A stretch of 60,716 bases of DNA from Microtetraspora fusca (GTDB taxonomy: Bacteria; Actinomycetota; Actinomycetes; Streptosporangiales; Streptosporangiaceae): assembly GCF_001570365.1 (NCBI RefSeq), contig NZ_BBYK01000050.1, positions 149,724 to 210,439 on the forward strand, written 5' to 3'. Below the pieces are notes generated by a model. It did not search any database. It was given only the letters and a program-made list of their open reading frames with translations, and had not been told where the DNA came from. The position numbers and the translations under genes are program-made. Shown here piece after piece: positions 1 through 60,716 of this stretch (the stretch's first letter is position 1; each line of letters begins with the position of its first letter).

Positions 1-13
1 CCAGCGCCCCGCA

Positions 14-139
14 CTCCGCAGACACTTCGTCCAGCGGGCATACGTCGAACACCCGCGGATGCGACGCGCATACGTCGAGCGCGTGACGTACGTCCAGCGG
101 CCGGTGCTCCGCAGACACTTCGTAGAGCGTGCATACGTG
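14..139. repeat. Imperfect direct repeat pair at left edge
   Basis: The 17-mer starting ctccgcagacacttcgt occurs at 14-30 and again at 107-123. Each copy is followed by a related stretch that includes gcatacgt. No protein-coding function is visible around it. It may be part of a longer repeat cut by the window edge. Confidence 0.5.
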
Positions 140-369
140 TCGTGCCGGTAGTTCGCGGTTCACAACGGCTGGCACCGCCTACGTTCTGATCGCCCTGCGT
201 TGCGGACGGGGACCGGTCATGTCGGTCTACTCCCTGGGCTCCGTGAGCTACCTTGCCCCTCTCCGTAGCTGTAGGAGTTTCGGGCCGAGGAGGGACCGAA
301 GCCCGTCCTCTTCGCGGCAATAGCACCTCTGACCGTAGGCACGGGTTCGAGTCCCGCCGGAAGTGCGGA

Positions 370-403
370 CGCCCGCTCACCCTCGCAGGAGGGTGAGCGG
401 GCG
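370..403 (+). terminator. Strong intrinsic terminator hairpin
   Basis: A perfect 15-bp stem (370-384 pairing with 389-403) closes a 4-base loop and is followed by ttt. It sits just 3' of a tRNA T-arm-like sequence, so it may be the terminator of a lost tRNA gene. Confidence 0.75.
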
Positions 404-656
404 TTTCCGCGTTCATTCAGTACGGCAGCGACTGCGGGGCAGCCGCAGGTCCTCGTGGCCGATCCGGACCCGCAGCTCGCTCGCGACCCGCCTCGCTTCC
501 CAGCGCACAGATCCTGGAACCGAGCGACCACGGGGATACGTGGCTCCGAATGGGACAAGCTCCAGACGGTTGACCATTGGCGGCGGTAACTCGCGAAGCC
601 GGGCTCCTGCCCGCGGTACGTCCTCGGCCAGGACTCGGACAAGGATGGAGTGCGAC

Positions 657-1319
657 GTGAACAGCGTCCGAATCGACATCTACGACGACCGCAACAAGCA
701 CCTCGGCGTCGAGGACAAGAAGACCGCGCATGAGCGTGGACTCTGGCACCGGACATTCTCCTGCCTGGCCATCAACCCCGTCACCGGCACGGTGCTGCTA
801 CAGAAGAAGGCGCCCGGCCGGTATGTCTTCACTCGGCCGGACTACGCCGACTTCACTGTCGGCGGCCACTACGAAGCCGGAGAGCGGATCCCGGACGGCG
901 TCCGGGAGATCCGGGAGGAGCTCGGCCTCGACATCACCTACGGGGAACTACAGCCGCTTGGGATCCGCCAGACTGCGGTTACGCCGGCCCCTGCCTGGGT
1001 TGAGCGGGAGTTCCAGTACTGGCACCTCCTCCCCCTGGATGTCGAACTTGAGGAGATCCCGCTCGACGACGCCGAGGTGTGCGGAATCGTCCAGGTCGGC
1101 CTGGACGACGCGATCGGCCTCGCCGCCGGCGACCATACCGAGGTTGCCGCCCGCTACTTCATCGACACCGGAGACGGTCGCGAGTATCTGAACGGGACAT
1201 TGAGCCGCGACGAACTCGTACCGGGCTACCTCGACACAGATAGCGACCAGCTGTACCTGCGCCTGTTCGTCGCTGCTCGCCGTTATCTACGGGGCGAGCG
1301 AAAATACCTGTTCTGGTGA
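657..1319 (+). CDS. NUDIX hydrolase
   Basis: Predicted 220-residue NUDIX hydrolase, which would split a nucleoside-diphosphate-linked compound. The Nudix box lies at about residues 70-91 (GGHYEAGE, then REIREELGL) and keeps the REuxEE metal-binding core. The spacing between the first Glu and the REuxEE core is one residue shorter than the usual x7. The N-terminal half (YDDRNKHLG, HERGLWHRTF) resembles the isopentenyl-diphosphate-isomerase-like or YfcD-like NUDIX branch, so that substrate class is possible but unproven. I chose GTG at 657 because GGAG lies six bases upstream; an in-frame ATG at 645 is the alternative. The stop overlaps the next reading frame by four bases. Confidence 0.85.
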   Translation: MNSVRIDIYDDRNKHLGVEDKKTAHERGLWHRTFSCLAINPVTGTVLLQKKAPGRYVFTRPDYADFTVGGHYEAGERIPDGVREIREELGLDITYGELQPLGIRQTAVTPAPAWVEREFQYWHLLPLDVELEEIPLDDAEVCGIVQVGLDDAIGLAAGDHTEVAARYFIDTGDGREYLNGTLSRDELVPGYLDTDSDQLYLRLFVAARRYLRGERKYLFW

Positions 1320-1492
1320 CCCCGGTATCGATCGCACTTGAAAGTGACTTCGTGAAGTGGTCCGACACCAAGGCCAAAATCCGTGAGATCGACCCCGCAT
1401 GGGACTCCCCCCAACGGATCGCTGCCCGGGAAGCCCTCCGTGAACATCTGCGGGCAGAGCTGCGCGGCGCCCAACTTGCCGAGATGCGCAAG
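1316..1492 (+). pseudogene. Truncated XRE-type regulator, N-terminal part
   Basis: The frame beginning at GTG 1316 encodes a segment typical of the region ahead of the helix-turn-helix in actinobacterial XRE regulators or antitoxins: IDPAWDSPQRIAAREALRE, then RGAQLAEMRK. It stops resembling that family after QLAEMRK at about 1492, exactly where IS5 transposase sequence begins. The DNA-binding domain itself is therefore missing. The reading frame stays open by chance through the IS debris into the kinase gene downstream. Start codon uncertain. Confidence 0.6.
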
Positions 1493-1494
1493 CC

Positions 1495-1873
1495 TTCTGG
1501 CAGAAGGATGGCGTATTTACCCAGCTCAGCGGCCTGCTACGGCGATCAGTCCGCACACCGAAGGCCGCGATCTCGAGCCGACGGCCTGCGTGATCGACTC
1601 CCAGAGCGTCAAGACCTCGGCCAACGCCCCCGCCACCAGGGGATTCACCCCGCTACCCCACCGCTGGACCGTGGAACGCACCCTCGGCCAGCTGATGTTC
1701 CACCGCCGTCTGGCCCGCGACTACGAAGCCCTGCCCGCCCGTTCCGGGGCTATGATCCACCTCGCCATGATCGATCTCATGGCCCGCCGACTCACCGGCG
1801 AATCCATCCCCACCTGGCGAGGCGCATAATCCGAAGCAAACGGAACCTATGGAATCAAACACCTCTCAGAACG
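1495..1873 (+). mobile_element. IS5-family transposase remnant
   Basis: Fragments of an IS5-family DDE transposase in two frames. FWQKDGVFTQLSGLLRR starts at 1495. In another frame come CVIDSQSVKTSANAPATRGF and then RWTVERTLGQLMFHRRLARDYE and MARRLTGESIPTWRGA, with a stop at 1829. The central catalytic region between the DSQS aspartate and the RWxVER motif is deleted, and the 5' end is absent, so it is inactive. About 30 bases after the stop, cacctctcagaacgcg (around 1861-1876) resembles the terminal repeat of related elements, compare about 59378-59400. Confidence 0.8.
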
Positions 1874-1936
1874 CGATTTGAAGCGTCAGGGCCAACGCTC
1901 ACACCATTCAACGACACTTACTCCGGAGCAAAGATT

Positions 1937-2899
1937 ATGGTATATGAACAAGCGCAGGATTATCCTGACGTGTTCGAGCATTTCGCCATCGCGAAAGGCG
2001 ACCGACCAAATGAGTCGTGTTATCTCTACGCTCCGGTCTTTCCCATTCGAACAGGCGGGATGAAGGCCGTTGTCAAACGGACGACAGGCCCCGCGACCGC
2101 TGCCGCCGCGATCTCCCGCTGGCTCCACGCCCTTGTCGCGCAGGACGTGCAAGCGGTGACCCCACTTTCGCTCTCCATGGAGAATCCGGCGGAGATCGGC
2201 GACCGGGTGTGGGTGGCCTATCCGTGGGTCGAAGGCCGGCCCTACGAGGGATCAACGGCCGAGATCACTGCGGCCGGCGACCTCCTCGGCCGTATTCACG
2301 CAGCTCAGGTGCCCGACGAGGACATGCCGCGATTTCGCTGGCCTGACCACGACGCGGCCTCGGTCGAGGAGGACGTGACCGGCCTGCAGCGCGTGCTGGG
2401 CAAGTACGCGCCCGAACTCCTCGAGGTGGTGTTGTCCAGGATGTCCCCGTGGCTTGCGTCCTTCATGACCGAGACGCTGCCGCTGGTGCGCGACGCGGAC
2501 CTTCCCAGAGCCGTGGTCTCCAAGGACTTCAAGGCGAACAATCTCGTGTATGCCGAGGACAGGCCCGTTCTGATCGACCCCGACAATGCCGAATATGCGC
2601 CGAGATTGCTGGATCTGGCGCTGTCCGCGCTGCTGTTCCACTATGAGTCGGCCGGCTCTCCGCCTCGGCTGTTCACCAGCAGTGAATGGGCGGTGTTCCT
2701 GGCGGCATACCGTCGCCATGTCGAGCTCACCGATGACGAGATCGCATTGTGGCCTACGGCGCTTCGCTACATGCTCCTCGAATGGGGTACGTGGACTATC
2801 ATTGACGCCGCCGAGTGGGACGATTGGGACGATCCGCACAAGCAGGCGTTCCTCATCGACCTCGCCACGGTTGACCTGGCCAGGTTTCCTCTCGAATAG
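1937..2899 (+). CDS. Aminoglycoside phosphotransferase-fold kinase
   Basis: A 320-residue protein of the APH/choline-kinase-like family, expected to transfer phosphate from ATP to a small hydroxylated molecule in the cytoplasm. The Brenner-type catalytic segment reads SKDFKANN at about 195-202, with Asp197 as the likely base and Asn202. A metal-binding Asp follows in LIDPDN (Asp214). The usual HGD is altered to SKD, so the histidine is lost. ATG 1937 has GGAG nine bases upstream. The gene is downstream of IS debris and stands alone. Antibiotic modification cannot be inferred; many family members act on metabolites. Confidence 0.8.
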   Translation: MVYEQAQDYPDVFEHFAIAKGDRPNESCYLYAPVFPIRTGGMKAVVKRTTGPATAAAAISRWLHALVAQDVQAVTPLSLSMENPAEIGDRVWVAYPWVEGRPYEGSTAEITAAGDLLGRIHAAQVPDEDMPRFRWPDHDAASVEEDVTGLQRVLGKYAPELLEVVLSRMSPWLASFMTETLPLVRDADLPRAVVSKDFKANNLVYAEDRPVLIDPDNAEYAPRLLDLALSALLFHYESAGSPPRLFTSSEWAVFLAAYRRHVELTDDEIALWPTALRYMLLEWGTWTIIDAAEWDDWDDPHKQAFLIDLATVDLARFPLE

Positions 2900-2929
2900 A
2901 CAATTAACCGATAGTTCAATGGTGGCCGA

Positions 2930-3250
2930 ATGACACGTGGCATGGTCGTCTTTTGGAACGACGTCGAAGGCTGGGGAGTCTTGCGATCACCAGACATCCC
3001 TTCCGACGTCTTCGCCCACTTTTCCATGATCTCCCAACCGGGAGGAGGATACCGCGCGCTATCGCCGGGCGAATCTGTACTTTTCACTTGGGAAGCCCGC
3101 CGTCAGGACGACTACAGCTTCTGCGCTATCGAAATCTTCCGGGAAGGAGCCGTCACGATATCCGGCCCGGAGCGATCGGATGTCTCACAGCCCGATTCCC
3201 GTTCGGCCTACTCATCCGAAATCCAGATCGAGCGCGACAGCGATCACTGA
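2930..3250 (+). CDS. Cold-shock-domain-like protein
   Basis: A 106-residue protein whose first 65 residues resemble a cold-shock nucleic-acid-binding beta-barrel: GMVVFWNDVEGWGVL, then VFAHFSMI and the GYRALSPGESVLFTWE strand. The canonical RNP1 motif (KGFGFI) is replaced by EGWGVL, a pattern found in a divergent actinobacterial CSD subgroup. The roughly 35-residue polar tail is not recognisable. It lies 30 bases after the kinase gene and could be co-transcribed with it. Role inferred as RNA or single-stranded DNA binding. Confidence 0.75.
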   Translation: MTRGMVVFWNDVEGWGVLRSPDIPSDVFAHFSMISQPGGGYRALSPGESVLFTWEARRQDDYSFCAIEIFREGAVTISGPERSDVSQPDSRSAYSSEIQIERDSDH

Positions 3251-3755
3251 TCAGCCTGGTTTGGTGCCGCCTCACGACTCCAGGAGTTGATCAAAAGCCC
3301 CAGCGCGATCACGATGGCGCCCCTGCCGACCCGCCGGCCCACCCATCCCCGAATCCGGGACCGACCTTGCGGTCACCGGTGGTGGGCAGTGGCGCGGTGA
3401 GCAGCCGTGCAACCCGGCCGCGCGCCCCGCCGACCGCGGACTCACTTGGGCATGTTTTGAAGATCGCCCGGGTGAGGCGACGGGCGAGCCGTACAGGCTG
3501 GATCCGGAGGCCAACGGCCCCCTTCGGCGTTCCCGCACTTTGCGTCAGAAGTAGGGCCGGGCGCTCTCACGAGCCGATGGGCCCAGCGGTGAGCCGAGAA
3601 TGTCGGCCCCTGCCCATACCGTTGACCGCAGCGGGAGGCCCGGCCTTCCCGTCCTCGTCCGCCCGGGACGGCCACGCCGCCCTGGGCCGACAAGGACGAG
3701 AGGTGTTCCGCACCCAGACGATCAACCAGCCGTCTCCACGAATTGAGGCAAGATC
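3251..3755. other. 500-base gap without recognisable gene
   Basis: Both strands carry long GC-driven open frames, but none has a plausible ribosome binding site with family resemblance. No repeat or hairpin of note was seen. Confidence 0.4.
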
Positions 3756-4541
3756 TTGAGCACAGTCACCTCGCAGGATGGCACGGTCATCGACTATGAC
3801 CTCTACGGTGACGGGCCTGCCATCATCTTCATCGGCGGGGCAACGCAGCACCGCGCCATCGACAAGAACACCGGGCAGGTCGCGCAGCGGCTCGCGGCCG
3901 AGGGCTTCACGGCGATCGACTACGACCGGCGTGGACGCGGACGATCCGGCGACACCGCACCGTGGGCACTGGAGCGAGAAGTGGAGGACCTCGCTTCGCT
4001 GGTCAAGGCGGCCGGAGGGGCCGCGACCCTCTACAGCAGCTCGTCAGGAGCGACCGTGGCTCTGGCAGCCGCAGACGCCGGCATCGGTGTCACCGCGCTG
4101 GCGCTCTATGAGCCACCCCTGTTCGCCGGTGTCGACCATGCCGAGCACCTGGCCGCGCTGCGCTCCTTGTTGGCCGCCGGCAAGAACGACGAGGCGATGC
4201 GCTACAACCTGACGGCGGTGATCGGGATGCCGTCCGATGCCGTCGATGGCGTGGCTCACGCACCCGGATGGGCCGAATTGGTGGCAGTCGCCCCAACGCT
4301 CGTCTACGATCTCGCAGCCGTCCACGAGATCAACATCGATCCCGACTGGGCCGGCCGTTGGCCCTCGATCACCGTGCCCACGATCGTGTACTCGGGAGAC
4401 CAGACGTTCCCCGGCATGCCCGAGGCCGCCGACGCGGTGGCGGCAGCCCTTCCCAACGCGACCCGTCGCACCCTGGCCGGCCAGGGCCACGGGCCCACGC
4501 CCGACGCCATAGTGCCGGTGCTCCTGGAGTTCCTCCGTTGA
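3756..4541 (+). CDS. Alpha/beta hydrolase
   Basis: A 261-residue alpha/beta-hydrolase-fold protein. Visible elements are the strand-loop GPAIIFIGGATQHR (oxyanion region, about residues 20-33), DYDRRGRGRSGD (about 55-66), a nucleophile elbow YSSSSGA in which Ser96 is the likely nucleophile, and a catalytic His in GQGHGP near the C terminus (about 245). The Ser-rich elbow departs from the usual GxSxG. Substrate unknown; actinomycetes carry many such hydrolases. The start is TTG 3756 with GAGG about 10 bases upstream, which makes the N-terminal MSTVTSQDGTVIDYD fit the family. A terminator follows at 4565. Confidence 0.85.
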   Translation: MSTVTSQDGTVIDYDLYGDGPAIIFIGGATQHRAIDKNTGQVAQRLAAEGFTAIDYDRRGRGRSGDTAPWALEREVEDLASLVKAAGGAATLYSSSSGATVALAAADAGIGVTALALYEPPLFAGVDHAEHLAALRSLLAAGKNDEAMRYNLTAVIGMPSDAVDGVAHAPGWAELVAVAPTLVYDLAAVHEINIDPDWAGRWPSITVPTIVYSGDQTFPGMPEAADAVAAALPNATRRTLAGQGHGPTPDAIVPVLLEFLR

Positions 4542-4564
4542 GCCGACTGCCGTGGTGACCCGCC

Positions 4565-4607
4565 GAGCGGGATCTTCAGGAAGCCGTCGTTTCTTGAAGA
4601 TCCCGCT
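4565..4607 (+). terminator. Intrinsic terminator after hydrolase gene
   Basis: A 17-bp stem with one G-T pair (4565-4581 with 4591-4607) is followed by ttcg. It lies 24 bases past the stop of the alpha/beta hydrolase and may serve both strands, because the next gene converges from the right. Confidence 0.75.
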
Positions 4608-4788
4608 TTCGCCCCTCTCCGGCGTCGGCGAGGGTCTGGCCGTCGCACGCCGGCGACGGTGTCAGTGGTCCTCGATGAACTCCCACTCTTCGTCTGTCAG
4701 TTGGACTCGCGTCACCCAGGACGGCCTATCGGATGAGGCTTCGCCACACGGGCGAATCCTGCAGGTTGATCACAATCCGATACGCGCC

Positions 4789-6078
4789 CTAGTGGGATAC
4801 CTCCGCCCTGCCGATCAGGTCGGAGACGTCGACGGAGTCCAGTGGGATCGGTGAGAACATCGGCGGCTCCTCCTCCGGCGTCAGTGCCGTGGGGCCATAG
4901 ATCCACTCGGTGAAGGAGTAGTCGTAGGTGTCGCGGGCCCGCAGGAGCGTGTTGCGCTGGAGGCGGGCGACGCCGTCCAGGTGCCACAGCTCGCCCCAGG
5001 CGCGGGCCGTGGTCAGGACGCGTCGGCAGTGCTCAGGGCGGACGGCTTCGTAGGCTGCGAGGGCGCCCTGCCAGTCGATCGCGCCGTCCTCGGCGCGGCG
5101 TGCGGCGACGTGTTTGGCGAGCACCCAGCCGTCCTCGATGGCCATGATCGCGCCCTGCGCCATGTACTGCAGCGGCGGGTGCGCGGCGTCGCCGAGCAGC
5201 GCGATATTGCCCTCGACCCAGGTCATGATCGGGTCGCGGTCGAACATCCGCCACCAGCGGTCGCGCCACATCAGCGGGATGCCGGCCCGAACCTCGGGGC
5301 AGGTCGCGGCGAAGGCGACGTCCAGTTCGTCGGGCGTGCCCCAGTCCTCCTCACCCGCGAGGGCCTTGGGGGACTCGAAGACCGCGACCTGGTTGAGCAT
5401 CTCGCCGCCGCGCAGCCCGTAGTGGACGAAGTGGCAGCGCGGGCCGACGTGGACCGAGACCTCGCTGAGGTCGACGTCCCGGCCGACCTGCTCGATGGGC
5501 ACCGCGGCACGATAGGCGACGTAGGAGGAGTTGATCGGCTCGTCCTCGACCAGAAGCCGGCGCGCGACCGAGTGCAGGCCGTCGGCGGCGATGACGATCC
5601 GGGCCTCGTCGGCGCGGCCGTCCGCCAGCAGCACCCGGGCGCCGGGCGCGGTGTTCTCATAGCCGCTGACGCGGGCGTCCGTGACCAGGTCGACTCCTAC
5701 GCGCCGGCAGGCATGAAGGAAGATGCGGTGCAGGTCGCTGCGGTGGATGACCATGTACGGGAAACCGTACGCGCGTTCCAGGTCGACCAGGTCCAGGCGG
5801 GTCAGCTCGCTGCCGTCGACGGCGTCGCGCATCACCATGCTCTTCGGCAGCACGCCGAGGCTCTTGGCCTCCTCCAGCAGGCCGTAGTCGTGCAGGATCC
5901 GGGTGCAGTTGGGCGCGATCTGGAGGCCGGCGCCGACCTCGCCGAACTCGGGGGCCTGCTCCAGCACGCGCACCCGCAGGCCCTCGCGCGCCAGGGCGAA
6001 CGCCGCGCTCAGGCCGCCGATGCCGCCCCCGACGATCAGGACCTCGACGGGGTTCGCGGATGTGGCGGACGTCGTCAC
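4789..6078 (-). CDS. FAD monooxygenase, probable 3-hydroxybenzoate 6-hydroxylase
   Basis: A 429-residue single-component FAD aromatic hydroxylase. It has the Rossmann motif GGGIGGLSAAFA near residue 15, the AADGLHS (DG) motif mid-protein, and the LLGDAAHPP (GD) motif that binds FAD ribityl and NADH. Together with the downstream enzymes of the gentisate route it most likely converts 3-hydroxybenzoate to gentisate using NADH and O2; salicylate hydroxylases are close relatives and cannot be excluded from sequence alone. The start GTG 6078 is preceded by GAGGAGAA. It is the last gene of the minus-strand gentisate operon, 26 bases after the isomerase gene. Confidence 0.88.
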   Translation of the reverse strand: MTTSATSANPVEVLIVGGGIGGLSAAFALAREGLRVRVLEQAPEFGEVGAGLQIAPNCTRILHDYGLLEEAKSLGVLPKSMVMRDAVDGSELTRLDLVDLERAYGFPYMVIHRSDLHRIFLHACRRVGVDLVTDARVSGYENTAPGARVLLADGRADEARIVIAADGLHSVARRLLVEDEPINSSYVAYRAAVPIEQVGRDVDLSEVSVHVGPRCHFVHYGLRGGEMLNQVAVFESPKALAGEEDWGTPDELDVAFAATCPEVRAGIPLMWRDRWWRMFDRDPIMTWVEGNIALLGDAAHPPLQYMAQGAIMAIEDGWVLAKHVAARRAEDGAIDWQGALAAYEAVRPEHCRRVLTTARAWGELWHLDGVARLQRNTLLRARDTYDYSFTEWIYGPTALTPEEEPPMFSPIPLDSVDVSDLIGRAEVSH

Positions 6079-6104
6079 GCTGTTCTCCTCGAAGGCCGGG
6101 ACGT

Positions 6105-6815
6105 TCACAGCCACGCCGGCAGGGTCGGTGCGAGGAAGCCGTCGCGGGTGGTCAGGGCGTGCGGGCGCCCGGCGAGGTACGCCGCGACGTCGGCGAGCGG
6201 GCCCTTGACGGTGGCGGCCTCCCCCTCGCCGGGCAGCTCCCAGCGGTCGCCGGTATCGGTGGCGGCCAGGACGATCGCGGGACCTGCGGCGCCGCCGCGC
6301 TTGGCGACGATGTCGTCGGCGAGGGCGATCAGGAATCCGGCGGGCAGGTCGGTGAAGGCGATGCCGGAGGCCAGGTCGACGGCGTGGACGCAGACCTCGC
6401 GGGAGCGCAGCCACGGGATCTCGGTCGCGGGGACGGTACGGCCCTGGGCGGTGACGACCTCGGCCTTCCACTGGTCGTCGTTGAGTCCGGCGATGCCCGC
6501 GGCGAGCCGTCCGGCGGACGAGCTCAGCCAGGCGGCCAGCTCGGCGGCCGGCTTGCGGGAGCCGGCCTCGATGTCGGCGTTGCGCTGCTGCGGCGAGGAG
6601 TACATCGGGGTCTTCTCGCCGGTGGCGGCCCAGCGCACCAGGTTGCTCAGTGCGTCGGCGTTCGCCGCCACGTGGGCCACCAGGTGCTTGCGGGTCCAAC
6701 CGGGGAGTCCGGAGGGGGCGAGGTACTGCTCCTCGCCCCACCCGGCGGCGGTGTCGAGGAGCAGCCTGGTGCCCGTCCCGCTCCAGCTCAGGGTGTCGTC
6801 GAAGGTGCGGCGCAT
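6105..6815 (-). CDS. Maleylpyruvate isomerase, mycothiol-dependent type
   Basis: A 236-residue protein with an N-terminal DinB/MDMPI-like helical bundle: SWSGTGTRLLLDTAAG, then LPGWTRKHLVAHVAANADALSNLV, with the metal-binding His pattern HLVAHVAAN. It also has the C-terminal domain of mycothiol maleylpyruvate isomerases. It would isomerise maleylpyruvate, the ring-cleavage product, to fumarylpyruvate with mycothiol as cofactor, which fits an actinobacterium. The ATG at 6815 overlaps the stop of the upstream hydrolase gene as ATGA, implying translational coupling. Confidence 0.88.
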   Translation of the reverse strand: MRRTFDDTLSWSGTGTRLLLDTAAGWGEEQYLAPSGLPGWTRKHLVAHVAANADALSNLVRWAATGEKTPMYSSPQQRNADIEAGSRKPAAELAAWLSSSAGRLAAGIAGLNDDQWKAEVVTAQGRTVPATEIPWLRSREVCVHAVDLASGIAFTDLPAGFLIALADDIVAKRGGAAGPAIVLAATDTGDRWELPGEGEAATVKGPLADVAAYLAGRPHALTTRDGFLAPTLPAWL

Positions 6816-7663
6816 CAGGCCTCCCCGTCCTTGGCCACGGTGTTCTCGAGCCGGCCGATGCCCTGGATCTCGGTGACGACGCGCTCGCCGCCGGTCAGGT
6901 AGCGCTTGGGGGTGCGCGCGTGGCCGACGCCGCCGGGGGTGCCGGTGGCGATGATGTCGCCGGGGTTGAGGCGCACGATGGTCGAGACGTACTCGACCAG
7001 TGCGACCGGGTCGAAGAGCAGGTCGCCGGTGTTGTCGTGTTGCATGACCTCGCCGTCGACGCTGAGGGTGACCTCGAGCTCGGGGCGTACGCCGCCGGGC
7101 AGTTCGTCGGGGGTGACGAGGTAGGGGCCGACGGGGGTGGAGGAGTCCCACATCTTGCCCTGCAGCCACTCCCGGGTGCGGAACTGCCAGTCGCGGCAGG
7201 TGATGTCGTTGAGGACGGTGAACCCGGCGATCGCGGCCTCGGCCTCGGCGCCCTTGGCCCGGCGGACCGGCTTTCCGATCACGACGGCGAGCTCGACCTC
7301 CCAGTCGAACTCCGCGGTCTCCTCGGGACGGGCGATGTCGTCGGCCGCGCCGAGGAGACAGTCGGCGAACTTGGCGAACAGGGTGGGGTACTGCGGCAGG
7401 TCGCGGCCCATCTCCTGGATGTGGTTCTTGTAGTTCAGGCCCACGCACACGACCTTCGAAGGCCGCGGGACGACCGGGGCGAAGTCGGCGCTCTCGACGG
7501 GGTAGGTCGTGGCCGCGCCCGCGTCGACGGCGGCGGCGTCGGCGGCCCAGTCGTCCTGGGAGAGGAGCTCGCCGAGGTCGGGGGCGCCGAGGTCGATCAG
7601 CCGGTCGCCGTCGAGCCGTACGGCGCGGGTCGAGCCGTTGACGCGGAGGGTGGCGAGCTTCAT
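6815..7663 (-). CDS. Fumarylpyruvate hydrolase (FAH family)
   Basis: A 282-residue fumarylacetoacetate-hydrolase-family enzyme. Typical elements are KVVCVGLNYKNHIQEMG (around residue 75), FDWEVELAVVIG with the metal-binding Glu pair, and GDIIATGTPGGVG near the end. In this operon it would cleave fumarylpyruvate to fumarate and pyruvate, finishing the gentisate pathway. The start ATG 7663 overlaps the stop of the dioxygenase gene (ATGA), and its own stop overlaps the isomerase start the same way. Length is normal for the family. Confidence 0.9.
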   Translation of the reverse strand: MKLATLRVNGSTRAVRLDGDRLIDLGAPDLGELLSQDDWAADAAAVDAGAATTYPVESADFAPVVPRPSKVVCVGLNYKNHIQEMGRDLPQYPTLFAKFADCLLGAADDIARPEETAEFDWEVELAVVIGKPVRRAKGAEAEAAIAGFTVLNDITCRDWQFRTREWLQGKMWDSSTPVGPYLVTPDELPGGVRPELEVTLSVDGEVMQHDNTGDLLFDPVALVEYVSTIVRLNPGDIIATGTPGGVGHARTPKRYLTGGERVVTEIQGIGRLENTVAKDGEA

Positions 7664-8829
7664 CGGGTGGTCCCTTCGATACGGGCGTCATGCCGGGTGC
7701 GGTCGAGCTGGAGAGCCTCGAAGATGGGGGAATCGCTGAACCGGAACAGGTCCAGCGCGCCGGAGTCTGAGTCGGTGGAGCCGGCCTCCGACCGGGCCGA
7801 GAAGGGCTGCCAGGACGGGACGGCGAACAGGTCGCCGCGGGTGACCGTCCACGTCTTGTCTCCCACGGTCACGGTGCCGGAGCCGTCGAAGACCTGGTAG
7901 ACCGACGAGCCGGTCTCGCGGACCGGGGCGGTCTCCGTGCCGCGCGCGATGCGGTGCATCTCGGCCCGGAGCGTGGGGAGCACGTCGGCGCCGGTGGCGG
8001 GGTTGGTGTAGCGGACGGCGGCGTGGCCGGGCTCGACTGTGCCGCCGAAGCCCTCGGCCTCCAGGGCGAGCTGGTCGGCCAGGGCGCGGTCGGTGAACTC
8101 CCACTTGTAGGACAGCAGCGGGGTGCCCGGGGTGAGCTCGCCGACCGACAGCGGGCGCAGGCCGGGATGGCCCCACAGCCGCTCCGAGCGGGACCGCTCG
8201 GGGGTGATCCGCTCGGCGTCGCTGATCTTGTCGCGGCCGAGTTCGAAGAACTGCGTCTCGGTGACGTACTGGAAGGGGATGTCCAGGCCGTCGATCCAGG
8301 CCATCGGCTCGCCGGCCGCGTTGTGGTGGGCGTGCCAGTTCCAGCCGGCCTGCGGGAGGAAGTCACCGCGGCGCATCGGGACCGCGTCGCCGCCGACGAC
8401 CGTCCACACGCCCTCGCCCTCGACGACGAAGCGGAAGGCGTGCTGGGTGTGGCGGTGCTCGGGAGCGTCCTCCCCCGGCATCAGGTACTGGATCGCGGCC
8501 CACAGCGTGGGCGTCGCGAAGGGCCGCCCGCCCAGCGCGGGATTGGCCAGCGCGATCGCCCGCCGCTCTCCGCCGCGGCCGACCGGGACCAGGTCGCCGG
8601 CCTGCTCGGCGAGCCGCCGCAGGTTCTCCCAGCGCCACAGGTGCGGCACCGCGCGCGAACGGGGATGCGCCGGCATCAGATCGCCGATCTCCGTCCACAG
8701 CGGCACGAGCAGCTCCCGCTCAAATCCGCGGTAGAGGTCTTCGAGTGCGGGGCTGACGTCGGGCTGGTCCGGCGCGTCGATCGCACGGAGCCGCACCGGG
8801 GACTCTGGCGTGCTCACAGGAGTGCTCAT
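7660..8829 (-). CDS. Gentisate 1,2-dioxygenase
   Basis: A 389-residue bicupin ring-cleavage dioxygenase. The Fe(II) site is in the first cupin: EHRHTQHAFRFVVEGEG supplies two His, and a later His lies in WNWHAHHNAAG. The GHAAVRYTNPATG stretch is characteristic of gentisate dioxygenases. It opens the gentisate ring with O2 to give maleylpyruvate. It is the first gene of the four-gene operon. ATG 8829 has no clear ribosome binding site, so a leaderless or poorly led message is possible. It is divergent from the IclR regulator across a 66-base gap. Confidence 0.92.
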   Translation of the reverse strand: MSTPVSTPESPVRLRAIDAPDQPDVSPALEDLYRGFERELLVPLWTEIGDLMPAHPRSRAVPHLWRWENLRRLAEQAGDLVPVGRGGERRAIALANPALGGRPFATPTLWAAIQYLMPGEDAPEHRHTQHAFRFVVEGEGVWTVVGGDAVPMRRGDFLPQAGWNWHAHHNAAGEPMAWIDGLDIPFQYVTETQFFELGRDKISDAERITPERSRSERLWGHPGLRPLSVGELTPGTPLLSYKWEFTDRALADQLALEAEGFGGTVEPGHAAVRYTNPATGADVLPTLRAEMHRIARGTETAPVRETGSSVYQVFDGSGTVTVGDKTWTVTRGDLFAVPSWQPFSARSEAGSTDSDSGALDLFRFSDSPIFEALQLDRTRHDARIEGTTR

Positions 8830-8869
8830 ACGGCTAATGTTGCTGCCGTAACACTATGAAGAAAGACTA

Positions 8870-8886
8870 ATTCTGCTCTGCAGAAT
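8870..8886. promoter_or_regulatory. Palindromic operator candidate for IclR regulator
   Basis: A perfect 7-bp inverted repeat with a 3-base spacer (attctgc-tct-gcagaat) lies between the divergent gentisate operon and the IclR gene, ending 9 bases before the regulator start. Its position suggests autoregulation and control of the catabolic operon. Binding is inferred. Confidence 0.6.
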
Positions 8887-8895
8887 CGAGGGGCC

Positions 8896-9672
8896 GTGGG
8901 CAAGCCGCTGAAGAATCCGCCGACCTACATGATCAACAGTGTGGACCACGCGCTGCGGATCGCCGCGATGCTCCAACTGGAGGGCGAGCTGACCGTCTCG
9001 GAGGTCGCGGACCGGCTGGGCGTGGCCCGCTCAACCGCGCACCGGCTGCTCGCGATGCTGGTTTACCGGGACTTCGCGGTCCAGGACGAGCGGCGCCTCT
9101 ACCGGGCCGGCCCGGTCCTGGAGCTCGCGGCCCACTCGCCCTCGGCCGCGTCTCGTCTGCGGGCGGCGGCCCTGCCGCACCTGCACCGGCTGGTCGGCGC
9201 GCTCGACGAGTCCGCCAACCTGGCGGTGCGCACCGGGGACACGGTCCGGTTCATCGCCAGCGTCGAGTGCTTCCAGAGTCTGCGGGTGGGCTCCCGCGAG
9301 GGCATGGTGTTTCCCGCCCACCACACCACGGCGGGGCTGCTGCTGCTGGCAGAGCTGACCGACGAGGAACTCGAGGCGGTCTATCCGGCCGAGCGGTACG
9401 CCGACCGGCCCGCTGAGCGGCCCGACCTGGACCGGATGCGGACCGAGCTGGCCCGGGTGCGGCGCAACGGTTTCGCGCTCAACCAGGGCCGCTCGGAGCG
9501 CGGCGTGGTCGCGCTCGGTGTGCCGGTCCGGGCCCCGGACGGGAGCGCCCTCGCCGGCCTGTCGGTGTCGATGCCGAGCGGACGCTACGACCGGCACCGG
9601 CTGCCGTCACTGGTCGACACCCTTTCCCGTACCGCAGGCGCCGTCGAGGCCGATCTCGCCCGCTCCGCCTGA
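8896..9672 (+). CDS. IclR-family regulator of gentisate operon
   Basis: A 258-residue IclR regulator: winged helix at about residues 12-70 (LTVSEVADRLGVARSTAHRLL) and a C-terminal effector domain of about 180 residues (VGSREGMVFPAHHTTAGLLLLA). It faces away from the gentisate operon and probably controls it in response to 3-hydroxybenzoate or gentisate, as the equivalent IclR protein does in corynebacteria. The start GTG 8896 has CGAGGGG just upstream, overlapped by the palindrome at 8870-8886. A later in-frame Met (residue 12) is a weaker start. Confidence 0.88.
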   Translation: MGKPLKNPPTYMINSVDHALRIAAMLQLEGELTVSEVADRLGVARSTAHRLLAMLVYRDFAVQDERRLYRAGPVLELAAHSPSAASRLRAAALPHLHRLVGALDESANLAVRTGDTVRFIASVECFQSLRVGSREGMVFPAHHTTAGLLLLAELTDEELEAVYPAERYADRPAERPDLDRMRTELARVRRNGFALNQGRSERGVVALGVPVRAPDGSALAGLSVSMPSGRYDRHRLPSLVDTLSRTAGAVEADLARSA

Positions 9673-10111
9673 CGCCGGCCGGTTCCGGGTTCACGCGCTC
9701 GTAGCGGTCCACGGCACCGAACGGCCGGTCAGCCATTCCGCGACGCCCAGGCGCGGCACTTGAGTCCTGCCTGTTCAGCGGAGGACACCATGGCGCCCTT
9801 CCCCAGGATTCGAGAAGATCCCGCATCTTCACGATGCGATACCGCTTCCGTACGTGGACGGCGAGCTGTACTACAGCTTGATTTCGTGATGGTGGAGCCG
9901 GCGTTTCCAGTGGTGGCCACCTCGGGCGAGGGCTTGGTGATGTCGTCGGCGTTGGGACCAGGCGAGGGCGTTGCTGAGCGGGCGGCTGATCGCACACCTG
10001 AAGGTCGCCCACGATCAGCTCATCCGAAATGATCCAGAACTGCCGGCCGTAAACTAGGAATTCAGCTTCACTCAGGCAGGCCGCTGACGCACCTCCTGAA
10101 AGGAAATCGCC
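9673..10111. other. 440-base gap without recognisable gene
   Basis: No family resemblance on either strand. The last 80 bases hold the leader of the aldo/keto reductase gene. A relic is possible but I cannot name it. Confidence 0.35.
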
Positions 10112-11122
10112 GTGAAGCTCAACAAAATCCTTCCCGGACGCATCGGATACGGTGCGGCGCCGCTGGGGAACATGTTCCGTGCCGTTCCGGACGACGAGGC
10201 GACCGCTACGCTGAACGCCGCCTGGGATCAGGGCATCCGCTACTACGACACGGCCCCGCTTTACGGTGCCGGCCTCTCCGAGATCCGGCTCGGTGGACTG
10301 CTGTCCCGGAAGCCGCGGGACACGTTCGTGCTCTCCACCAAGGTTGGCCGCGTCATCCTGGACGAGGTCGAAAGCGAGTCCCGCGATCTCGGAGAGAAGG
10401 GCAGCCTGTTCGAGCACGGACGCCCCAACAAGATCGTCCACGAGTGGACGGCCGAAGCCACAGAACGCTCCATCGAGGGCAGTCTCGAGCGGCTGGGGGT
10501 CGACCGTTTGGACATTCTGTGGGTGCATGACATCGCCCAGGACTTTCACGGCGATGCCTGGCTGCAGAAGTTCGAGGAGGCCCGCACGGGCGCCTTCCGG
10601 GTGCTGTCCAGGCTGCGTGACGAAGGGGTCATCAAGGCCTGGGGGCTGGGCGTCAATCGAACCGAGCCGATCGAGCTCACACTCGCGCTGGACGAGCCGC
10701 AGCCCGACGGGTTCCTGCTGGCCGGCCGATACTCGTTGCTCGACCACGAGCACGCCCTGCAGCGGCTGCTGCCCATGGCCGAAGAGCAGGACGTCGGCAT
10801 GGTCGTCGGCGGTCCCTACAGCTCCGGGATCCTCGCCGGCGGTACCCACTTCGAGTACCAGGACGCGCCGCCGGAGATCGTGGAGAAGGTCCGACGTCTC
10901 AAGCAGCTCACCGACGAGTACGGCGTGAGCATCAAGGCCGCGGCTCTCCAGTTCTCGCTCGCCCACCCCGTCTCCAAGGCGGTCGTCGCGGGCGCCACCA
11001 AGCCCAGCCGCATCGCCGAAGACCTCGCCGCTCTCCACGAGGAGATCCCAGCCGACTTCTGGACCGCCCTGCGCGCCTGCGGCCTGGTCAGCCCACTGGC
11101 GCCTCTGCCAGGCGGAGCGTAA
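10112..11122 (+). CDS. Aldo/keto reductase
   Basis: A 336-residue aldo/keto reductase TIM barrel of the D-threo-aldose or L-fucose dehydrogenase-like group. Catalytic residues are visible as Asp46 and Tyr51 in RYYDTAPLYGAG, a Lys in LSTKVGR (about 76), and His in DILWVHD (about 142). It would reduce or oxidise a carbonyl or sugar with NAD(P). GTG 10112 is preceded by AAAGGAA. It is followed after 50 bases by an SRPBCC gene and then the SoxR-controlled exporter, so a role in handling a redox-active or xenobiotic carbonyl is conceivable but unproven. Confidence 0.88.
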   Translation: MKLNKILPGRIGYGAAPLGNMFRAVPDDEATATLNAAWDQGIRYYDTAPLYGAGLSEIRLGGLLSRKPRDTFVLSTKVGRVILDEVESESRDLGEKGSLFEHGRPNKIVHEWTAEATERSIEGSLERLGVDRLDILWVHDIAQDFHGDAWLQKFEEARTGAFRVLSRLRDEGVIKAWGLGVNRTEPIELTLALDEPQPDGFLLAGRYSLLDHEHALQRLLPMAEEQDVGMVVGGPYSSGILAGGTHFEYQDAPPEIVEKVRRLKQLTDEYGVSIKAAALQFSLAHPVSKAVVAGATKPSRIAEDLAALHEEIPADFWTALRACGLVSPLAPLPGGA

Positions 11123-11172
11123 GCCCCGCCGCCCGTGAACCACAGCCCGACGACGAGTCCCGGAGGACCGTC

Positions 11173-11589
11173 ATGGCATCGACATCGGTGAGCCGGGTGG
11201 TTCCGGCCTCGCCCGCACGCGTGTGGCAGCTGATCGGCGGGTTCGGATCGCTGCCCGACTGGCTGCCGTACATCACTGAAAGCACGCTCTCCGAAGGCGG
11301 CCGGGTACGGCACCTGAAAAACCTCGGCGGCGACACCATTGTGGAGCGCCTGATGGAGTTCAACGAAGAACAGCGCTTCTACAGCTACCGGATCCTGCAA
11401 GCGCCCTTCCCGATCGTCGACTACCTGTCGACCCTGCGAGTGCATGAGGTCAGCGGCAACGACAATGTCGCCGAGGTCCAGTGGTCGGGCCGTTTCGTGC
11501 CCCAGGGAGCCGGCGACGACGAGGTCGTCGCCCTGTTCACCGGCATCTACCGCGACGGCCTCGAGGCGCTGCACACGTCTCTCGGTTAG
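11173..11589 (+). CDS. SRPBCC-family protein
   Basis: A 138-residue START-like (polyketide cyclase/dehydrase) domain protein. The pattern VVPASPARVWQLIGGFGSLPDWLP opens the fold and VEWSGRF-like strands (VQWSGRFVPQG) and the long C-terminal helix (FTGIYRDGLEALHTSL) close it. These proteins form a hydrophobic pocket for small ligands. It sits 50 bases after the aldo/keto reductase and is likely co-transcribed. Function not assignable beyond ligand binding. Confidence 0.82.
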   Translation: MASTSVSRVVPASPARVWQLIGGFGSLPDWLPYITESTLSEGGRVRHLKNLGGDTIVERLMEFNEEQRFYSYRILQAPFPIVDYLSTLRVHEVSGNDNVAEVQWSGRFVPQGAGDDEVVALFTGIYRDGLEALHTSLG

Positions 11590-11838
11590 GGAGAAGCATG
11601 CGGCCGGCCTGTGATCCGGCTCGATCATCGGCTGCATCGATCGCGCCCACGCCTCACCCTCCGGTCGGCGCCTCGTCGTAGGGAACTGTTTTCCGCAGGT
11701 CAGCGGCCCATCGGCGCCTGACAAGACGGCATCCGGCTCCGCGATCGAGGCACTCCAGCCCGGTCCGGTCTGTTGCCCCAGATGAAGCGGATCCCGTGGC
11801 CCTCACAACACCCTCCACCTCCATGCCGACCAGCGCAT

Positions 11839-11869
11839 TTGACCTCAACCGTGGTTGAGCTGATGGGCT
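11839..11869 (+). promoter_or_regulatory. SoxR box within a 19-bp-spaced promoter
   Basis: The sequence cctcaaccgtggttgagc (11843-11860) matches the SoxR operator consensus CCTCAA-N6-TTGAGG with one mismatch at the outer base, and its core is a perfect 7-bp inverted repeat. A -35 hexamer ttgacc (11839-11844) and a weak -10 tgggct (11864-11869) are 19 bp apart, the over-long spacing typical of MerR-family promoters. The exporter start follows at 11908 and soxR lies downstream. Confidence 0.88.
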
Positions 11870-11907
11870 GTTCGCCAGAACCTGAGGGCCCAGAGAAAGC
11901 GAGCAGA

Positions 11908-13395
11908 ATGGACACCACTACAGATACGTCCCAGCCCCCGCCCACAGTGGATCAGCCGTCTCCGCTGACGCTCCCGGTGGTCCTGGTCGGCGTCGTCCTC
12001 GTAGCGATGTCCATCTCCGGGACCGCGGTCGCGCTGCCGAACATCGGCCGCGATCTCGATACCTCTGGGGCCCCGCTGAACTGGGTCGTCGCCGGATACA
12101 ACCTGGCCTTCGCGGCCATGACGCTCATCGCGGGATCGGCCGCCGACCGGATCGGCCGGCGGCGGGTGTTCATCGTCGCGGCGCTGGTCTTCGCGGCCGG
12201 ATTTCTCGCGACGGCGCTGAGCCCGTCGATCATCGTCATGGACATCGCCCGCATCGTCTCCGGCGCCGGCGGTGCTGGGATCATGGCCGCGGGTGGCGCC
12301 ATTCTCGCCTCCAGCTACGACGGCGCGGCCCGCAACCGGGCCTTCGCCCTGATGGGCACCATGGCCGGAATCGGCATCGCCATCGGCCCCACCCTGTCGG
12401 GGCTGCTGATCGACACCACGGGATGGCGGGGCGGTTTCACGGTCTTCACCGTCGTCAGCCTGCTGGTCGCCCTGGGCGCCACCCGTGCCCGCGAGTCCCG
12501 GGCGAACGTCAGCGGCCCGGTCGACTGGGCGGGCAGCGCCTTGTTCGTCGCCGCGCTGTCCCTGCTCATGTTCGCGCTCCTGGAGGCGCCCGCGCTCGGC
12601 TGGCTCCACCCGGGCGCCCTGATCACCGGGATCACCGGCCTGGCCGCCCTGGTCCTCTTCGGCGTCGTCCAGCGGCGCAGCCCCGCTCCGGTGCTGGCCC
12701 CGGCCTTGGTCGCCAACCGGGGCTTCATGGGCTGGAGCCTCGCGACCCTGACCACCTCGATCGGATTCCTCGGCGTTCTGGTCTTCCTGCCCACCTACCT
12801 GCAAGCGGCGGCGGGACTGTCCCCCTCGGCGGCAGGGGTGGCGATGCTGCTGCTGACCGCGCCTGTACTGGTCGTACCCATGGTCGCCGTGACCCTGGTG
12901 AACAAGGGCGTGTCGGCCCGCCTGCTGATCACGATCGCTCTGGTCCTCGTCGTGGCCGGGAACCTGTGGCTGATGGCGCTGAACGCCGACCACGCGGTCA
13001 CGGCCGTCGCGGCTCCGCTGATGATGATCGGCATCGGCATGGGAGCCTCCTTCGGCATCACCGACGGCCAGGCCATGGCCCTGGTTCCGGCCGATGCCGT
13101 AGGCATGGCGGCCGGATTCCTCAACACCCTGCGGGGCGCGGCCGAGGCTCTCGTGATCGCCGCGTTCAGCGCCTCACTCGTCGGCCTCCTCGCCGCGAAG
13201 CTCGGCGACACGAGCCGCGCCGCCGCGGTCGGCGCCGGACGCCTCACCAGCGGGGCCGAGGCTGAGGAACTCAACGCGTTCACCTGGTCCTGGCACCTGA
13301 CGCAGCTCGGTGTCGGGCTACTCTGCCTCGTACTGTCGGTCGTCGTGGTCACCCTGATCCGTGGCCGCGCCGAGACGTCCCGAAGCACCGCCTGA
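11908..13395 (+). CDS. MFS drug exporter, DHA2 type
   Basis: A 495-residue major facilitator with about 14 membrane segments, typical of DHA2 proton-driven drug exporters. Motif A reads GSAADRIGRRRVF (about residue 80) and motif C is near GIGIAIGPTLSGLL (about 155). It is preceded by a SoxR operator and followed 39 bases later by soxR, so it should export a redox-cycling compound that oxidises SoxR, as in streptomycetes that make actinorhodin-like pigments. ATG 11908 was chosen because the first membrane helix starts about 25 residues in; the ribosome binding site is weak. Confidence 0.9.
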   Translation: MDTTTDTSQPPPTVDQPSPLTLPVVLVGVVLVAMSISGTAVALPNIGRDLDTSGAPLNWVVAGYNLAFAAMTLIAGSAADRIGRRRVFIVAALVFAAGFLATALSPSIIVMDIARIVSGAGGAGIMAAGGAILASSYDGAARNRAFALMGTMAGIGIAIGPTLSGLLIDTTGWRGGFTVFTVVSLLVALGATRARESRANVSGPVDWAGSALFVAALSLLMFALLEAPALGWLHPGALITGITGLAALVLFGVVQRRSPAPVLAPALVANRGFMGWSLATLTTSIGFLGVLVFLPTYLQAAAGLSPSAAGVAMLLLTAPVLVVPMVAVTLVNKGVSARLLITIALVLVVAGNLWLMALNADHAVTAVAAPLMMIGIGMGASFGITDGQAMALVPADAVGMAAGFLNTLRGAAEALVIAAFSASLVGLLAAKLGDTSRAAAVGAGRLTSGAEAEELNAFTWSWHLTQLGVGLLCLVLSVVVVTLIRGRAETSRSTA

Positions 13396-13434
13396 CCACC
13401 ACCGCTGTCTCGATCACGACAAAGGAGAGATGCC

Positions 13435-13926
13435 GTGCGTGCCAGTCCGGACGACCATCTCACGATCGGTGAGATCATCCGCCGGACCGGCGTGCCCGCC
13501 TCCGCTCTGCACTTCTACGAGCGTAAGGGCCTGATCTTCAGTGAGCGCGGCAGCGGCAACCAGCGGATCTTCTCCCGGCACATGCTCCGCCGGATCTCCT
13601 TGATCATCGTGGCCAAGCGCCTCAACATCCCGCTGTCGGACGTCGCCGAGGTCTTCACCACCCTGCCCACCGATCAGGCCCCCACCCACAAGGACTGGCA
13701 GAGGGTCTCCCGCATCTGGAAGAAGCAGCTTGAGGAACGCCGCCGAGCCATCGAGAACCTCGAACAGGAGCTCACCGGCTGCATCGGCTGCGGCTGTCTG
13801 TCGATGAAGGCCTGCCTGCTCCTCAACCCCGACGACGCCCTCGGGGGCCGGGGCCCCGGTCCGGTACGGCTCCAGGAGCCCACCGCCCCCCTTCCGGACG
13901 GACCGTCCACACGACGTACCACCTGA
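13435..13926 (+). CDS. soxR: SoxR, redox-sensing MerR-family activator
   Basis: A 163-residue SoxR. The MerR winged helix occupies residues 8-80 (LTIGEIIRRTGVPASALHFYE), followed by the dimer helix, and the [2Fe-2S] motif CIGCGCLSMKAC supplies Cys116, Cys119, Cys121 and Cys127 with the exact CX2CXCX5C spacing. The roughly 35-residue Pro/Gly-rich tail is not conserved. In actinomycetes SoxR responds to redox-active metabolites rather than superoxide. It lies 39 bases after the exporter in the same operon, behind the SoxR box at 11843, so it likely autoregulates. GTG 13435 has AAAGGAGAG upstream. Confidence 0.95.
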   Translation: MRASPDDHLTIGEIIRRTGVPASALHFYERKGLIFSERGSGNQRIFSRHMLRRISLIIVAKRLNIPLSDVAEVFTTLPTDQAPTHKDWQRVSRIWKKQLEERRRAIENLEQELTGCIGCGCLSMKACLLLNPDDALGGRGPGPVRLQEPTAPLPDGPSTRRTT

Positions 13927-13993
13927 TCAGAGGCGGGTTCGCGATAACAGACCTCAACACCCTTCTCACCGCGCTTCCGGCCGATCGCGAAAG

Positions 13994-14169
13994 CAGCGCG
14001 CCTGCCCGTGATCAAACTGCATGAGACGCGGCACACGGCGGCGACGCCGGGACTTGAAGCGGGGCTGAATATGAAGATCGTCTCCGCACAGTTCGCCCAC
14101 TCGACAACCACCACTACGCGGACCGACGAGCCCGGCGTGACCTTACGGGTCGGCACGCCCGGCCCCTGA
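13994..14169 (+). pseudogene. Tyrosine integrase C-terminal fragment
   Basis: A short stretch reads LPVIKLHETRHTAAT, then MKIVSAQFAHSTTT, and matches the box II region (HxxR and the LGH/FAH motif) of phage-type tyrosine recombinases. The N-terminal bulk and the catalytic Tyr are absent. It is closely related in wording to the integrase fragments at 17247, 48085 and 56953. Confidence 0.75.
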
Positions 14170-14294
14170 ATTCACGCTTCGCCATCGGTGACGACTGTGG
14201 CTTCGGCGGTGATTTTGGTCCGGAAACGAAGCGGTTTCCGGTTGGTCGCGAGGCGACCGATGCACCATTCAGATGGACGCACAGCCGGAAATCG

Positions 14295-14858
14295 ATGGAC
14301 GATACAGACGTGAATGCCCCACGTCGAAACCGGCGCACCAAACGGCGCATCAAAGTGGACAAAGTCACCGCCGCTATTGTGACTATTGTGACGGCTCTCA
14401 TCGGTGGAATCGCGACCGTGGTCGCGGCGATCGTCGCTCGCGACGACGACCCCGCGCCTGAGCCGAGCCCCGCGAATACCCCTGTCGCCAGCGGCTATCC
14501 ACTCCTCGGCGACAGCTCGGACATCCTCCGTGACGTGACCTATCCGGACGGGGCCCAGGTGCCGCGCGGGCAGCAGCTGGACAAGAAGTGGGAGCTCAGG
14601 AATTCGGGAAACGTGGCCTGGTCGGGACGATTTCTCGCCCCGGCCAACAGTGCGCTGGACGAGGGACCGTGCTATCCCAGGAACAAGCGCTACGAGATTC
14701 CGTACACGGCGCCGCAGCAGAAGGTCGTCATCAGCGCCGAGGCGGTGACCGAGCCCCGGCCCGGACATTGCCATCTCACCTGGAAAATGATCGACGAGGC
14801 GGGACACTTTTTCTTTCCGAACGGCAAGGGCGTGGAACTCGACGTGACCGTCAACTGA
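14295..14858 (+). CDS. Membrane-anchored NBR1-Ig-like domain protein
   Basis: A 187-residue protein with a basic N terminus, one membrane segment at about residues 24-48 (VTAAIVTIVTALIGGIATVV), a short Asp/Pro/Glu linker, and an extracytoplasmic NBR1-Ig-like (FW) domain from about residue 78. The domain shows VTYPDGAQVPRGQQLDKKWE, LRNSGNVAWSGRF and a closing DEAGHFFFP-ELDVTVN. The FW domain is best known from the autophagy receptor NBR1 and occurs in scattered actinobacterial surface proteins with unknown ligand. It stands alone between an integrase relic and cytochrome oxidase on the opposite strand. The ribosome binding site is unclear. Confidence 0.75.
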   Translation: MDDTDVNAPRRNRRTKRRIKVDKVTAAIVTIVTALIGGIATVVAAIVARDDDPAPEPSPANTPVASGYPLLGDSSDILRDVTYPDGAQVPRGQQLDKKWELRNSGNVAWSGRFLAPANSALDEGPCYPRNKRYEIPYTAPQQKVVISAEAVTEPRPGHCHLTWKMIDEAGHFFFPNGKGVELDVTVN

Positions 14859-14884
14859 CCCTTCACAATCACCCGCCGCGCCGT

Positions 14885-16549
14885 CTACTCTCCCCGGCTG
14901 ATGGCTTTGTGCGGATAGTGCAGGTCGAAGGCGGGCCTTTCGGAGCGGATGCGCGGAATGCTGACGAAGTTGTGTCGCGGCGGTGGGCAGGACGTGGTCC
15001 ATTCCAGGGAGTTGCTGAAGCCCCAGGGGTCGTCCACGGTGACCCGTGTGGCGTGGCGTGCGGTGTGCCAGACGTTGTACAGGAACGGCAGGGTGGACAG
15101 GCCGAGCAGGAAGGCACCGGCCGACGAGACCAGGTTGAGGTCGGTGAAGCCGTCCACCGGCGAGTAGTCGGCGTAGCGCCTCGGGAAGCCGATCACGCCG
15201 AGCCAGTGCTGGACCAGGAAGGTGGTGTGGAAGCCGATGAAGAGCATCCAGAAGTGGACCAGGCCGAGGGTCTTGTTGAGCATCCTGCCGGTCATCTTGG
15301 GCCACCAGAAGTAGAACCCGGCGAACATGGCGAACACGACGGTGCCGAACACCACATAGTGGAAGTGGGCCACCACGAAGTAAGTGTCAGTGATGTGGAA
15401 GTCGAGCGGCGGCGAGGCCAGGATGACGCCGGTCAGCCCGCCGAGCAGGAACGTCACCAGGAACCCGATGGCGAACAGCATCGGCGCTTCGAAGCTCAGG
15501 TGGCCCCGCCACATGGTGCCGACCCAGTTGAAGAACTTCACGCCGGTCGGAACCGCGATGAGGAACGTCATGAACGAGAAGAACGGCAGGAGCACCTGTC
15601 CGGTGGCGAACATGTGGTGGGCCCACACGGTCATCGACAGGCCGGCGATGGCGATGGTGGCGCCGACCAGGCCGATGTAGCCGAAGACCGGCTTGCGACT
15701 GAACACCGGGATGACCTCGGTGATGATGCCGAAGAACGGCAGCGCGATGATGTAGACCTCGGGATGGCCGAAGAACCAGAACAGGTGCTGCCACAGCATC
15801 GGGCCACCGGTCGCCGGGTCGTAGATGTGGGCGCCGAGCTTGCGGTCGGCCGCCAGCGCCAGCAGCGCGGCGGCGAGCACGGGGAAGGCCAGCAGGACGA
15901 GCAGGCTGGTGAGCAGGACGTTCCAGGTGAAGATCGACATCCGGAACATCGTCATGCCGGGCGCCCGCATGCAGATGATGGTGGTGATGAAGTTGACGGC
16001 GCCGAGGATCGTGCCGAGGCCGGACATCGTCAGCCCCATGATCCACAGGTCGCCCCCCATGAAGGGCGTGAAGTGCTGCGATGACAGCGGCGTGTAGGCA
16101 AACCAGCCGAAGTCGGGTGTGCTCCCACTGAAAAAGCTACTCACGGTGATCAGTCCGCCGAACAGGAACAGCCAGAAGCTCGCCGCGTTCAGCCGGGGGA
16201 AGGCGACGTCGGGCGCGCCGATCTGCAACGGCATGACGACGTTGGCGAATCCGGCGAACAGCGGAGTCGCGAATAACAGCATCATGATGGTGCCGTGCAT
16301 GGTGAAGAGCTCGTTGTACACGCGGTTGCCGACGATTTGAAGGCCGGGCTGGGCCAGTTCGGCACGGATGACCAGCGCCAGAATCCCGGCGAAGACGAAG
16401 AAGGCGAACGAGGCGATCAGATACATGTAGCCGATCACCTTGTGGTCGGTGGATGAGAGCCAGTTCGCGATCACGGCCCCCTTGCGGAAGGCGCGCGCGG
16501 GGGCCAGCGGTGATGCCAGCGGCTCCTCGCCGCGGTCGAAGGTGGTCAC
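14885..16549 (-). CDS. ctaD: Cytochrome c oxidase subunit I
   Basis: A 554-residue heme-copper oxidase subunit I, the catalytic core of the aa3-type terminal oxidase in the membrane. Twelve helices are evident. Key metal ligands are visible: His in FTMHGTIMM (low-spin heme a), WFFGHPEVY with the cross-linked His-Tyr pair at CuB, the two His of VWAHHMF for CuB, and HFHYVVFG for hemes a3 and a. The GTG at 16549 follows GGAGGG and gives the usual N terminus. It is unusual in standing alone, with no subunit II or III, heme a synthase or bc1 genes nearby, so it is probably a second, accessory copy. Confidence 0.95.
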
Positions 16550-16694
16550 GTGCCCTCCGCCTCCCCTTGGAACAGGACCTGAGCGCACCGCGCCGGTCCG
16601 ACTGCTGGATCGCTACCAGACCGACGTACGCCCGACGGGCCGCCGCCGGAAAGGCCGAGCCGCCCGGCGACCCGGCGCCTCCGGTCTCGTGCCG

Positions 16695-16868
16695 TCACTC
16701 GGCGACAGGGTCCTCTGATCGGGGGCCGATCCGGAGCGGCACGATGCTCTGCGGCAGGTAGATGCGCTGATCGGGTACGGACGCGCAGGAACCGGTGAGG
16801 CGTAGGAACTGGAGAAGCCACGCCTCAACGCCGATCGGATCCGGTGCCGTGAAGGCGACGTCGGCCAT
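16695..16868 (-). CDS. Small hypothetical protein
   Basis: A 57-residue open frame starting at ATG 16868 behind a GGGGGAAT ribosome binding site. It begins MADVAFTAPDPIGVEAWLLQ and has no membrane segment. It lies upstream of ctaD on the same strand. No family recognised. The good leader is the main reason to believe it. Confidence 0.4.
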   Translation of the reverse strand: MADVAFTAPDPIGVEAWLLQFLRLTGSCASVPDQRIYLPQSIVPLRIGPRSEDPVAE

Positions 16869-17013
16869 GTGATTCCCCCGACTGCTTTGTTGCGGAGATC
16901 CCCGCCGTAGGAGCGGGTCCGCATGATGTGTCCCGGAGTGGATGTCTGTTTGAGCGCGACGACATCGGAGAGACTGCGGACAGTAATTGCCCGTCCGAGG
17001 AGTGGCGAAACGA

Positions 17014-17163
17014 ATGATCAGGGCGGTTGTCGTCATCATGGCGATCGGCGCGGTCGCCGCGCTACTCGCCTTCGGTTTCACGTCGGGCGCGCGCAGGGCA
17101 TCGCTGGAGGGGAGACGCACGCCGGCCGGTCTCGGCGCTGTCGGTCAGCCTTCGCCTGCTTGA
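17014..17163 (+). CDS. Small single-pass membrane protein
   Basis: A 49-residue open frame with one clear membrane helix at about residues 4-22 (AVVVIMAIGAVAALLAFGF), followed by a basic stretch. GAGGAG lies about 12 bases before ATG 17014, slightly far; GTG 17002 in frame is an alternative. It resembles the many short, single-helix proteins of unknown role in actinomycetes. Confidence 0.4.
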   Translation: MIRAVVVIMAIGAVAALLAFGFTSGARRASLEGRRTPAGLGAVGQPSPA

Positions 17164-17246
17164 GACGGAGACGGGCGCCCCGGCATCGACCGGATCGCGG
17201 GAGCGGCGCCTCAGACGTCATCACGATCTCCTTGCCCGACCGCCGT

Positions 17247-17366
17247 TCGCTCCAATTGGGGCATTCAACGACCGCGATCATGCGGGACCTCTCCCAGCAT
17301 GTGCGCCAGGCGGTTCTGGACGATGCAGCGGAGCGTGTTGGTGCGCTCGCTCCCGAACCGGGATGA
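17247..17366 (+). pseudogene. Tyrosine integrase extreme C-terminus
   Basis: Reads LQLGHSTTAIMRDLSQHV, then RQAVLDDAAERV, matching the LGH motif and final helix of a tyrosine integrase. The catalytic Tyr position (DLYQHV in the copy at 56953) is Ser here (DLSQHV), so this tail would be inactive even if fused. Confidence 0.7.
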
Positions 17367-17633
17367 CGCAGCACGAACAAGATCGTGACGCGATGTTCCC
17401 CATCCACGGCTGGGAAGGCCGACACCGCCGGATCCAAGAGATCCCGCACTGGTCATACTCGGGACGCCGCCGTCAAGCCATCGCCGGCCGATGCCACTAC
17501 CAGCGCAGATCACAGCCATGATCTCAATGTGTCACTGGAGTACTAGGCTCGAAATCAGTCGCGCACGCACCCCCACACCACGCCCCCATCCGCTGCGCGC
17601 ACCGACGAAGACCGAACACCGCAGGGGACAACC

Positions 17634-18233
17634 GTGAACCTCGAGGCACAACGCGCTCACATCCTCACCGGGCAGATGTACAACGACCTGACGGACGAAC
17701 TGGTCGCCGCTCGCCAGCGCGCCGTGCTGCTCACCAGCGCCTACAACGACAGCTTCGGCGCTCCCCAGGCCCACCGTGAGGCACTCCTGCGCGACCTGCT
17801 CGACCACGTCGGCCCCGGCGCCCACTTCGAGCCCACCTTCCGGTGCGAATTCGGCTACAACATCAGCGTCGGCGCCAACTTCTACGCGAACTTCGACGCC
17901 GTCATGCTCGACGGCGCACGAATCACGATCGGCGACAACGTCCTGCTCGGACCGCGCGTGGGCATCTACACCTCCAACCACGCCATCGATCCTGACGAAC
18001 GCGTCGCCGGGGCCTGCTACGCCAAGCCCGTGACCATCGGCGACAGCGTGTGGATCGGGGGCGGGGTCATCATCAACCCCGGCGTGACCATCGGGGACGG
18101 CGCGATCATCGGCTCCGGGTCCGTTGTCACCCGAGACGTCCCCGCACGCGTCATCGCCGCAGGCAACCCCGCCCGGGTTCTCCGCGAGATCACCGCGCAG
18201 GACGCCACCGGCTGGCACCCCGACGCCCTGTAG
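17634..18233 (+). CDS. Sugar O-acetyltransferase, maltose/galactoside type
   Basis: A 199-residue acetyl-CoA-dependent O-acetyltransferase of the LacA/Maa/NodL group. An N-terminal helical region (MYNDLTDELVAARQRAV) precedes a left-handed beta helix built of hexapeptide repeats (about residues 60-185: FGYNISVGANFYANFDAVMLD, VTIGDSVWIGGGVIINPGV). The catalytic His is in TSNHAI (about 115). It would acetylate a sugar hydroxyl. GTG 17634 has AGGGGA upstream. Substrate not inferable; no sugar cluster adjoins. Confidence 0.9.
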   Translation: MNLEAQRAHILTGQMYNDLTDELVAARQRAVLLTSAYNDSFGAPQAHREALLRDLLDHVGPGAHFEPTFRCEFGYNISVGANFYANFDAVMLDGARITIGDNVLLGPRVGIYTSNHAIDPDERVAGACYAKPVTIGDSVWIGGGVIINPGVTIGDGAIIGSGSVVTRDVPARVIAAGNPARVLREITAQDATGWHPDAL

Positions 18234-18252
18234 GCACGCCCCACATCCCCAT

Positions 18253-18396
18253 GGGCACGTCGACGTGGCGACGCTCCCCGAGGGGCACGTCGGGGTCCGC
18301 GACAGCAAAGACCAGGGCGGCCCCGTCCTGGTCTTCACGCCACGCGAGTGGGGCGCCTTCATCGGCGGCGTCAAGGACGGCGAGTTCGACCTCTAA
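18253..18396 (+). pseudogene. DUF397 protein, C-terminal fragment
   Basis: Encodes the end of a DUF397 protein: VEVA-type strand (VDVATLPEGHVGVRDSK), then GGPVLVFTPREWGAFIGGV and GEFDL. DUF397 proteins are small partners of XRE regulators in actinomycetes. The N-terminal half and start are missing. Confidence 0.65.
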
Positions 18397-18545
18397 CCCG
18401 CCATGGCGAAGGCAAGACGGCACATCTCTCCTGGCTCGGGCCACCAGCACGCCGTCGCGCGGCCAGCGTCAGCTGAGTCGATCTTTGCGCGCCGGTGCTC
18501 GCGGGCGACGGACCGAGCTGTCCGCTCGGGGTGTACGCCACGGCC

Positions 18546-18582
18546 ACTGACCTGACCTGACCTGACCTGACCTGACCTGACC
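18546..18582. repeat. Pentanucleotide tandem repeat, about seven units
   Basis: A 5-bp unit cctga is repeated six times perfectly (18551-18580) with a partial unit on each side. It ends about 17 bases upstream of the -35 element of the ArsR-SRPBCC gene. Repeats of this kind can change copy number by slippage. Confidence 0.9.
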
Positions 18583-18598
18583 AGCAGTAATGCCCCTG

Positions 18599-18630
18599 TT
18601 TGACATTAGGCAGGCAGTTACCTGCATAAT
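18599..18630 (+). promoter_or_regulatory. Promoter and ArsR operator, leaderless start
   Basis: A -35 ttgaca (18599-18604) and -10 cataat (18625-18630) frame an inverted repeat gcagg-cagtta-cctgc that fits an ArsR-type operator. The GTG start at 18637 lies only 6 bases past the -10, so transcription probably begins at or next to the start codon. Spacing of 20 bp is long, which weakens the assignment. Confidence 0.55.
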
Positions 18631-18636
18631 GCAAGG

Positions 18637-19446
18637 GTGAGCCTGGAAGCCAGAACTATGGACGTAGCCTTCAAAGCGCTGGCCGACCCCACCCGGCGCC
18701 TGCTGCTCGACCGGCTGCGTGAGCGCAACGGCCAGACGCTGGGCGAGCTGTGCGAACGCCTGGAGATGGCGCGCCAGTCGGTGACGCAGCATCTCGACGT
18801 CCTTGTCGACGCCAACCTCGTGACCGTGGTGCGGCGCGGACGGCAACGGCTGCACTACCTCAACCCGGCACCGATCCACGAGATCGAACAGCGCTGGATC
18901 GCGGAGTTCGACAGGCCACGACTGCAGATGCTCAGCGCCATCCGGAGCCAAGCCGAGGAGTACGCCATGACCGAGACATCCGTCGCCGTGCCGACCTACG
19001 TCTACGTCACCTACATCCGTGCGAGCACCGAGCAGGTGTGGCGTGCTCTGACGGACGCCGACCTGACCTCGCGCTACTGGGGGCACGCCAACGTCTCCGA
19101 CTGGCAGCCGGGTTCCTCCTGGGAGCACCGGCGGGCCGATGGATCAGAGACCGTTGACGTCGTCGGCCGGGTACTCGCCGCGGAGCCTCCGACCCGTCTT
19201 GTGATCACCTTCGAGGACAAGCCCGACGCCGCATCGCTGCGGGACCCGTCGGTGGTCACGTTCCTCATCGAGCCGCACGAAGACATCGTCCGCCTGACCG
19301 TGACCCACGAGAACCTCGCCAACCAGGAGATGCTCAACGGGATCTCGCACGGCTGGCCCGCCGTCCTGGCCAACCTCAAGTCCCTGCTCGAGACCGGCGA
19401 GGTCCTCCCCCAGGCACCCTGGGACATGCCCCGTCCGCACGCCTGA
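18637..19446 (+). CDS. ArsR winged helix fused to SRPBCC/AHSA1 domain
   Basis: A 269-residue fusion. Residues 5-95 form an ArsR-type winged helix (LADPTRRLLLDRL, LGELCERLEMARQSVTQHLDVL). Residues 115-265 form an SRPBCC AHSA1-like ligand domain (YIRASTEQVWRALTDADLTSRYWG, then GWPAVLANLKSLLE). Elsewhere these two proteins are often separate neighbours in an operon, so this one may directly couple ligand binding to DNA release. No metal-site Cys pair typical of ArsR/SmtB is present, so metal sensing is unlikely. GTG 18637 is probably leaderless; ATG 18658 is a less likely internal start. Confidence 0.85.
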   Translation: MSLEARTMDVAFKALADPTRRLLLDRLRERNGQTLGELCERLEMARQSVTQHLDVLVDANLVTVVRRGRQRLHYLNPAPIHEIEQRWIAEFDRPRLQMLSAIRSQAEEYAMTETSVAVPTYVYVTYIRASTEQVWRALTDADLTSRYWGHANVSDWQPGSSWEHRRADGSETVDVVGRVLAAEPPTRLVITFEDKPDAASLRDPSVVTFLIEPHEDIVRLTVTHENLANQEMLNGISHGWPAVLANLKSLLETGEVLPQAPWDMPRPHA

Positions 19447-19564
19447 ACCGGCCCTCGCCCCCCACGCAGTGTCCTGGACGCGGTCTTCGGCCCGGCGGGA
19501 CCGGCCGTGGCGAGACCGCCTATGCGGAGCAAAGCGACCCGGGGGGCGCCTGAAGCCCGGTCGA

Positions 19565-19596
19565 GGCCGGGCGGAGCTACGGTGTCCCGCCCGGCC
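19565..19596. terminator. Bidirectional terminator between convergent genes
   Basis: A perfect 10-bp GC-rich stem (ggccgggcgg at 19565-19574 with ccgcccggcc at 19587-19596) lies between the convergent ArsR-SRPBCC and vWFA genes and is followed by a short T-containing stretch on the plus strand. Confidence 0.65.
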
Positions 19597-19625
19597 TTGG
19601 GGTTGATTTGTTCAGGTGGGTTGGG

Positions 19626-21488
19626 TTATGGGCAGTTGCCGATATCGCTTTCGGAGGAGGCCAGGACGACGTTGGTCTTGGCCAGGCCGATGGCGTCGAC
19701 GGTGATATGGACGGCGTTTACGGTCAGGCCCTTGTCGGGGGTGGTGAACGGGGTCTGCTCGTTGAGGACGAGCTTGACGACGCCGACGTTGACGGTGGTG
19801 TTGGGTTGGACATTGGTGGGTTCTGCGATGACCACCGTGTTGCCGACCTTGAGGAAGGCGATCGTGGTGGTTCCGGTGGATCCGGCGCAGGTGGTGGTGG
19901 AGCTGGAGTTGATGGTCTTGACGGTGATCACTGGGATGCCGGTGATCCCGATGGTGGTGTCGTCGATGGAGGCGGTGGCCACGGACTTGCCGGGGAATTC
20001 GGTGGTGGCGACCTTGGCGCACAGGGTGTGCGCGATGATCAGCCCGCTGAGGGTGGCGGTGCAGGGCACCGAGGTGGCACTGGTCGAGGTGGTGGAGATG
20101 TGGCCGGTGTCGGGGAGGGGTGCGATGTTGACCAGTTGGATGCCGGCCAGGGAGGCGTCGGCGGTCAGGCCGTAGGCCCGGCCGGTCAGCCGCTGCGGCG
20201 TGACGGTGACTTGTTCGGCGCTGCACGGTGAGGTGACGGAGTTGTTGTGGGCGTCGCCGCTGTACGTGGCGGCCCACCGGTAGGTGCCGGCCGCGCCGAT
20301 GGTCACGTTGCCGGATGCGGCGGTGCCGCTGCCGGACACCGTCCCGGTACGAGTCGCGATGGGCGTCGCACAGCTGGTGTCACCAGGCCCGAACAGCTGG
20401 AACGTGACGGTGCCCGTCGGGTGGTACCCGCCGGACAGGGTCGCTGTGTCAGAGACGTTCCCGCCCGCGGGCACCGGGCCCGATGGCGTCGTGGCGATCG
20501 ACGGGGTCGCCTTTGGGACGTGTTCGGTGATCGTTTCAGTGAAGCCTGGTGACAGGACGCCGTTGAGCAGGAAGTCCACCTTGCAGGTAAGGGTGCTTCC
20601 CGGTACGGCTCCGGCGCCGACGGAGACGGTCTCAGTGAAGGTGGCATCGTCGCCATTGGTCACCGTCCGACTGCCCGGGGCCAAGGACACCGACAGGTTC
20701 GGGTCGCAGTCGCGCAGTTGGTGGGTGACCGTGACCGGCAGGTTGTGCAGGGCCGCCAGGATGGTGTCGCTGACCTCCGAGGAGTTGATGCCGGAGAACA
20801 GCCGTCCACCCGTGGCGTTGGTGATCGCGGTCGCTTGCCCGGTCGAATCCAGGCCGTACGGGTCGGACAGGTCGAACGCGAGCACGGTGATGTCGGCTGC
20901 CTGCAGGGCGCTGATCGCATCGGCCAGCGTATGGCCGTTGCTGGGGTCATGGCTGGGGGCGTCCCCGATCAGCAACACGATCCGAGAGCTGTTCGGCCGA
21001 AAGTGGACCGCCCCGGACGCGACCTGGAACAGACCGTTGATGCCGTCCTCGGGGAAGTCGCCGCCACCCGTCGCGACCAGCGAGTTGAGACCGTTGGTGA
21101 CGTCGGTCTGGTTGGCGGTGAGGTTCTGCGCCACCCGGAACGACGTCGCGTCCCACGACACGTCCCTGTACTCGGCAACCGCGAACTGCGCGTCCGGCTG
21201 CGCCGAAGCGACGTTGGACAAGATGGTGTTCGCATTGGCCTGCACGTTCGAGATGACTTCGCCCATGCTCCCTGTTGTGTCGATAAGGAACGTGATATCC
21301 GGCTTGGGCGGGATCGCCGGAGTGGACACGGTCTTGGCGATCGTCGTCGATCCGCCCGGGTCCAGGTTCAGCGTCACGTCCGCCGGGGTGACCCCAGGCG
21401 CGGCGGACGCCGTCCCTACCCCGGCCACCAGCATTGCACCGGCCACCACCACGCACACGGCGGCCCGTAATCTTCGCGTCATTCTCAC
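19626..21488 (-). CDS. Secreted von Willebrand A protein with choice-of-anchor P domain
   Basis: A 620-residue exported protein. A signal peptide ends near ASAAPG (about residue 31). A von Willebrand factor A domain spans about 60-240, with a MIDAS motif written DTTGSMG (DxTxS) and the later Asp in LLIGDAPSHDP. A DUF11-like beta region follows (about 245-330), then an Ig-like sandwich (about 335-440: GTVTFQLFGPGDTSC, YSGDAHNNSVTSPC). The C-terminal 180 residues (LTGRAYGLTAD to the end) match the choice-of-anchor P pattern. No membrane helix or LPXTG is seen. GTG 21488 is preceded by AAGGAA; ATG 21482 is the alternative. Likely a surface or matrix adhesin. Confidence 0.82.
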   Translation of the reverse strand: MRMTRRLRAAVCVVVAGAMLVAGVGTASAAPGVTPADVTLNLDPGGSTTIAKTVSTPAIPPKPDITFLIDTTGSMGEVISNVQANANTILSNVASAQPDAQFAVAEYRDVSWDATSFRVAQNLTANQTDVTNGLNSLVATGGGDFPEDGINGLFQVASGAVHFRPNSSRIVLLIGDAPSHDPSNGHTLADAISALQAADITVLAFDLSDPYGLDSTGQATAITNATGGRLFSGINSSEVSDTILAALHNLPVTVTHQLRDCDPNLSVSLAPGSRTVTNGDDATFTETVSVGAGAVPGSTLTCKVDFLLNGVLSPGFTETITEHVPKATPSIATTPSGPVPAGGNVSDTATLSGGYHPTGTVTFQLFGPGDTSCATPIATRTGTVSGSGTAASGNVTIGAAGTYRWAATYSGDAHNNSVTSPCSAEQVTVTPQRLTGRAYGLTADASLAGIQLVNIAPLPDTGHISTTSTSATSVPCTATLSGLIIAHTLCAKVATTEFPGKSVATASIDDTTIGITGIPVITVKTINSSSTTTCAGSTGTTTIAFLKVGNTVVIAEPTNVQPNTTVNVGVVKLVLNEQTPFTTPDKGLTVNAVHITVDAIGLAKTNVVLASSESDIGNCP

Positions 21489-21899
21489 GGTGTCATTCCT
21501 TCTGATGTGGCGCCATGCCACAACGGATTTGGATCGCTGGCCGTGCAGAATTTCTATGATTGCGCTACCCGGGACATCCTCTCCTCACGTGTTGGGCGCG
21601 AGCGGATACCAAATCGCATTGCTCGACAACCTCGGCGACCTTTTCAGCGTCAGCCGCTGATCAACGAGGCGGGGTGTGGCCACGGCCATATGGTGACCGG
21701 TCGGTGAATAGATGTAAATAGGCCACTTACGGCAAGTTCCCGACTGGCCACAGTCGGCCACTCCGCGCCGATGAGAGGCGCCCGCGAGAAGCGATCTTTG
21801 CCGAGATCTATTTCAGGTAGGCCCGATGAAATCAGTGATCCGCAGTTTGCCACTTGAAAAAGAGCGGCCGTTTCCAGTCCTCCGGACGGCCTGAATTGC
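21489..21899. other. Upstream region of the vWFA gene, no gene seen
   Basis: Long leader or promoter region of the vWFA gene. Short ggccac-containing repeats occur near 21720-21765. No open frame with family resemblance. Confidence 0.35.
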
Positions 21900-21995
21900 G
21901 GTTGTGAGCATCGCCGCAGAGTCGACCGACGGCCTCACACGCCCATTCGGTATCGGTCAGATCCGACGGATACGACGGCTTCCGGTCATGACTCC
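21900..21995 (-). pseudogene. IS5-family transposase N-terminal scrap
   Basis: Minus-strand translation gives YPSDLTDTEWA, the highly conserved opening of one IS5 transposase group (YPSDLTDAEW). It degenerates after about 15 residues into unrelated sequence, and the presumed ATG at 21989 is in another frame. A dead remnant. Confidence 0.5.
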
Positions 21996-22250
21996 GGCAC
22001 CCCGGCGAGGCACAACCGCTCGCGTCCAAAGCAGCGGGCGTGTAAACAGACACCACGGGCTCCTGGCTGCCGAGTTGCGTAGACAACACCTCAGCTCCCA
22101 GGAGCCCGCTCCCGTCCGTGGGTGATCACTCAAAGACGACCTCAACCAGAGCATCCCCGGCCCCGGATCCAGTGCCCAAACGCCTTATCAGCAGGCTCTA
22201 GGTACGAGACCGCGCTCAGCAAGATCGTGCAGTGACCCGAGGAACGCCGA

Positions 22251-22275
22251 AGCGGCCCCTGATCACGGGGCCGCT
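22251..22275. terminator. Hairpin upstream of glycosyltransferase
   Basis: A perfect 9-bp stem (agcggcccc, ggggccgct) with a 7-base loop and no clear T-run. It may end transcription of something lost upstream. No gene is recognisable between 22000 and 22440. Confidence 0.4.
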
Positions 22276-22441
22276 CCTGCTATAGATCAGCTGGCCGGCA
22301 GCCCGGCCGCACGTCGGTCCGATCCGCAGGTGACGATCACTAGGGTGGGCGAGTTAACACGACGGGAACGACGCATAGTGTGCCCCCTGCTCGTCCCCCA
22401 TCAGGTGACACGCCCAGCGCTACACCCATCCGGGAGACACG

Positions 22442-23326
22442 ATGACCAACCCGAAGGCCACCATCGACGTAGTGGTCCTCACCATGAACGACCGCCCCGA
22501 GCCGTTCAAACGGGCGATGGAGTCGCTCCTCTCCCAGCAGGACGTCGAGCTTCGTGTGGTCATCGTCGGCAACGGCGTCGAACCCGACTACGTTCCGGAC
22601 GGGGTCCGTACCGTGGTCTTGCCCGTGAACGAGGGCATCCCCGCCGGCCGAAACGCCGGCGCCGATGCCCTCGCCGAGCCGGACGCCGCCGAGTTCGTCT
22701 TCTTCCTCGACAACGACGCCGTCCTGCCCACCCCCGACACCCTCGCCCAGCTCGTGGCCGTCGCGCGCTGCCATCCCCAAGCGGCCTACATTCAACCGCG
22801 CATCGCCGACCCCGACACCGGCGTGACCATGCGCCGCTGGGTTCCACGCTTGCGCACCACCGATGCCACCCGTCCAGGCACGGTCACCGTCATGGCCGAG
22901 GGAGTGGTCCTCATACGCCGCGCCGACTACGAACAGGCGGGCGGCTGGCCCGGCCACTTCTTCCTTTTCCACGAAGGCATCGACCTGAGCTGGCGACTGT
23001 GGGACCTCGGACGTACCGGCTACTACGCACCGGAGATCGTCATCCACCACCCCGCCACCACCCCCTCCCGGCACGCGGACTTCTATCGTCTGGTCGCCCG
23101 CAACCGGGTGTGGCTGGCCTATCGCCGACTGCCTGCCGCCTTGGTCCCCGTCTACCTGATGACCTGGACGGTGCTCAGCATCGCCCGGATCCGGTCCCGC
23201 ACGAGTCTCGCTGTCTGGTTCGCTGGGCTGATGGAGGGACTCAAGGGCGGGCACGGGCAGCGGCGACCGATGACCTGGGGCACGGTCCTGCGGCTGGCCC
23301 GTGCTGGCCGTCCTCCGATTGTTTGA
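22442..23326 (+). CDS. Family 2 glycosyltransferase
   Basis: A 294-residue GT-A fold glycosyltransferase. The N terminus (DVVVLTMNDRPEPFKRAMESLL) and GIPAGRNAGADAL (about 75-87) bind the nucleotide sugar. The DxD-like motif is in FFLDNDAV (about 96-103), and EGIDLSWRLWDLG (about 180-192) is the ED-x-LxxR-like acceptor region typical of rhamnosyl and galactofuranosyl transferases. There is no strong membrane helix, though a hydrophobic patch at about 235-255 may touch the membrane. ATG 22442 has GGGAG upstream. Acts probably in cell-envelope polysaccharide synthesis; no partner genes lie nearby. Confidence 0.85.
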   Translation: MTNPKATIDVVVLTMNDRPEPFKRAMESLLSQQDVELRVVIVGNGVEPDYVPDGVRTVVLPVNEGIPAGRNAGADALAEPDAAEFVFFLDNDAVLPTPDTLAQLVAVARCHPQAAYIQPRIADPDTGVTMRRWVPRLRTTDATRPGTVTVMAEGVVLIRRADYEQAGGWPGHFFLFHEGIDLSWRLWDLGRTGYYAPEIVIHHPATTPSRHADFYRLVARNRVWLAYRRLPAALVPVYLMTWTVLSIARIRSRTSLAVWFAGLMEGLKGGHGQRRPMTWGTVLRLARAGRPPIV

Positions 23327-23383
23327 GCCCTCACGCGTTCGCGCTGGCAATCACAACGCCATGCGGCCCGCATCCGGCCGACC

Positions 23384-23590
23384 ACGCTGAGGCCGACAAC
23401 ATCCGGGCGGCTGGCGATCGTGTTCACCGGCGCCACCCGCAACTCCCTGGTCGTGCTGCCGCTGGCGCCGGCGCTGCCCGACGCGCTGGCCATCGCCGCA
23501 GCGGTCGTGGTCACCCAGACCCTGGTGGGGGTGGTGGGCATGGTCATCTACGTCCGTGTGCTGCCGCCCAGGCTGCTGCCCCTCCGTTAG
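23384..23590 (+). pseudogene. Arsenite efflux permease (ACR3/ArsB-like), C-terminal fragment
   Basis: The frame ending at TAG 23588 reads RLAIVFTGATRNSLVVLPLA, then AAAVVVTQTLVGVVGMVIYV, matching the last two helices of bile-acid-symporter-superfamily arsenite permeases (TRNSLVVLPLA is a hallmark). The preceding eight or so helices are absent, so it cannot function. Confidence 0.65.
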
Positions 23591-23744
23591 CTGCTCAGCG
23601 AGCGGCTGTGGTCGGAAGCGTCGATGCCAGTAACCAGCAGGACTCTGCTCCATGGCCCATTTCTGCCGTATTCTCGGCCGCCCCTTCGGGGCGCTCCGGT
23701 AAGGAGACCGGGAGTAGACGGCGAGCCTGGGGGATGATGCTCGT

Positions 23745-24203
23745 GTGCTGATCCGTATCGAGGCATCCGACCTGCCAGGGCGGGAATGCGGCCAGACGCC
23801 CGGTTTCCCGGGCTATCGCAACATCCATGTCGGCGTGCAGCGGCGGGACTGCCGTAACGAGCTTCTCGACCTGCACCCGGGAGATGCCCCCTCTGCGGTC
23901 TGGGAGCTGGAGGTGACCGCGACCTGTGGGGAGACCGGCTGGGATCTCCGGGGCCCGTTTGTGCAGGGCAGGCCGGGCGGCCGGTTTGTGTACCTGTCGT
24001 GGGGCGCGGTCGATGACGCCGGGATGTTTGCGATGTTCCGGCGGGCGAAGCTGTGGTTCGACTGCATCCCTGTGGCCGTGCTGGACGCTGCGGTGAACAA
24101 TGGCCTACTGGTAGCCCATCTAGGGCTGACGGATTCGCGCGGTCAACCGTTGTGCGCGGCGGTCCGTCCGCCGCTGGTGAAGTGGTCCGCTCCCACAGTC
24201 TGA
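23745..24203 (+). CDS. DUF5990 family protein
   Basis: A 152-residue protein matching DUF5990: RIEASDLPGRECG, NIHVGVQRR, ATWELEV-like strand, RGPFVQGRPGGRFVYLSWG, VDDAGMFAMFRRAKLW, and LGLTDSRGQPLCAAVRPP. The family is widespread in actinomycetes and other soil bacteria with no assigned function. GTG 23745 follows GGGGGAT. It lies between an arsenite permease relic and a truncated merR, but nothing links it to metal resistance. Confidence 0.8.
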   Translation: MLIRIEASDLPGRECGQTPGFPGYRNIHVGVQRRDCRNELLDLHPGDAPSAVWELEVTATCGETGWDLRGPFVQGRPGGRFVYLSWGAVDDAGMFAMFRRAKLWFDCIPVAVLDAAVNNGLLVAHLGLTDSRGQPLCAAVRPPLVKWSAPTV

Positions 24204-24219
24204 TGCCCGCTGGAGGACG

Positions 24220-24492
24220 TCAAGCGCCGGCCGCCGGTTCGGCGAGGATGCTGCACACCTCGCCGCTCGCGCATTGCGCGGGATTGGTGGCGGCTGCGCG
24301 GCGTTGCAGGCGCCGCAGGACGTCTCGGGCCTGCGCGAGCTCGGTCAGGCGCTGCTCGATCTGGGCCAGGTGCTGGTCGATCAGGTCGGTGACGTGTCGG
24401 CAGGGGGCCTGGCCACCATCGCGGATCGCCAGGACGCCGCGGATCTCGGCGAGGGTGAGGCCCGCGGCCTGGGCAGCGCGGATGAACCCCAA
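24220..24492 (-). pseudogene. Heavy-metal MerR regulator lacking its DNA-binding domain
   Basis: About 90 residues that match the C-terminal two-thirds of a mercury/zinc-type MerR: FIRAAQAAGLTLAEIRGVL, the long dimerisation helix (LIDQHLAQIEQRLTELAQARD), and a metal loop with three Cys (QAPC, PAQC, EVC). The N-terminal 45 residues with the helix-turn-helix are missing; upstream sequence does not restore them. The operator such a protein would bind is intact 30 bases away, at 24522. Confidence 0.75.
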
Positions 24493-24521
24493 TCGGGCAA
24501 CGGCCTCGTCAGAGCCTACGC

Positions 24522-24553
24522 TTGACCTTCCAGCGCACTGGAAGGTCTACGGT
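24522..24553 (+). promoter_or_regulatory. MerR-type metal-responsive promoter and operator
   Basis: A -35 ttgacc (24522-24527) and -10 tacggt (24548-24553) are separated by 20 bp that contain a perfect 10-bp inverted repeat, gaccttccag-cgca-ctggaaggtc. This matches the heavy-metal MerR operator layout closely. It reads toward the thioredoxin-like gene at 24556. Confidence 0.85.
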
Positions 24554-24555
24554 CC

Positions 24556-24909
24556 ATGGTGAGCGACCACACATCTGCCCAGGACCAGGAGGCCGCCATG
24601 CTGGAGCTGGCAGTGCTGACAGTGCCGGACTGCCCGAACGAGGCTGTCGTGCGCGAGCGGCTCGCCCAGGCCCTCACCGGACACCCGGACGTGTCGATCA
24701 CCCACCAAGTGATCGACAACGAGGCGGACGCGGCCCGGCTGGGGATGCACGGCTCTCCAACCCTGCTGATCAACGGGGTCGACGTCTTCACCGCGCCGAA
24801 TACCCCGGCCAGCCTCTCCTGCCGCCTCTACCACGACGAGAGCGGCCCGACCGGCGGCGCCCCATCGGTGGCAGCACTGCGCGAGGCGCTCCGGTACGAC
24901 GCCGGATGA
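24556..24909 (+). CDS. Small thioredoxin-like protein annotated in mer loci
   Basis: A 117-residue thioredoxin-fold protein starting ATG 24556, or ATG 24598 (MLELAVLTVPDCPNE), which has a better ribosome binding site (GGAGGCC). The CPN active-site region at VPDCPNE keeps a single Cys. GMHGSPTLLINGVDVF is the cis-Pro loop, and SCRLYHDESGPTGGAPSVAALREAL is the usual C terminus. Similar proteins are found beside merR in actinobacteria and often mislabelled alkylmercury lyase. The -10 element at 24548-24553 is too close for the first ATG, supporting 24598. Confidence 0.7.
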   Translation: MVSDHTSAQDQEAAMLELAVLTVPDCPNEAVVRERLAQALTGHPDVSITHQVIDNEADAARLGMHGSPTLLINGVDVFTAPNTPASLSCRLYHDESGPTGGAPSVAALREALRYDAG

Positions 24910-25055
24910 CATTGCCGACAACGAAACAAAGGACGAGCCAACCATTCACCGGATCGGACGGGGCGTTGTAGGACAGGACGCGGCGCCCGGCCACGGCCTG
25001 GAGGAGCTCGGGGACGACGTCCTGCCACGGCGGTGCGTCCTTGAGTTCGGCGGTA

Positions 25056-25520
25056 TCAGCCGAACCAGCCGGGGACGTCGAGACGGAACACGTCCTGCGG
25101 GGTGACCGCGCGCAGGTCGGCCTCCAGCGCGCGGAGCCGCTCCTCCCCCAGTTTCGCGGCCCAGCCCGCCCGCAGTTCCTCGAAGATCCGCGCCGACCTG
25201 GTCAGCGCGTCCAGGCCGCGCGGCGTCAGCCGTACGATCTTACGTCGCGTGTCGTACGGGTCGCGGACGCGCTCGACGTAGCCGAGGCGTTCCAGCGTGT
25301 CGACGGTCTTTCCGGCGGCCTGCTTGGAGACCCCGAGCGTCCGGCCCAGCTCGACCGCGGTCGTGCCGCGCATGCCGATCGCCTGCATGACGAACCCGTG
25401 CATCGGCCGCATCTCCGGATGCCCCTGCCGGGCGAGCTCGGCGTGCAGCGCGTCGATGAGGGTGCGAAATCCCAGGAAGAGCCGCAGGGGCAGCTCGAAG
25501 CCGGGAGGGTCGTTTGACAC
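25056..25520 (-). CDS. MarR-family regulator
   Basis: A 154-residue MarR winged-helix dimer: MRGTTAVELGRTLGVSKQAAGKTVDTLERLGYV is the recognition region, followed by the wing DPYDTRRKIVRLTPRG. It faces the tandem cupin genes across a gap with two matching quasi-palindromes, so it probably represses both directions and is released by a small ligand. GTG 25520 fits better than TTG 25529 because an AGG lies about 10 bases upstream. The protein start overlaps the first operator, which suits autorepression. Confidence 0.88.
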   Translation of the reverse strand: MSNDPPGFELPLRLFLGFRTLIDALHAELARQGHPEMRPMHGFVMQAIGMRGTTAVELGRTLGVSKQAAGKTVDTLERLGYVERVRDPYDTRRKIVRLTPRGLDALTRSARIFEELRAGWAAKLGEERLRALEADLRAVTPQDVFRLDVPGWFG

Positions 25521-25522
25521 GA

Positions 25523-25562
25523 TAGACAACCTGGTTCACTATTTAGACAACGTAGTTGCCTA
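25523..25562. promoter_or_regulatory. Two MarR operator palindromes 21 bp apart
   Basis: tagacaacctggttcacta (25523-25541) and tagacaacgtagttgccta (25544-25562) share the frame tagacaac-N3-gtt-N2-cta. Their starts are 21 bp apart, placing them on the same helix face. They fill the gap between marR and the first cupin gene. Confidence 0.7.
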
Positions 25563-25580
25563 GTTTAGGAGACGCAGACC

Positions 25581-25955
25581 ATGCCTGTCATCCGCGCCGA
25601 CCAAGCCCGCCGGTCCGAGACCCCCGGCGGCGTCATGACCACCTTCGCCTCGCCCACCCAGGGCGGTACGGCGGCAGCACTGTGGCGCGTGGACGCGAAC
25701 CCCGACACGGCGGGCCCGCCGCACGACTTCGACACCGAGCAGGTGTGGGCCTTCACGGCCGGCGCCGCGACGGTCGAGCTGGGCGGCGAGACCTTCGAGG
25801 TCGCCCCGGGCGACACGGTCGTCATGCCCCCTTCGACCCCGCGTCGGGTCACCGCCGGCCCCGAGGGCTACTCCGCCGTGGTGACCGCCGCCGCCGGAGC
25901 GACGGCCCTGCTCGCCGACGGCACCGTGCACGGCGTGCCGCCGTGGATCGCCTGA
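25581..25955 (+). CDS. Cupin-domain protein, copy 1
   Basis: A 124-residue single cupin. The motif HDFDTEQVWAFTAG lines up with cupin motif 1 but has Asp where the second His should be, and EVAPGDTVVMPPSTPRRV is motif 2 without the usual His. Metal binding is therefore doubtful or altered. MPVIRADQARR and GGVMTTFASPTQGGT are shared almost word for word with the next gene. ATG 25581 lies under MarR control by position. Enzymatic role unknown; small cupins of this type often act as quinone or dicarbonyl-modifying enzymes or binding proteins. Confidence 0.8.
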   Translation: MPVIRADQARRSETPGGVMTTFASPTQGGTAAALWRVDANPDTAGPPHDFDTEQVWAFTAGAATVELGGETFEVAPGDTVVMPPSTPRRVTAGPEGYSAVVTAAAGATALLADGTVHGVPPWIA

Positions 25956-26016
25956 CCCGCACACCCCCGTCACCACATCGAGAACCGGTTTGCCCCGACC
26001 ACTGAGGAGATCCCGA

Positions 26017-26433
26017 ATGCCCGTCATCCGTTCCGGCGACGCCCGCAGGACCACCACGCCCAACGGCGTCATGACCACGCTCGCCTCGCCCACCCAGGGC
26101 GGCGCGGAGCGGGCCGTGTGGCGCGTGGACATGCCGGCCGGCACCGCAGGCCCGCTGCACGCCTTCGACACCGAACAGATCTGGACCCTGCTCACGGGTG
26201 GTTGCACCGTCGAGATCGACGGCGAGCGGCTCCGTGTCGCTCCCGGTGACACCATGGTGCTGCCCGCCGACGTGACCCGCCAGATCTTCGCCGACCCTCA
26301 CGACGGCTTCGCCGCCGTCGTGACCGCGCCGGCGGGCGCCCGGGTCTACAACCCCGGCGGCGTCTCGGCCGCCGACGCGTGCGACCTCGCCCCCAAGGGC
26401 ACCGACCGGATCGTGCCGCCCTGGGTCGCCTGA
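26017..26433 (+). CDS. Cupin-domain protein, copy 2
   Basis: A 138-residue paralogue of the preceding gene. It has the same opening (MPVIRSGDARR), the same GVMTTLASPTQGG, and the same degenerate motif HAFDTEQIWTLLTGG with one His. It carries an extra C-terminal loop (VYNPGGVSAADACDLA) before the shared ending PPWVA. ATG 26017 follows GAGGAGAT. The pair is a tandem duplication that has diverged, probably one operon under the MarR regulator. Confidence 0.82.
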   Translation: MPVIRSGDARRTTTPNGVMTTLASPTQGGAERAVWRVDMPAGTAGPLHAFDTEQIWTLLTGGCTVEIDGERLRVAPGDTMVLPADVTRQIFADPHDGFAAVVTAPAGARVYNPGGVSAADACDLAPKGTDRIVPPWVA

Positions 26434-26497
26434 CGTACGGCGGCGCCGTCGCTCGGCGGGCGCGGGCTCCGGCGATGCGAGCGTGCCTCCGCTGAGA

Positions 26498-28420
26498 TCA
26501 CGGCCGCTCGTACGCCGCCGGACGGGACTGGGCCTCACGCAGCCGGGCCACGTCGAGCTTGCGGGAGCGGTCGAACCGGTAGACGCCGTTCTGCTCCTGG
26601 AAGGTGTCGGTGAGCTGCGTGTAGCAGTAGCCGAACATCTCGGGGTTGTCGAGCAGCGCACCCACGAGCCCGGCGAAGCGGGACTGCAGTTCTTCCTCGT
26701 TCGCCGGGCGTGCGCCGTATCCCCAGGACACGGCGTTGTCGTCGCCTCCGGCCGAGGCCGCCGCGTCCGGGTCCCACCAGATCCCGCCGAACTCGCTGCA
26801 GAAGTACGGCTGCCCGCGATATGGCAGGGACATGGCGACGTCGGCGCCGAACACGTTGGTGTACGGCCGGCCGTCCGCCAGCCCGGACAGTTGCTCGGCG
26901 AACAACTTCGGGTCCTGCTCGTACAGATGGGAGTCGTAGACGTCGCTCTCGGTCACACGGTGGGAGTAGCCGGACGCGTCGAGGACCGGCCGCGTGGTGT
27001 CGGCCGCCTTGGTGGCGAGGAACATCGCCCGCGTCACGTCGTCGAGCGTGGTGACGCGGTCGTGGATGACCTGGTGGGTCTCGTTGAGGGGACACCAGCC
27101 GACGATCGAGGGGTGGCTGTAGTCGCGCTCCACCGCCTCCAGCCACTGGGTGACGAACGAGGCGGTCGGCTGCTGGTTGTCCTCCCAGCCCGCGCCGGCC
27201 GAGGCGCCCCAGTCGCCGAACTCGCCCCACACCAGGTAGCCGAGCCGGTCGGCGTGGTAGAGGAAACGCTCCTCGAACACCTTCTGGTGCAGCCGGGCGC
27301 CGTTGAACCCCGCCTCGCGGGCGAGTTTGATGTCGGCCACCAGCGCCGCGTCGCTCGGCGCCGTCATCAGGCCGTCGGGCCAGTACCCCTGGTCGAGGAC
27401 GAGCCGCTGGAACACCGGCCGGCCGTTGAGGCGCAGCGCCCGCCCGTCGATCGACACCGAACGCAGGCCCGCGTAGCTGTCCACGCCGTCGACGACGCCG
27501 CCTTCGGCGTCGAGCAGTTCCAGGCGCAGGCCGTACAGGTGCGGATCGCCGGGACACCACAGGCGTACCCGGTCGGTGGGCACCCGCAGGACCACCCGGG
27601 GCGCGAGATCCAGATCGGCGCGTACCTCCGCGCGCGCGACCTCTCCCGCGATCTCGCCCGCCGCCTGTCCGGTCGTCTCCCCCGCGACACCCTCCGCGGG
27701 CGTACCCGCGTCCTCACCCGGGTCGCCGCAGCGTGGGGCGTCGGTGAGTACGGCGCGGACCGTCCATCCGGGCCTGTTCGCGGTGAGCGGCACCTCGAGG
27801 TGGAACGCCGATCCCGCCACGTCGGGGGTGATCCGGGGGCGCCGCAGCCGGACCTCCGGCACCGCCTCCAGCCAGACGGTCTGCCAGATGCCCGTGGTCC
27901 TGGTGTAGTGCACGCCGCTGTTGGCGTAGGTCGTGGACTGCTTCCCCCGAGCCTGTACGGCATGGCGCGGGTCGCGGGCCCGGACGACGACGGTCATCTC
28001 CTCACCGGGCTCGACCACCCCGCCCAGGTCGGCGGTGAACGGCGTGAAGCCGCCGCGGTGCCGGGCCACCTCGACGCCGTTCACCCAGACGGTCGTGTCG
28101 TGATCGACGGCCTGGAAGTGCAGCAGGACCCGCCGCCCCACCCACCCGGCGGGGAGGGTGACCGTCCTGCGGTACCACACGGCCTCCAGGAAGTCAGTGA
28201 TCCCGATCCCCGACAGGGTCGACTCAGGAGCGAACGGCACGATGATGCGGCCGTTCAGGGCGCGGTCGCGCAACCCGCGTTCGAGACCGGAGTCGGCCTG
28301 GTCGATCTCGAACTCCCACTCGCCGTTGAGTGACATCCACTCCTCGCGGACGAACTGCGGGCGTGGGTGCTCCGGGCGCGGCGTCTCCATCGGTACGGCC
28401 AGGGCGTGGGGCGACGGCAT
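26498..28420 (-). CDS. Glycoside hydrolase family 2 enzyme
   Basis: A 640-residue GH2 protein of the beta-glucuronidase/beta-galactosidase fold. The N-terminal sugar-binding jelly roll covers about 10-180 (LNGEWEFEID, YRRTVTLPAGWVGRRVLLHFQAVD), an Ig-like domain about 185-330, and the catalytic barrel from about 335. The acid/base Glu is in CPLNETH and the nucleophile Glu in CSEFGG. There is no signal peptide, so it works on imported glycosides. ATG 28420 has GGGAGC upstream. A LacI regulator lies 1.1 kb away on the same strand and probably controls it. Sugar specificity not inferable. Confidence 0.9.
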   Translation of the reverse strand: MPSPHALAVPMETPRPEHPRPQFVREEWMSLNGEWEFEIDQADSGLERGLRDRALNGRIIVPFAPESTLSGIGITDFLEAVWYRRTVTLPAGWVGRRVLLHFQAVDHDTTVWVNGVEVARHRGGFTPFTADLGGVVEPGEEMTVVVRARDPRHAVQARGKQSTTYANSGVHYTRTTGIWQTVWLEAVPEVRLRRPRITPDVAGSAFHLEVPLTANRPGWTVRAVLTDAPRCGDPGEDAGTPAEGVAGETTGQAAGEIAGEVARAEVRADLDLAPRVVLRVPTDRVRLWCPGDPHLYGLRLELLDAEGGVVDGVDSYAGLRSVSIDGRALRLNGRPVFQRLVLDQGYWPDGLMTAPSDAALVADIKLAREAGFNGARLHQKVFEERFLYHADRLGYLVWGEFGDWGASAGAGWEDNQQPTASFVTQWLEAVERDYSHPSIVGWCPLNETHQVIHDRVTTLDDVTRAMFLATKAADTTRPVLDASGYSHRVTESDVYDSHLYEQDPKLFAEQLSGLADGRPYTNVFGADVAMSLPYRGQPYFCSEFGGIWWDPDAAASAGGDDNAVSWGYGARPANEEELQSRFAGLVGALLDNPEMFGYCYTQLTDTFQEQNGVYRFDRSRKLDVARLREAQSRPAAYERP

Positions 28421-28520
28421 GTGATGCTCCCGGGGGGAAGGAGGTCGTGACCTGCGAGCGAAGCGTATTACAACGTGGGAATCTGGCAACAGAAACCTAC
28501 TGCGCCTGCCTTGAACCGCT

Positions 28521-28736
28521 TCAGGGAGAATGCTGGCCCTCTTGGTCCCGGGGCGGACCATGGAGAGCGCGAAGACCGGTGTCGAGGTCGGCGCCGGTGA
28601 AGGTGTAGCGGTCGAGGAAGCCGATGTGGTCGCAGCAGATGGGCGAGAGGCGGGCTTGCACGGCAGGGTCGGTGACGGGGAAGCCGTCGGCGCGAAGCTT
28701 CTTCACGGCGACCTGACCGGCGAGGACGGGGAACAC
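28521..28736 (-). pseudogene. Tn3-family transposase C-terminal remnant
   Basis: The minus frame reads VQARLSPICCDHIGFLDRYTF, matching the conserved ending of Tn3-type transposases (RLSP-x-HxHINxxGRYxF), then GLRALHGP. Everything upstream is gone. It indicates an old transposon between the GH2 gene and its regulator. Confidence 0.65.
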
Positions 28737-28858
28737 GCCGTGACCTCGACCTGGAGAGACCTCTCGCCGGGGATCACGAGAGGCGCTCGATCGTCACGGG
28801 AATCAGCCCCTGGTAGCGCGTGATCGTCATCAACTCCCGCAGCAGAGCCCCGACGGCG

Positions 28859-29527
28859 TCACCCGCCCGGCGGAGCGCCCAGACAGGCGGTCAGGTCGAT
28901 GCTCGAGGCCACGCCCGGGCCGATCCGGCGAAGATCCCAGGTGAACACGTCTCCGGCCACGCGCCGACGAGCTGTGCCGAGCACGCGAGCCTGCGGGCCG
29001 GCGACGTCGTCGGCGAGCGTCATCCCCCAGACCTGCCGCAGGTGGGCCACCTGGTCCTCGCGCGGCGCGTCGGCGAACAGGATCCGGTAGACGCGCTTCT
29101 CGTGGAATCCCTCGGGGACCTCGGGAGGAGCGAACCGCAGCGGGGGCGAGCCGGGCAAGGCCGCGTGGTCGTGGAAGCGGGTCCGCAACGTCGTCTCATC
29201 AGGCAGCGCACCTGCCCCCAGCCGTCGGTAGACCGTCTCGGCGTCACCCCTTCGGACCGGGACGATCCGGACGCGGAGCCTCGGATCCGCGCGGATCGCG
29301 CGACTGAAGGCCGCCGAACCCCACCAGTCACCGTCCGCTGCCGTCCACACGGCGTTGGCCAGGCCGGTCGCCGTGTGATCGTCCGCGAGCATGAACTCCT
29401 CGACGGCGACTCCGTCCGGCTGTGCCGACGGGTCGCCGTCCCACGCCTCGGGGAAGATCAAGTAGTAGTCCAACGCCGGGTGTGCCGTGCGTCCGGCGAC
29501 CGGCGTCGCCTCCTCGACTCGGCGCAT
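28859..29527 (-). CDS. Conserved hypothetical protein
   Basis: A 222-residue protein that I do not recognise. The sequence shows an acidic, aromatic N-terminal region (ALDYYLIFPEAWDGDPSA), a central helix-rich part (DDHTATGLANAVWTAADGDWWG), then an LRVRIVPVRRGDAETVYRRLG strand-helix pair and a C-terminal half with FHEKRVYRILFADAP. No signal peptide or membrane segment. ATG 29527 has GGAG close by, 26 bases after the LacI gene on the same strand, so the two may be co-transcribed. The upstream in-frame extension overlaps lacI and was not used. Confidence 0.55.
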   Translation of the reverse strand: MRRVEEATPVAGRTAHPALDYYLIFPEAWDGDPSAQPDGVAVEEFMLADDHTATGLANAVWTAADGDWWGSAAFSRAIRADPRLRVRIVPVRRGDAETVYRRLGAGALPDETTLRTRFHDHAALPGSPPLRFAPPEVPEGFHEKRVYRILFADAPREDQVAHLRQVWGMTLADDVAGPQARVLGTARRRVAGDVFTWDLRRIGPGVASSIDLTACLGAPPGG

Positions 29528-29552
29528 CTCTCCGTTCAAATGCGGCGTCCTC

Positions 29553-30671
29553 TCATTCCGTGCCGTGTCGCGGCCAGGTGCTTTCACGGACGACGAGCCG
29601 GTGCGGGACGACATACGTGACGGGCGGCGAGGTGTCGCCGTCGATCCGCCGCAGCAGCGCCTCGAGGGCCAAGCGCGCCAGCTCCTTCTTGTCCGGGGCG
29701 ACGGTTGTCAGTGCGGGATGGGAGAAGGCGCCCTCCGGGGTGTCGTCCCAGCCGAGGACGGCGACGTCCTCGGGGACGCGGATCCCCGCGCGGCGCAGCG
29801 CGCGCATGGCGCCGATCGCGAGCAGGTCGTTGGCACAGACCAGCGCGTCGAGCCCGAGCGCATGCCGAGCAGGCGCGTCCCGAGGAGGAATGTCGAGCAC
29901 GGGTGCGTCCTGGCCGGATACGTGCTGATCTGGCGTGTCCCGGCCGGGGAGCCGCGCCAGGAACTCGGCCACCCGGGCGTCGCCCTCCTCTCGGGAGTAC
30001 GCGGCCGCCGGGAGGACCAGCGCGCGATCCAGTGGGAGCCCGGCCGCGGCAAGCGCCTGCTCGTACCCTTGGAGCCGCAGGTCGCCGGTGCCGCGCGGCC
30101 GCCAGGCCTGGTGCCCGAGGAAGCCGATCCGCTCGCGTCCGGTCTCCAGCAGGTGCCGCGTCGCCTCCGCGGCCGAGGCGACGTTGTCGATCGCCACGTG
30201 GTCCAGGCCGGACTCCTCGGAAGTGACGTGCTCCCCGATCAGGACGATGGGCGTGCGGTCCCTGCGGGCGGCGAGTTGCGGGCCGGTCATCTCCAGCGGG
30301 CTGAAGATGATGCCGTCGATGACCCTGACCCGGAAGCCTTCGGCGACCACACCCTCACGACCGGCCTCACCGTGCGTCTCGTCGATGAGCACCGTGTACC
30401 CCGACTGCGCCGCGCCTTCGATCATGACGTGCGCCAGCTCGCTGAAGTACGGGTTGCCGATCGCGGGCACGGCCAGGGCGAGCAGGTTGGCGCGGCCCAT
30501 GCGCAGCTGCCTGCCCGCGACGCTGGGCCGGTAGTCGAGCTCCTCGATCGCGGCGAGCACCCGTGCCCTGGTCTCCGGGCGGACGTTGGCCCGCTCGTGC
30601 AGCACGTTGGACACCGTCTTCCACGAGACGCCCGCGCGCTGCGCGACGTCCTGAATCCGGGCGGGCCTCAT
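29553..30671 (-). CDS. LacI-family regulator
   Basis: A 372-residue LacI repressor: helix-turn-helix at 1-50 (IQDVAQRAGVSWKTVSNVLHE), hinge helix around 50-60, then a periplasmic-binding-protein-like sugar domain. It ends with the usual VVPHRLVVREST. Residues about 243-272 hold an extra surface loop made of three Asp-Ala/Thr-Pro units (GRDTPDQ, GQDAPVL, PRDAPAR), absent from typical members. ATG 30671 follows GGGAGG. Probably controls the nearby GH2 glycosidase in response to a sugar. Confidence 0.9.
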   Translation of the reverse strand: MRPARIQDVAQRAGVSWKTVSNVLHERANVRPETRARVLAAIEELDYRPSVAGRQLRMGRANLLALAVPAIGNPYFSELAHVMIEGAAQSGYTVLIDETHGEAGREGVVAEGFRVRVIDGIIFSPLEMTGPQLAARRDRTPIVLIGEHVTSEESGLDHVAIDNVASAAEATRHLLETGRERIGFLGHQAWRPRGTGDLRLQGYEQALAAAGLPLDRALVLPAAAYSREEGDARVAEFLARLPGRDTPDQHVSGQDAPVLDIPPRDAPARHALGLDALVCANDLLAIGAMRALRRAGIRVPEDVAVLGWDDTPEGAFSHPALTTVAPDKKELARLALEALLRRIDGDTSPPVTYVVPHRLVVRESTWPRHGTE

Positions 30672-30814
30672 CCTCGCGCCTCCCCAACCGGGTGCTCCGG
30701 GGCGACAGCCTAGTGCCGCCCCCGCGCCGCGCGACGCCCCGCAGGACGACCGATCGGGTGGCGGATCACGCACACGCCGACCTGGAGGACCGCCGCAGGC
30801 GGACAAGATCGTTC

Positions 30815-31822
30815 TTATCCCTTGGCGTGGCCCGCTTCGCGAACATGAGCAGGCCGGCGGAACGTGGCGCGGTAGTCCCGCGGCCGCTGGCCCGTGTGCC
30901 GGGCGAAGATGGCGCTGAAGGTGCTCGTGTCCGCGTACCCGAGGTCGGCGGCGATGCGCGCGACTGTCCGGTCGGTCGTCTCCAGCAGATGACGAGCCCG
31001 GCGGACCCGAGCGGATTGCAGGTACGCCAGCGGGGTCTGACCGGCCTCCTCACCGAAGCGGCGGAGCATGGTTCGCGTGCTCACGTGAAACGCTTCGGCG
31101 AGGACGGACAGGTCGTAGCGCGCCCCGAGATTCTGGTCGAGCCACCGCTTCACCGCGAGTGAGAACTCACGGCCGACGGCGGGCATCAGCGCCAGGTCGA
31201 CGTAGGGAGCCTGGGTGGCGCGTGCATCGTCGACGAGCGCGATGCGTGCGGTGCTGCGGGCGACGCGGGGGCCGTCGTGCTCACGGATCAGCTGGAGCGC
31301 GAAGTCGTACATGGCACTGAAGGCGGCGGTCGTCGTCACACCGCGATCGGTGACCACGAGGTGCTCGGGGCGCACCTTCACGTCGGCGTATCGACGGGCG
31401 AGCTGGTCCGCGAACAGCCAGGACGTCGTCGCCTCGCGGCCGTCGAGCAGGCCGGCCTCGGCGACGAGGAAGGCGCCGACACAGATCGACACGACGGCGA
31501 TGCCGGAGGCGGCCTGCGACCGGATCGACGCCACTTCTGGCCTCAGGTTCGCGAGCGTCGCGTCGAGATCGAGCCTGGGCGAAAGCTCGAAACCCGGCAC
31601 GATCAGGACGTCGACGGGGCGCAGGGCCGTGGCCTCGATGGTCCGGCCGCCGGACGCGACCACCCGCCGCCGGGGCGAGACGACGGACACCTCGTGCGGC
31701 GGTCGATCCGACCCTTGCGCCGCCGCGATGTGATCGGCCATGGACAGCAGGTCGGGGATCCCGAACACCTCCGAGGCGAAGCAGCCGGGATACGCCAGCA
31801 CGCCCAGGCGCAGCGGTTTCAT
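30815..31822 (-). CDS. GlxA-family AraC regulator with DJ-1/PfpI domain
   Basis: A 335-residue regulator. Residues 1-190 form a DJ-1/PfpI-like domain (LRLGVLAYPGCFASEVFGIPDLL, and the nucleophile-elbow-like VSICVGAFLVAEAGLLDG with Cys). Residues 225-325 form the AraC double helix-turn-helix (LSVLAEAFHVSTRTMLRRF, VARIAADLGYADTSTFSAIFARH). It faces a dienelactone hydrolase gene, with two 12-bp palindromes between them, so it probably controls that gene. ATG 31822 follows GGAGGAA. Inducer unknown. Confidence 0.9.
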   Translation of the reverse strand: MKPLRLGVLAYPGCFASEVFGIPDLLSMADHIAAAQGSDRPPHEVSVVSPRRRVVASGGRTIEATALRPVDVLIVPGFELSPRLDLDATLANLRPEVASIRSQAASGIAVVSICVGAFLVAEAGLLDGREATTSWLFADQLARRYADVKVRPEHLVVTDRGVTTTAAFSAMYDFALQLIREHDGPRVARSTARIALVDDARATQAPYVDLALMPAVGREFSLAVKRWLDQNLGARYDLSVLAEAFHVSTRTMLRRFGEEAGQTPLAYLQSARVRRARHLLETTDRTVARIAADLGYADTSTFSAIFARHTGQRPRDYRATFRRPAHVREAGHAKG

Positions 31823-31845
31823 GGTTCCTCCAGCCCCCACGGGGT

Positions 31846-31878
31846 GGCGATATTGCCGCTCTATATGGCGATATCGCC
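31846..31878. promoter_or_regulatory. Twin palindromes between divergent genes
   Basis: ggcgatattgcc (31846-31857) and the perfect palindrome ggcgatatcgcc (31867-31878) are 21 bp apart centre to centre, between the GlxA-like regulator and the dienelactone hydrolase. Likely operators for the regulator. Confidence 0.65.
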
Positions 31879-31916
31879 ACTTCTCGTGGGGACAGTGTCC
31901 CAGCACACTCTCGATC

Positions 31917-32735
31917 ATGACAACCATGCGAACGCGGCGTGACGACCCCTTGGATGACTTCTCCCGGAGAGTCGTCAGCGTCGATGACGTCAGCAAGATC
32001 GTGTACACCGCCGGGACAGGACCCGGCGTCATCCTGATGCCCGAGATGCCGGGCATCAGCCCCGACGTCGCACGGTTGGCACGCTGGGTACGCGATGCCG
32101 GCTTCTCCGTGTACCTGCCCTCTCTCTTCGGCGTCGACGGCGCCTACCCGACCACCGAGGCAGGCGAGGCGGTCGTCCGGCGCGCATGCGTCAGCGCCGA
32201 GTTCCGCGCGTTCGCCGGGGGCGGCACCAGCCCCGTCGCGGCGTGGCTGCGCGGCCTCGCGCGCATCGCGCATGCGGAGTGCGGTGGGCCGGGTGTCGGC
32301 GCGGTCGGACTGTGTTTCACGGGTAACTTCGCGCTGACCATGGCGCTCGAACCGGCCGTCATCGCCCCGGTCGTCAACCATCCCTCGCTGCCGCTCGACG
32401 ACCCCGGGGGGCTGGAGATCGGAGACGAAGACGCGGCCGCCCTGGCCGAACGTGTCGAACGAGACGGGTTGAAGGTGCTGGCCTACCGCTTCGACAACGA
32501 CAGGTGGTGCACGGGCCGGCGGTTCGCGGCCTACCGAAAGCTACTCGGAGAAGCGTTCGACGGCCGTGTGCTTCCCGCCGACGTGGCGAACACGAACCCT
32601 CCCCCCTTCTTCCGCGACGTCGTCGGGTGCGCCCACAGCGTCACTACGGCACATCTCGTGGACGAGCAGGGTCACCCGACGGTGCGCGCCCGTGATGAGA
32701 TCATCGCCTTCCTCAAGGAGCGGCTCAGAGGGTGA
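31917..32735 (+). CDS. Dienelactone hydrolase family protein
   Basis: A 272-residue alpha/beta hydrolase of the dienelactone hydrolase family. The Cys nucleophile lies in GLCFTGNFAL (about residue 128), replacing Ser as in true dienelactone hydrolases. The catalytic His is in GHPTVRARDE near the end. The opening MPEMPGISPDVARLARW supplies the oxyanion region. It would hydrolyse a lactone or enol-ester, perhaps in aromatic breakdown, though no catechol genes are nearby. ATG 31917 has no good ribosome binding site; ATG 31926 is possible. Divergent from the GlxA-like regulator. Confidence 0.87.
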   Translation: MTTMRTRRDDPLDDFSRRVVSVDDVSKIVYTAGTGPGVILMPEMPGISPDVARLARWVRDAGFSVYLPSLFGVDGAYPTTEAGEAVVRRACVSAEFRAFAGGGTSPVAAWLRGLARIAHAECGGPGVGAVGLCFTGNFALTMALEPAVIAPVVNHPSLPLDDPGGLEIGDEDAAALAERVERDGLKVLAYRFDNDRWCTGRRFAAYRKLLGEAFDGRVLPADVANTNPPPFFRDVVGCAHSVTTAHLVDEQGHPTVRARDEIIAFLKERLRG

Positions 32736-32833
32736 CGCGCGTCCGGCCTCCAACTGGTCCAGGCCGGCCAGTTCGGCTGCGCATCGAGTTGATCACAGGG
32801 CGCACCCACGGCCGGCTCCGCTGGTCTCAACGA

Positions 32834-33178
32834 TCAGGAGCGGGTAAGGAAGTCGGCCAGCCTGCCGCGGCTGCGTTGGAGGCCGTCGATGCGCTCGTCC
32901 ATGGCCGCGAGTTCTCCGTTCAGGATGTCCCACAGTTCCGCGCACCATTCGAAGTCCGGGCGCTCGCCCCGCGCACAGGGCAGCACCGAACGGATCACCT
33001 CGGTCGACAGGCCCGCTTTCAGCAGCCCACGCACCTGCCGCACGGTGACGACTGCGTCCTCCTCGTAGTAGCGGTAGCCGTTCGAACCGCGCTTGGTATC
33101 AAGCAGGCCCTGCGCCTCGTAATAACGCAGCAGCCGCCGGCTGACCCCGGTACGCCGGGACAACTCCCCGATCAGCAT
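32834..33178 (-). CDS. MerR-family regulator
   Basis: A 114-residue MerR protein: MLIGELSRRTGVSRRLLRYYEAQGLL winged helix, NGYRYYEEDAVVTVRQVRGLLKAG, then a short dimerisation helix. Two Cys (PCARGERPDFEWC) could bind a ligand or metal but the spacing is not diagnostic. ATG 33178 has GGAG eight bases upstream. It diverges from an aminotransferase gene starting 115 bases away, a common pairing in actinomycetes. Confidence 0.87.
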   Translation of the reverse strand: MLIGELSRRTGVSRRLLRYYEAQGLLDTKRGSNGYRYYEEDAVVTVRQVRGLLKAGLSTEVIRSVLPCARGERPDFEWCAELWDILNGELAAMDERIDGLQRSRGRLADFLTRS

Positions 33179-33292
33179 GTGACTCACTCCGTCTGAGGTT
33201 GACCCTGCCACCGATGTCACCCCCTAACGTCACCTCGTCAGCGGGCATTCCGTCCGCGCAATGACCAGGGATCTGTACCGCTGGAGCGAGAC

Positions 33293-34096
33293 ATGCAGTC
33301 TTTTGTCGTACAACGAAACGGCCAGGCAGCGAGCGCTGCGGAGTTGGCGCCGCTCGCCTTCGCGGGCTACGCCCACTTCACCGCGATGCAGGTGCGCGGT
33401 AGCCGGATCCGGGGACTGGACCTCCATCTGGACCGGCTGCGCTCGGCCTCCATGGAGCTGTTCGGGCGCGCGTTGCCCGACGACCGAGTTCGGACCTTCC
33501 TACGGAAAGCTCTGCAGGTCGGCCCCGCCGACCTCTCGCTGACGGCCACGGTGTACCCGTCGGAAGGCGAGTTCACCGCAGCGGGGGCTGACGTGGAACC
33601 CGAGCTGCTGGTGCGCACTGGACCGGCTGCAGACGGTCCCCAAGGCCCGCTCGCGCTGGCGGTGGTCGAGCACGAACGGGTGCTCCCGGCGGTGAAGCAC
33701 GTCGGAGAGGTGGCCAAGACCTATTTCCTTCGTCAGGCCGTCGGCCAGGGCTTTGATGACGCCGCTTTCGTCGACCGCCGGGGCCGGTTCAGCGAAGGGA
33801 CGATCTGGAATCTGGCCTTTTGGGACGGCACGGCGGTGGTGTGGCCGGAGGCCGAGATACTGATCGGGACCACAATGGCCGTCGTTCGCCGCCAACTGGA
33901 TCGCCTCGGCGTACCCCAGCGTGTCCAGGAGGTAAGGCCTCCCGACCTGCCGAGGCTGGCCGGGGCCGTGGTGATGAACTCATGGACGCCGGGTGTGCCG
34001 GTACACCGGATCGGCTCCGTGCCCATGCCCGCAGCACCGTCGTTCCACGAAGTGCTGCACCGGGCCTGGCACGCCGAACCACGCACCGCGCCCTGA
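33293..34096 (+). CDS. Aminotransferase class IV family protein
   Basis: A 267-residue PLP fold-type IV protein, related to branched-chain aminotransferases and aminodeoxychorismate lyases. The PLP-binding Lys is probably in LPAVKHVGEVAK (about 128-139), and the DRRGRFSEGTIWNLAFW stretch (about 163-180) carries the Glu and Asn that hold the cofactor, in place of the usual EGTxSNxF. It would move an amino group or cleave an aminoketo acid. The MerR gene opposite likely controls it. ATG 33293 is used with a purine-rich leader. Substrate unknown. Confidence 0.82.
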   Translation: MQSFVVQRNGQAASAAELAPLAFAGYAHFTAMQVRGSRIRGLDLHLDRLRSASMELFGRALPDDRVRTFLRKALQVGPADLSLTATVYPSEGEFTAAGADVEPELLVRTGPAADGPQGPLALAVVEHERVLPAVKHVGEVAKTYFLRQAVGQGFDDAAFVDRRGRFSEGTIWNLAFWDGTAVVWPEAEILIGTTMAVVRRQLDRLGVPQRVQEVRPPDLPRLAGAVVMNSWTPGVPVHRIGSVPMPAAPSFHEVLHRAWHAEPRTAP

Positions 34097-34226
34097 GGCT
34101 CCAATCCGTTTCGCGTCGGTTTCCAGGATGGTGCGGCGATCACGACGCCCTGTGAGGGCCAGGACTGGGTAGGCGGATTCCAGCCACCAGCTACGGCAGT
34201 TGGCGCGTCCGGGAGCCCCTCCAACC

Positions 34227-34256
34227 TTGACGTGGGCAAGCGAGGTCGCTTAGGAC
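34227..34256 (+). promoter_or_regulatory. SigA-like promoter for the IclR gene
   Basis: A -35 ttgacg (34227-34232) and -10 taggac (34251-34256) with an 18-bp spacer lie about 70 bases before the IclR start. No other element was seen in the 230-base gap. Confidence 0.45.
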
Positions 34257-34327
34257 ATCCACCATGTGCCGCCGGTCGTCAGGAAATCCGCTCGACAGGG
34301 CCGGAAGCGGCGTGAGGAGGAAGACCG

Positions 34328-35110
34328 GTGACCATCGGACAGCAACGATCGGTCCTCGACCGTGCCCTGCGGATCCTCGAGGCGTTCCAGCACGGTCCCG
34401 ACAGGATGACGCTCTCCGAGATCAGCCGCCACACCGAGATCCCGCTCACCACGACACACCGCATCGTCAACGAGCTCGCCGAGTGGGGCGCGCTGGAGCG
34501 CGAGCCGTCGGGGAAGTACCGGGTCGGCCTCCGGCTGTGGGAGGTCGCCGCGCACGCGCCGCGCTCGGTCGGCCTGCAGCGGATCGCCATGCCGTTCATG
34601 CAGGGCCTCTACGAGAACACCCACCGCAGTGTCCACCTGGCCGTGCGCGAGAAGGACGAGGTGGTCTTCGTCGAGCGGCTCACCAGCCCCGACCGGCCGC
34701 GCGAGCGGCCACGCGTCGGCGGCAGGTACGCCATGCATGCGACGGCGGTCGGGCTCGTCCTGCTCGCCTACGCGCCGGACGACGTGCAGGAGGAGGTCAT
34801 CTCGGGGCCGCTGCGCGCCTTCACCTCCAGGACCTACTCGAACGAGCGCGAGCTACGGCAGGTCCTCGCGGACATCCGGCGGAACGGGTACGCGGTGAGC
34901 GACCGCCAGATCGACCCGGAGTACATGTCGGTCGCCGCCCCCATCCACGGCGCCGACAACACCGTCGTCGCCGCTCTGTCGCTGATCGTGCCACCGACGG
35001 ACGCGCACGGCGTACGGCTGGCGCGTCTGGTGCAGGCGACGGCTCGCGGCATCTCCCGGGCACTCGGCGCGTCGGTCGGACCTGCCGCCGTCCGGCCAGG
35101 GAAACCCTGA
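34328..35110 (+). CDS. IclR-family regulator of the AcnX/IlvD operon
   Basis: A 260-residue IclR protein: winged helix about 8-70 (MTLSEISRHTEIPLTTTHRIVNEL) and effector domain about 80-250 (VGGRYAMHATAVGLVLLAYAP). It is the first gene of the 34.3-42.8 kb locus and likely senses its substrate. An operator-like palindrome at 35183 follows it, in front of the transporter operon. GTG 34328 follows GAGGAGGAAG. Family members act as repressors or activators of catabolic operons. Confidence 0.9.
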   Translation: MTIGQQRSVLDRALRILEAFQHGPDRMTLSEISRHTEIPLTTTHRIVNELAEWGALEREPSGKYRVGLRLWEVAAHAPRSVGLQRIAMPFMQGLYENTHRSVHLAVREKDEVVFVERLTSPDRPRERPRVGGRYAMHATAVGLVLLAYAPDDVQEEVISGPLRAFTSRTYSNERELRQVLADIRRNGYAVSDRQIDPEYMSVAAPIHGADNTVVAALSLIVPPTDAHGVRLARLVQATARGISRALGASVGPAAVRPGKP

Positions 35111-35182
35111 GAGAGATGCGGTCGCGGCACCGGCCCACATGATCCCGTTCCGGTACCCCTGAGCACTTTCGCCCTATAAGTC

Positions 35183-35197
35183 TTCCGATATCCGGAA
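35183..35197. promoter_or_regulatory. Operator-like palindrome before ABC operon
   Basis: ttccg-atatc-cggaa is a perfect 15-bp palindrome about 93 bases before the substrate-binding protein gene and 72 bases after the IclR stop. It sits in an unusually AT-rich stretch (35176-35215), fitting a promoter/operator region for IclR. Confidence 0.6.
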
Positions 35198-35289
35198 ATA
35201 TCAATTGTCGACACACGCGCCGTGAGGCGACCCTCATGTGCGTCGCGGCCACCTTTCATCGGCCCGCGACGTGGAAAAGGAGACTCACG

Positions 35290-36381
35290 GTGCGTCCAAT
35301 CACCCCCAGGCCGTCAGTTGCCACCCCGAGCCTCGATCGCCGTTCCTTCCTCCGGAGGTCCGCCTTCGCCGTCGCGGCGGCGGCCGCCGGCCCCACGCTG
35401 CTGTCGGCGTGCGGATCCGACTCCGCCGCCGGAGCGGGCTCGGGGTCCGGCTCGGGATCACGCGGCATCACGTTTCTGAGCTACCTCCCGCTCGAGACGC
35501 TGTCACTGGCGCCGGAGCTCCTCGCCGTAGCCGGCGGACATTTCACGAAGCACGGCCTCGACGTGAAGCTGCAGCCCGTCAAGGGCTCGCCGCAGGCGAT
35601 GCAGACCCTGTTGGCCGGCTCCGGGCTGGTCACCCGGGTCGGGCAGATCGACCTCGTGACCGCCGTCGGCAAGACCGAGCAGCCGATGGTCAACGTCGGC
35701 AGCCTCACGCGGGCCTCCACCGTACGCATCCTGTACAGCAAGAAGAACCCGCTGAACCGGCCGGAGGACCTCGCCGGGAAGACGATGGGCGTCCCGTCGG
35801 AGGGCGGCACGAGCGACAAGCTCGTCAGCCTGGTCATGAGCAACAGCGGGCTCGACGCCGCGAGCGTCAAGCGGCAGGTCGTCGGCCTGACGCCCGGGAC
35901 CTTCAACCTCGTGCAGCAGGGCCGGATCGCCGGCTACGTCGTCAGCCTGGACACCGCCAACATCGTGGTCTCGCAGAACAGCGACGCGGCGATCTTCGAC
36001 CCCGGCGAGTACGTGAACGCGGACACCCAGGTGTACGTGTCGACGAGGGACAACGTGAAGAACAAGGCCGCCGACCTCAAGGCGTTCCTGGCCGGGATCA
36101 ACGACGCAGTCGCCGCGATGGTCGCGGACGAGTCGCTCGACGAGACCCTGAAGGTCCTGCGCGGCGCGTACTCCTTCGCGACCCTGAACGACGACGACAT
36201 CGCCAAGGCGAGCCTCCGGCAGAGCCGCGACGCCTGGACCGGCGGCAGGCCCGGCGACCCGTTCCTCGTCACCGACGAGAAGGGGTGGTCGACCGGCTAC
36301 GACGAGCTGGTCAAGGCCGGGATGGTCCCGTCCGGCCTCGACCCGAAGGTCTGGCTCGACAACAGCCTCCTGTCCGCCTAG
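35290..36381 (+). CDS. ABC importer substrate-binding lipoprotein, NMT1 type
   Basis: A 363-residue NMT1/ThiY-like solute-binding protein. The N terminus has a twin-arginine signal (DRRSFLRR, Arg17-Arg18) and a lipobox LLSAC with Cys41, so it is a Tat-exported lipoprotein. The mature part opens ITFLSYLPLETLSLAPELLAVAGGHFTKHGLDV, typical of importers for pyrimidines, sulfonates, aromatic acids and the like. GTG 35290 is preceded by AAAAGGAG. It forms an operon with the ATPase and permease and then with the dehydratase genes, so it likely brings in their substrate. Confidence 0.9.
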   Translation: MRPITPRPSVATPSLDRRSFLRRSAFAVAAAAAGPTLLSACGSDSAAGAGSGSGSGSRGITFLSYLPLETLSLAPELLAVAGGHFTKHGLDVKLQPVKGSPQAMQTLLAGSGLVTRVGQIDLVTAVGKTEQPMVNVGSLTRASTVRILYSKKNPLNRPEDLAGKTMGVPSEGGTSDKLVSLVMSNSGLDAASVKRQVVGLTPGTFNLVQQGRIAGYVVSLDTANIVVSQNSDAAIFDPGEYVNADTQVYVSTRDNVKNKAADLKAFLAGINDAVAAMVADESLDETLKVLRGAYSFATLNDDDIAKASLRQSRDAWTGGRPGDPFLVTDEKGWSTGYDELVKAGMVPSGLDPKVWLDNSLLSA

Positions 36382-36404
36382 CCGAGAGCCGTCAAGGAGA
36401 AGCC

Positions 36405-37262
36405 GTGGCGAAGGACGCCAAGACGATGACCGCGCCCGTGGCGGGGCGGCCGACGGAGCCGACGGAGCCGACGGCGCCCTCGGCGCCGAAGCTCCAGCTG
36501 GTCGGGATCACCAAGGAGTTCCACACCAAGCGGGGCACCACGCGGGCGCTGTCCGACATCAACCTGACCATCAACGACAAGGAGTTCGTCTCCCTGATCG
36601 GCCGTTCCGGCTGCGGCAAGACGACGTTGCTGCGTACGCTCGCCGGGCTGGTGAACCCGACCGCCGGCGAGGTCCTCATCGAGGGCAGGTCGCTGTGGCA
36701 GGGATCGCACGTCGACCCCACCGTGGTCGACCAGCTCGGGGTGGTCTTCCAAGAAGCCAACCTCTTCCCCTGGTACTCGGTCGTCGACAACATCGCGCTT
36801 CCCCTGCGGCTACGCGGCGTGAAGCGGAAGGAGCGGCTCGAGCGGGCGTGCGAGCTCGCCGAGCTGGTCGGGCTGAAGGGGTTCGAGAAGTCCTACCCTC
36901 GCGAGCTCTCGGGCGGCATGCGGCAACGGGTCGCGATCGCCAGGGCGCTGAGCATCACGCCCAAGCTGCTCCTCATGGACGAGCCGTTCGGCGCGCTCGA
37001 CGCCCTCACCCGGGAGCGGATGAACATCGAGCTCCAGCGGATCGCCGCCGCGACGGAGGCCACCGTCGTGTTCGTCACCCACGACATCACCGAAGCGGTC
37101 TTTCTCGGTGACCGCATCGTCCATCTGACACCCCGTCCCGGACGGATCCGGCAGGTCAGGTCGGTGGAGTTCACCCGGCCGCGCGGGATCGACGTCCAGA
37201 CGGAGCCGGAGTTCGGCGCCATCGTGCGCGACCTCCGCCACGCGCTCGACGAGGAGGAATAG
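36405..37262 (+). CDS. ABC importer ATP-binding protein
   Basis: A 285-residue ATPase of the taurine/nitrate/NMT1 importer class. Walker A GRSGCGKTT, Q-loop VFQEANLFPWYS, signature LSGGMRQR, Walker B LLLMDEPFGALD, and switch His in VFVTHDITEA are all intact. The first 25 residues are a Thr/Pro-rich extension (PTEPTEPTAPSAP). GTG 36405 follows AAGGAGA. It lies 23 bases after the binding-protein gene and 3 bases before the permease. Confidence 0.93.
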   Translation: MAKDAKTMTAPVAGRPTEPTEPTAPSAPKLQLVGITKEFHTKRGTTRALSDINLTINDKEFVSLIGRSGCGKTTLLRTLAGLVNPTAGEVLIEGRSLWQGSHVDPTVVDQLGVVFQEANLFPWYSVVDNIALPLRLRGVKRKERLERACELAELVGLKGFEKSYPRELSGGMRQRVAIARALSITPKLLLMDEPFGALDALTRERMNIELQRIAAATEATVVFVTHDITEAVFLGDRIVHLTPRPGRIRQVRSVEFTRPRGIDVQTEPEFGAIVRDLRHALDEEE

Positions 37263-37265
37263 GCC

Positions 37266-38057
37266 ATGACCCGTGGAAGATCGATGCGGCTGCTGCCGTG
37301 GATCACCACCCCTCTGCTGCTGATCGCCTTCTTCGTCGCCTGGGACGTGTTCGTCCGCGCGTTCGAGGTCAACGAGCTCGTCCTGCCGCGGCCGGGCGCG
37401 GTGTTCGAGAGCCTGGGCGAGGTCGTCCGGAACCCCGCCACCTGGGATCATGCGCGTGTCACCGTCCTGGAGACCACGTCCGGCTTCCTGGCCGCGCTGG
37501 TGTTCGGCGTCGTCGCGGGCGTCGTGCTCGGGAAGGTGCCGTGGATCGAGCGGAGCCTGCGCCCGATGATCGTGGCGTCGCAGGTGGTGCCGAAGGTCGC
37601 GCTCATCCCGCTGTTCGTCATCTGGTTCGGGTTCGGCATCACCTCGAAGGTCATCATGGCCGCGATGCTCGCCTTCTTCCCCATCATGCTGAACGTGCAG
37701 CTCGGGGTGCGGTCGGTCGAGGCCGGGCAGCGCGAGGTGATGCGGAGCCTGAATGCCGGCCGCTGGCAGACGTTCGTGCACCTCGAACTCAGGAGCACCA
37801 TGCCGTACGTCCTGGCCGGCATGGAGGTGGGCATCGTCTTCGCGATCATCGGCACGATCGTCGGCGAGTACCTCGGCGGCAGCGAGGGGCTCGGCTACCT
37901 CGTGGTGGTGACGCTCAACGCGCTCGACGCGCCGCAGCTCTTCGCGGTCATCATCCTGTTGTCGGTGATCGGCCTCGCCATGTACTTCGTGGTGAACACG
38001 CTCAAGCGGGTGCTCATCCCCTGGCACGAGTCCGTCTACGGCCAGAACGGGGTGTGA
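37266..38057 (+). CDS. ABC importer permease
   Basis: A 263-residue permease with about six membrane helices and the BPD EAA loop (GVRSVEAGQREVMRSLNAGRWQTF, about 150-173) that docks the ATPase. TIVGEYLGGSEGLGYLV near residue 200 is typical of the SsuC/TauC/ThiX group. It probably works as a homodimer, since no second permease gene is present. The stop lies 5 bases before the dehydratase start, consistent with coupled translation. Confidence 0.92.
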   Translation: MTRGRSMRLLPWITTPLLLIAFFVAWDVFVRAFEVNELVLPRPGAVFESLGEVVRNPATWDHARVTVLETTSGFLAALVFGVVAGVVLGKVPWIERSLRPMIVASQVVPKVALIPLFVIWFGFGITSKVIMAAMLAFFPIMLNVQLGVRSVEAGQREVMRSLNAGRWQTFVHLELRSTMPYVLAGMEVGIVFAIIGTIVGEYLGGSEGLGYLVVVTLNALDAPQLFAVIILLSVIGLAMYFVVNTLKRVLIPWHESVYGQNGV

Positions 38058-38062
38058 GCGGC

Positions 38063-39748
38063 ATGGAACCGCGCAGCAACCACCCCGTCGGCAGCCCCCG
38101 CTGGGCCACCACCCGCACCCAGTGGCGGGCGCTCGGTCTCGACGACGAGGACATCAGGAAGCCCAAGATCGCGATCGTGAACTCGTCGTCCGGGCTCTCC
38201 CCGTGTTTCAGCCACCTCGACCCCATCGCGGCCGAGGTACGGCGGTCGATCAGGGACGCGGGAGGCGTGGGGTTCGAGATCAGGACGGTCGCCCCCACGG
38301 ACTTCATCATGAGCGCGGGCGGCCGCGGCGGGTATGTCCTCTCCTCACGCGATCTGATCGCGAACGACATCGAGGCCGTCGTCGAGGGCGCACGGCTCGA
38401 CGGGATGGTCTGCCTCGCGTCCTGCGACAAGACGACCCCCGGACAGCTGATGGCCGCCGCGCGGATCAACATCCCGACGCTGATCGTCTCGTGCGGCTAC
38501 CAGAGCTGCGGAACGCTGGACGACGGCGAGCGGGTGGACATCGAAGAGGTGTTCATCAAGGCCGGCCATCTCGCGTCGGGGCGGATCTCGTTCGAGGGTC
38601 TCTGCGACATGAGCGCGCGGGCCATCACGAGCCCCGGCGTCTGCACGGGCATGGGAACCGCCAACACCATGCACATCGTGGCCGAGGCGCTGGGCATGAC
38701 GATCGCGGGCTCCACCCCGGTGCGTGCCGACAGCGACCGCATGTGGGCGACCGTGCGGGAGTCCGGGCGCGTCATCATGGAGGCCGTCGAGCACGCCCGG
38801 CTCCCCCGCGACATCATGACCGCCGAGGCGTTCGCCAACGCGGTGTCGGCGACCCTCGCGGTCAGCGGGTCCATCAACGCCGTCAAGCACCTCCAGGCGA
38901 TCGCGCGCGAGGCGGGGTCCGACGTCGACGTCTACCGGCTGTTCGAGCGCCAGGCGGAGTCCGTACGGCCTCTCTCGGCGGTGCGGCCCAACGGCGAGGA
39001 CAGCATCGAGGAGTTCGAGGACGCCGGCGGGGCGCTCGCCGTGCTCGCGCAACTCGGCGACCACCTGCACGGGGCGGCGCGCACGGTCACCGGCGAGACC
39101 ATGGCGGCGCGCACCGCCTCCGCCGTGGTGCGCGACGAAAGGATCATCAGGCCCGCCGTCGACCCGCGCGGGCAGGAGGCGACGATCATCGTGGTGCGGG
39201 GCTCGCTCGCGCCCGACTCCGCGATCGTGAAGCTCTCCGTCTCGGAGCGGCGGACGAAGACGTTCCGCGGTCCCGCCCGGGTGTTCGGCGACGCCCTCTC
39301 ATGCGTCGAGGCCATCGAGCGGGGCGTCGTACGCGCCGGCGACGTGCTCGTGCTGCGAGGTCTCGGGCCGGTCGGCACCCCCGGCATGGGCATGGCGTCC
39401 CAGCCCGTGTTCGCGCTCGACGGCGCCGGCCTGACCGAGAGCGTCGCGGTCGTCACCGACGGGCAGCTGTCCGGACTGGTCAACAAGGGCATCGTCGTCG
39501 GCGAGGTCAGCCCGGAGGGCGCGGTCAAGGGGCCGCTGGCCATCGTCGAGGACGGCGACCCGATCGCGATCGACCTGCCCCGAAGGACCGTCGACCTCCT
39601 GATAGAGCCCGACGAGGCCGATCGCCGGCTGGCCCGGTGGACCGCCGATGATCCGCCGGCCGACGCGTCCGGATGGCTGTCGATCTACGCCCGCAACGTC
39701 GAACCGCTGCACCGGGGTGCGACGCTCCGCGGCGACCGCAGCCGTTGA
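38063..39748 (+). CDS. IlvD/Edd-family dehydratase
   Basis: A 561-residue iron-sulfur dehydratase. The three cluster Cys are visible as Cys48 (GLSPCFSHL), Cys121 (ASCDKTTPG) and Cys194 (SPGVCTGMGTANTMH). The C-terminal swivel domain carries GPVGTPGMGM and VTDGQLSGL, including the conserved Ser base region. It removes water from a 2,3-dihydroxy acid, giving a 2-keto-3-deoxy acid; sugar acids or dihydroxy carboxylic acids are the usual substrates. ATG 38063 is nine bases after an alternative GTG 38054. It is fourth in the transporter operon. Not likely to be the housekeeping IlvD because of this context. Confidence 0.9.
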   Translation: MEPRSNHPVGSPRWATTRTQWRALGLDDEDIRKPKIAIVNSSSGLSPCFSHLDPIAAEVRRSIRDAGGVGFEIRTVAPTDFIMSAGGRGGYVLSSRDLIANDIEAVVEGARLDGMVCLASCDKTTPGQLMAAARINIPTLIVSCGYQSCGTLDDGERVDIEEVFIKAGHLASGRISFEGLCDMSARAITSPGVCTGMGTANTMHIVAEALGMTIAGSTPVRADSDRMWATVRESGRVIMEAVEHARLPRDIMTAEAFANAVSATLAVSGSINAVKHLQAIAREAGSDVDVYRLFERQAESVRPLSAVRPNGEDSIEEFEDAGGALAVLAQLGDHLHGAARTVTGETMAARTASAVVRDERIIRPAVDPRGQEATIIVVRGSLAPDSAIVKLSVSERRTKTFRGPARVFGDALSCVEAIERGVVRAGDVLVLRGLGPVGTPGMGMASQPVFALDGAGLTESVAVVTDGQLSGLVNKGIVVGEVSPEGAVKGPLAIVEDGDPIAIDLPRRTVDLLIEPDEADRRLARWTADDPPADASGWLSIYARNVEPLHRGATLRGDRSR

Positions 39749-39773
39749 CCCCGACACTCCTGACAGGAGGACC

Positions 39774-41063
39774 ATGCCTCACCCCCTGACCGAACTGAAG
39801 ATCAACACGGTGACCAAGCCCTCGGGGCGTACCGTCGAACGGGTCGACGCGGACATCTGCGTCGTGGGCGCCGGGATCGCCGGCCTCTCCGCCGCCATCG
39901 AGGCGCGCCGGATCGGCCGCACCGTCGCGCTCGTCGACGCGCTGCCCGTCCTCGGCGGCCAGTGCGTGAACTCGCTCATCGGGCTCTTCTGCGGGATCTT
40001 CGGCAACGGTCCGGAGTACCGCCAGCTCACGCACGGTGTCTTCGACGAGATGTTCGCCGACCTGGGCAAGACGGACGACATCTACTTCAACAAGTCGCAC
40101 ACCATCACGGTCAGCTACGACGAGATCGTGCTCGGCCGCTGGTTCGAGAACCTCGTCCAACGGCTCGGCATCCAGGTCGTCCTCGGCGCGTCCGTGCACG
40201 CGGTCGACGTCGCCGACGGCCACGTCCGTTCGGTCGACTTCGCCACCCGACACGGCGACGTACGGGTCACCGCCGGAGGGTTCGTCGACGCGACCGGGGA
40301 CGCCGCGCTCACGTGGGAGGCGGGGCTGCCCTGCCGCCTCCCGGAGCGGACGGTGTGGGGATCGCAGCAGATCCGGTTGGAGAACCTGGACGAGACCCGC
40401 CGGCCGGACCCGGCCGAGCTCGTGGCACGCGTGGACGAGAAGGCGGAGCAGTACGGCCTGGTGCGCCGGGACGGGCTCGCGTTCTTCTTCCCCGGCCGCA
40501 ACACGGCGGTCATGAACATGACCCACGTCGAGGCGCCGCTGGAGGCCGTACGGGCGGCGCAGGCACAGCTCGAAGGGCGCGCCCAGGCCGACCGGGTGGT
40601 CGAGTTCCTGCGCAGCGAGTTCCCCGGCGCCTTCGGGGACGCCAAGGTACGCAGCTACGGCTTCCCCGGGCGACGCCAGACCCGGTGGATCGCGGCGGTG
40701 CACCAGCTCGGCGTCGAGGAGGTCCGGCAGGGCACCTTCTTCGAGGACGCCGTCGCGCGTACGGCCTGGCCGATCGAGTTGCACGACCGCGTGGAGGGCT
40801 ACGTGTGGGAGACGTTCGGCCCGGACCACGTGCACTATGTGCCGCTGCGCAGCCTGATCCCCGTCGGCGCGCACAACCTCGTCGCCGCCGGCCGCTGCGT
40901 CGACGGCGACGCGGCGGCGCTGTCGAGCGTACGCGTGATGGGCCCGTGCGCCGCCATGGGAGTCGGGGCGGCGCACGCGCTCGACCTGGCCGGGGGCGGC
41001 AGCATCCAGGAGGTCAAACCCGCCGACCTTCGCGAGCGGGTGCACGACAACGTCGAGGGATGA
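39774..41063 (+). CDS. FAD-dependent oxidoreductase (FAD_oxidored type)
   Basis: A 429-residue flavoprotein. The Rossmann motif ICVVGAGIAGLSAAIEARRIG lies at about 26-46, followed by GGQCVNSLIGLFCGIFG with two Cys, a pattern of the FAD_oxidored group, in which a nearby Cys may contact flavin. The C terminus has PVGAHNLVAAGRCVDGDAAALSSVRVMGPCAAMGVGA, a typical second FAD-contact region. It likely oxidises or reduces a hydroxy acid intermediate in the operon. ATG 39774 follows AGGAGG. Exact reaction unknown. Confidence 0.87.
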   Translation: MPHPLTELKINTVTKPSGRTVERVDADICVVGAGIAGLSAAIEARRIGRTVALVDALPVLGGQCVNSLIGLFCGIFGNGPEYRQLTHGVFDEMFADLGKTDDIYFNKSHTITVSYDEIVLGRWFENLVQRLGIQVVLGASVHAVDVADGHVRSVDFATRHGDVRVTAGGFVDATGDAALTWEAGLPCRLPERTVWGSQQIRLENLDETRRPDPAELVARVDEKAEQYGLVRRDGLAFFFPGRNTAVMNMTHVEAPLEAVRAAQAQLEGRAQADRVVEFLRSEFPGAFGDAKVRSYGFPGRRQTRWIAAVHQLGVEEVRQGTFFEDAVARTAWPIELHDRVEGYVWETFGPDHVHYVPLRSLIPVGAHNLVAAGRCVDGDAAALSSVRVMGPCAAMGVGAAHALDLAGGGSIQEVKPADLRERVHDNVEG

Positions 41064-41073
41064 GGCGAGCGTC

Positions 41074-42372
41074 ATGAGACTGACCGATGAGGAGAAGGCG
41101 ATGCTCGACGGGGCGGAGGGCCCCGCGGTCGCCGCGGCGATGGACCTGCTCGTGCGCTACGGCGACGCGCTGGGCGCGGAACGCCTCTGCGAGACCCGCA
41201 ACGTCGCGGGGACGATGACACAACCCTCGCCGGTCAAGGCGAAGCTGGTGCGTGAGGGCGGCTGGAACAAGTCGTTCGCGGTGATCAACCTCGACTGCGA
41301 CGACGACATCGAGATCCCGCCGATGCGCGTCCCGACCTGCCAGCTGCAGCACGGATTCAGCGACGACGCGCTCGGCATCGCCCCGTATCCCCCGAATATG
41401 GTGGAGTTGCAGGGCGACGCCGAGTCGTTCTTCGGAGGCCGCGGGGTGAACATCCTCGCGACCTGCACGCCGTACCAGGTGGGCAACCTTCCCGTGCGCG
41501 GCGAGCACTGCGCGTGGATGGAGTCGTCCGCCGTGGTGTACTGCAACTCCGTGCTGGGTGCCCGTACGAACTGTGAGGGCACCGCGTCGACGGGGGCGGC
41601 GAGCCTGACCGGCAGGATCCCCTACTGGGGCAACCACCTGCCCGAGAACCGCCACGGCACCCACCTGATCGAGTCGCGGGTGCCCGTCGACGGCTTCCTC
41701 GACTGGGGCATGTTCGGCTATTTCGTCGGCGACCTCGTCCAGGAGGCGCGGCCCGTGATCAGCGGGGATCTGCGCCGCCCCGACCTGAACGACCTGAAGC
41801 ACTTCGGTGCCGCCGCGGCGTCCTCGGGCGGGGTCGAGATCTACCACCTACCCGGCACCACCCCCGAGGCCCCGACACTCGCGGCCGCGTTCGGCGGCGG
41901 GCGCCTCCCCGAACCCGTCGTGTACGGCGAGCGCGAACGCCGGCAGGTCTACGAGACCCTGAACAACCAGGGCACGAGCACCGACGTCGACTTCGTCCTC
42001 CTCGGCTGCCCCCACGCGTCACTGGACCAGATCGCGCGCGCGGCCCGCGCGCTGGAGGGCAGGAAGCTCAACCCAGGCACGGAGCTTTGGGTGATGACTC
42101 CGCGCGCGCTCCGGAGCGTGGCCGACCGCAACGGCTACACGCGGGTGATCGAGGAGGCGGGCGGCAAGGTCCTCACCGACTCCTGTCCGGCGATGTCCCG
42201 GTCGGCCCCCGTGGGCACCCGGGTCTTCGCGACCGACTCCGCGAAACAGGCGCACTATCTGCCCGCCATCCTCGGCATCGAGGCGTGGTTCGGGACCCTG
42301 GAGGAGTGCGTCGACGCCGCCGTCACCGGCAAATGGCGCGGTGACCTCCGGGCCGTGGAGGGCGCGCGATGA
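41074..42372 (+). CDS. Aconitase X catalytic (large) subunit
   Basis: A 432-residue aconitase X large subunit (formerly DUF521). Hallmarks: TCTPYQVGNLPVRGEHCAWMESSAVVY (about 130-156), NSVLGARTNCEG (about 158-169), LTGRIPYWGNHLPENR (about 178-193), GCPHAS (Cys312) and TDSCPAMS (Cys371). Cys131, Cys312 and Cys371 are candidates for Fe-S ligands by position. Known members dehydrate cis-3-hydroxy-L-proline or phosphomevalonate. Here no hydroxyproline or mevalonate genes adjoin, so a different hydroxy acid is likely. ATG 41074 follows GAGGCGAG. Its stop overlaps the small-subunit start. Confidence 0.92.
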   Translation: MRLTDEEKAMLDGAEGPAVAAAMDLLVRYGDALGAERLCETRNVAGTMTQPSPVKAKLVREGGWNKSFAVINLDCDDDIEIPPMRVPTCQLQHGFSDDALGIAPYPPNMVELQGDAESFFGGRGVNILATCTPYQVGNLPVRGEHCAWMESSAVVYCNSVLGARTNCEGTASTGAASLTGRIPYWGNHLPENRHGTHLIESRVPVDGFLDWGMFGYFVGDLVQEARPVISGDLRRPDLNDLKHFGAAAASSGGVEIYHLPGTTPEAPTLAAAFGGGRLPEPVVYGERERRQVYETLNNQGTSTDVDFVLLGCPHASLDQIARAARALEGRKLNPGTELWVMTPRALRSVADRNGYTRVIEEAGGKVLTDSCPAMSRSAPVGTRVFATDSAKQAHYLPAILGIEAWFGTLEECVDAAVTGKWRGDLRAVEGAR

Positions 42373-42797
42373 CGATCGAGATCAGGGGGAGGTGCGTCGT
42401 CCCCGGATACGCCGAGGGCGAGGCCCTCGTGTCCCACGAGACGATCTCGGGCTGGGGCGGCATCGATCCGGCCACCGGGACGATCATCGAGCGCCGCCAC
42501 GAGCTCTTCGGCGTCTGCTTCACGGGGAAGGTGCTGGTGTTCCCCGGCGCCAAGGGATCGTCCGGCTGGTCGGGGTTCTTCCAGAGCACCCGGCTGCTCG
42601 GGACCGCGCCGCTGGCGATGGTGTTCACCACGATGACGACCAAGGCCGCGCTGGGCGCGGTCGTCACCCGCGTCCCCGCCATGTCCGAGTTCGACCACGA
42701 CCCGACAGAAGTGGTCAACACCGGGGACTGGGTGGTCGTCGCCGCGGATCAGGGCCTTCTCACCGTGACGCCCTCCCGAGGTTCCGCGCGGAGGTGA
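42369..42797 (+). CDS. Aconitase X swivel (small) subunit
   Basis: A 142-residue aconitase X small subunit (formerly DUF126). VPGYAEGEALVSHETISGWGGIDPATG opens the swivel domain, and FPGAKGSSGWSGFFQ (about 58-72) carries the conserved Ser (Ser64 or Ser65) that serves as the catalytic base in characterised relatives. It overlaps the large subunit by four bases (ATGA), so the two are made together, and it ends the operon just before a strong terminator. Confidence 0.92.
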   Translation: MTIEIRGRCVVPGYAEGEALVSHETISGWGGIDPATGTIIERRHELFGVCFTGKVLVFPGAKGSSGWSGFFQSTRLLGTAPLAMVFTTMTTKAALGAVVTRVPAMSEFDHDPTEVVNTGDWVVVAADQGLLTVTPSRGSARR

Positions 42798-42818
42798 CGG
42801 CGGTCGCGTGGCGACGCG

Positions 42819-42850
42819 GCGGGCCCCGGCGCCAGACGGCCGGGGCCCGC
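42819..42850 (+). terminator. Intrinsic terminator after AcnX operon
   Basis: A perfect 11-bp GC-rich stem (gcgggccccgg at 42819-42829 with ccggggcccgc at 42840-42850) followed by ttcctgt, 21 bases after the small-subunit stop. Confidence 0.8.
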
Positions 42851-43040
42851 TTCCTGTCCCTTCGTTACGGATCGTTCTAGTCGCTCTCGATGGTGGCACG
42901 CAGCCACTCGGCGACGGCGGTGGTGTGCACGCCGCTGCCGTCGCTCATCGCGCCTGGATCGGCACATCAGAAATCGGATACACATCGGAATCTCTCATGT
43001 ACTCTTCGTGTCCGATCTGTTGGTCTCTCAGGAGGGCGCA

Positions 43041-43262
43041 ATGCGCAGGATCATCCGACTCTTCGCCACGTCCGCGGTCGTCACCGCAGGCACAATCGCG
43101 GCTACCGCGGCCGCTGCCAGCGCCGACACCGGCTGGGCGTACACCGCCCCCCAGGTAATTGGCGACACCGGCGCGACTATCCAGTGGATACCTCTCGGCA
43201 CCCTTCTCTTCAGCGACCGGAACATCAAACGCGACATCGTCACCGTGCAGTGGGACCGCTGA
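43041..43262 (+). CDS. Small secreted protein with start of S74 domain
   Basis: A 73-residue protein with a clear signal peptide (RRIIRLFATSAVVTAGTIAATAAAASA, cleavage near residue 29). The short mature part ends SDRNIKRDIVTVQWDR. SDRxIKRDI is the conserved opening of the peptidase S74 intramolecular chaperone domain found on phage tail spikes and bacterial surface proteins. The rest of that domain is encoded just downstream in another frame, so this may be the front half of a broken gene. ATG 43041 follows AGGAGGG. Confidence 0.7.
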   Translation: MRRIIRLFATSAVVTAGTIAATAAAASADTGWAYTAPQVIGDTGATIQWIPLGTLLFSDRNIKRDIVTVQWDR

Positions 43263-43282
43263 TCTTGAACCTGTCGAGGCTC

Positions 43283-43663
43283 ATGCGGCTGCGCAATCGA
43301 CACCACCGGCCGGCTGCGCAGCCGCTCCATGACCATCGAGACGACGCTTCACCCCAAGCAGGCGCCGGCGCTGTCAACGGCTACGAGATCCTCGCCAAGG
43401 TCGCCGAACTACCCATCAGCACATGGCGGTACGAGTGGGAGCCCGATGGGGTGCGGCATCTGGGGCCGATGGCGCAGGACTGGAAGGCCGCGTTCGACTT
43501 CGGCCAGCCGGACACCCGCATCCCAGCGGTCGACGCCAACGGGGTAACGCTCGTCGCCGTCCAGGCCCTGTACCGGCTCGTTGTCGACCTCCAGCAGCAA
43601 GTCGACCAGCTCCGCGGTACCGCCTCGCAATCCGGCCAGGAGAAGCCGTCGAGGAGCGGCTGA
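43283..43663 (+). CDS. S74 intramolecular-chaperone domain, split downstream part
   Basis: The frame from ATG 43283 to 43663 contains YEILAKVAELPISTWRYEWE, then HLGPMAQDWKAAFDFG and a C-terminal coiled coil (ALYRLVVDLQQQVDQLR). GPMAQDF/W is the S74 hallmark. The S74 opening SDRxIKRDI is at the end of the previous frame, with about 115 bases of low-similarity sequence between. Either a frameshift and small insertion split one gene, or two separate proteins assemble. It has no signal peptide of its own. Confidence 0.6.
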   Translation: MRLRNRHHRPAAQPLHDHRDDASPQAGAGAVNGYEILAKVAELPISTWRYEWEPDGVRHLGPMAQDWKAAFDFGQPDTRIPAVDANGVTLVAVQALYRLVVDLQQQVDQLRGTASQSGQEKPSRSG

Positions 43664-43689
43664 CCAGGCCGAGCATCGGCCCGCCCACT

Positions 43690-43945
43690 GCTCTACCGGC
43701 CGCCGAGGCGGCGAGTGTAGCAGCCGGCCGCGCCCCGCCCGATCGGCGGCCGCTGCCGGTCGGCTGCTGCGGCAGCGGCGATCGGCTCGGCCCCCCAGCG
43801 GCTTCCCGCGGATGAGCCGCAGCAGCTCCCCCGACACCAGCGCACCTTCGGCCGGTTGGGGTCGCCCTGGCCGAGCGCGTGCCAGTCCCGCAGCGCGACC
43901 GTGACCAGGGGCGGGAAACCCGCCTGACGTGATCACCCACGCCGG
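43690..43945 (-). pseudogene. Phage terminase scraps, copy A
   Basis: Minus-strand pieces WHALGQGDP and GALVSGELLRLIRG match the terminase relic at 51.5-52.2 kb, and the end CYTRRLGGR matches its C terminus (SYTRRIGGR). The nuclease domain between is deleted. Confidence 0.55.
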
Positions 43946-43948
43946 CCC

Positions 43949-43977
43949 CGTCGGCGGCGTGGGACGCGCCGCCGACG
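43949..43977 (-). terminator. Terminator after amidase gene
   Basis: A perfect 11-bp stem (cgtcggcggcg, cgccgccgacg) with a 7-base loop, 25 bases past the amidase stop on the minus strand. Confidence 0.65.
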
Positions 43978-44001
43978 GCCTGGCTCGGCTCCTCTAAGCG
44001 C

Positions 44002-45396
44002 TCATCCGTCCTCTCCGGTGGAAGGGCCTTGCCGATCAGAACGGGGGGCGATGCGGGCGGCCGCATCGAAGAGCAGCCGTTCCTCTCCGGCCCGGCAGAG
44101 GAACTGCAGCCCGGTGGGGAGGCCGTCGACCGTCCCGGCCGGGACCGTGAGCGCGGGCAGGCCCAGCAGGTTCCACAGGCTGGTGAACGCGAGCAGGGCA
44201 TCCCGTACGCGCACGGACGTGCCGTCCAGTTCGGTCTCCCGCTGGCCGAGGAAGGGCGCGGTGAGCGGCACGGTCGGCAGCGCGAGGACGTCGTGGCGCT
44301 CGAACAACCCATCGACGGCCTCGGCGAGCAGAGGGCGTCTGCGCAGCGCCCGGACGTACCGCCAGGCCGGCACGGCGGCGGCTCCCCGGAGGCGTTCGAG
44401 GACTTCAGGGTCGAACAGGTCGGGCGTCTCCGCCATGCGACCCGCGTGCACGGCCGCCGCCTCGCCGCTCTGGATGGCGGTGAACGCCTCACGGAGGTCC
44501 TGCACGACGCGCGGGGGGATGGAGAGTTCGCCGACCGGGTTGATCCCGGCCTCCAGCGCCGCGCGGACCGAGCTCAGAACGCGGGGGTCGCAGGGGGACA
44601 GGGCGCCGGTGTCGAGCCAGGCGACCCGAGGCTCCCGCCCAGCCGGTCGCAGGCCGTCCGGAACGAGGACCTGGTACGCGATCCGGCAGTCCTCCGCGTC
44701 CCGGGCGAGCAGGCCGACGTGGTCCAGCGTCTCTGACAGGGGGAAGACGCCGTCGGCCGGGATCCTGCCGTACGCGGGCTTGAAACCCGCGATCCCGCAC
44801 AGCGCGGCCGGTATCCGGACGGAACCTCCGGTGTCGGTGCCGAGAGCGAGGGGAACCATGCCCGCCGCCACCGCGGCGGCGCTTCCGGCGCTGGACCCGC
44901 CCGTCATCCGCTCGGGGTCGTGCGGGTTGCGGGAGGGTCCGTTGGCCGAACGATCCCCCGTAGGTCCGTAGGCGAACTCGTGGGTGGTGGTCTGGCCGAC
45001 CACGATCGCGCCCGCCGTCCGAAGGTGCCGCACACACGCGGCGTCGGAGGCGGGCACATGGTCGGCGAAGTGCCGTGATCCCATGGTCACGGACCGGCCC
45101 GCGACCATGATGAGGTCCTTGACGGCGACCGGGATACCGTGCAGCGGGCCCCGGTCGACGCCGTCGGCGAGTTCCCGGTCCGCCTCCCGGGCCGCGGCCA
45201 GCGACTGGTCGGCGGCCACGGTCACGAACGCGTTCACGAGCGGATCAAGCCGGGTGACGGCGTCGAGCGCGTCACGAACGAGGTCTGTCGCGGTGGTCCG
45301 GCCCGTCCGCAGATCCGCGGCGAGGTCGCTGATCGACCGGTCGGCGAAGGGGCCGAGGGGGGTGGTGATCGGTGTGGAAGGGGGCAAGGATGCCAT
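44002..45396 (-). CDS. Amidase signature family hydrolase
   Basis: A 464-residue amidase. The Ser-cisSer-Lys triad is visible: Lys in IPVAVKDL (about 92), cis-Ser in MTGGSSAGSAAAVAAG (about 168), and the nucleophile Ser in GTDTGGSVRIPAA (about 192). C-terminal PTGLQFLCRAGEERLLFDAA is typical. It hydrolyses a carboxylic amide or a related bond; GatA-like function is unlikely without gatB/C. ATG 45396 has only a weak leader. No signal peptide. It might feed the upstream AcnX operon, but it is on the opposite strand with its own terminator, so that link is speculative. Confidence 0.9.
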   Translation of the reverse strand: MASLPPSTPITTPLGPFADRSISDLAADLRTGRTTATDLVRDALDAVTRLDPLVNAFVTVAADQSLAAAREADRELADGVDRGPLHGIPVAVKDLIMVAGRSVTMGSRHFADHVPASDAACVRHLRTAGAIVVGQTTTHEFAYGPTGDRSANGPSRNPHDPERMTGGSSAGSAAAVAAGMVPLALGTDTGGSVRIPAALCGIAGFKPAYGRIPADGVFPLSETLDHVGLLARDAEDCRIAYQVLVPDGLRPAGREPRVAWLDTGALSPCDPRVLSSVRAALEAGINPVGELSIPPRVVQDLREAFTAIQSGEAAAVHAGRMAETPDLFDPEVLERLRGAAAVPAWRYVRALRRRPLLAEAVDGLFERHDVLALPTVPLTAPFLGQRETELDGTSVRVRDALLAFTSLWNLLGLPALTVPAGTVDGLPTGLQFLCRAGEERLLFDAAARIAPRSDRQGPSTGEDG

Positions 45397-45499
45397 CCTG
45401 TCGGTCGGTGAGCTCGCTGGCCGCCGTCATGCGTTCCGGAAGCCGGGGAGCAGGTCGAGCAGAGGGGTGATCATCACGGTACACACCGCCGTGACTCCG

Positions 45500-45519
45500 C
45501 CGCTCCCTGAAGGGAGCGG
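45500..45519. mobile_element. Right-end hairpin of IS605-type element
   Basis: ccgctccc-tgaa-gggagcgg is a perfect 8-bp hairpin just where the tnpB fragment ends. This matches the position of the subterminal hairpin that IS200/IS605 transposases recognise and that lies within the guide RNA of TnpB. Confidence 0.6.
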
Positions 45520-45775
45520 CTTCTCGCTGAGTAGCTTCCGCAGCCTTGCGAAGGGCAAGCCCTGCCCTGAGGATGTTGATCGCCGCGTTCACGTCGGCGT
45601 GCGCGGTATGCCCGCACGCCCTACAGGCGAACTCGGCCTGGGCGACGCGGTTCTCCATCGCGCAGCGGGCGCACGTGTGAGAAGTGTTGGCGGGATCGAC
45701 TGCGATCAGCTCGCGACCGGCGCTTTCAGCCTTGTGCGCGAGGACCGTCAGGAACACCCCCAACCCGCCCTTGGG
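45500..45775 (-). pseudogene. TnpB (IS605 OrfB) C-terminal fragment
   Basis: Encodes the end of a TnpB RNA-guided nuclease: VFLTVLAHKAESAGRELIAV, DPANTSHTCARC, then CRACGHTAHADVNAAINILRAG. This is the zinc ribbon (CxxC pair twice) and the last RuvC Asp (ADVNAA). The N-terminal two-thirds are missing, so it cannot cut DNA. The hairpin at 45500-45519 overlaps its end. Confidence 0.85.
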
Positions 45776-46033
45776 AGTGTCGGAACGGAAATCAGCGGTA
45801 GGACGCTGCGGGTCACCGTCGTACTGATGTGCCCCTCTTCGGCTGTCGGGGGATTGTGTCGCGGTTGAGGTGGCCATAGACGGTCGAGCGGGGGCGTCGT
45901 AGCGACCAATGGCTGATCGTCTGTCGGCAGACCCCGGAGATGATCCGGTTCCCGGCGCCACAGAGGGCGAGCCGGCCAAGCTCGCCGGCGCCGTCATCGG
46001 CTGAAGGGTAGGTCCCGCCGCCGCCTTCGAGTA

Positions 46034-46522
46034 TCAGGCCTGGATAGATCTCCAGGACTCCACAGTCGCTTCGGCGATGGTCTCGATGCGGTGCCCGTAT
46101 GTCAGATGACCATCGGACACGAAGCTGCCGTCTCTGAACGGCAACCCGCAGAACGTAGCGCGGAAGTGCCGGGGAGGTCCGCCCGGCGGGAGCGGTTCGT
46201 ATGCCGCCAACGGCATCATGTCGTAGCTCGACCGTGCCCTGTGCTTGTTCCGCGCGATCTGATGAGCGGCTACGCGAAGCAGCGCGTCAAGACCCTTGTC
46301 CAGGTAGAGCTGTAGCTGGCGGAACTGACCGTCAAGGTACTTCTCGTGAGCTCTGGCAGGATGCTGCAGGAGATATGCACAGACCACAGGCGCGTGCCAC
46401 CTGTACATCCGAGGATCGGCCTGCTCTTCCGAGAGGATTGCATGGTAATAGTCCGCGCATACGCCCAGCGGGCCGGCAACTGCACCGCAGTCGCACTGAG
46501 CCACAACGGGGTTATCTGCCAT
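46034..46522 (-). CDS. DUF5946 family protein
   Basis: A 162-residue protein matching DUF5946. It has CDCGAVAGPLGVCADYYHAILSEE, with metal-ligand-like Cys, then MYRWHAPVVCAYLLQHPARAHEKYLDGQFRQLQLYLDKGL. Function not known; family members are small cytosolic proteins often beside regulators. ATG 46522 was chosen since conserved sequence begins there; ATG 46534 is an alternative with a similar leader. It stands alone. Confidence 0.7.
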   Translation of the reverse strand: MADNPVVAQCDCGAVAGPLGVCADYYHAILSEEQADPRMYRWHAPVVCAYLLQHPARAHEKYLDGQFRQLQLYLDKGLDALLRVAAHQIARNKHRARSSYDMMPLAAYEPLPPGGPPRHFRATFCGLPFRDGSFVSDGHLTYGHRIETIAEATVESWRSIQA

Positions 46523-46908
46523 GATCTTCAACATAGGTGGCCGGCAACAGCCTTGTCGACGGGATTTCGACACCGTCTGATGTCCTACCGGCTATGGCCC
46601 GAAGCGCATCCCGGCGAACGCGCGAGCAATGATCGAAACCTGTGGATCGCCGGGAAGGGGGGTACCTTCCCGGATCACCCGACGATGGTCTCGAGCCTCC
46701 AGCAGACCCGGAGCGGTTCACGCAGCGCGCGGTGACACAAACCCGGCCCTGAGACGAAGCCAAGGCTGCTGTCGACGCTCCGAAACCGGATCCGGCGCTC
46801 AGAGCACAATCGCTCCGTAGCGCCGGATTTTGGTCCCCGGGCCCTCCCTCCGACATGTGGACACCTTGAGTGCCAGATCATGGAGATCTGGAGATCAAGG
46901 AGTTCCTG
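46523..46908. other. No gene recognised
   Basis: Open frames here look like GC-driven chance frames. Near the right end the sequence tgtggacaccttgag may be the left end of the IS3-type element whose orfA start follows at 46909. Confidence 0.35.
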
Positions 46909-46995
46909 ATGGTCATGAAGGTCTACCCGCCTGAGTTCAAAGCCGACGCCGTCGCGCTCTACCTGTCAGACCCGGCCCGCACGATCACATCCGCT
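46909..46995 (+). pseudogene. IS3-family OrfA N-terminal fragment
   Basis: ATG 46909, preceded by AAGGAG, encodes VYPPEFKADAVALYLSDPAR, the opening helix-turn-helix of an IS3-type OrfA (KYPPEFKADAVALYRSDPGRTI). After about 28 residues it ends abruptly at the selC-like repeat (47005), as if cut by an integration or recombination event. Confidence 0.75.
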
Positions 46996-47004
46996 TTTGT
47001 ATTT

Positions 47005-47078
47005 CCTGGTAGCGGAGGCGGACGGGAATCGAACCCGCCAGGCCGAGATCCTCGACCTCGCCGGTTTTGAAGACCGCT
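47005..47078 (-). repeat. selC: 3' half of tRNA-Sec, attachment-site scar 1
   Basis: Reading the minus strand, the 74 bases contain the anticodon loop CTTCAAA (anticodon TCA), a long variable arm (gaggtcgaggatctc), the T loop GGGTTCGATTCCC and the 8-base acceptor 3' strand CCGCCTCC plus G. All are features of tRNA-Sec. The 5' half (acceptor, D arm) is missing upstream, so it is not a functional tRNA. The same 74 bases recur at 57221-57294 with two differences, in the same orientation. Confidence 0.85.
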
Positions 47079-47415
47079 CCGGTCGAATTGGTAGCCGTCG
47101 GCTGTGATTGGCCAGGTGCAGTTGCGCAGATCAGAAGGAAAATCACCCGTTTGCCGTCGTTGGCTGGATACGGCCTTGTTCGGACCTTGTGCTACCCGCG
47201 TGCCACCCAAGGGCGCGGATCGGCCTCATAATCGAGCCATCCCCTCGCTGACTCCCACACGTGCTGCTCTGAACTGACGGCATTCAGCTCGCGCTGGGCC
47301 TCCCGCGCGCGGGCTGGCCGTTGTACCGTCCTTGAGGCCGCCCGGCCGATCACCGCCCGGTCGTCGGCCGCTGCACCGGGCGGCTCCTGACCGAACGCGG
47401 GAGGACGAAGCATCG
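47079..47415. other. No gene recognised; flank of attachment scar
   Basis: Contains gtttgccgtcgttggctg, which resembles gtttgctgccgttggttg found in the matching position after the second scar. These might be integrase arm-binding remnants. Confidence 0.35.
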
Positions 47416-47934
47416 ATGTCGATTCGGCTGATCGGCGCCAACCCCGGCCTGACGGTGTCCGACGGAGGGCGGCGCGTGGCGTTCGCCTCCGTCTGGCGCG
47501 CCGACTGGTCGCAGGCCGGGAGCGGCAGGGCGGTCGTGCTGTGGCACGAGGGCCGCACCAGGGCGCTGGGCCCCGACCCGGCGCTGGCCCGCTGGCTGGC
47601 CGAGGAATTCACCCGGCACTTCCCCGAGGTGGCGGGCCTGCCCTGGCCCGAACCCGAGGTCACCGTCGCGCCGGTGGACATGGAACTGGACCTCACCACC
47701 GGCCTGCGGGCGTCGGCGGCCGACGTGACCATGACCATCGACGGCCCCCCGCTGGAGCGGCGCTCCTGCCGGGTCGAGGACTTCAACCTCGGCGGGGTCG
47801 CGCATCTGCTGACCAACGTCTACATGCCCTGCCCGGCGGGCACACTGGCTGTCGGCGGCGTCCCGGTGACGGGGGACACGACGCACGCGTTCCTCGCCGA
47901 CGCCGAGGTCTGGAGCGGCCCGGCCTCCAGGTGA
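47416..47934 (+). CDS. Conserved hypothetical protein
   Basis: A 172-residue soluble protein, not recognised. It shows a beta-rich pattern: IGANPGLTVSDGGRRVAFAS, GRAVVLWHEGRTRALGPDP, RWLAEEFTRHFPEVAGLPW and VYMPCPAGTLAVGGVPV. No signal or membrane segment. The coding bias (strong GC at third positions) is like that of resident genes. ATG 47416 has GGAGG 11 bases upstream. It lies inside the region bounded by the selC-like scars, so it may be cargo. Confidence 0.6.
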   Translation: MSIRLIGANPGLTVSDGGRRVAFASVWRADWSQAGSGRAVVLWHEGRTRALGPDPALARWLAEEFTRHFPEVAGLPWPEPEVTVAPVDMELDLTTGLRASAADVTMTIDGPPLERRSCRVEDFNLGGVAHLLTNVYMPCPAGTLAVGGVPVTGDTTHAFLADAEVWSGPASR

Positions 47935-48084
47935 CCGTCCCGGTTCAGGGGTGCCGCCGAGAAGCGCCGCGGTCACGCAGCAACACCTCGATCGCGGCGA
48001 GCCGCTCCTCCAACCGGCGGACGCCGGCCCGGGTGGCGCTCATCTCGACCCGGCGGCCAAGGGCGAGTGGAGCCAGGTGCGGGC

Positions 48085-48374
48085 GCGAACCCGGACGGGA
48101 GCCCCGTGTCGCCGGAGCGGGTGACCGAAGAGTTCAAGCGGCTCGCCCGCGCGGCCGGCCTTCCCGTGATCAAACTTCACGAGGCGCGGCACACCGCGGC
48201 GACGCTCGCGCCCGAGTCCGGCCCCAACGTGAAGACCGTCTCTACCCAGCTCGGTCACGCGGACGAGCATCCACCTACGACACGTACTCGAACGTTCGGC
48301 AGGCGATCCATGACGCGGCCGCCGAGACGGCGTGGAACTTCGTGAAGGGCCGGGCCGCCAACGGCCGTTCATAA
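48085..48374 (+). pseudogene. Tyrosine integrase C-terminal fragment with frameshift
   Basis: One frame reads VSPERVTEEFKRLARAAGLP, VIKLHEARHTAATLA and VKTVSTQLGHA, giving box II with HxxR and LGH. The tail continues in another frame as STYDTYSNVRQAIHDAAAE and holds the catalytic Tyr. A frameshift at about 48262-48272 separates them, and the N-terminal two-thirds are lost. It is closely similar to the other integrase tails in the window. Confidence 0.8.
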
Positions 48375-48781
48375 TCGTTGGCAGGGTGTTCCATCAGGGC
48401 CGGTCAGGGGCCTCGGAGGAGATCACCGAATATTCGGTTGCCCGCTGGCAACCCCGCAACATACTGGGGGCGCACCACCGCAGCCGCCAATACCTGTGGC
48501 GGTGTTCTCCCAAGAACAACGAACACGATCCCGACCCGGGATCAACTCCGACAGGTCTGCCAGGCGTCCGACCCGAGTAGTTCACCCACCCGTCGCCCAT
48601 CACGCCCGCTGTGGGTCTTGCTCGAAGACGGGCACGGCCACAGCGGGATCACCGGTGGACTTCCAGCTCGCTGGTCCTGCTACTTCGCGGCAACCGCCGC
48701 AGAGGAACACGCTGGCCAAGGCGCTGACCGAGCAGGGCCGGCTCGATCCGGCGCACGCAATGAATCTCGAAGAGGAACAGG
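48375..48781. other. No gene recognised
   Basis: About 400 bases between the integrase fragment and the acetyltransferase gene. Nothing with family resemblance was found on either strand. Confidence 0.35.
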
Positions 48782-49282
48782 TCAGGCGGGATGGCTCCGC
48801 GCCTCCGGCTCGCCGTCCCCGGCCGCCGTACGGCGTAGCGCGATCAGGATGTGGCCGGTCTCCTCATCCACCCGCCGTCCGAACTCTTCGAAGCCCATGT
48901 GACTGTAGAAGCCGCGGCCGCGGCTGTTGCCCTCGTACACCTCCAGCGTCACCGTGCCGTGCAACGCCGCTGCGTGCTCTACCAGGGCACGGCCGACACC
49001 TCGCCCCTGCGCCTCGGGAGCGACGAACAGGCCGCCGATCTCCGATCCGAGCAACCCGAGCAGGCCGACGACGCCTTGCGGCGCCTCAGCGGCTTCTCCC
49101 TGACACTCGGCGACCCAGTTGTCCGCCTTGATCAAGTACTCCTCGCGCAGCCGCCGCGCCCGCTCGCCTTCCCCCTCACCCTCGACGAAAGGGTGGGCGA
49201 GTTTCGCGGCGCGTGACCACAGATCGACGACCACGGCCTCGTCGGTAGGCCGATATCGGCGAATGATCAACTTTTCGTCCAT
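48782..49282 (-). CDS. GNAT-family N-acetyltransferase
   Basis: A 166-residue GNAT acetyltransferase. The acetyl-CoA loop reads VAPEAQGRGVGRALVEHA (about 95-112) and the C-terminal strand-helix GNSRGRGFYSHMGFEEFGRRVDEETGH is typical of the YjaB or PhnO-like group. It transfers an acetyl group to an amine of unknown identity. ATG 49282 fits the family start (IIRRYRPTDEAVVVDLW). It lies in the region bounded by the scars, monocistronic. Confidence 0.87.
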   Translation of the reverse strand: MDEKLIIRRYRPTDEAVVVDLWSRAAKLAHPFVEGEGEGERARRLREEYLIKADNWVAECQGEAAEAPQGVVGLLGLLGSEIGGLFVAPEAQGRGVGRALVEHAAALHGTVTLEVYEGNSRGRGFYSHMGFEEFGRRVDEETGHILIALRRTAAGDGEPEARSHPA

Positions 49283-49409
49283 CCGGCGATGCTAGGTAAC
49301 GCATCCGCCGTGGGCAATCGATTTCCGGGCCGGTTCCTGTCGGCCGCGAGCGATCCCGATCGTGCGTGCTTCGACCGGGACCGCCCCATCGGGAGACCTC
49401 CAACGTCCG

Positions 49410-49715
49410 ATGAGGGCGAGGGCGGCGTCGGTCCTGGTCCGGCGCATCGCTACCGTCGCCGGCATCGGGAGCGCGGCCGCGGGTGAGGTCCTGGACGACC
49501 TCGACCGGCGCGGCGGGGGGAGCCCGCATGTCGGCCTGGTGCTGCTGCTCGCCGCGGATCTGCTTGGCGAGCCGGCCCGCCGGGCTGTCGAAGCCACCGA
49601 CGGCCGCGCGCTCGAGGAACCCGAAACGCGCACCGCGAAGGCTGCGCTGGCGCAGCAGCTCGCGCCGTACGTGGCCCAGGCCGTCATGGCGGAGGCCGCC
49701 GCCCGCCACAAGTGA
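49410..49715 (+). CDS. Small helical hypothetical protein
   Basis: A 101-residue Ala- and Arg-rich protein, mostly helical (VLVRRIATVAGIGSAAAGEVLDDLD, GLVLLLAADLLGEPARRAVEA). No family recognised. ATG 49410 has GGAGA about 15 bases upstream, so the leader is weak. It lies just before the secreted Pro-rich protein on the same strand. Confidence 0.4.
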   Translation: MRARAASVLVRRIATVAGIGSAAAGEVLDDLDRRGGGSPHVGLVLLLAADLLGEPARRAVEATDGRALEEPETRTAKAALAQQLAPYVAQAVMAEAAARHK

Positions 49716-49739
49716 TCTCCAAGGGGACGGGTCCACGCT

Positions 49740-50087
49740 GTGCTCATGCACACCAAGACGATCGCCCGGTCCGGGGCTCTGCTCGCTCTGGCTGCGTTTT
49801 TCACTATCTCCGCGGGTGGACTGGTCGGCGTAGGTGCCGCCCGCGCTGCCACCGCGTCGGTCAGCCTCGCGCCCACCGCGACAGCGGGTAACCCTAGCCC
49901 TACCCCCAGCACAAACAACCCCACACCCACACCCGCCGCCACACCCGGCAACCCCAGCCCCACCCCCAGCACAAACAACCCCACACCCACACCCGGCAAC
50001 CCCAGCCCGACACCGAGCGCTCCGCCGGTTAGCCCGACGCCGAAGGTGAGCTTCGATCCCAAGCCGACCGGAGAGCCCCAGGCGTAA
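49740..50087 (+). CDS. Secreted Pro/Thr-rich repeat protein
   Basis: A 115-residue exported protein. The signal peptide (TIARSGALLALAAFFTISAGGL, cleavage near AARA) is followed by a low-complexity tail of NPSPTPSTNNPTPTP units, with two DNA-level copies of about 40 bases (around 49906-49946 and 49963-50003). Such tails act as extended, often glycosylated wall spacers. GTG 49740 or ATG 49746 may start it. No adhesive or catalytic domain is attached, so role unknown. Confidence 0.65.
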   Translation: MLMHTKTIARSGALLALAAFFTISAGGLVGVGAARAATASVSLAPTATAGNPSPTPSTNNPTPTPAATPGNPSPTPSTNNPTPTPGNPSPTPSAPPVSPTPKVSFDPKPTGEPQA

Positions 50088-50404
50088 CCGTGACGATCTC
50101 GTCGTCAACGGTGACGGCTGTGATCGGGCTCGTTCACACCTTCAGCCAGCCTCCCGGCGCATCCGCAAACCAGCACGGACGGCTCAGCCCGGACCGGCGA
50201 TCACCTAGATCCGGCTCACCGGACGGCCCCGCGAAGGATCTCCACGGCCGGGGGTGACATCTCCAGCTTCGTCATCTCCCGCACGCGGTGCTCGTGCGGA
50301 AACGAACGACCAGGCGGTGACAGCCTTGCCCCTCATGGAGCTGTAGTCGGGCCGGGCGTGTTCACTCATGACTTGATCTTCGCGCACCGGCCGGGCGGGA
50401 GGGT

Positions 50405-50515
50405 TCGTTACCGGCCGCCGATTCGGCGGGTGTAGCTCGCGGCCGCGCCCCCTCCCGCTGGCCGGCCTCCGCCGGATGGCTGCTGCGGCAGCGGCGCGTG
50501 CATGACCGCGTTCCC
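50405..50515 (-). pseudogene. Phage terminase 3'-end scrap, copy B
   Basis: About 110 bases nearly the same as 51284-51400 (cggcgggtgtagctcgcggccgc, gctgctgcggcagcggcgcg, gtgcatgaccgcg). Only the very end of the terminase gene is represented. Confidence 0.6.
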
Positions 50516-50614
50516 TGCTCGGCGCGAGCGGCACTCCGTGATCGAGCCGGCCCAGGAAAGATGAAGAGCGCGGCATGACGAAGCCGGGCCGGTGCCCGCA
50601 GTAAAGCGGGTGCC

Positions 50615-50653
50615 GTCCTCCCTTAGGCCGGAGACGAGTCCTCCCTTAGGCCG
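50615..50653. repeat. 16-bp direct repeat, two copies
   Basis: gtcctcccttaggccg occurs at 50615-50630 and 50638-50653, separated by 7 bases. It is 150 bases upstream of the small secreted protein pair and could be a regulatory site. Confidence 0.7.
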
Positions 50654-50802
50654 CGGAGGATCATCCTCTGAGAGGAGTCCGGATCGATGTCACTGGCCAA
50701 CAATCGGCAGTGCGGCGTCGGAGATTATCGGGGCATCCGGTGGCCGCCACAGATGCAGGACCCGCACCTCGCGTACGCCGCGACCTCACCGCAGGAGTCC
50801 AT

Positions 50803-50955
50803 GTGACCCGTCTTCGTCCCGCATTCACCGTCGCGCTGTTGGCCGCGGCTTTCGTGGGGGCACTGTCCCTGCCGGCCCAGGCGACCGAAGGCGGCTCGTG
50901 CACCACCGGCCCGAACGGTCCCGCGTGCCATTCGGGCGGCTGGGGAACCAAGTAA
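50803..50955 (+). CDS. Tiny secreted peptide
   Basis: A 50-residue protein starting GTG 50803 behind GCAGGAG. Residues 1-26 are a signal peptide (FTVALLAAAFVGALSLPAQA), leaving a mature peptide of about 23 residues, TEGGSCTTGPNGPACHSGGW and so on, with two Cys that could form a disulfide. It is followed after 14 bases by a second small secreted protein. Function unknown. Confidence 0.6.
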   Translation: MTRLRPAFTVALLAAAFVGALSLPAQATEGGSCTTGPNGPACHSGGWGTK

Positions 50956-50969
50956 TAGGAAGGATCATC

Positions 50970-51209
50970 ATGCGTCACGCACGTCGCCTCGTCATCGCCT
51001 CGATACTGGCCGCCGCGTGGATAGTCCCCGCTACCGTTCCCGCCCAGGCTGCCGCCCAGGCCGAGTGCTATCAGATCTACAACAACAACTACAACCAGCT
51101 CCGCAGTCAGGGCTGGAGCCACGAGAAGGCGGCCGCTGAGGCGCTCGCCGTCTATGAGGAGTGCCAGCGCCTCAACGAGAACCCCGCGACGGACCACCCG
51201 ACGGACTGA
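50970..51209 (+). CDS. Small secreted helical protein
   Basis: A 79-residue protein with a signal peptide (RLVIASILAAAWIVPATVPAQA) and a mature helical part of about 50 residues, rich in Asn and Glu, with two Cys: ECYQIYNNNYNQLRSQGWSH, then EALAVYEECQRLNEN. ATG 50970 follows AGGAAGGA. It is paired with the tiny secreted peptide gene just upstream, so the two likely act together. No family recognised. Confidence 0.65.
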   Translation: MRHARRLVIASILAAAWIVPATVPAQAAAQAECYQIYNNNYNQLRSQGWSHEKAAAEALAVYEECQRLNENPATDHPTD

Positions 51210-51283
51210 TACAACGGCGAACCGCCCTGCGGCTGCTTCTACGGACAGGAGAGCGTGCGTAGAAGCAGCCTCTCCCGCAGTCC

Positions 51284-52183
51284 TTCTACCGGCCACCGAT
51301 ACGGCGGGTGTAGCTCGCGGCCGCTCCCCCTCCCCCTGGCCGGCCGCTGCCGGAGGGTTGCTGCGGCAGCGGCGCGTGCATGACCGCGCTCGCGCCCGGC
51401 ACGGGCATCAGCCCGTACACGAGGTAGACGGACGCGTCGATCCGGCCGGGGCTGAACGGGTCGGTCGGCATTCACATCGCCCACTCGCGTTCCAGGTCGG
51501 TGAACATCCCCCGCAGCCGGACCCGGACGAGGATCATCTGCTGCGCGATCGGCTCCGCCCGCAGCAGCTTCCCCTGCTTCACCCGCACGGACTTCACGAG
51601 CGGCGGCAGCTTCTTCTCCGAGATCTCGCCTTCCTTCTGGAGCGCCTCCCACGCGGTGCGGATCGCGAGCTCGCACATGTCGCCGCCGTAGTTCGTCTCC
51701 ACGAAGATGACGGCGGCGTCGGTCTCGTACGCGAGCCGGCACGCGGCGGTCGACCACTCCGTCGACGACATGACGCCGGACCGGTCGTGGTGATCCACAC
51801 CCGGTTGTCGTCGCCGAGGAAGCCGCCGATGACGCCGGCGGTGTCGCGGCCGCCGCCGGACGGGTCGATCGCGACCGCGGTCTTCTGCGGCACGATGCCG
51901 TCGCCCAGGTCGCGGATGAGCCGCAGCAGTTCCTCCGACACCAGCGCACCCTCCGCGGTTGGGGGTCGCCCTGGCCGAGCGCGTGCCAGTCCCGCACGAT
52001 CGACGTGCGTTTCATGTCGTCCCACCACGCGAGCAGTGCCGTTCGGTCCTTCGTCGGGATCTTCGGGTGCGGCAGCGGGTCACCAGGGGCACGGCCGAGC
52101 GGGCCGGGCCCGAACTTGGGGTCGGCGATCGCGGGCAGGTGCACGACCTTCCACCGGCCGCCCTCCTCCAGGCGGCCCACCAC
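51284..52183 (-). pseudogene. Phage terminase large subunit, degenerate copy C
   Basis: The longest terminase relic, read on the minus strand in three frames. First IPTKDRTALLAWWDDMKRTS and RDWHALGQGDP (about 52180-51970). Then SEELLRLIRDLGDG and VAIDPSGGGRDTAGVIGGFL, the nuclease Asp region (about 51960-51780). Then EWSTAACRLAYETDAAVIFV and ETNYGGDMCELAI (51780-51475). A TGA at about 51476 interrupts the frame, and FSPGRIDASVYLVYGLMPVP continues in register. Two frameshifts and a stop make it dead. It marks a former phage. Confidence 0.8.
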
Positions 52184-52407
52184 GAGTGAGGGTTACCCCC
52201 TCTGCGGCAGGCTGATGCTGCGGAATAGCACCGTTCCGGATGGCCTTGTGCAGGCTCTCGGCGACTCCTGCCATCTCGGGGACGAACACAGGAGGTTGGA
52301 CATCCGCGACCGCAGATCCTCCTCCTGCTTGGTCGCCCCTGTGATGCCGACCATGAGGGATCCTCCGCACTCGATGTGCGAAGAGATCCAGATAATATGG
52401 CTCACAG

Positions 52408-52445
52408 GTTATTTTATCTAAGATTGATATCGCTGGAGTGTTATG
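52408..52445 (+). promoter_or_regulatory. LysR promoter region, copy 1
   Basis: An AT-rich 38-base segment with tatc-taagatt-gata (52415-52429), a T-N11-A type LysR motif. It shares 30 of 38 bases with 56669-56706. Both are followed by a purine-rich leader and a LysR-like start. Confidence 0.65.
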
Positions 52446-52456
52446 TATCTGGAGGC

Positions 52457-53356
52457 ATGATGGAGTTGAACTCGCTCAGGCAGTTCCTGGTGGTGGCGCG
52501 GCTGGAACACCTCAGCGGCGCGGCCGAGGAGCTTCGCGTCGCCCAGCCGTCACTGAGCCGCACCATCGCCCGGCTGGAGAGCGAGCTGCGCACACCGCTG
52601 TTCGACCGGAGCGGCCGGCTGCGGCTGAATGACGCGGGCAAGCTCTTCCGCGATTACGTCGAACGCTCCCTGGGCGAGCTGGATGCGGGGCGGCGCGCCG
52701 TCGCCGAGGCCGTCAGCGAGGGTGTGGGCACCGTACGGCTGGCATCGGAGACCTTCCTCACGCTCACCGGGCCGCTGGCGGCCTTCAAGCGAGCTCACCC
52801 GACCATTGAGGTCGAACTCCGCTGGATGGCGGCCGAGGACATGGGCCGTCACCTGCGGGCCCAGGACGTCGACCTGTGCGTCGCGTCCCAGCCGATCTCC
52901 GCTGAGGGCCTGGAGGCGGTCCAACTGCTTGATGAGGCGGTCGGTGTGGCCACGCCGCTCGACCATCCGCTGGCGAGCCGTACGTCGGTGACCATCGACG
53001 AGCTCACCGGCCAGCCCTTCGTCAGCGCCCGCAAAGGGCACTGGCAACGCCGCCTCCTGGACCGGCTCTTCGCCGCACGAGACCGTACCCCGAAGATCGT
53101 CTGCGAGGTCGACGAGCTCAGCGCCATCGCGGCCCTGATCAGCGTGGGGCTCGGCATCGGTCTCGTCCCCTCCTTCGCCCGGACCAGCTCCACGCGGGTC
53201 CCCGCCGCCTGGGTCCCCGTCGACAGCCCTGACTGCCGACGCGCGGTCACCCTGTACTGGGGCGCCGGCAGCCACCTATCCACCGCCGCCCGCCTGCTGC
53301 GCACCACGATCGCCAACTGGGACTGGATCACCGGCGAACCGCAGGAGAAGCGCTGA
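52457..53356 (+). CDS. LysR-family regulator
   Basis: A 299-residue LysR regulator: helix-turn-helix residues 2-62 (ELNSLRQFLVVARLEHLSGAAEELRVAQPSLSRTI) and a periplasmic-binding-like effector domain about 90-290. ATG 52457 or the next codon, ATG 52460, follows GGAGG. It sits in the middle of phage debris. The matching promoter sequence at 56669 suggests that a second, now truncated, lysR once stood there facing the NTF2-like/YceI/ferredoxin-reductase operon, so this gene may control that operon in trans. Confidence 0.88.
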   Translation: MMELNSLRQFLVVARLEHLSGAAEELRVAQPSLSRTIARLESELRTPLFDRSGRLRLNDAGKLFRDYVERSLGELDAGRRAVAEAVSEGVGTVRLASETFLTLTGPLAAFKRAHPTIEVELRWMAAEDMGRHLRAQDVDLCVASQPISAEGLEAVQLLDEAVGVATPLDHPLASRTSVTIDELTGQPFVSARKGHWQRRLLDRLFAARDRTPKIVCEVDELSAIAALISVGLGIGLVPSFARTSSTRVPAAWVPVDSPDCRRAVTLYWGAGSHLSTAARLLRTTIANWDWITGEPQEKR

Positions 53357-54068
53357 GGACGCTCTTCATGATCGTCACGTTCTCGGTGTCCTGCCGGCGA
53401 CGTCAACGATGTGAGGCGTGATCCGCTCACCACTTCGATCGGGTGGTGCGCGGTGGCGACCAGTCCGCCGCCGTCGGTAGCCGCTGACGGGCTCGCAGCC
53501 GAGAGAGCAGCCTCCAGCTCCAGCCTGTCACGTAGGTTCACAGCAGACACCGGCGGAGGTCGTGGCAGCGTGCGGCGTCCGCAGCGCTCCTCACGGACGT
53601 TGCAGCCGTGCTGGGTGAGGTCATGGCATCGTGGCATGTTGGCCGCGGAAATGCCGTCACCAGGGCGATGCGCCCATGGTGGTCGGCCTGAGTGCGGGGG
53701 CGGAGAAGTACAAGGCCGGCCAGGCCATGCACCAGCGCGTTGAGGCGCACGGCGACGGCGAGCTCGTCATTGCCCACCGTCGTCCCCAGCCCTCAACGAA
53801 CTCGGGGAGGCGAGTCGACGGGTCGAGGTCGGCAGAGTGAGGGCGGCGAGCTCAAGGGCCCTCAGCGGCAGGTCCGTCGGAGCGGAGCTCGGAGCTCAGG
53901 GTTGACCACCGGTGCCGCGCCGAGTGTGATCAGCGCGGCCATCGCCTGGTCCACGGTGACCTCAGGAGCATCTCGGTCGGGATGAGGTCGGAGACTCCCG
54001 TGGCGACCGTCAGGCGGGTGGCACAGCCGCGGGCGTGCACATGATCGACACGCCTGCCGTGCCCCGCC
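53357..54068. other. 700-base gap without recognisable gene
   Basis: Both strands have long chance frames. A minus-strand stretch around 53830-53960 (DLPLRALELAALTLP) looks gene-like but I could not tie it to a family or a start. Confidence 0.3.
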
Positions 54069-55403
54069 TCAAGCGTTGGCTGGCCGGGGCGCGTGAGTGG
54101 TGCTCGCGCTGCCCTGGCCCGGGTTTGGCCTCCTTGGCCTGCCGTACGAAATGGCCTCACAAGGTACGGCTCGGCGCGTCGGCAGGAGGTCCAGCAAGGG
54201 TGTGTCGGGGTCGGCGAGTTGTTGCGGGTCGACGGGGTGCGCGGTGGCGATGAGGGTGCGCAGGTGATCGGCGGCGCCCCGGTTGTCGATGGTCAGTGCG
54301 GCCACGGGGATGCCGCGGTCCAGCCAGATGGCGGTGAATCCCGGAGTGGTTTGCTCGCCGCGGGTGATGATGCGGTCCCAGGTGGTGGGGAGTCCGAGGT
54401 ATTCGAGGGTGGAGCCGTACTGGGTGGAGAAGAAGTAGGGGACGTGGTCGATGGTCGTGGGCTTGCCGAGCAGGGTGGCCGCGGCGGCGGTGCCGTGGAT
54501 GACGGCGTTGTCCCAATGTTCGATCCGTACGGGGTTCAGGTAGCGCGGGTGATGGTGGCGGGCGACGTCGCCGGCTGCCACGGCGACCGGGTGTGAGGTG
54601 CGCAGGTGCCCGTCGGTGAGGATGCCGCCGTCGACGCATAGCCCGGCCGCCTGGGCGAGTTCGGTGTTGGGGGTGGCGCCGACGCCGACGATGACGAGGT
54701 CGGCGGGGATCGTCCGTCCGGTGATGGTCTGGACGGCTTCGACCGAGCGTGTCCCGAGGATGGCCTCAACACCGTCGCCGAGGAGCAGGTTCACGCCGTG
54801 GTCGTGGTGGCGGCGGGCGATGAGGCCGCCGATCCCATCGCCCAGCACGTGGTAGAGCGGTGTGGGCAGGGGGTCGATGACGGTGGTGTGGTTGCCGAAA
54901 GTACGACTGGCGGCCGCGAGTTCTGAGCCGAGCCAGCCGGCGCCGATGACGACGACATTGCCGGCCGCGCGTAGGGCCGTGGCCAGGTGTTCGCTGTCGT
55001 CGCGGTTGCGCAGGTAGCGGACGCCGTCGAGATCGGCGCCCGGCACCTGGAGGCGGCGCGGGCGGGCGCCAGTGGCGATCAGCACCTGGGTGAAGGGGAA
55101 CTCGGTGCAGTCGGCCAGCCGTACCCGCCGGGCGTCCAGGTCGAGGGCGGTGGCGGGGGCGCCGAGTGCCAGCGTGATGTCCTGGTCGGCGTAGAACTGC
55201 GGCTTCAGGACGTCGAGATCAGCGGGCCCGGTGGTGCCCAGGAGATAGCCCTTGGACAGGGCGGAGCGCTGGTACGGCAGGTGGGGTTCGTCGCCGACGA
55301 GGGTGATCGGCCCGTCGTAGCCGTGGTCGAGTCGCAGGGCCTGGGCGGCCTTCGCGCCGGCCAGGCTCGCTCCGATGATGACGATGCCGGGGTCGGCGCT
55401 CAT
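54069..55403 (-). CDS. Ferredoxin-reductase-like FAD oxidoreductase
   Basis: A 444-residue two-dinucleotide-domain flavoprotein of the ferredoxin/rubredoxin/putidaredoxin reductase type. FAD motif VIIGASLAGAKAAQAL (residues 8-23), LPYQRSALSKGYL, NAD motif VVVIGAGWLGSELAAA (about 148-163), and VAAGDVARHHHPRY (about 272-285) are clear; the C-terminal reductase domain follows (FFSTQYGSTLEYLG). The last 35 residues (after LLDLLP) are Arg/Pro-rich and unlike the family, so the 3' end may have been replaced or shifted. ATG 55403. Final gene of the operon with YceI and the NTF2-like protein. Confidence 0.85.
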   Translation of the reverse strand: MSADPGIVIIGASLAGAKAAQALRLDHGYDGPITLVGDEPHLPYQRSALSKGYLLGTTGPADLDVLKPQFYADQDITLALGAPATALDLDARRVRLADCTEFPFTQVLIATGARPRRLQVPGADLDGVRYLRNRDDSEHLATALRAAGNVVVIGAGWLGSELAAASRTFGNHTTVIDPLPTPLYHVLGDGIGGLIARRHHDHGVNLLLGDGVEAILGTRSVEAVQTITGRTIPADLVIVGVGATPNTELAQAAGLCVDGGILTDGHLRTSHPVAVAAGDVARHHHPRYLNPVRIEHWDNAVIHGTAAAATLLGKPTTIDHVPYFFSTQYGSTLEYLGLPTTWDRIITRGEQTTPGFTAIWLDRGIPVAALTIDNRGAADHLRTLIATAHPVDPQQLADPDTPLLDLLPTRRAVPCEAISYGRPRRPNPGQGSASTTHAPRPANA

Positions 55404-55535
55404 GGCAATCCTCCAAAGCTCGGCGAGGCGCTGGGCCAGAGTGGCGGTGTCCCGATCCCGCTTGGTCGAACCGCGGAATCGGGGACACCGCCCGATCGAT
55501 GGATGGGGCCTTGGGGGCTGCCCGTCCGGGTCGGG

Positions 55536-56099
55536 TCACTTCTGGAGAACGGCCTGGATCTCGAGGCTGATCGACACCTTGTCGCCGACCACGACGCCAC
55601 CGGCCTCCATCGGGGTGCTGATGTCGATGCCGAAGTCGCGCCGGTTGATCTCTGCGGTCGCGGAGAAGCCGGCCCGCTGTGCACCCCACTGGTCCGGGCC
55701 CAACCCGTTCACCTCGACGGCCAGCGGTACCTGCCGCGTGACGCCGTGCAACGTCAGCTCACCATCGCTGGCCCAACCGTCGCCGGTCTGGCGGATGCCG
55801 GTCGAGCGGTAGCTCATCGTCGGGTACTTCTCGATCTCGAGGTAGTCGGCGCTGCGAAGGTGGTTGTCACGCATTTCGTGGCCGGTGTCGATGGAGGCGA
55901 GGTCGATCGTCGCGGCCACCGACGAGCCCAGCAGGTCCTCGCTCGTGACGATCGTGACGTCGTAGCTGGTGAACCGGCCACGCGTCTTGCTGATCATGAG
56001 ATGACGGACAGTGAAAGCGATCTCAGAGTGCACCGGATCGGCTTTCCAGGTGCCGACCAGATAGCCCGGGATCTCGACGGTCGCGGGGACGAGGGTCAT
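55536..56099 (-). CDS. YceI-family protein
   Basis: A 187-residue lipocalin-like YceI beta barrel that binds polyisoprenoid-type lipids in characterised members. Typical strands: GTWKADPVHSEIAFTVRHLM, KTRGRFTSYDVTI, IDTGHEMRDNHLRSADYLE and LTLHGVTRQVPLAVEV. No signal peptide, so it is cytosolic. ATG 56099 follows GGAGGAA. It lies between the NTF2-like and ferredoxin-reductase-like genes on the minus strand, 61 bases after the former. Often found in oxidative-stress or quinone-related operons. Confidence 0.9.
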   Translation of the reverse strand: MTLVPATVEIPGYLVGTWKADPVHSEIAFTVRHLMISKTRGRFTSYDVTIVTSEDLLGSSVAATIDLASIDTGHEMRDNHLRSADYLEIEKYPTMSYRSTGIRQTGDGWASDGELTLHGVTRQVPLAVEVNGLGPDQWGAQRAGFSATAEINRRDFGIDISTPMEAGGVVVGDKVSISLEIQAVLQK

Positions 56100-56160
56100 G
56101 GTTTCCTCCGTGGATGTGGTGCCGCGGCGACGCGGCGCAGGCGGGAGTGGGGTGGCGGGA

Positions 56161-56601
56161 TCAGGGCTCAAGGTCGACAACTCCCTTGCCGCTGGAGATG
56201 TCGAGCGGCACCGAGACCTGGTCGTGCACGATCAACCACGTGCCGTCGATCTTCTGGAGGCAGTACGTGACTCTGACCCACATACCGCTCGTCGCCGTCC
56301 CGTTCTTCAGCGTGCCGCTGAGACGAGCGAACGCGTGCCCGAACGCCACATCATCGCCCACGGTGAGCGTCAGGTCGCGAACCTCATAAGTCACACTCTC
56401 GAAGAACGTGAACACGGGCGCCCAGTTCTTGAGCTTCGCCTCGATCCCCACGTGCTGGAGCGGCGGCTCGACGTCGAAGGACACGATGTCCGTCGCGTAA
56501 AGCCGCTTCAGACCCTCGAGATCCTTGCCTTGGAGCCCTTCGACGATCTTGTCGACCAGCTGGCGGATCTTGGCTTCATCTACCCCGCGTTGCGTAGGCA
56601 T
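56161..56601 (-). CDS. NTF2/SnoaL-like protein
   Basis: A 146-residue NTF2-like alpha-beta barrel: IRQLVDKIVEGLQGKDLEGLKRLYATDIVSFDVEPPLQ, then SGMWVRVTYCLQKIDGTWLIVHDQVSVPLD, the ending typical of ketosteroid-isomerase-like calcium/calmodulin-associated domains. It binds a small ligand; catalysis not inferable. ATG 56601 has AAGGAAGGG further upstream. First gene of the minus-strand operon, facing the LysR-type promoter at 56669. Confidence 0.87.
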   Translation of the reverse strand: MPTQRGVDEAKIRQLVDKIVEGLQGKDLEGLKRLYATDIVSFDVEPPLQHVGIEAKLKNWAPVFTFFESVTYEVRDLTLTVGDDVAFGHAFARLSGTLKNGTATSGMWVRVTYCLQKIDGTWLIVHDQVSVPLDISSGKGVVDLEP

Positions 56602-56668
56602 CGATACCCCAACCCTTCCTTTTGCAGTGAAATCTGGCTTCTCGCACCTCCGACGCTATGACTCAGGA

Positions 56669-56706
56669 GTTATCTTGTCTAAGATTAATATTGCTATGGC
56701 GTTATG
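56669..56706. promoter_or_regulatory. LysR promoter region, copy 2
   Basis: Shares 30 of 38 bases with 52408-52445, including the taagatt core. It lies between the NTF2-like operon (minus) and a truncated LysR start (plus), the usual place for a LysR operator. Confidence 0.65.
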
Positions 56707-56717
56707 CTCTGGGCGGC

Positions 56718-56912
56718 ATGGTAGAGCTGCAGGCGGAGAGCACCCGGCGGGCCGAGCTGGACAGGCAGGTCACGGAGTTGCGCGCCGAGGTCAAGCAGTT
56801 GCGTGCCGCCGAGCGCGGGAAAGTAGGGAAGAACCCGGCCTACCCGCCGGGCGGGCCGGTGCTCGACGCTCGCGCCCGCCGCGCGGCCGTCGTTCCAGCC
56901 ACGTCGGAGTGA
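56718..56912 (+). pseudogene. Truncated LysR start fused to unrelated coiled coil
   Basis: From ATG 56718 the first codons (MVELQ) parallel the LysR start at 52457 (MMELN), and the upstream DNA is homologous too. After five codons the sequence changes to a Glu/Arg-rich coiled coil (ELDRQVTELRAEVKQLRAAE) and ends at 56912. It looks like the stump of a lysR gene cut by an insertion or deletion. Confidence 0.5.
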
Positions 56913-56952
56913 TCACCCGCGCGCCGAGCATCTGCGGGTCTTGTCGTAGCTC

Positions 56953-57126
56953 GGCCTGGAAGCGGGCCTGGACGTGAAGATCGTATCGACGCAGCTTGGA
57001 CACTCGACGACCACGATTACCCGGGACCTATATCAGCACGTCCGACAAGCCGTACTCGACGAGGCGGCAGAGAGGGTGGTCGCCTTCCTTCCGCAACGGA
57101 GCGACACAGCCAAAGCAAGATCATGA
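56953..57126 (+). pseudogene. Tyrosine integrase C-terminal tail beside attachment scar 2
   Basis: Reads LEAGLDVKIVSTQLGHSTTT, then ITRDLYQHVRQAVLDEAAER, giving the LGH motif and the catalytic Tyr in DLYQHV. About 58 codons remain. It ends 95 bases before the selC-like repeat at 57221, the usual spot for an integrase next to its att site. Confidence 0.85.
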
Positions 57127-57220
57127 CGCGCTGTTCACATTTTGTTCACATCTCCCCACTCAACCCCGATCACCTGACGCGGTTTCTCAAGATCAAAAAA
57201 GCGAATATCTCCATATTTCA

Positions 57221-57294
57221 CCTGGTAGCGGAGGCGGACGGGAATCGAACCCGCCAGGCCGAGATCCTCGACCTCGTCGGTTTTGAAGTCCGCT
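57221..57294 (-). repeat. selC: 3' half of tRNA-Sec, attachment-site scar 2
   Basis: A 72-of-74-base match to 47005-47078 in the same orientation. The anticodon loop (CTTCAAA), variable arm, T arm and acceptor 3' strand are all present; D arm and 5' acceptor strand are absent. It marks the right end of a 10.2-kb segment. Confidence 0.85.
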
Positions 57295-57468
57295 GACAGT
57301 AGCGTTTGCTGCCGTTGGTTGTGTTCGGCTGTATGAGGCTGTCGAGGTCAGGACGGATCTGTTCCGTTTGCTGTGTTGGGCAACCGAAGGCTGTATTAGA
57401 GCCTGTACGGAGTTGAGATCAGAAGGATTCGCCTGCGCTTCGGTCTCTGATGCTGATAGGCCATCGCC

Positions 57469-57900
57469 ATGGCGCGTGGAGATCTCACCGACGAGGAATG
57501 GCCCTTGATTGAGCCTCACCTGCCCCTGGGTGAGCGAGGCCCGATCCCGAACCTGCGACAGCAGTTCAACGCCGTGATGTGGCGGTTTCGCACCGGCAGC
57601 CCGTGGCGGAATCTGCCCGCCGAGTACGGGCCGTGGTCCACCGTCTACGACAGGTTCCGCTCCTGGGCGACGGCGGGTGTCTTCGAGCACCTGATGCAGA
57701 CCGTTATCGCCGAAGCCGCGGCCCTGGGGCAGGCTGACCTCGGCCTGGTCAGCGTGGACTCCACCACGATGCGTGCCCACCACCACGCCGCCGGGATGGC
57801 CCTGGACGGCGAGCTGGTCACGGCGCTGGTGGAGGCCGCCGAACAGGAAAAGGGGCTGCACCAAAGGGACAAAACCCCAAGACAGCGAAGATGGGGACGA
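57469..57900 (+). CDS. IS5-family transposase, frame A
   Basis: The first frame of a split IS5 (IS427-like) transposase. GDLTDEEWPLIEPHLPLGER and GSPWRNLPAEYGPWSTVYDRFRSW are conserved, and VSVDSTTMRAH holds the first catalytic Asp. Useful sequence ends at about 57890, where the match continues one frame over. ATG 57469 starts it; no strong ribosome binding site. The open frame itself runs on without meaning to 58155. Confidence 0.8.
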
Positions 57901-58450
57901 GGACCAAGGCGAACGGCGGCGATTACGACTGCGGCGCCGGATCCGGCTGACAGCAGCCGCGCTGGGCCGCTCACGGGGTGGGCTGACCAGCAAGGTCCAC
58001 CTGTCCGCCGACCGGCGCTGCCGTCCGCTGTCTTGCGTCCTCACCCCGGGCCAGGCCGGAGACAGCCCGCAGTTTCACGCCGTGCTGGCCCGCATCAAGG
58101 TCCGCATCCGCGTCGGGCGCCCGCGTACCCGCCCGGACGCGGTGGCCGCCGATAAGGCGTACTCCTCTCGCGCCAACCGCGCCTACCTGCGCCGACGCCA
58201 TATCCGGGCGATGATCCCCGAGAAGGCGGACCAGGCGGCCAACCGCAAGAAACGCGGCTCCCATGGTGGCCGCCCGGTCAGCCATGCCCCAGATCTCTAC
58301 AAGCAGCGCAACACGGTTGAGCGCTGTATCAACCGGATCAAGGACTGGCGTGGGCTGGCCTTCCGCTTCGACAAGACCCCCGAAAGCTATCTGGCCGGCC
58401 TTCATCTACGCGGAGCCATCTTGTGGATCCGAAGCCTTCAACCCGCCTGA
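57851..58450 (+). CDS. IS5-family transposase, frame B
   Basis: The second frame (boundary approximate). LGRSRGGLTSKVHLSADRRC, then PDAVAADKAYSSRANRAYLR with the second catalytic Asp, and YKQRNTVERCINRIKDWRGLAFRFDK with the catalytic Glu of the ERC-type motif. Joining to frame A needs a +1 shift, or one lost or gained base near the A-rich stretch at about 57847-57880. All three DDE residues are present across the two frames, so the element might move if the shift is programmed. Confidence 0.8.
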   Translation, partial: RGCTKGTKPQDSEDGDEDQGERRRLRLRRRIRLTAAALGRSRGGLTSKVHLSADRRCRPLSCVLTPGQAGDSPQFHAVLARIKVRIRVGRPRTRPDAVAADKAYSSRANRAYLRRRHIRAMIPEKADQAANRKKRGSHGGRPVSHAPDLYKQRNTVERCINRIKDWRGLAFRFDKTPESYLAGLHLRGAILWIRSLQPA

Positions 58451-58473
58451 AGATCCGAACTCCGCACAGGCCC

Positions 58474-58920
58474 CAGCGGAACTGCTTACCGAGAGCTCAT
58501 AACGTGCCTTCAGCGCGCAGGGCGCTGGTGCCCTGGCCGGCGTCATGACGGGGTGCAGCTCTCGGGCCGCGTCGTCCACTGTCCACAGCTCGATCACGCC
58601 TGGGGGAGGCGCAGGAGGCTCGCAGAGTGGGCGGGGAAGTCGCGGCAACCCGCCGGGGTCGACATCGGCCCGGGGGTGGCCGCGCATGGCGCCCATTGCC
58701 CCGACGGGGCACTGACGGTCGATGGAATGGGCCTACTCGTGCGCCGGGCGCGTGCCCGGGGTGGATCCTGCGACACGGCCGCCAGTTCGACTCAAGCGCG
58801 GTCCACCTCCCTGGACGTCCGCCGCCTCCGCACTGCCGCCGGTCGGAGAACCAGGCCACTGAGCTGTCCTGATAATGGGTGGAGAGCTTCGCCTCCGTCA
58901 GATCTGGAGGGAGGGATGTC
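58474..58920. other. No gene recognised
   Basis: Sequence between the IS and the NTF2-like gene. No family match on either strand. Confidence 0.35.
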
Positions 58921-59331
58921 ATGAGTAAGCCAGTTGCTGAGTCGAACGGCAGTACTCGTCTGGCCTATGTCCTCGGAGTGCCTCTCGCGCCCGATGTCGA
59001 ACGCCAGTGGCCGCAGATGGGTGAAGTAGTACGCACCAGCAAGCTGGTCGGGGAGGTCGAGGGCAACTTCCCCGAACTCACCCTTGAAGTCGGCCGCCGC
59101 CTGTGTCTCGACGACGACGTCATTGTGGTCGAGTGGACCTGCAACTACGGCGACGGCCGCCTGTACCGGAACGTCAGTATCGCGGAACTTCGAGACGGCA
59201 AGGCCATTCGTGTCACCGACTACTGGGGCGAGCCATCGACGACTCCTGAATGGCGCCAGTCGATGACCGACCGGCTGGACATGCCCCCAGACGGAATCTG
59301 GCCCAACGCGCAGCACCTCAGCCACCACTGA
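58921..59331 (+). CDS. NTF2/SnoaL-like protein, short N terminus
   Basis: A 136-residue NTF2-like protein. The C-terminal barrel strands are clear (DVIVVEWTCNYGDGRLYRNVSIAELRDGKAIRVTDYWGEP), but the usual N-terminal helix pair (AWNxGDLDAL-type) is replaced by a short unrelated lead (MSKPVAESNGSTRLAYV). Either a divergent member or a 5'-truncated gene with a new start. ATG 58921 follows GGAGGGAGGG. Lies alone between insertion sequences. Confidence 0.7.
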   Translation: MSKPVAESNGSTRLAYVLGVPLAPDVERQWPQMGEVVRTSKLVGEVEGNFPELTLEVGRRLCLDDDVIVVEWTCNYGDGRLYRNVSIAELRDGKAIRVTDYWGEPSTTPEWRQSMTDRLDMPPDGIWPNAQHLSHH

Positions 59332-59377
59332 AGCCGACCGTCGTTACTTCAAACCCCCTCATACAACCCGGACGTTT

Positions 59378-59403
59378 CTGAGAGGCGGTTCTAAGAGGGC
59401 GGT
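59378..59403. mobile_element. Probable IS end near IS5-type element
   Basis: cgtttctgagaggcggttcta is similar to the repeat after the IS5 remnant at 1855-1876 (complement cgcgttctgagaggtgtttg). It probably marks the left end of the element carrying the genes at 59484-60423. Confidence 0.5.
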
Positions 59404-59483
59404 TCGTCAGTTGATGTCGCTTTCGTCGCTGGGGTTGGAAGAGGCGGGCTGGTCAGGGGGCGGCTGCTGGGCTACGGGCGTGG

Positions 59484-59897
59484 CTAAGTGAACAAGCCCG
59501 GCTCGGTCTCGACGAGGATGCCGCGGCTGACCAGGCGTTTGAGCTTGGAGCGGATGTTCTCGGTGTTCTTCGACACGATGGGCAGGTCCAGGGCCTGACA
59601 CAGGTCGCGAGCGCGCAAAGGTCGGTCGACGTCGGCGAAGACGGTCAGAATCTGCTGGTAGGCGGGATGGCCGGGCAGCGCGGGAGGTGGTGCGGCCGGC
59701 TCGGTGTCGTCTTCGCTGGCGAGCAAGACGAGGGTCTTGCGGGTGATCTGCAGGTGATCGATCGCCTCGTCGAGTTCGTGCAGCCTCGCGGTGAGCTCGT
59801 CAATCCGGGCGCGTGTCTGTTCGGCCTCGCAGGTCAGGGCAGCTTCGCGCGCGTCGATCTTGTCCAGCAGCGGTCTGCTCGCCTCGTGGCCGGTCAT
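59484..59897 (-). CDS. IS-borne coiled-coil/winged-helix accessory protein
   Basis: A 137-residue protein: coiled coil at about 10-60 (ALTCEAEQTRARIDELTARLHELDEAIDHL) and a winged-helix-like C-terminal half (YQQILTVFADVDRPLRARDLCQALDLP, NIRSKLKRLVSRGILVETEPGLF). ATG 59897 overlaps the stop of the transposase frame (ATGA), so it is translated with it and belongs to the IS. It may bind DNA or regulate transposition. No experimental family known to me. Confidence 0.65.
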   Translation of the reverse strand: MTGHEASRPLLDKIDAREAALTCEAEQTRARIDELTARLHELDEAIDHLQITRKTLVLLASEDDTEPAAPPPALPGHPAYQQILTVFADVDRPLRARDLCQALDLPIVSKNTENIRSKLKRLVSRGILVETEPGLFT

Positions 59898-60423
59898 GCG
59901 CCGCGCCAGGAGGTGCTGGAGGTGCCGGTCAACCGGCGGGCCATCACGTCGCTCATCGCCCAGTACACACGCGATTCGGAGCTGGCGGGGCAGTGTTCGT
60001 AGTCGCGGACCAGCCGGCGGTGCAGGGCGAGGATGCCGTAGGTCTGTTCCACCACCCACCGCTTGGGCTGGGGGACGAACCCCTTGTCCGCGGGGTTTCG
60101 TTCGACGATCTCCACGGCGATGCCGAGCGTGGCGCCGTGGGTGACGACGGCGTTCTTGAAACCCTGGTCGACCAGCGCCGTACGCACGCTGCCGGGCGGT
60201 GTGGCGGCGGCGACCCGGTCCAGCAGGGCGATCCCGGCGGTGTTCTCGTGCGCTGAGGCTGCCAGCGCCACCACCGCGATGACCAGGCCCAGCACATCCA
60301 CGGCCAGGCCGCGCTTGCGCCCGGGCACTTTCTTACCCGCGTCCCGGCCCGTCGTTTCCGACGGCACCTCGGCCGCCGCGTGCACGCTTTGGGTGTCCAG
60401 CATCACCAGGCTCGGGTCGGCTA
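59894..60423 (-). pseudogene. IS5-family transposase, 5' end cut by another IS
   Basis: The last 175 or so residues of an IS1381-like IS5 transposase: VMLDTQSVHAAAEVPSETTG, GRKRGLAVDVLGLVIAVVAL, KRWVVEQTYGILALHRRLVRDYE and ending MARRLTGTSSTSWRGA. The first catalytic Asp is retained (LDTQS) but the N-terminal part is cut off at 60423, where a different IS begins. Related to the remnant at 1495-1829. Confidence 0.85.
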
Positions 60424-60716
60424 GGGCCTGTATCGAAGTCGGTCAGAGCCATTCGTTGATCGCGGCGATGAGGATAGTGGCTTCGTAGCGCACGGCGAGT
60501 TTGTCGTATCGCGTGGCGACAGCGCGGTGGCGTTTGAGCCGGTTGATGCCACATTCGACAGCGTGGCGCCGCTTGTAGATCTCAGGGGCGAAGGCGGGTG
60601 GTCGGCCGCCCTTGGACCCTTTGGCACGGCGGCTGGCGTCCTGGTCGGCCTTGCTCGGGATGGTGGCTTTGATGCCGCGCCGTCGCAGGTAGGCGCGGTT
60701 GGCCATGGATGTGTAA
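60424..60716 (-). mobile_element. IS5/IS427-type element, 3' end, continues past window
   Basis: Starts with the terminal repeat gggcctgtatcgaag at 60424, similar to that of the IS at 57399. The transposase C-terminal part (60443 to the window end) reads [40 protein letters not shown] and [20 protein letters not shown]. The frame is open to the window edge, so the gene is partial here. It has inserted into the transposase at 59894-60423. Confidence 0.85.

Follow-up and report, generated by a model that had tools for sequence, protein, structure and literature searches.

Genomic organisation of the operon

The region of interest comes from the soil actinomycete Microtetraspora fusca (assembly GCF_001570365.1, contig NZ_BBYK01000050.1) and covers positions 34328-42797 of the window, by which we mean the whole stretch of 60,716 nt that was analysed. 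All named genes are intact, as judged by an ORF check and Pfam searches, and the region contains the following features:

34328..35110, + strand: IclR-family regulator (Pfam IclR_C, HTH_IclR)
35183..35197, no strand assigned: inverted repeat TTCCG-N5-CGGAA, candidate operator (recurs near the binding-protein genes of relatives)
35290..36381, + strand: NMT1/THI5-type ABC substrate-binding protein (Pfam PF09084, E 1.2e-23)
36405..37262, + strand: ABC transporter ATPase (Pfam PF00005)
37266..38057, + strand: ABC transporter permease (Pfam PF00528)
38063..39748, + strand: IlvD/Edd-family dehydratase (Pfam PF00920, PF24877)
39774..41063, + strand: FAD-dependent oxidoreductase, FAD_oxidored (Pfam PF12831, E 6.8e-72)
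41074..42372, + strand: aconitase X large, catalytic subunit (Pfam PF04412, E 9.5e-110)
42369..42797, + strand: aconitase X small (swivel) subunit (Pfam PF01989)
42819..42850, + strand: 12-bp perfect hairpin, probable terminator (hairpin search)

The gaps from the binding-protein gene to the gene for the large subunit of aconitase X (AcnX) are 23, 3, 5, 25 and 10 bases, and the two AcnX genes overlap by 4 bases. This agrees with the gaps of 3-25 bases and the 4-base overlap given in the original prediction, although the tightly packed genes following the IclR gene number seven, not six. The strong terminator described there is indeed a perfect 12-bp hairpin, but it lacks a good T-run and is absent from a scan for intrinsic terminators. 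The claim that the operon contains no reductase, racemase, kinase or aldolase gene was borne out by the Pfam annotation. Scanning the window against Rfam and for tRNA genes gave no matches, and a search of solved structures with the NMT1-type binding protein gave weak matches only.

A candidate operator upstream of the transporter genes

The perfect palindrome reported upstream of the transporter genes has perfect 5-base arms, but these are split by a 5-base spacer (TTCCG-ATATC-CGGAA, 35183-35197). Exact copies of TTCCG-N5-CGGAA are located 5' of the binding-protein gene in 6/15 other loci tested, as well as in loci L118 and L122, and exact matches are also found at unrelated places in L008, L012 and L119. 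From this sequence pattern, the repeat is likely to be the operator for the IclR regulator. The tighter pattern TTCCGRTATSCGGAA has a single exact copy in the M. fusca genome, while the two sites with one mismatch are both within listed ORFs, and a wider regulon sharing this palindrome was therefore rejected.

Characteristics of the three enzymes

The IlvD/Edd-family dehydratase has the features of its superfamily, with the Pfam N- and C-terminal domains, the three cysteine motifs that provide the Fe-S cluster ligands of such enzymes, and the serine motif (SG) of the active site. It scores below all eight NCBIfam cut-offs listed, including that of the biosynthetic dihydroxy-acid dehydratase equivalog TIGR00110 (468/618 bits), and the dihydroxy-acid dehydratase models outscore those for L-arabinonate, xylonate and phosphogluconate dehydratases. 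The M. fusca genome encodes three further family members with 31-38% identity to the operon protein, and in the phylogenetic tree the operon-type proteins, with the signature TDGQLSGLVNKG, form a clade that excludes the further IlvD/Edd copies found in their genomes. Members of this clade carry the biosynthetic 'ilvD' annotation in named records, whereas the company of their genes looks catabolic.

With regard to the flavoprotein, the PF12831 family match spans the whole protein, and there was no NCBIfam match near cut-off. Its AlphaFold model (pLDDT 84) matched only remote flavoproteins in Foldseek (10-16% identity) with no close solved structure; these matches did not indicate a function, and the fold was dropped as a clue. 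Three groups can be distinguished among the flavoproteins found beside the same partners. For two of these groups, identity to the window flavoprotein is only 22-29%, and hence the reactions could differ.

Both AcnX subunits together contain all features of the superfamily (the Pfam AcnX and swivel domains and the catalytic Ser, Glu, Lys and Tyr), with C131, C312 and C371 of the large subunit as candidate Fe-S cysteines and Ser64 of the small subunit as candidate general base, all by alignment. The NCBIfam model NF051439, which was built on the fused form, gave 214/700 bits for the large and 72/700 bits for the small subunit, and the top Foldseek match of the large subunit is 7cnr_A. In the tree, the window AcnX lies outside the type I/IIa (cis-3-hydroxy-L-proline dehydratase, C3LHyp dehydratase) clade, in a clade of its own with support of 98/98, while a fragment of AtAcnX falls in the other clade (100/100); the grouping with cis-3-hydroxyproline dehydratases, which the original prediction had held against itself, thus did not occur. 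The alignment further reveals substitutions among the substrate residues, as well as an additional insert around residues 60-82. According to PMC8184944 (in part), Asp203 and Thr72 of AtAcnX bind the substrate amine, and for AcnX subclasses IIc to IIf, which have none of the landmark residues associated with either known activity, functional studies are called for there. In the window AcnX these two positions are Ala45 and Gly66, while the Trp lining the pyrrolidine pocket is present in the window small subunit and in 27/39 small-subunit rows of its clade.

Conservation of the enzyme core

The core of IlvD, FAD-dependent oxidoreductase and AcnX recurs in Actinomycetota, Alphaproteobacteria and Betaproteobacteria, sometimes in the same order, confirming conservation of the neighbourhood in other genomes, which had been raised as a check. 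Paroceanicella profunda has the identical order ilvD-FAD-acnXL-acnXS with a TRAP dicarboxylate set adjoining, and the importers beside the core are swapped among ABC, TRAP, TctC and MFS types. Since the core is conserved across phyla, chance adjacency was ruled out.

We compared 39 loci with window-type AcnX, including the window itself (37 by tree placement, L027 and L028 by similarity only). Within the fetched stretches, window-type IlvD was found in 26/39 and a PF12831-type flavoprotein in 30/39, with neither partner nearby in nine, whereas IlvD was present in 0/15 of the other-type AcnX loci fetched with their context (Fisher p 5e-6, kinship ignored). Among 394 genomes of the host class, seven contain both window-type AcnX and IlvD, one AcnX alone, two IlvD alone and 384 neither (p 1e-12, kinship ignored); as many of the loci are from near relatives, these counts overstate their independence. 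For contrast, an other-type AcnX gene of Sulfitobacter is flanked by genes for a hydroxyproline epimerase and a proline racemase. IlvD was missing from the fetched stretch in 13 window-type loci, and ten of these genomes were searched whole: five encode a 48-61% identical IlvD elsewhere, adjoining a flavoprotein in three of these (G1061, G1062 and G1063), and the other five have no close IlvD, with matches of only 33-39% in G754, G515, G1059 and G1064 and no match at the limit used in G753.

The reverse situation is seen in two actinomycetes with an IlvD-FAD pair and no AcnX match anywhere in the genome, and on two plasmids (Polaromonas and Indioceanicola) with the pair and no annotated AcnX nearby, so that AcnX seems to have extended a simpler unit consisting of IlvD and FAD. 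A separate observation is that the Microbacterium AcnX adjoins a UGSC protein and a 368-aa partner, which are fused in Sporomusa, and these are possibly an alternative to IlvD. Co-occurring dehydrogenases, also raised in the original prediction, were found in part: aldehyde and NDMA-dependent alcohol dehydrogenases accompany some relatives, but none is located beside the window operon.

Proposed function and alternative substrates

We interpret the operon as an IclR-controlled unit with a conserved enzyme core for the import and degradation of a hydroxylated carboxylic acid, and give this reading a probability of about 0.68. Counting against it are the nine window-type loci with neither partner nearby, the five wholly searched genomes without a close IlvD, the two class genomes with IlvD but no AcnX, and the division of the flavoproteins into three groups. 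The ABC importer would take up the hydroxylated acid, and the flavin enzyme may prepare the substrate by oxidising either this acid or a neighbouring carbinol. From family chemistry, the IlvD-type enzyme would convert a 2,3-dihydroxy acid to a 2-oxo-3-deoxy acid, and AcnX would strip the beta-hydroxyl and alpha-proton from a related intermediate to give an enol or alpha,beta-unsaturated acid, which could reach central metabolism via enzymes encoded elsewhere. We infer the role of the flavin enzyme, the sequence of reactions, the regulation by IclR and the type of substrate, be it an aromatic side-chain acid or a sugar acid or dicarboxylate. The presence of the three-enzyme core in distant bacteria with different importers suggests that this is probably an undescribed catabolic pathway for a hydroxy acid. 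The open-licence literature yielded no described pathway with the importer, IlvD/Edd, flavoprotein and AcnX set, in line with the original prediction, and where the aconitase X literature mentions IlvD, the IlvD/Edd enzymes serve as comparison only (PMC8184944, in part). For one AcnX clade, the operon supplies a conserved genomic setting together with an importer and a putative regulator and operator, which makes the question of the clade's function directly testable.

A sugar acid or a hydroxylated di- or tricarboxylate is a possible pathway substrate, although we would not favour it. The IlvD-FAD pairs are accompanied by a LacI regulator and TctC in Polaromonas, by a GntR regulator and TRAP genes in Indioceanicola, and by GntR- and MFS-looking genes (judged by eye) in two actinomycetes, while the Rhodococcus IlvD is found with LacI and two MFS genes. 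The TRAP dicarboxylate set of Paroceanicella and the fact that 2,3-dihydroxy acids are substrates of IlvD/Edd enzymes point in the same direction, but the preference of the operon IlvD for dihydroxy-acid dehydratase models does not, and importers of the NMT1 family are not known as typical sugar-acid carriers, which we also counted against such a substrate. We are rather doubtful about aromatic or lignin-derived side-chain acids, where dehydrogenases would form an aryl hydroxy acid, IlvD would convert an arylglycerate to an arylpyruvate and AcnX would give a cinnamate-type or enol product. The IlvD-FAD pair of Microbacterium L188 lies amid two GcvT-type proteins, which we take to be LigM-like, an NDMA-dependent alcohol dehydrogenase and an aldehyde dehydrogenase. 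The same locus has MaoC, SDR, CoA-ligase, amidohydrolase and acyl-CoA dehydrogenase genes, a set that recalls the hydroxycinnamate (Cou) route (PMC4737184, in part). LigB genes lie no more than ~8 kb from AcnX in one actinomycete genus (two genomes) and in 1/2 Acidovorax loci, Rieske oxygenase and TfdA-type dioxygenase genes in one Burkholderiales locus each, and a hydroxyphenylpropionate-type operon of Variovorax holds a 44% identical flavoprotein. However, with the profiles searched, none of these genes turned up in the fetched stretches of the window or of the operon-type relatives closest to it (L002-L005, L007, L008, L019, L020 and L118), and the clustering of catabolic genes on islands also counts against this substrate class. 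An unlikely extension is that the two unrelated Fe-S dehydratases and the flavoprotein dismantle lignin-type hydroxylated side-chain acids, with a third activity for AcnX and with importers freely exchanged between phyla; if true, AcnX activity would reach beyond hydroxyproline and mevalonate phosphate.

Degradation of cis-3-hydroxy-L-proline is highly improbable. Its dehydration is the activity of the characterised bacterial AcnX enzymes (PMC5144071, in part), and the conserved Trp of the pyrrolidine pocket would fit, but the tree placement, the replacement of the amine-binding Asp203 and Thr72 by Ala45 and Gly66 (alignment with the residues of PMC8184944, in part), and a gene context without proline racemase or reductase led us to reject this route.

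Comparison with known systems

The window flavoprotein matches the PF12831 FAD_oxidored proteins from end to end, without a close solved structure. As with the dihydroxy-acid, L-arabinonate and phosphogluconate dehydratases, the operon IlvD shows a full-length family match with the cysteine and SG motifs kept, but it stays under the eight listed NCBIfam cut-offs. Its motif differs as well: in 16 rows of the alignment, the operon-type proteins have TDG(Q/H)xSGLVxxG, whereas TDGRFSG predominates among the remaining copies. The window AcnX shares the fold and, by alignment, the general-base Ser and the active-site Glu-Ser, Lys and Tyr with the type I/IIa hydroxyproline dehydratases, and the two-subunit layout with type IIa, whereas the separate clade, the replaced amine-binding Asp and Thr, the insert near residues 60-82 and the gene company set it apart. 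Its GCPH motif has a cysteine where the IIa-like rows, assigned by motif and place with no characterised member among them, have GTPH. The closest solved structure is that of the type IIb enzyme TkAcnX (7cnr), the archaeal mevalonate 5-phosphate dehydratase, at 31% identity in the Foldseek alignment. The window operon differs in having no mevalonate genes, and Leu27 and Val64 of the TkAcnX small subunit (pocket according to PMC8184944, in part) align with Trp29 and Gly66. The two enzymes have in common the E-S-S motif and all three cysteines of the Fe-S cluster. The comparison of the substrate pocket, which covered the part outside the phosphate site, gave a mixed picture, with the carboxylate and hydroxyl residues of TkAcnX kept in the window AcnX and the small-subunit positions changed.

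Organisation and genomic context of the operon

The window is part of contig C49 of the 9.02 Mb Microtetraspora fusca genome, and the window's aconitase X (AcnX) operon, originally proposed as a candidate new catabolic system, comprises the following features:

After the IclR gene, seven genes on one strand: binding protein, ATPase, permease, IlvD/Edd, PF12831 flavoprotein, AcnX large subunit, AcnX small subunit
35183-35197: palindrome TTCCG-N5-CGGAA between iclR and the binding-protein gene, its single occurrence in the window

The seven genes are spaced by 3 to 25 bases, with one 4-base overlap. A genome search gave a single AcnX match in M. fusca, and the AcnX of its close relative Microtetraspora glauca is 94% identical to it. 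Three further IlvD/Edd matches in the genome are 31-38% identical to the operon enzyme, so the operon IlvD is an additional copy and is unlikely to have the housekeeping role. Of 15 other loci tested, 6 have the exact palindrome 69-177 bases ahead of the annotated start codon position called for the binding-protein gene, and in some of these it overlaps the final iclR codons. A whole-locus scan placed it upstream of this gene in loci L118 and L122, and one-mismatch versions were found in L020 and L011; among the loci scanned, it was absent from most Microbacterium loci. A stricter form of the pattern, TTCCGRTATSCGGAA, matches the M. fusca genome exactly at one site. Two short ORFs at the end of the window, similar to each other and transposase-like by eye, may be insertion-sequence remnants:

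58082-58450: short ORF
60443-60706: short ORF

Conservation and genome-wide linkage

A scan of genomes gave 27 related loci, to which further loci were added from class, order and plasmid searches. Window-type AcnX was assigned to 39 loci including the window, 37 placed by phylogenetic tree and two (L027 and L028) counted by similarity only. Within the fetched stretches, which were of unequal length and sometimes cut by a contig edge, a window-type IlvD was present in 26/39 loci and a PF12831-type flavoprotein in 30/39; four loci (L009, L018, L122 and L144) had the flavoprotein without IlvD, and nine had neither. As several loci are near copies (e.g. L012/L013/L119, L021/L022 and L024/L025), these counts do not represent independent events. 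None of the 15 loci with other-type AcnX fetched with context had an IlvD in the stretch, and a flavoprotein was clear in Sporomusa only, with one weak match in L127 (38 bits). In the alphaproteobacterium Paroceanicella profunda the genes stand on a plasmid in the order ilvD-FAD-acnXL-acnXS and overlap twice by 4 bases, and the Burkholderiales contain rearranged versions, one of which has an arylmalonate-decarboxylase/maleate-isomerase family gene between IclR and TctC (L116:14160-14966, minus strand).

Ten of the 13 loci lacking IlvD in the stretch (all except L024, L027 and L028) were followed by whole-genome searches. Five genomes contained an IlvD elsewhere, 48-61% identical to the window IlvD (other copies listed were 31-40%), in three cases adjoining a flavoprotein. 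The remaining five had no close IlvD, with no match at the limit used in G753 and only 33-39% identity in G1064, G754, G515 and G1059, which argues against an obligate AcnX-IlvD link. Among 394 class genomes, seven had both AcnX and IlvD of the window type (E below 1e-115), one AcnX only, two IlvD only and 384 neither; both searches were treated as one draw because of their equal genome number and shared handles.

The IlvD subtype and its flavoprotein partner

In a quick tree of 53 IlvD/Edd rows, operon-type IlvD formed a single clade (SH-aLRT 100, 31 rows), with 22 other copies from those genomes outside; since all rows came from window-type AcnX loci or genomes holding these, this shows a split from paralogues, not exclusive occurrence with AcnX. 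Two class genomes without any AcnX match have a 49-50% identical IlvD adjoining a flavoprotein, and Polaromonas and Indioceanicola plasmids carry a FAD-IlvD pair accompanied by TctC or TRAP genes; AcnX is not among the genes annotated in these stretches, for which the gene table is incomplete. On a Rhodococcus plasmid IlvD has MFS genes as neighbours, and a gene annotated as FAD oxidoreductase lies ~6 kb away. Given the pairs found without AcnX, FAD-IlvD probably forms the more fundamental unit, to which AcnX is an addition. Flavoproteins of three groups accompany the same partners, and two of these groups share only 22-29% identity with the window protein; this recurrence argues that a redox function is needed in the module, with a chemistry that may differ between groups.

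Possible substrates and further neighbours

IlvD/Edd enzymes convert 2,3-dihydroxy acids to 2-oxo acids. AcnX enzymes take off a beta-hydroxyl plus an alpha-proton (PMC8184944). One imported compound, or its products, could be the substrate of both IlvD and AcnX, with the flavoprotein contributing a redox step. Hints at an aromatic substrate come from Microbacterium (cinnamate-type genes, GcvT, and genes for alcohol and aldehyde dehydrogenases), from LigB, which occurs in a second actinomycete genus and at one of the two Acidovorax loci, and from a related flavoprotein in a hydroxyphenylpropionate-type operon of Variovorax. LacI or GntR regulators accompanied by TRAP, TctC or MFS carriers instead hint at a sugar acid or dicarboxylate; the two sets diverge, and the neighbours of the window operon favour neither. 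The window also contains a gentisate-type operon, 25 kb from the AcnX operon, a closeness which may be coincidence:

4789-9672: genes for enzymes like 3-hydroxybenzoate 6-hydroxylase and gentisate dioxygenase, a mycothiol-dependent maleylpyruvate isomerase and a FAH hydrolase, and a divergently oriented IclR gene (assigned by best match; three of the four enzymes score under the NCBIfam cut-offs)

Creatininase, FMN dehydrogenase, radical SAM/SPASM and glycosyltransferase genes, a set resembling the mycofactocin cluster, occur at most 10 kb from AcnX in two actinobacterial groups (L010, L014, L121 and L123). In Microbacterium, a UGSC-family protein and a 368-aa partner without a Pfam match adjoin AcnX (L012:5132-6779), and on a Sporomusa plasmid both are fused into a 574-aa protein beside FAD_oxidored and AcnX (L142:4130-5854). 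This is possibly the UGSC/Unknown_1 fusion described in PMC2398784.

Comparison with characterised AcnX enzymes

A branch with 98/98 support sets off the window AcnX clade (37 rows), and the hydroxyproline-dehydratase clade, which holds AtAcnX and type IIa-like rows, is separate (100/100). Two MAG loci from Desulfobulbaceae/Geobacteraceae (L025:7965-16427 and L024) form a deep branch of the window clade, their AcnX lying with a TPP enzyme resembling acetolactate synthase, an enzyme resembling ketopantoate reductase, a membrane transporter and a cupin. Window-clade AcnX carries an insert around residues 60-82 that the other clades lack, and window AcnX has Asn43 where most other rows carry His. 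The AcnX model (pLDDT 83, with low confidence for residues 132-168 surrounding the cluster site) best matched 7cnr_A, the archaeal mevalonate 5-phosphate dehydratase TkAcnX, whose row in the tree is fragmentary and long-branched, so that its exact placement is unsure. In alignments, window AcnX and TkAcnX have three Fe-S cysteines and E-S-S in common, and the general-base Ser, Lys and Tyr are retained. Compared with AtAcnX, the amine-holding residues are substituted, and its pocket Trp is kept in 27/39 small subunits from the window clade, the remaining ones having Phe or Tyr there. The operon is real, conserved and outside explanation by known AcnX activities, and is best filed as a putative, undescribed catabolic module assembled from variants of known enzyme families.
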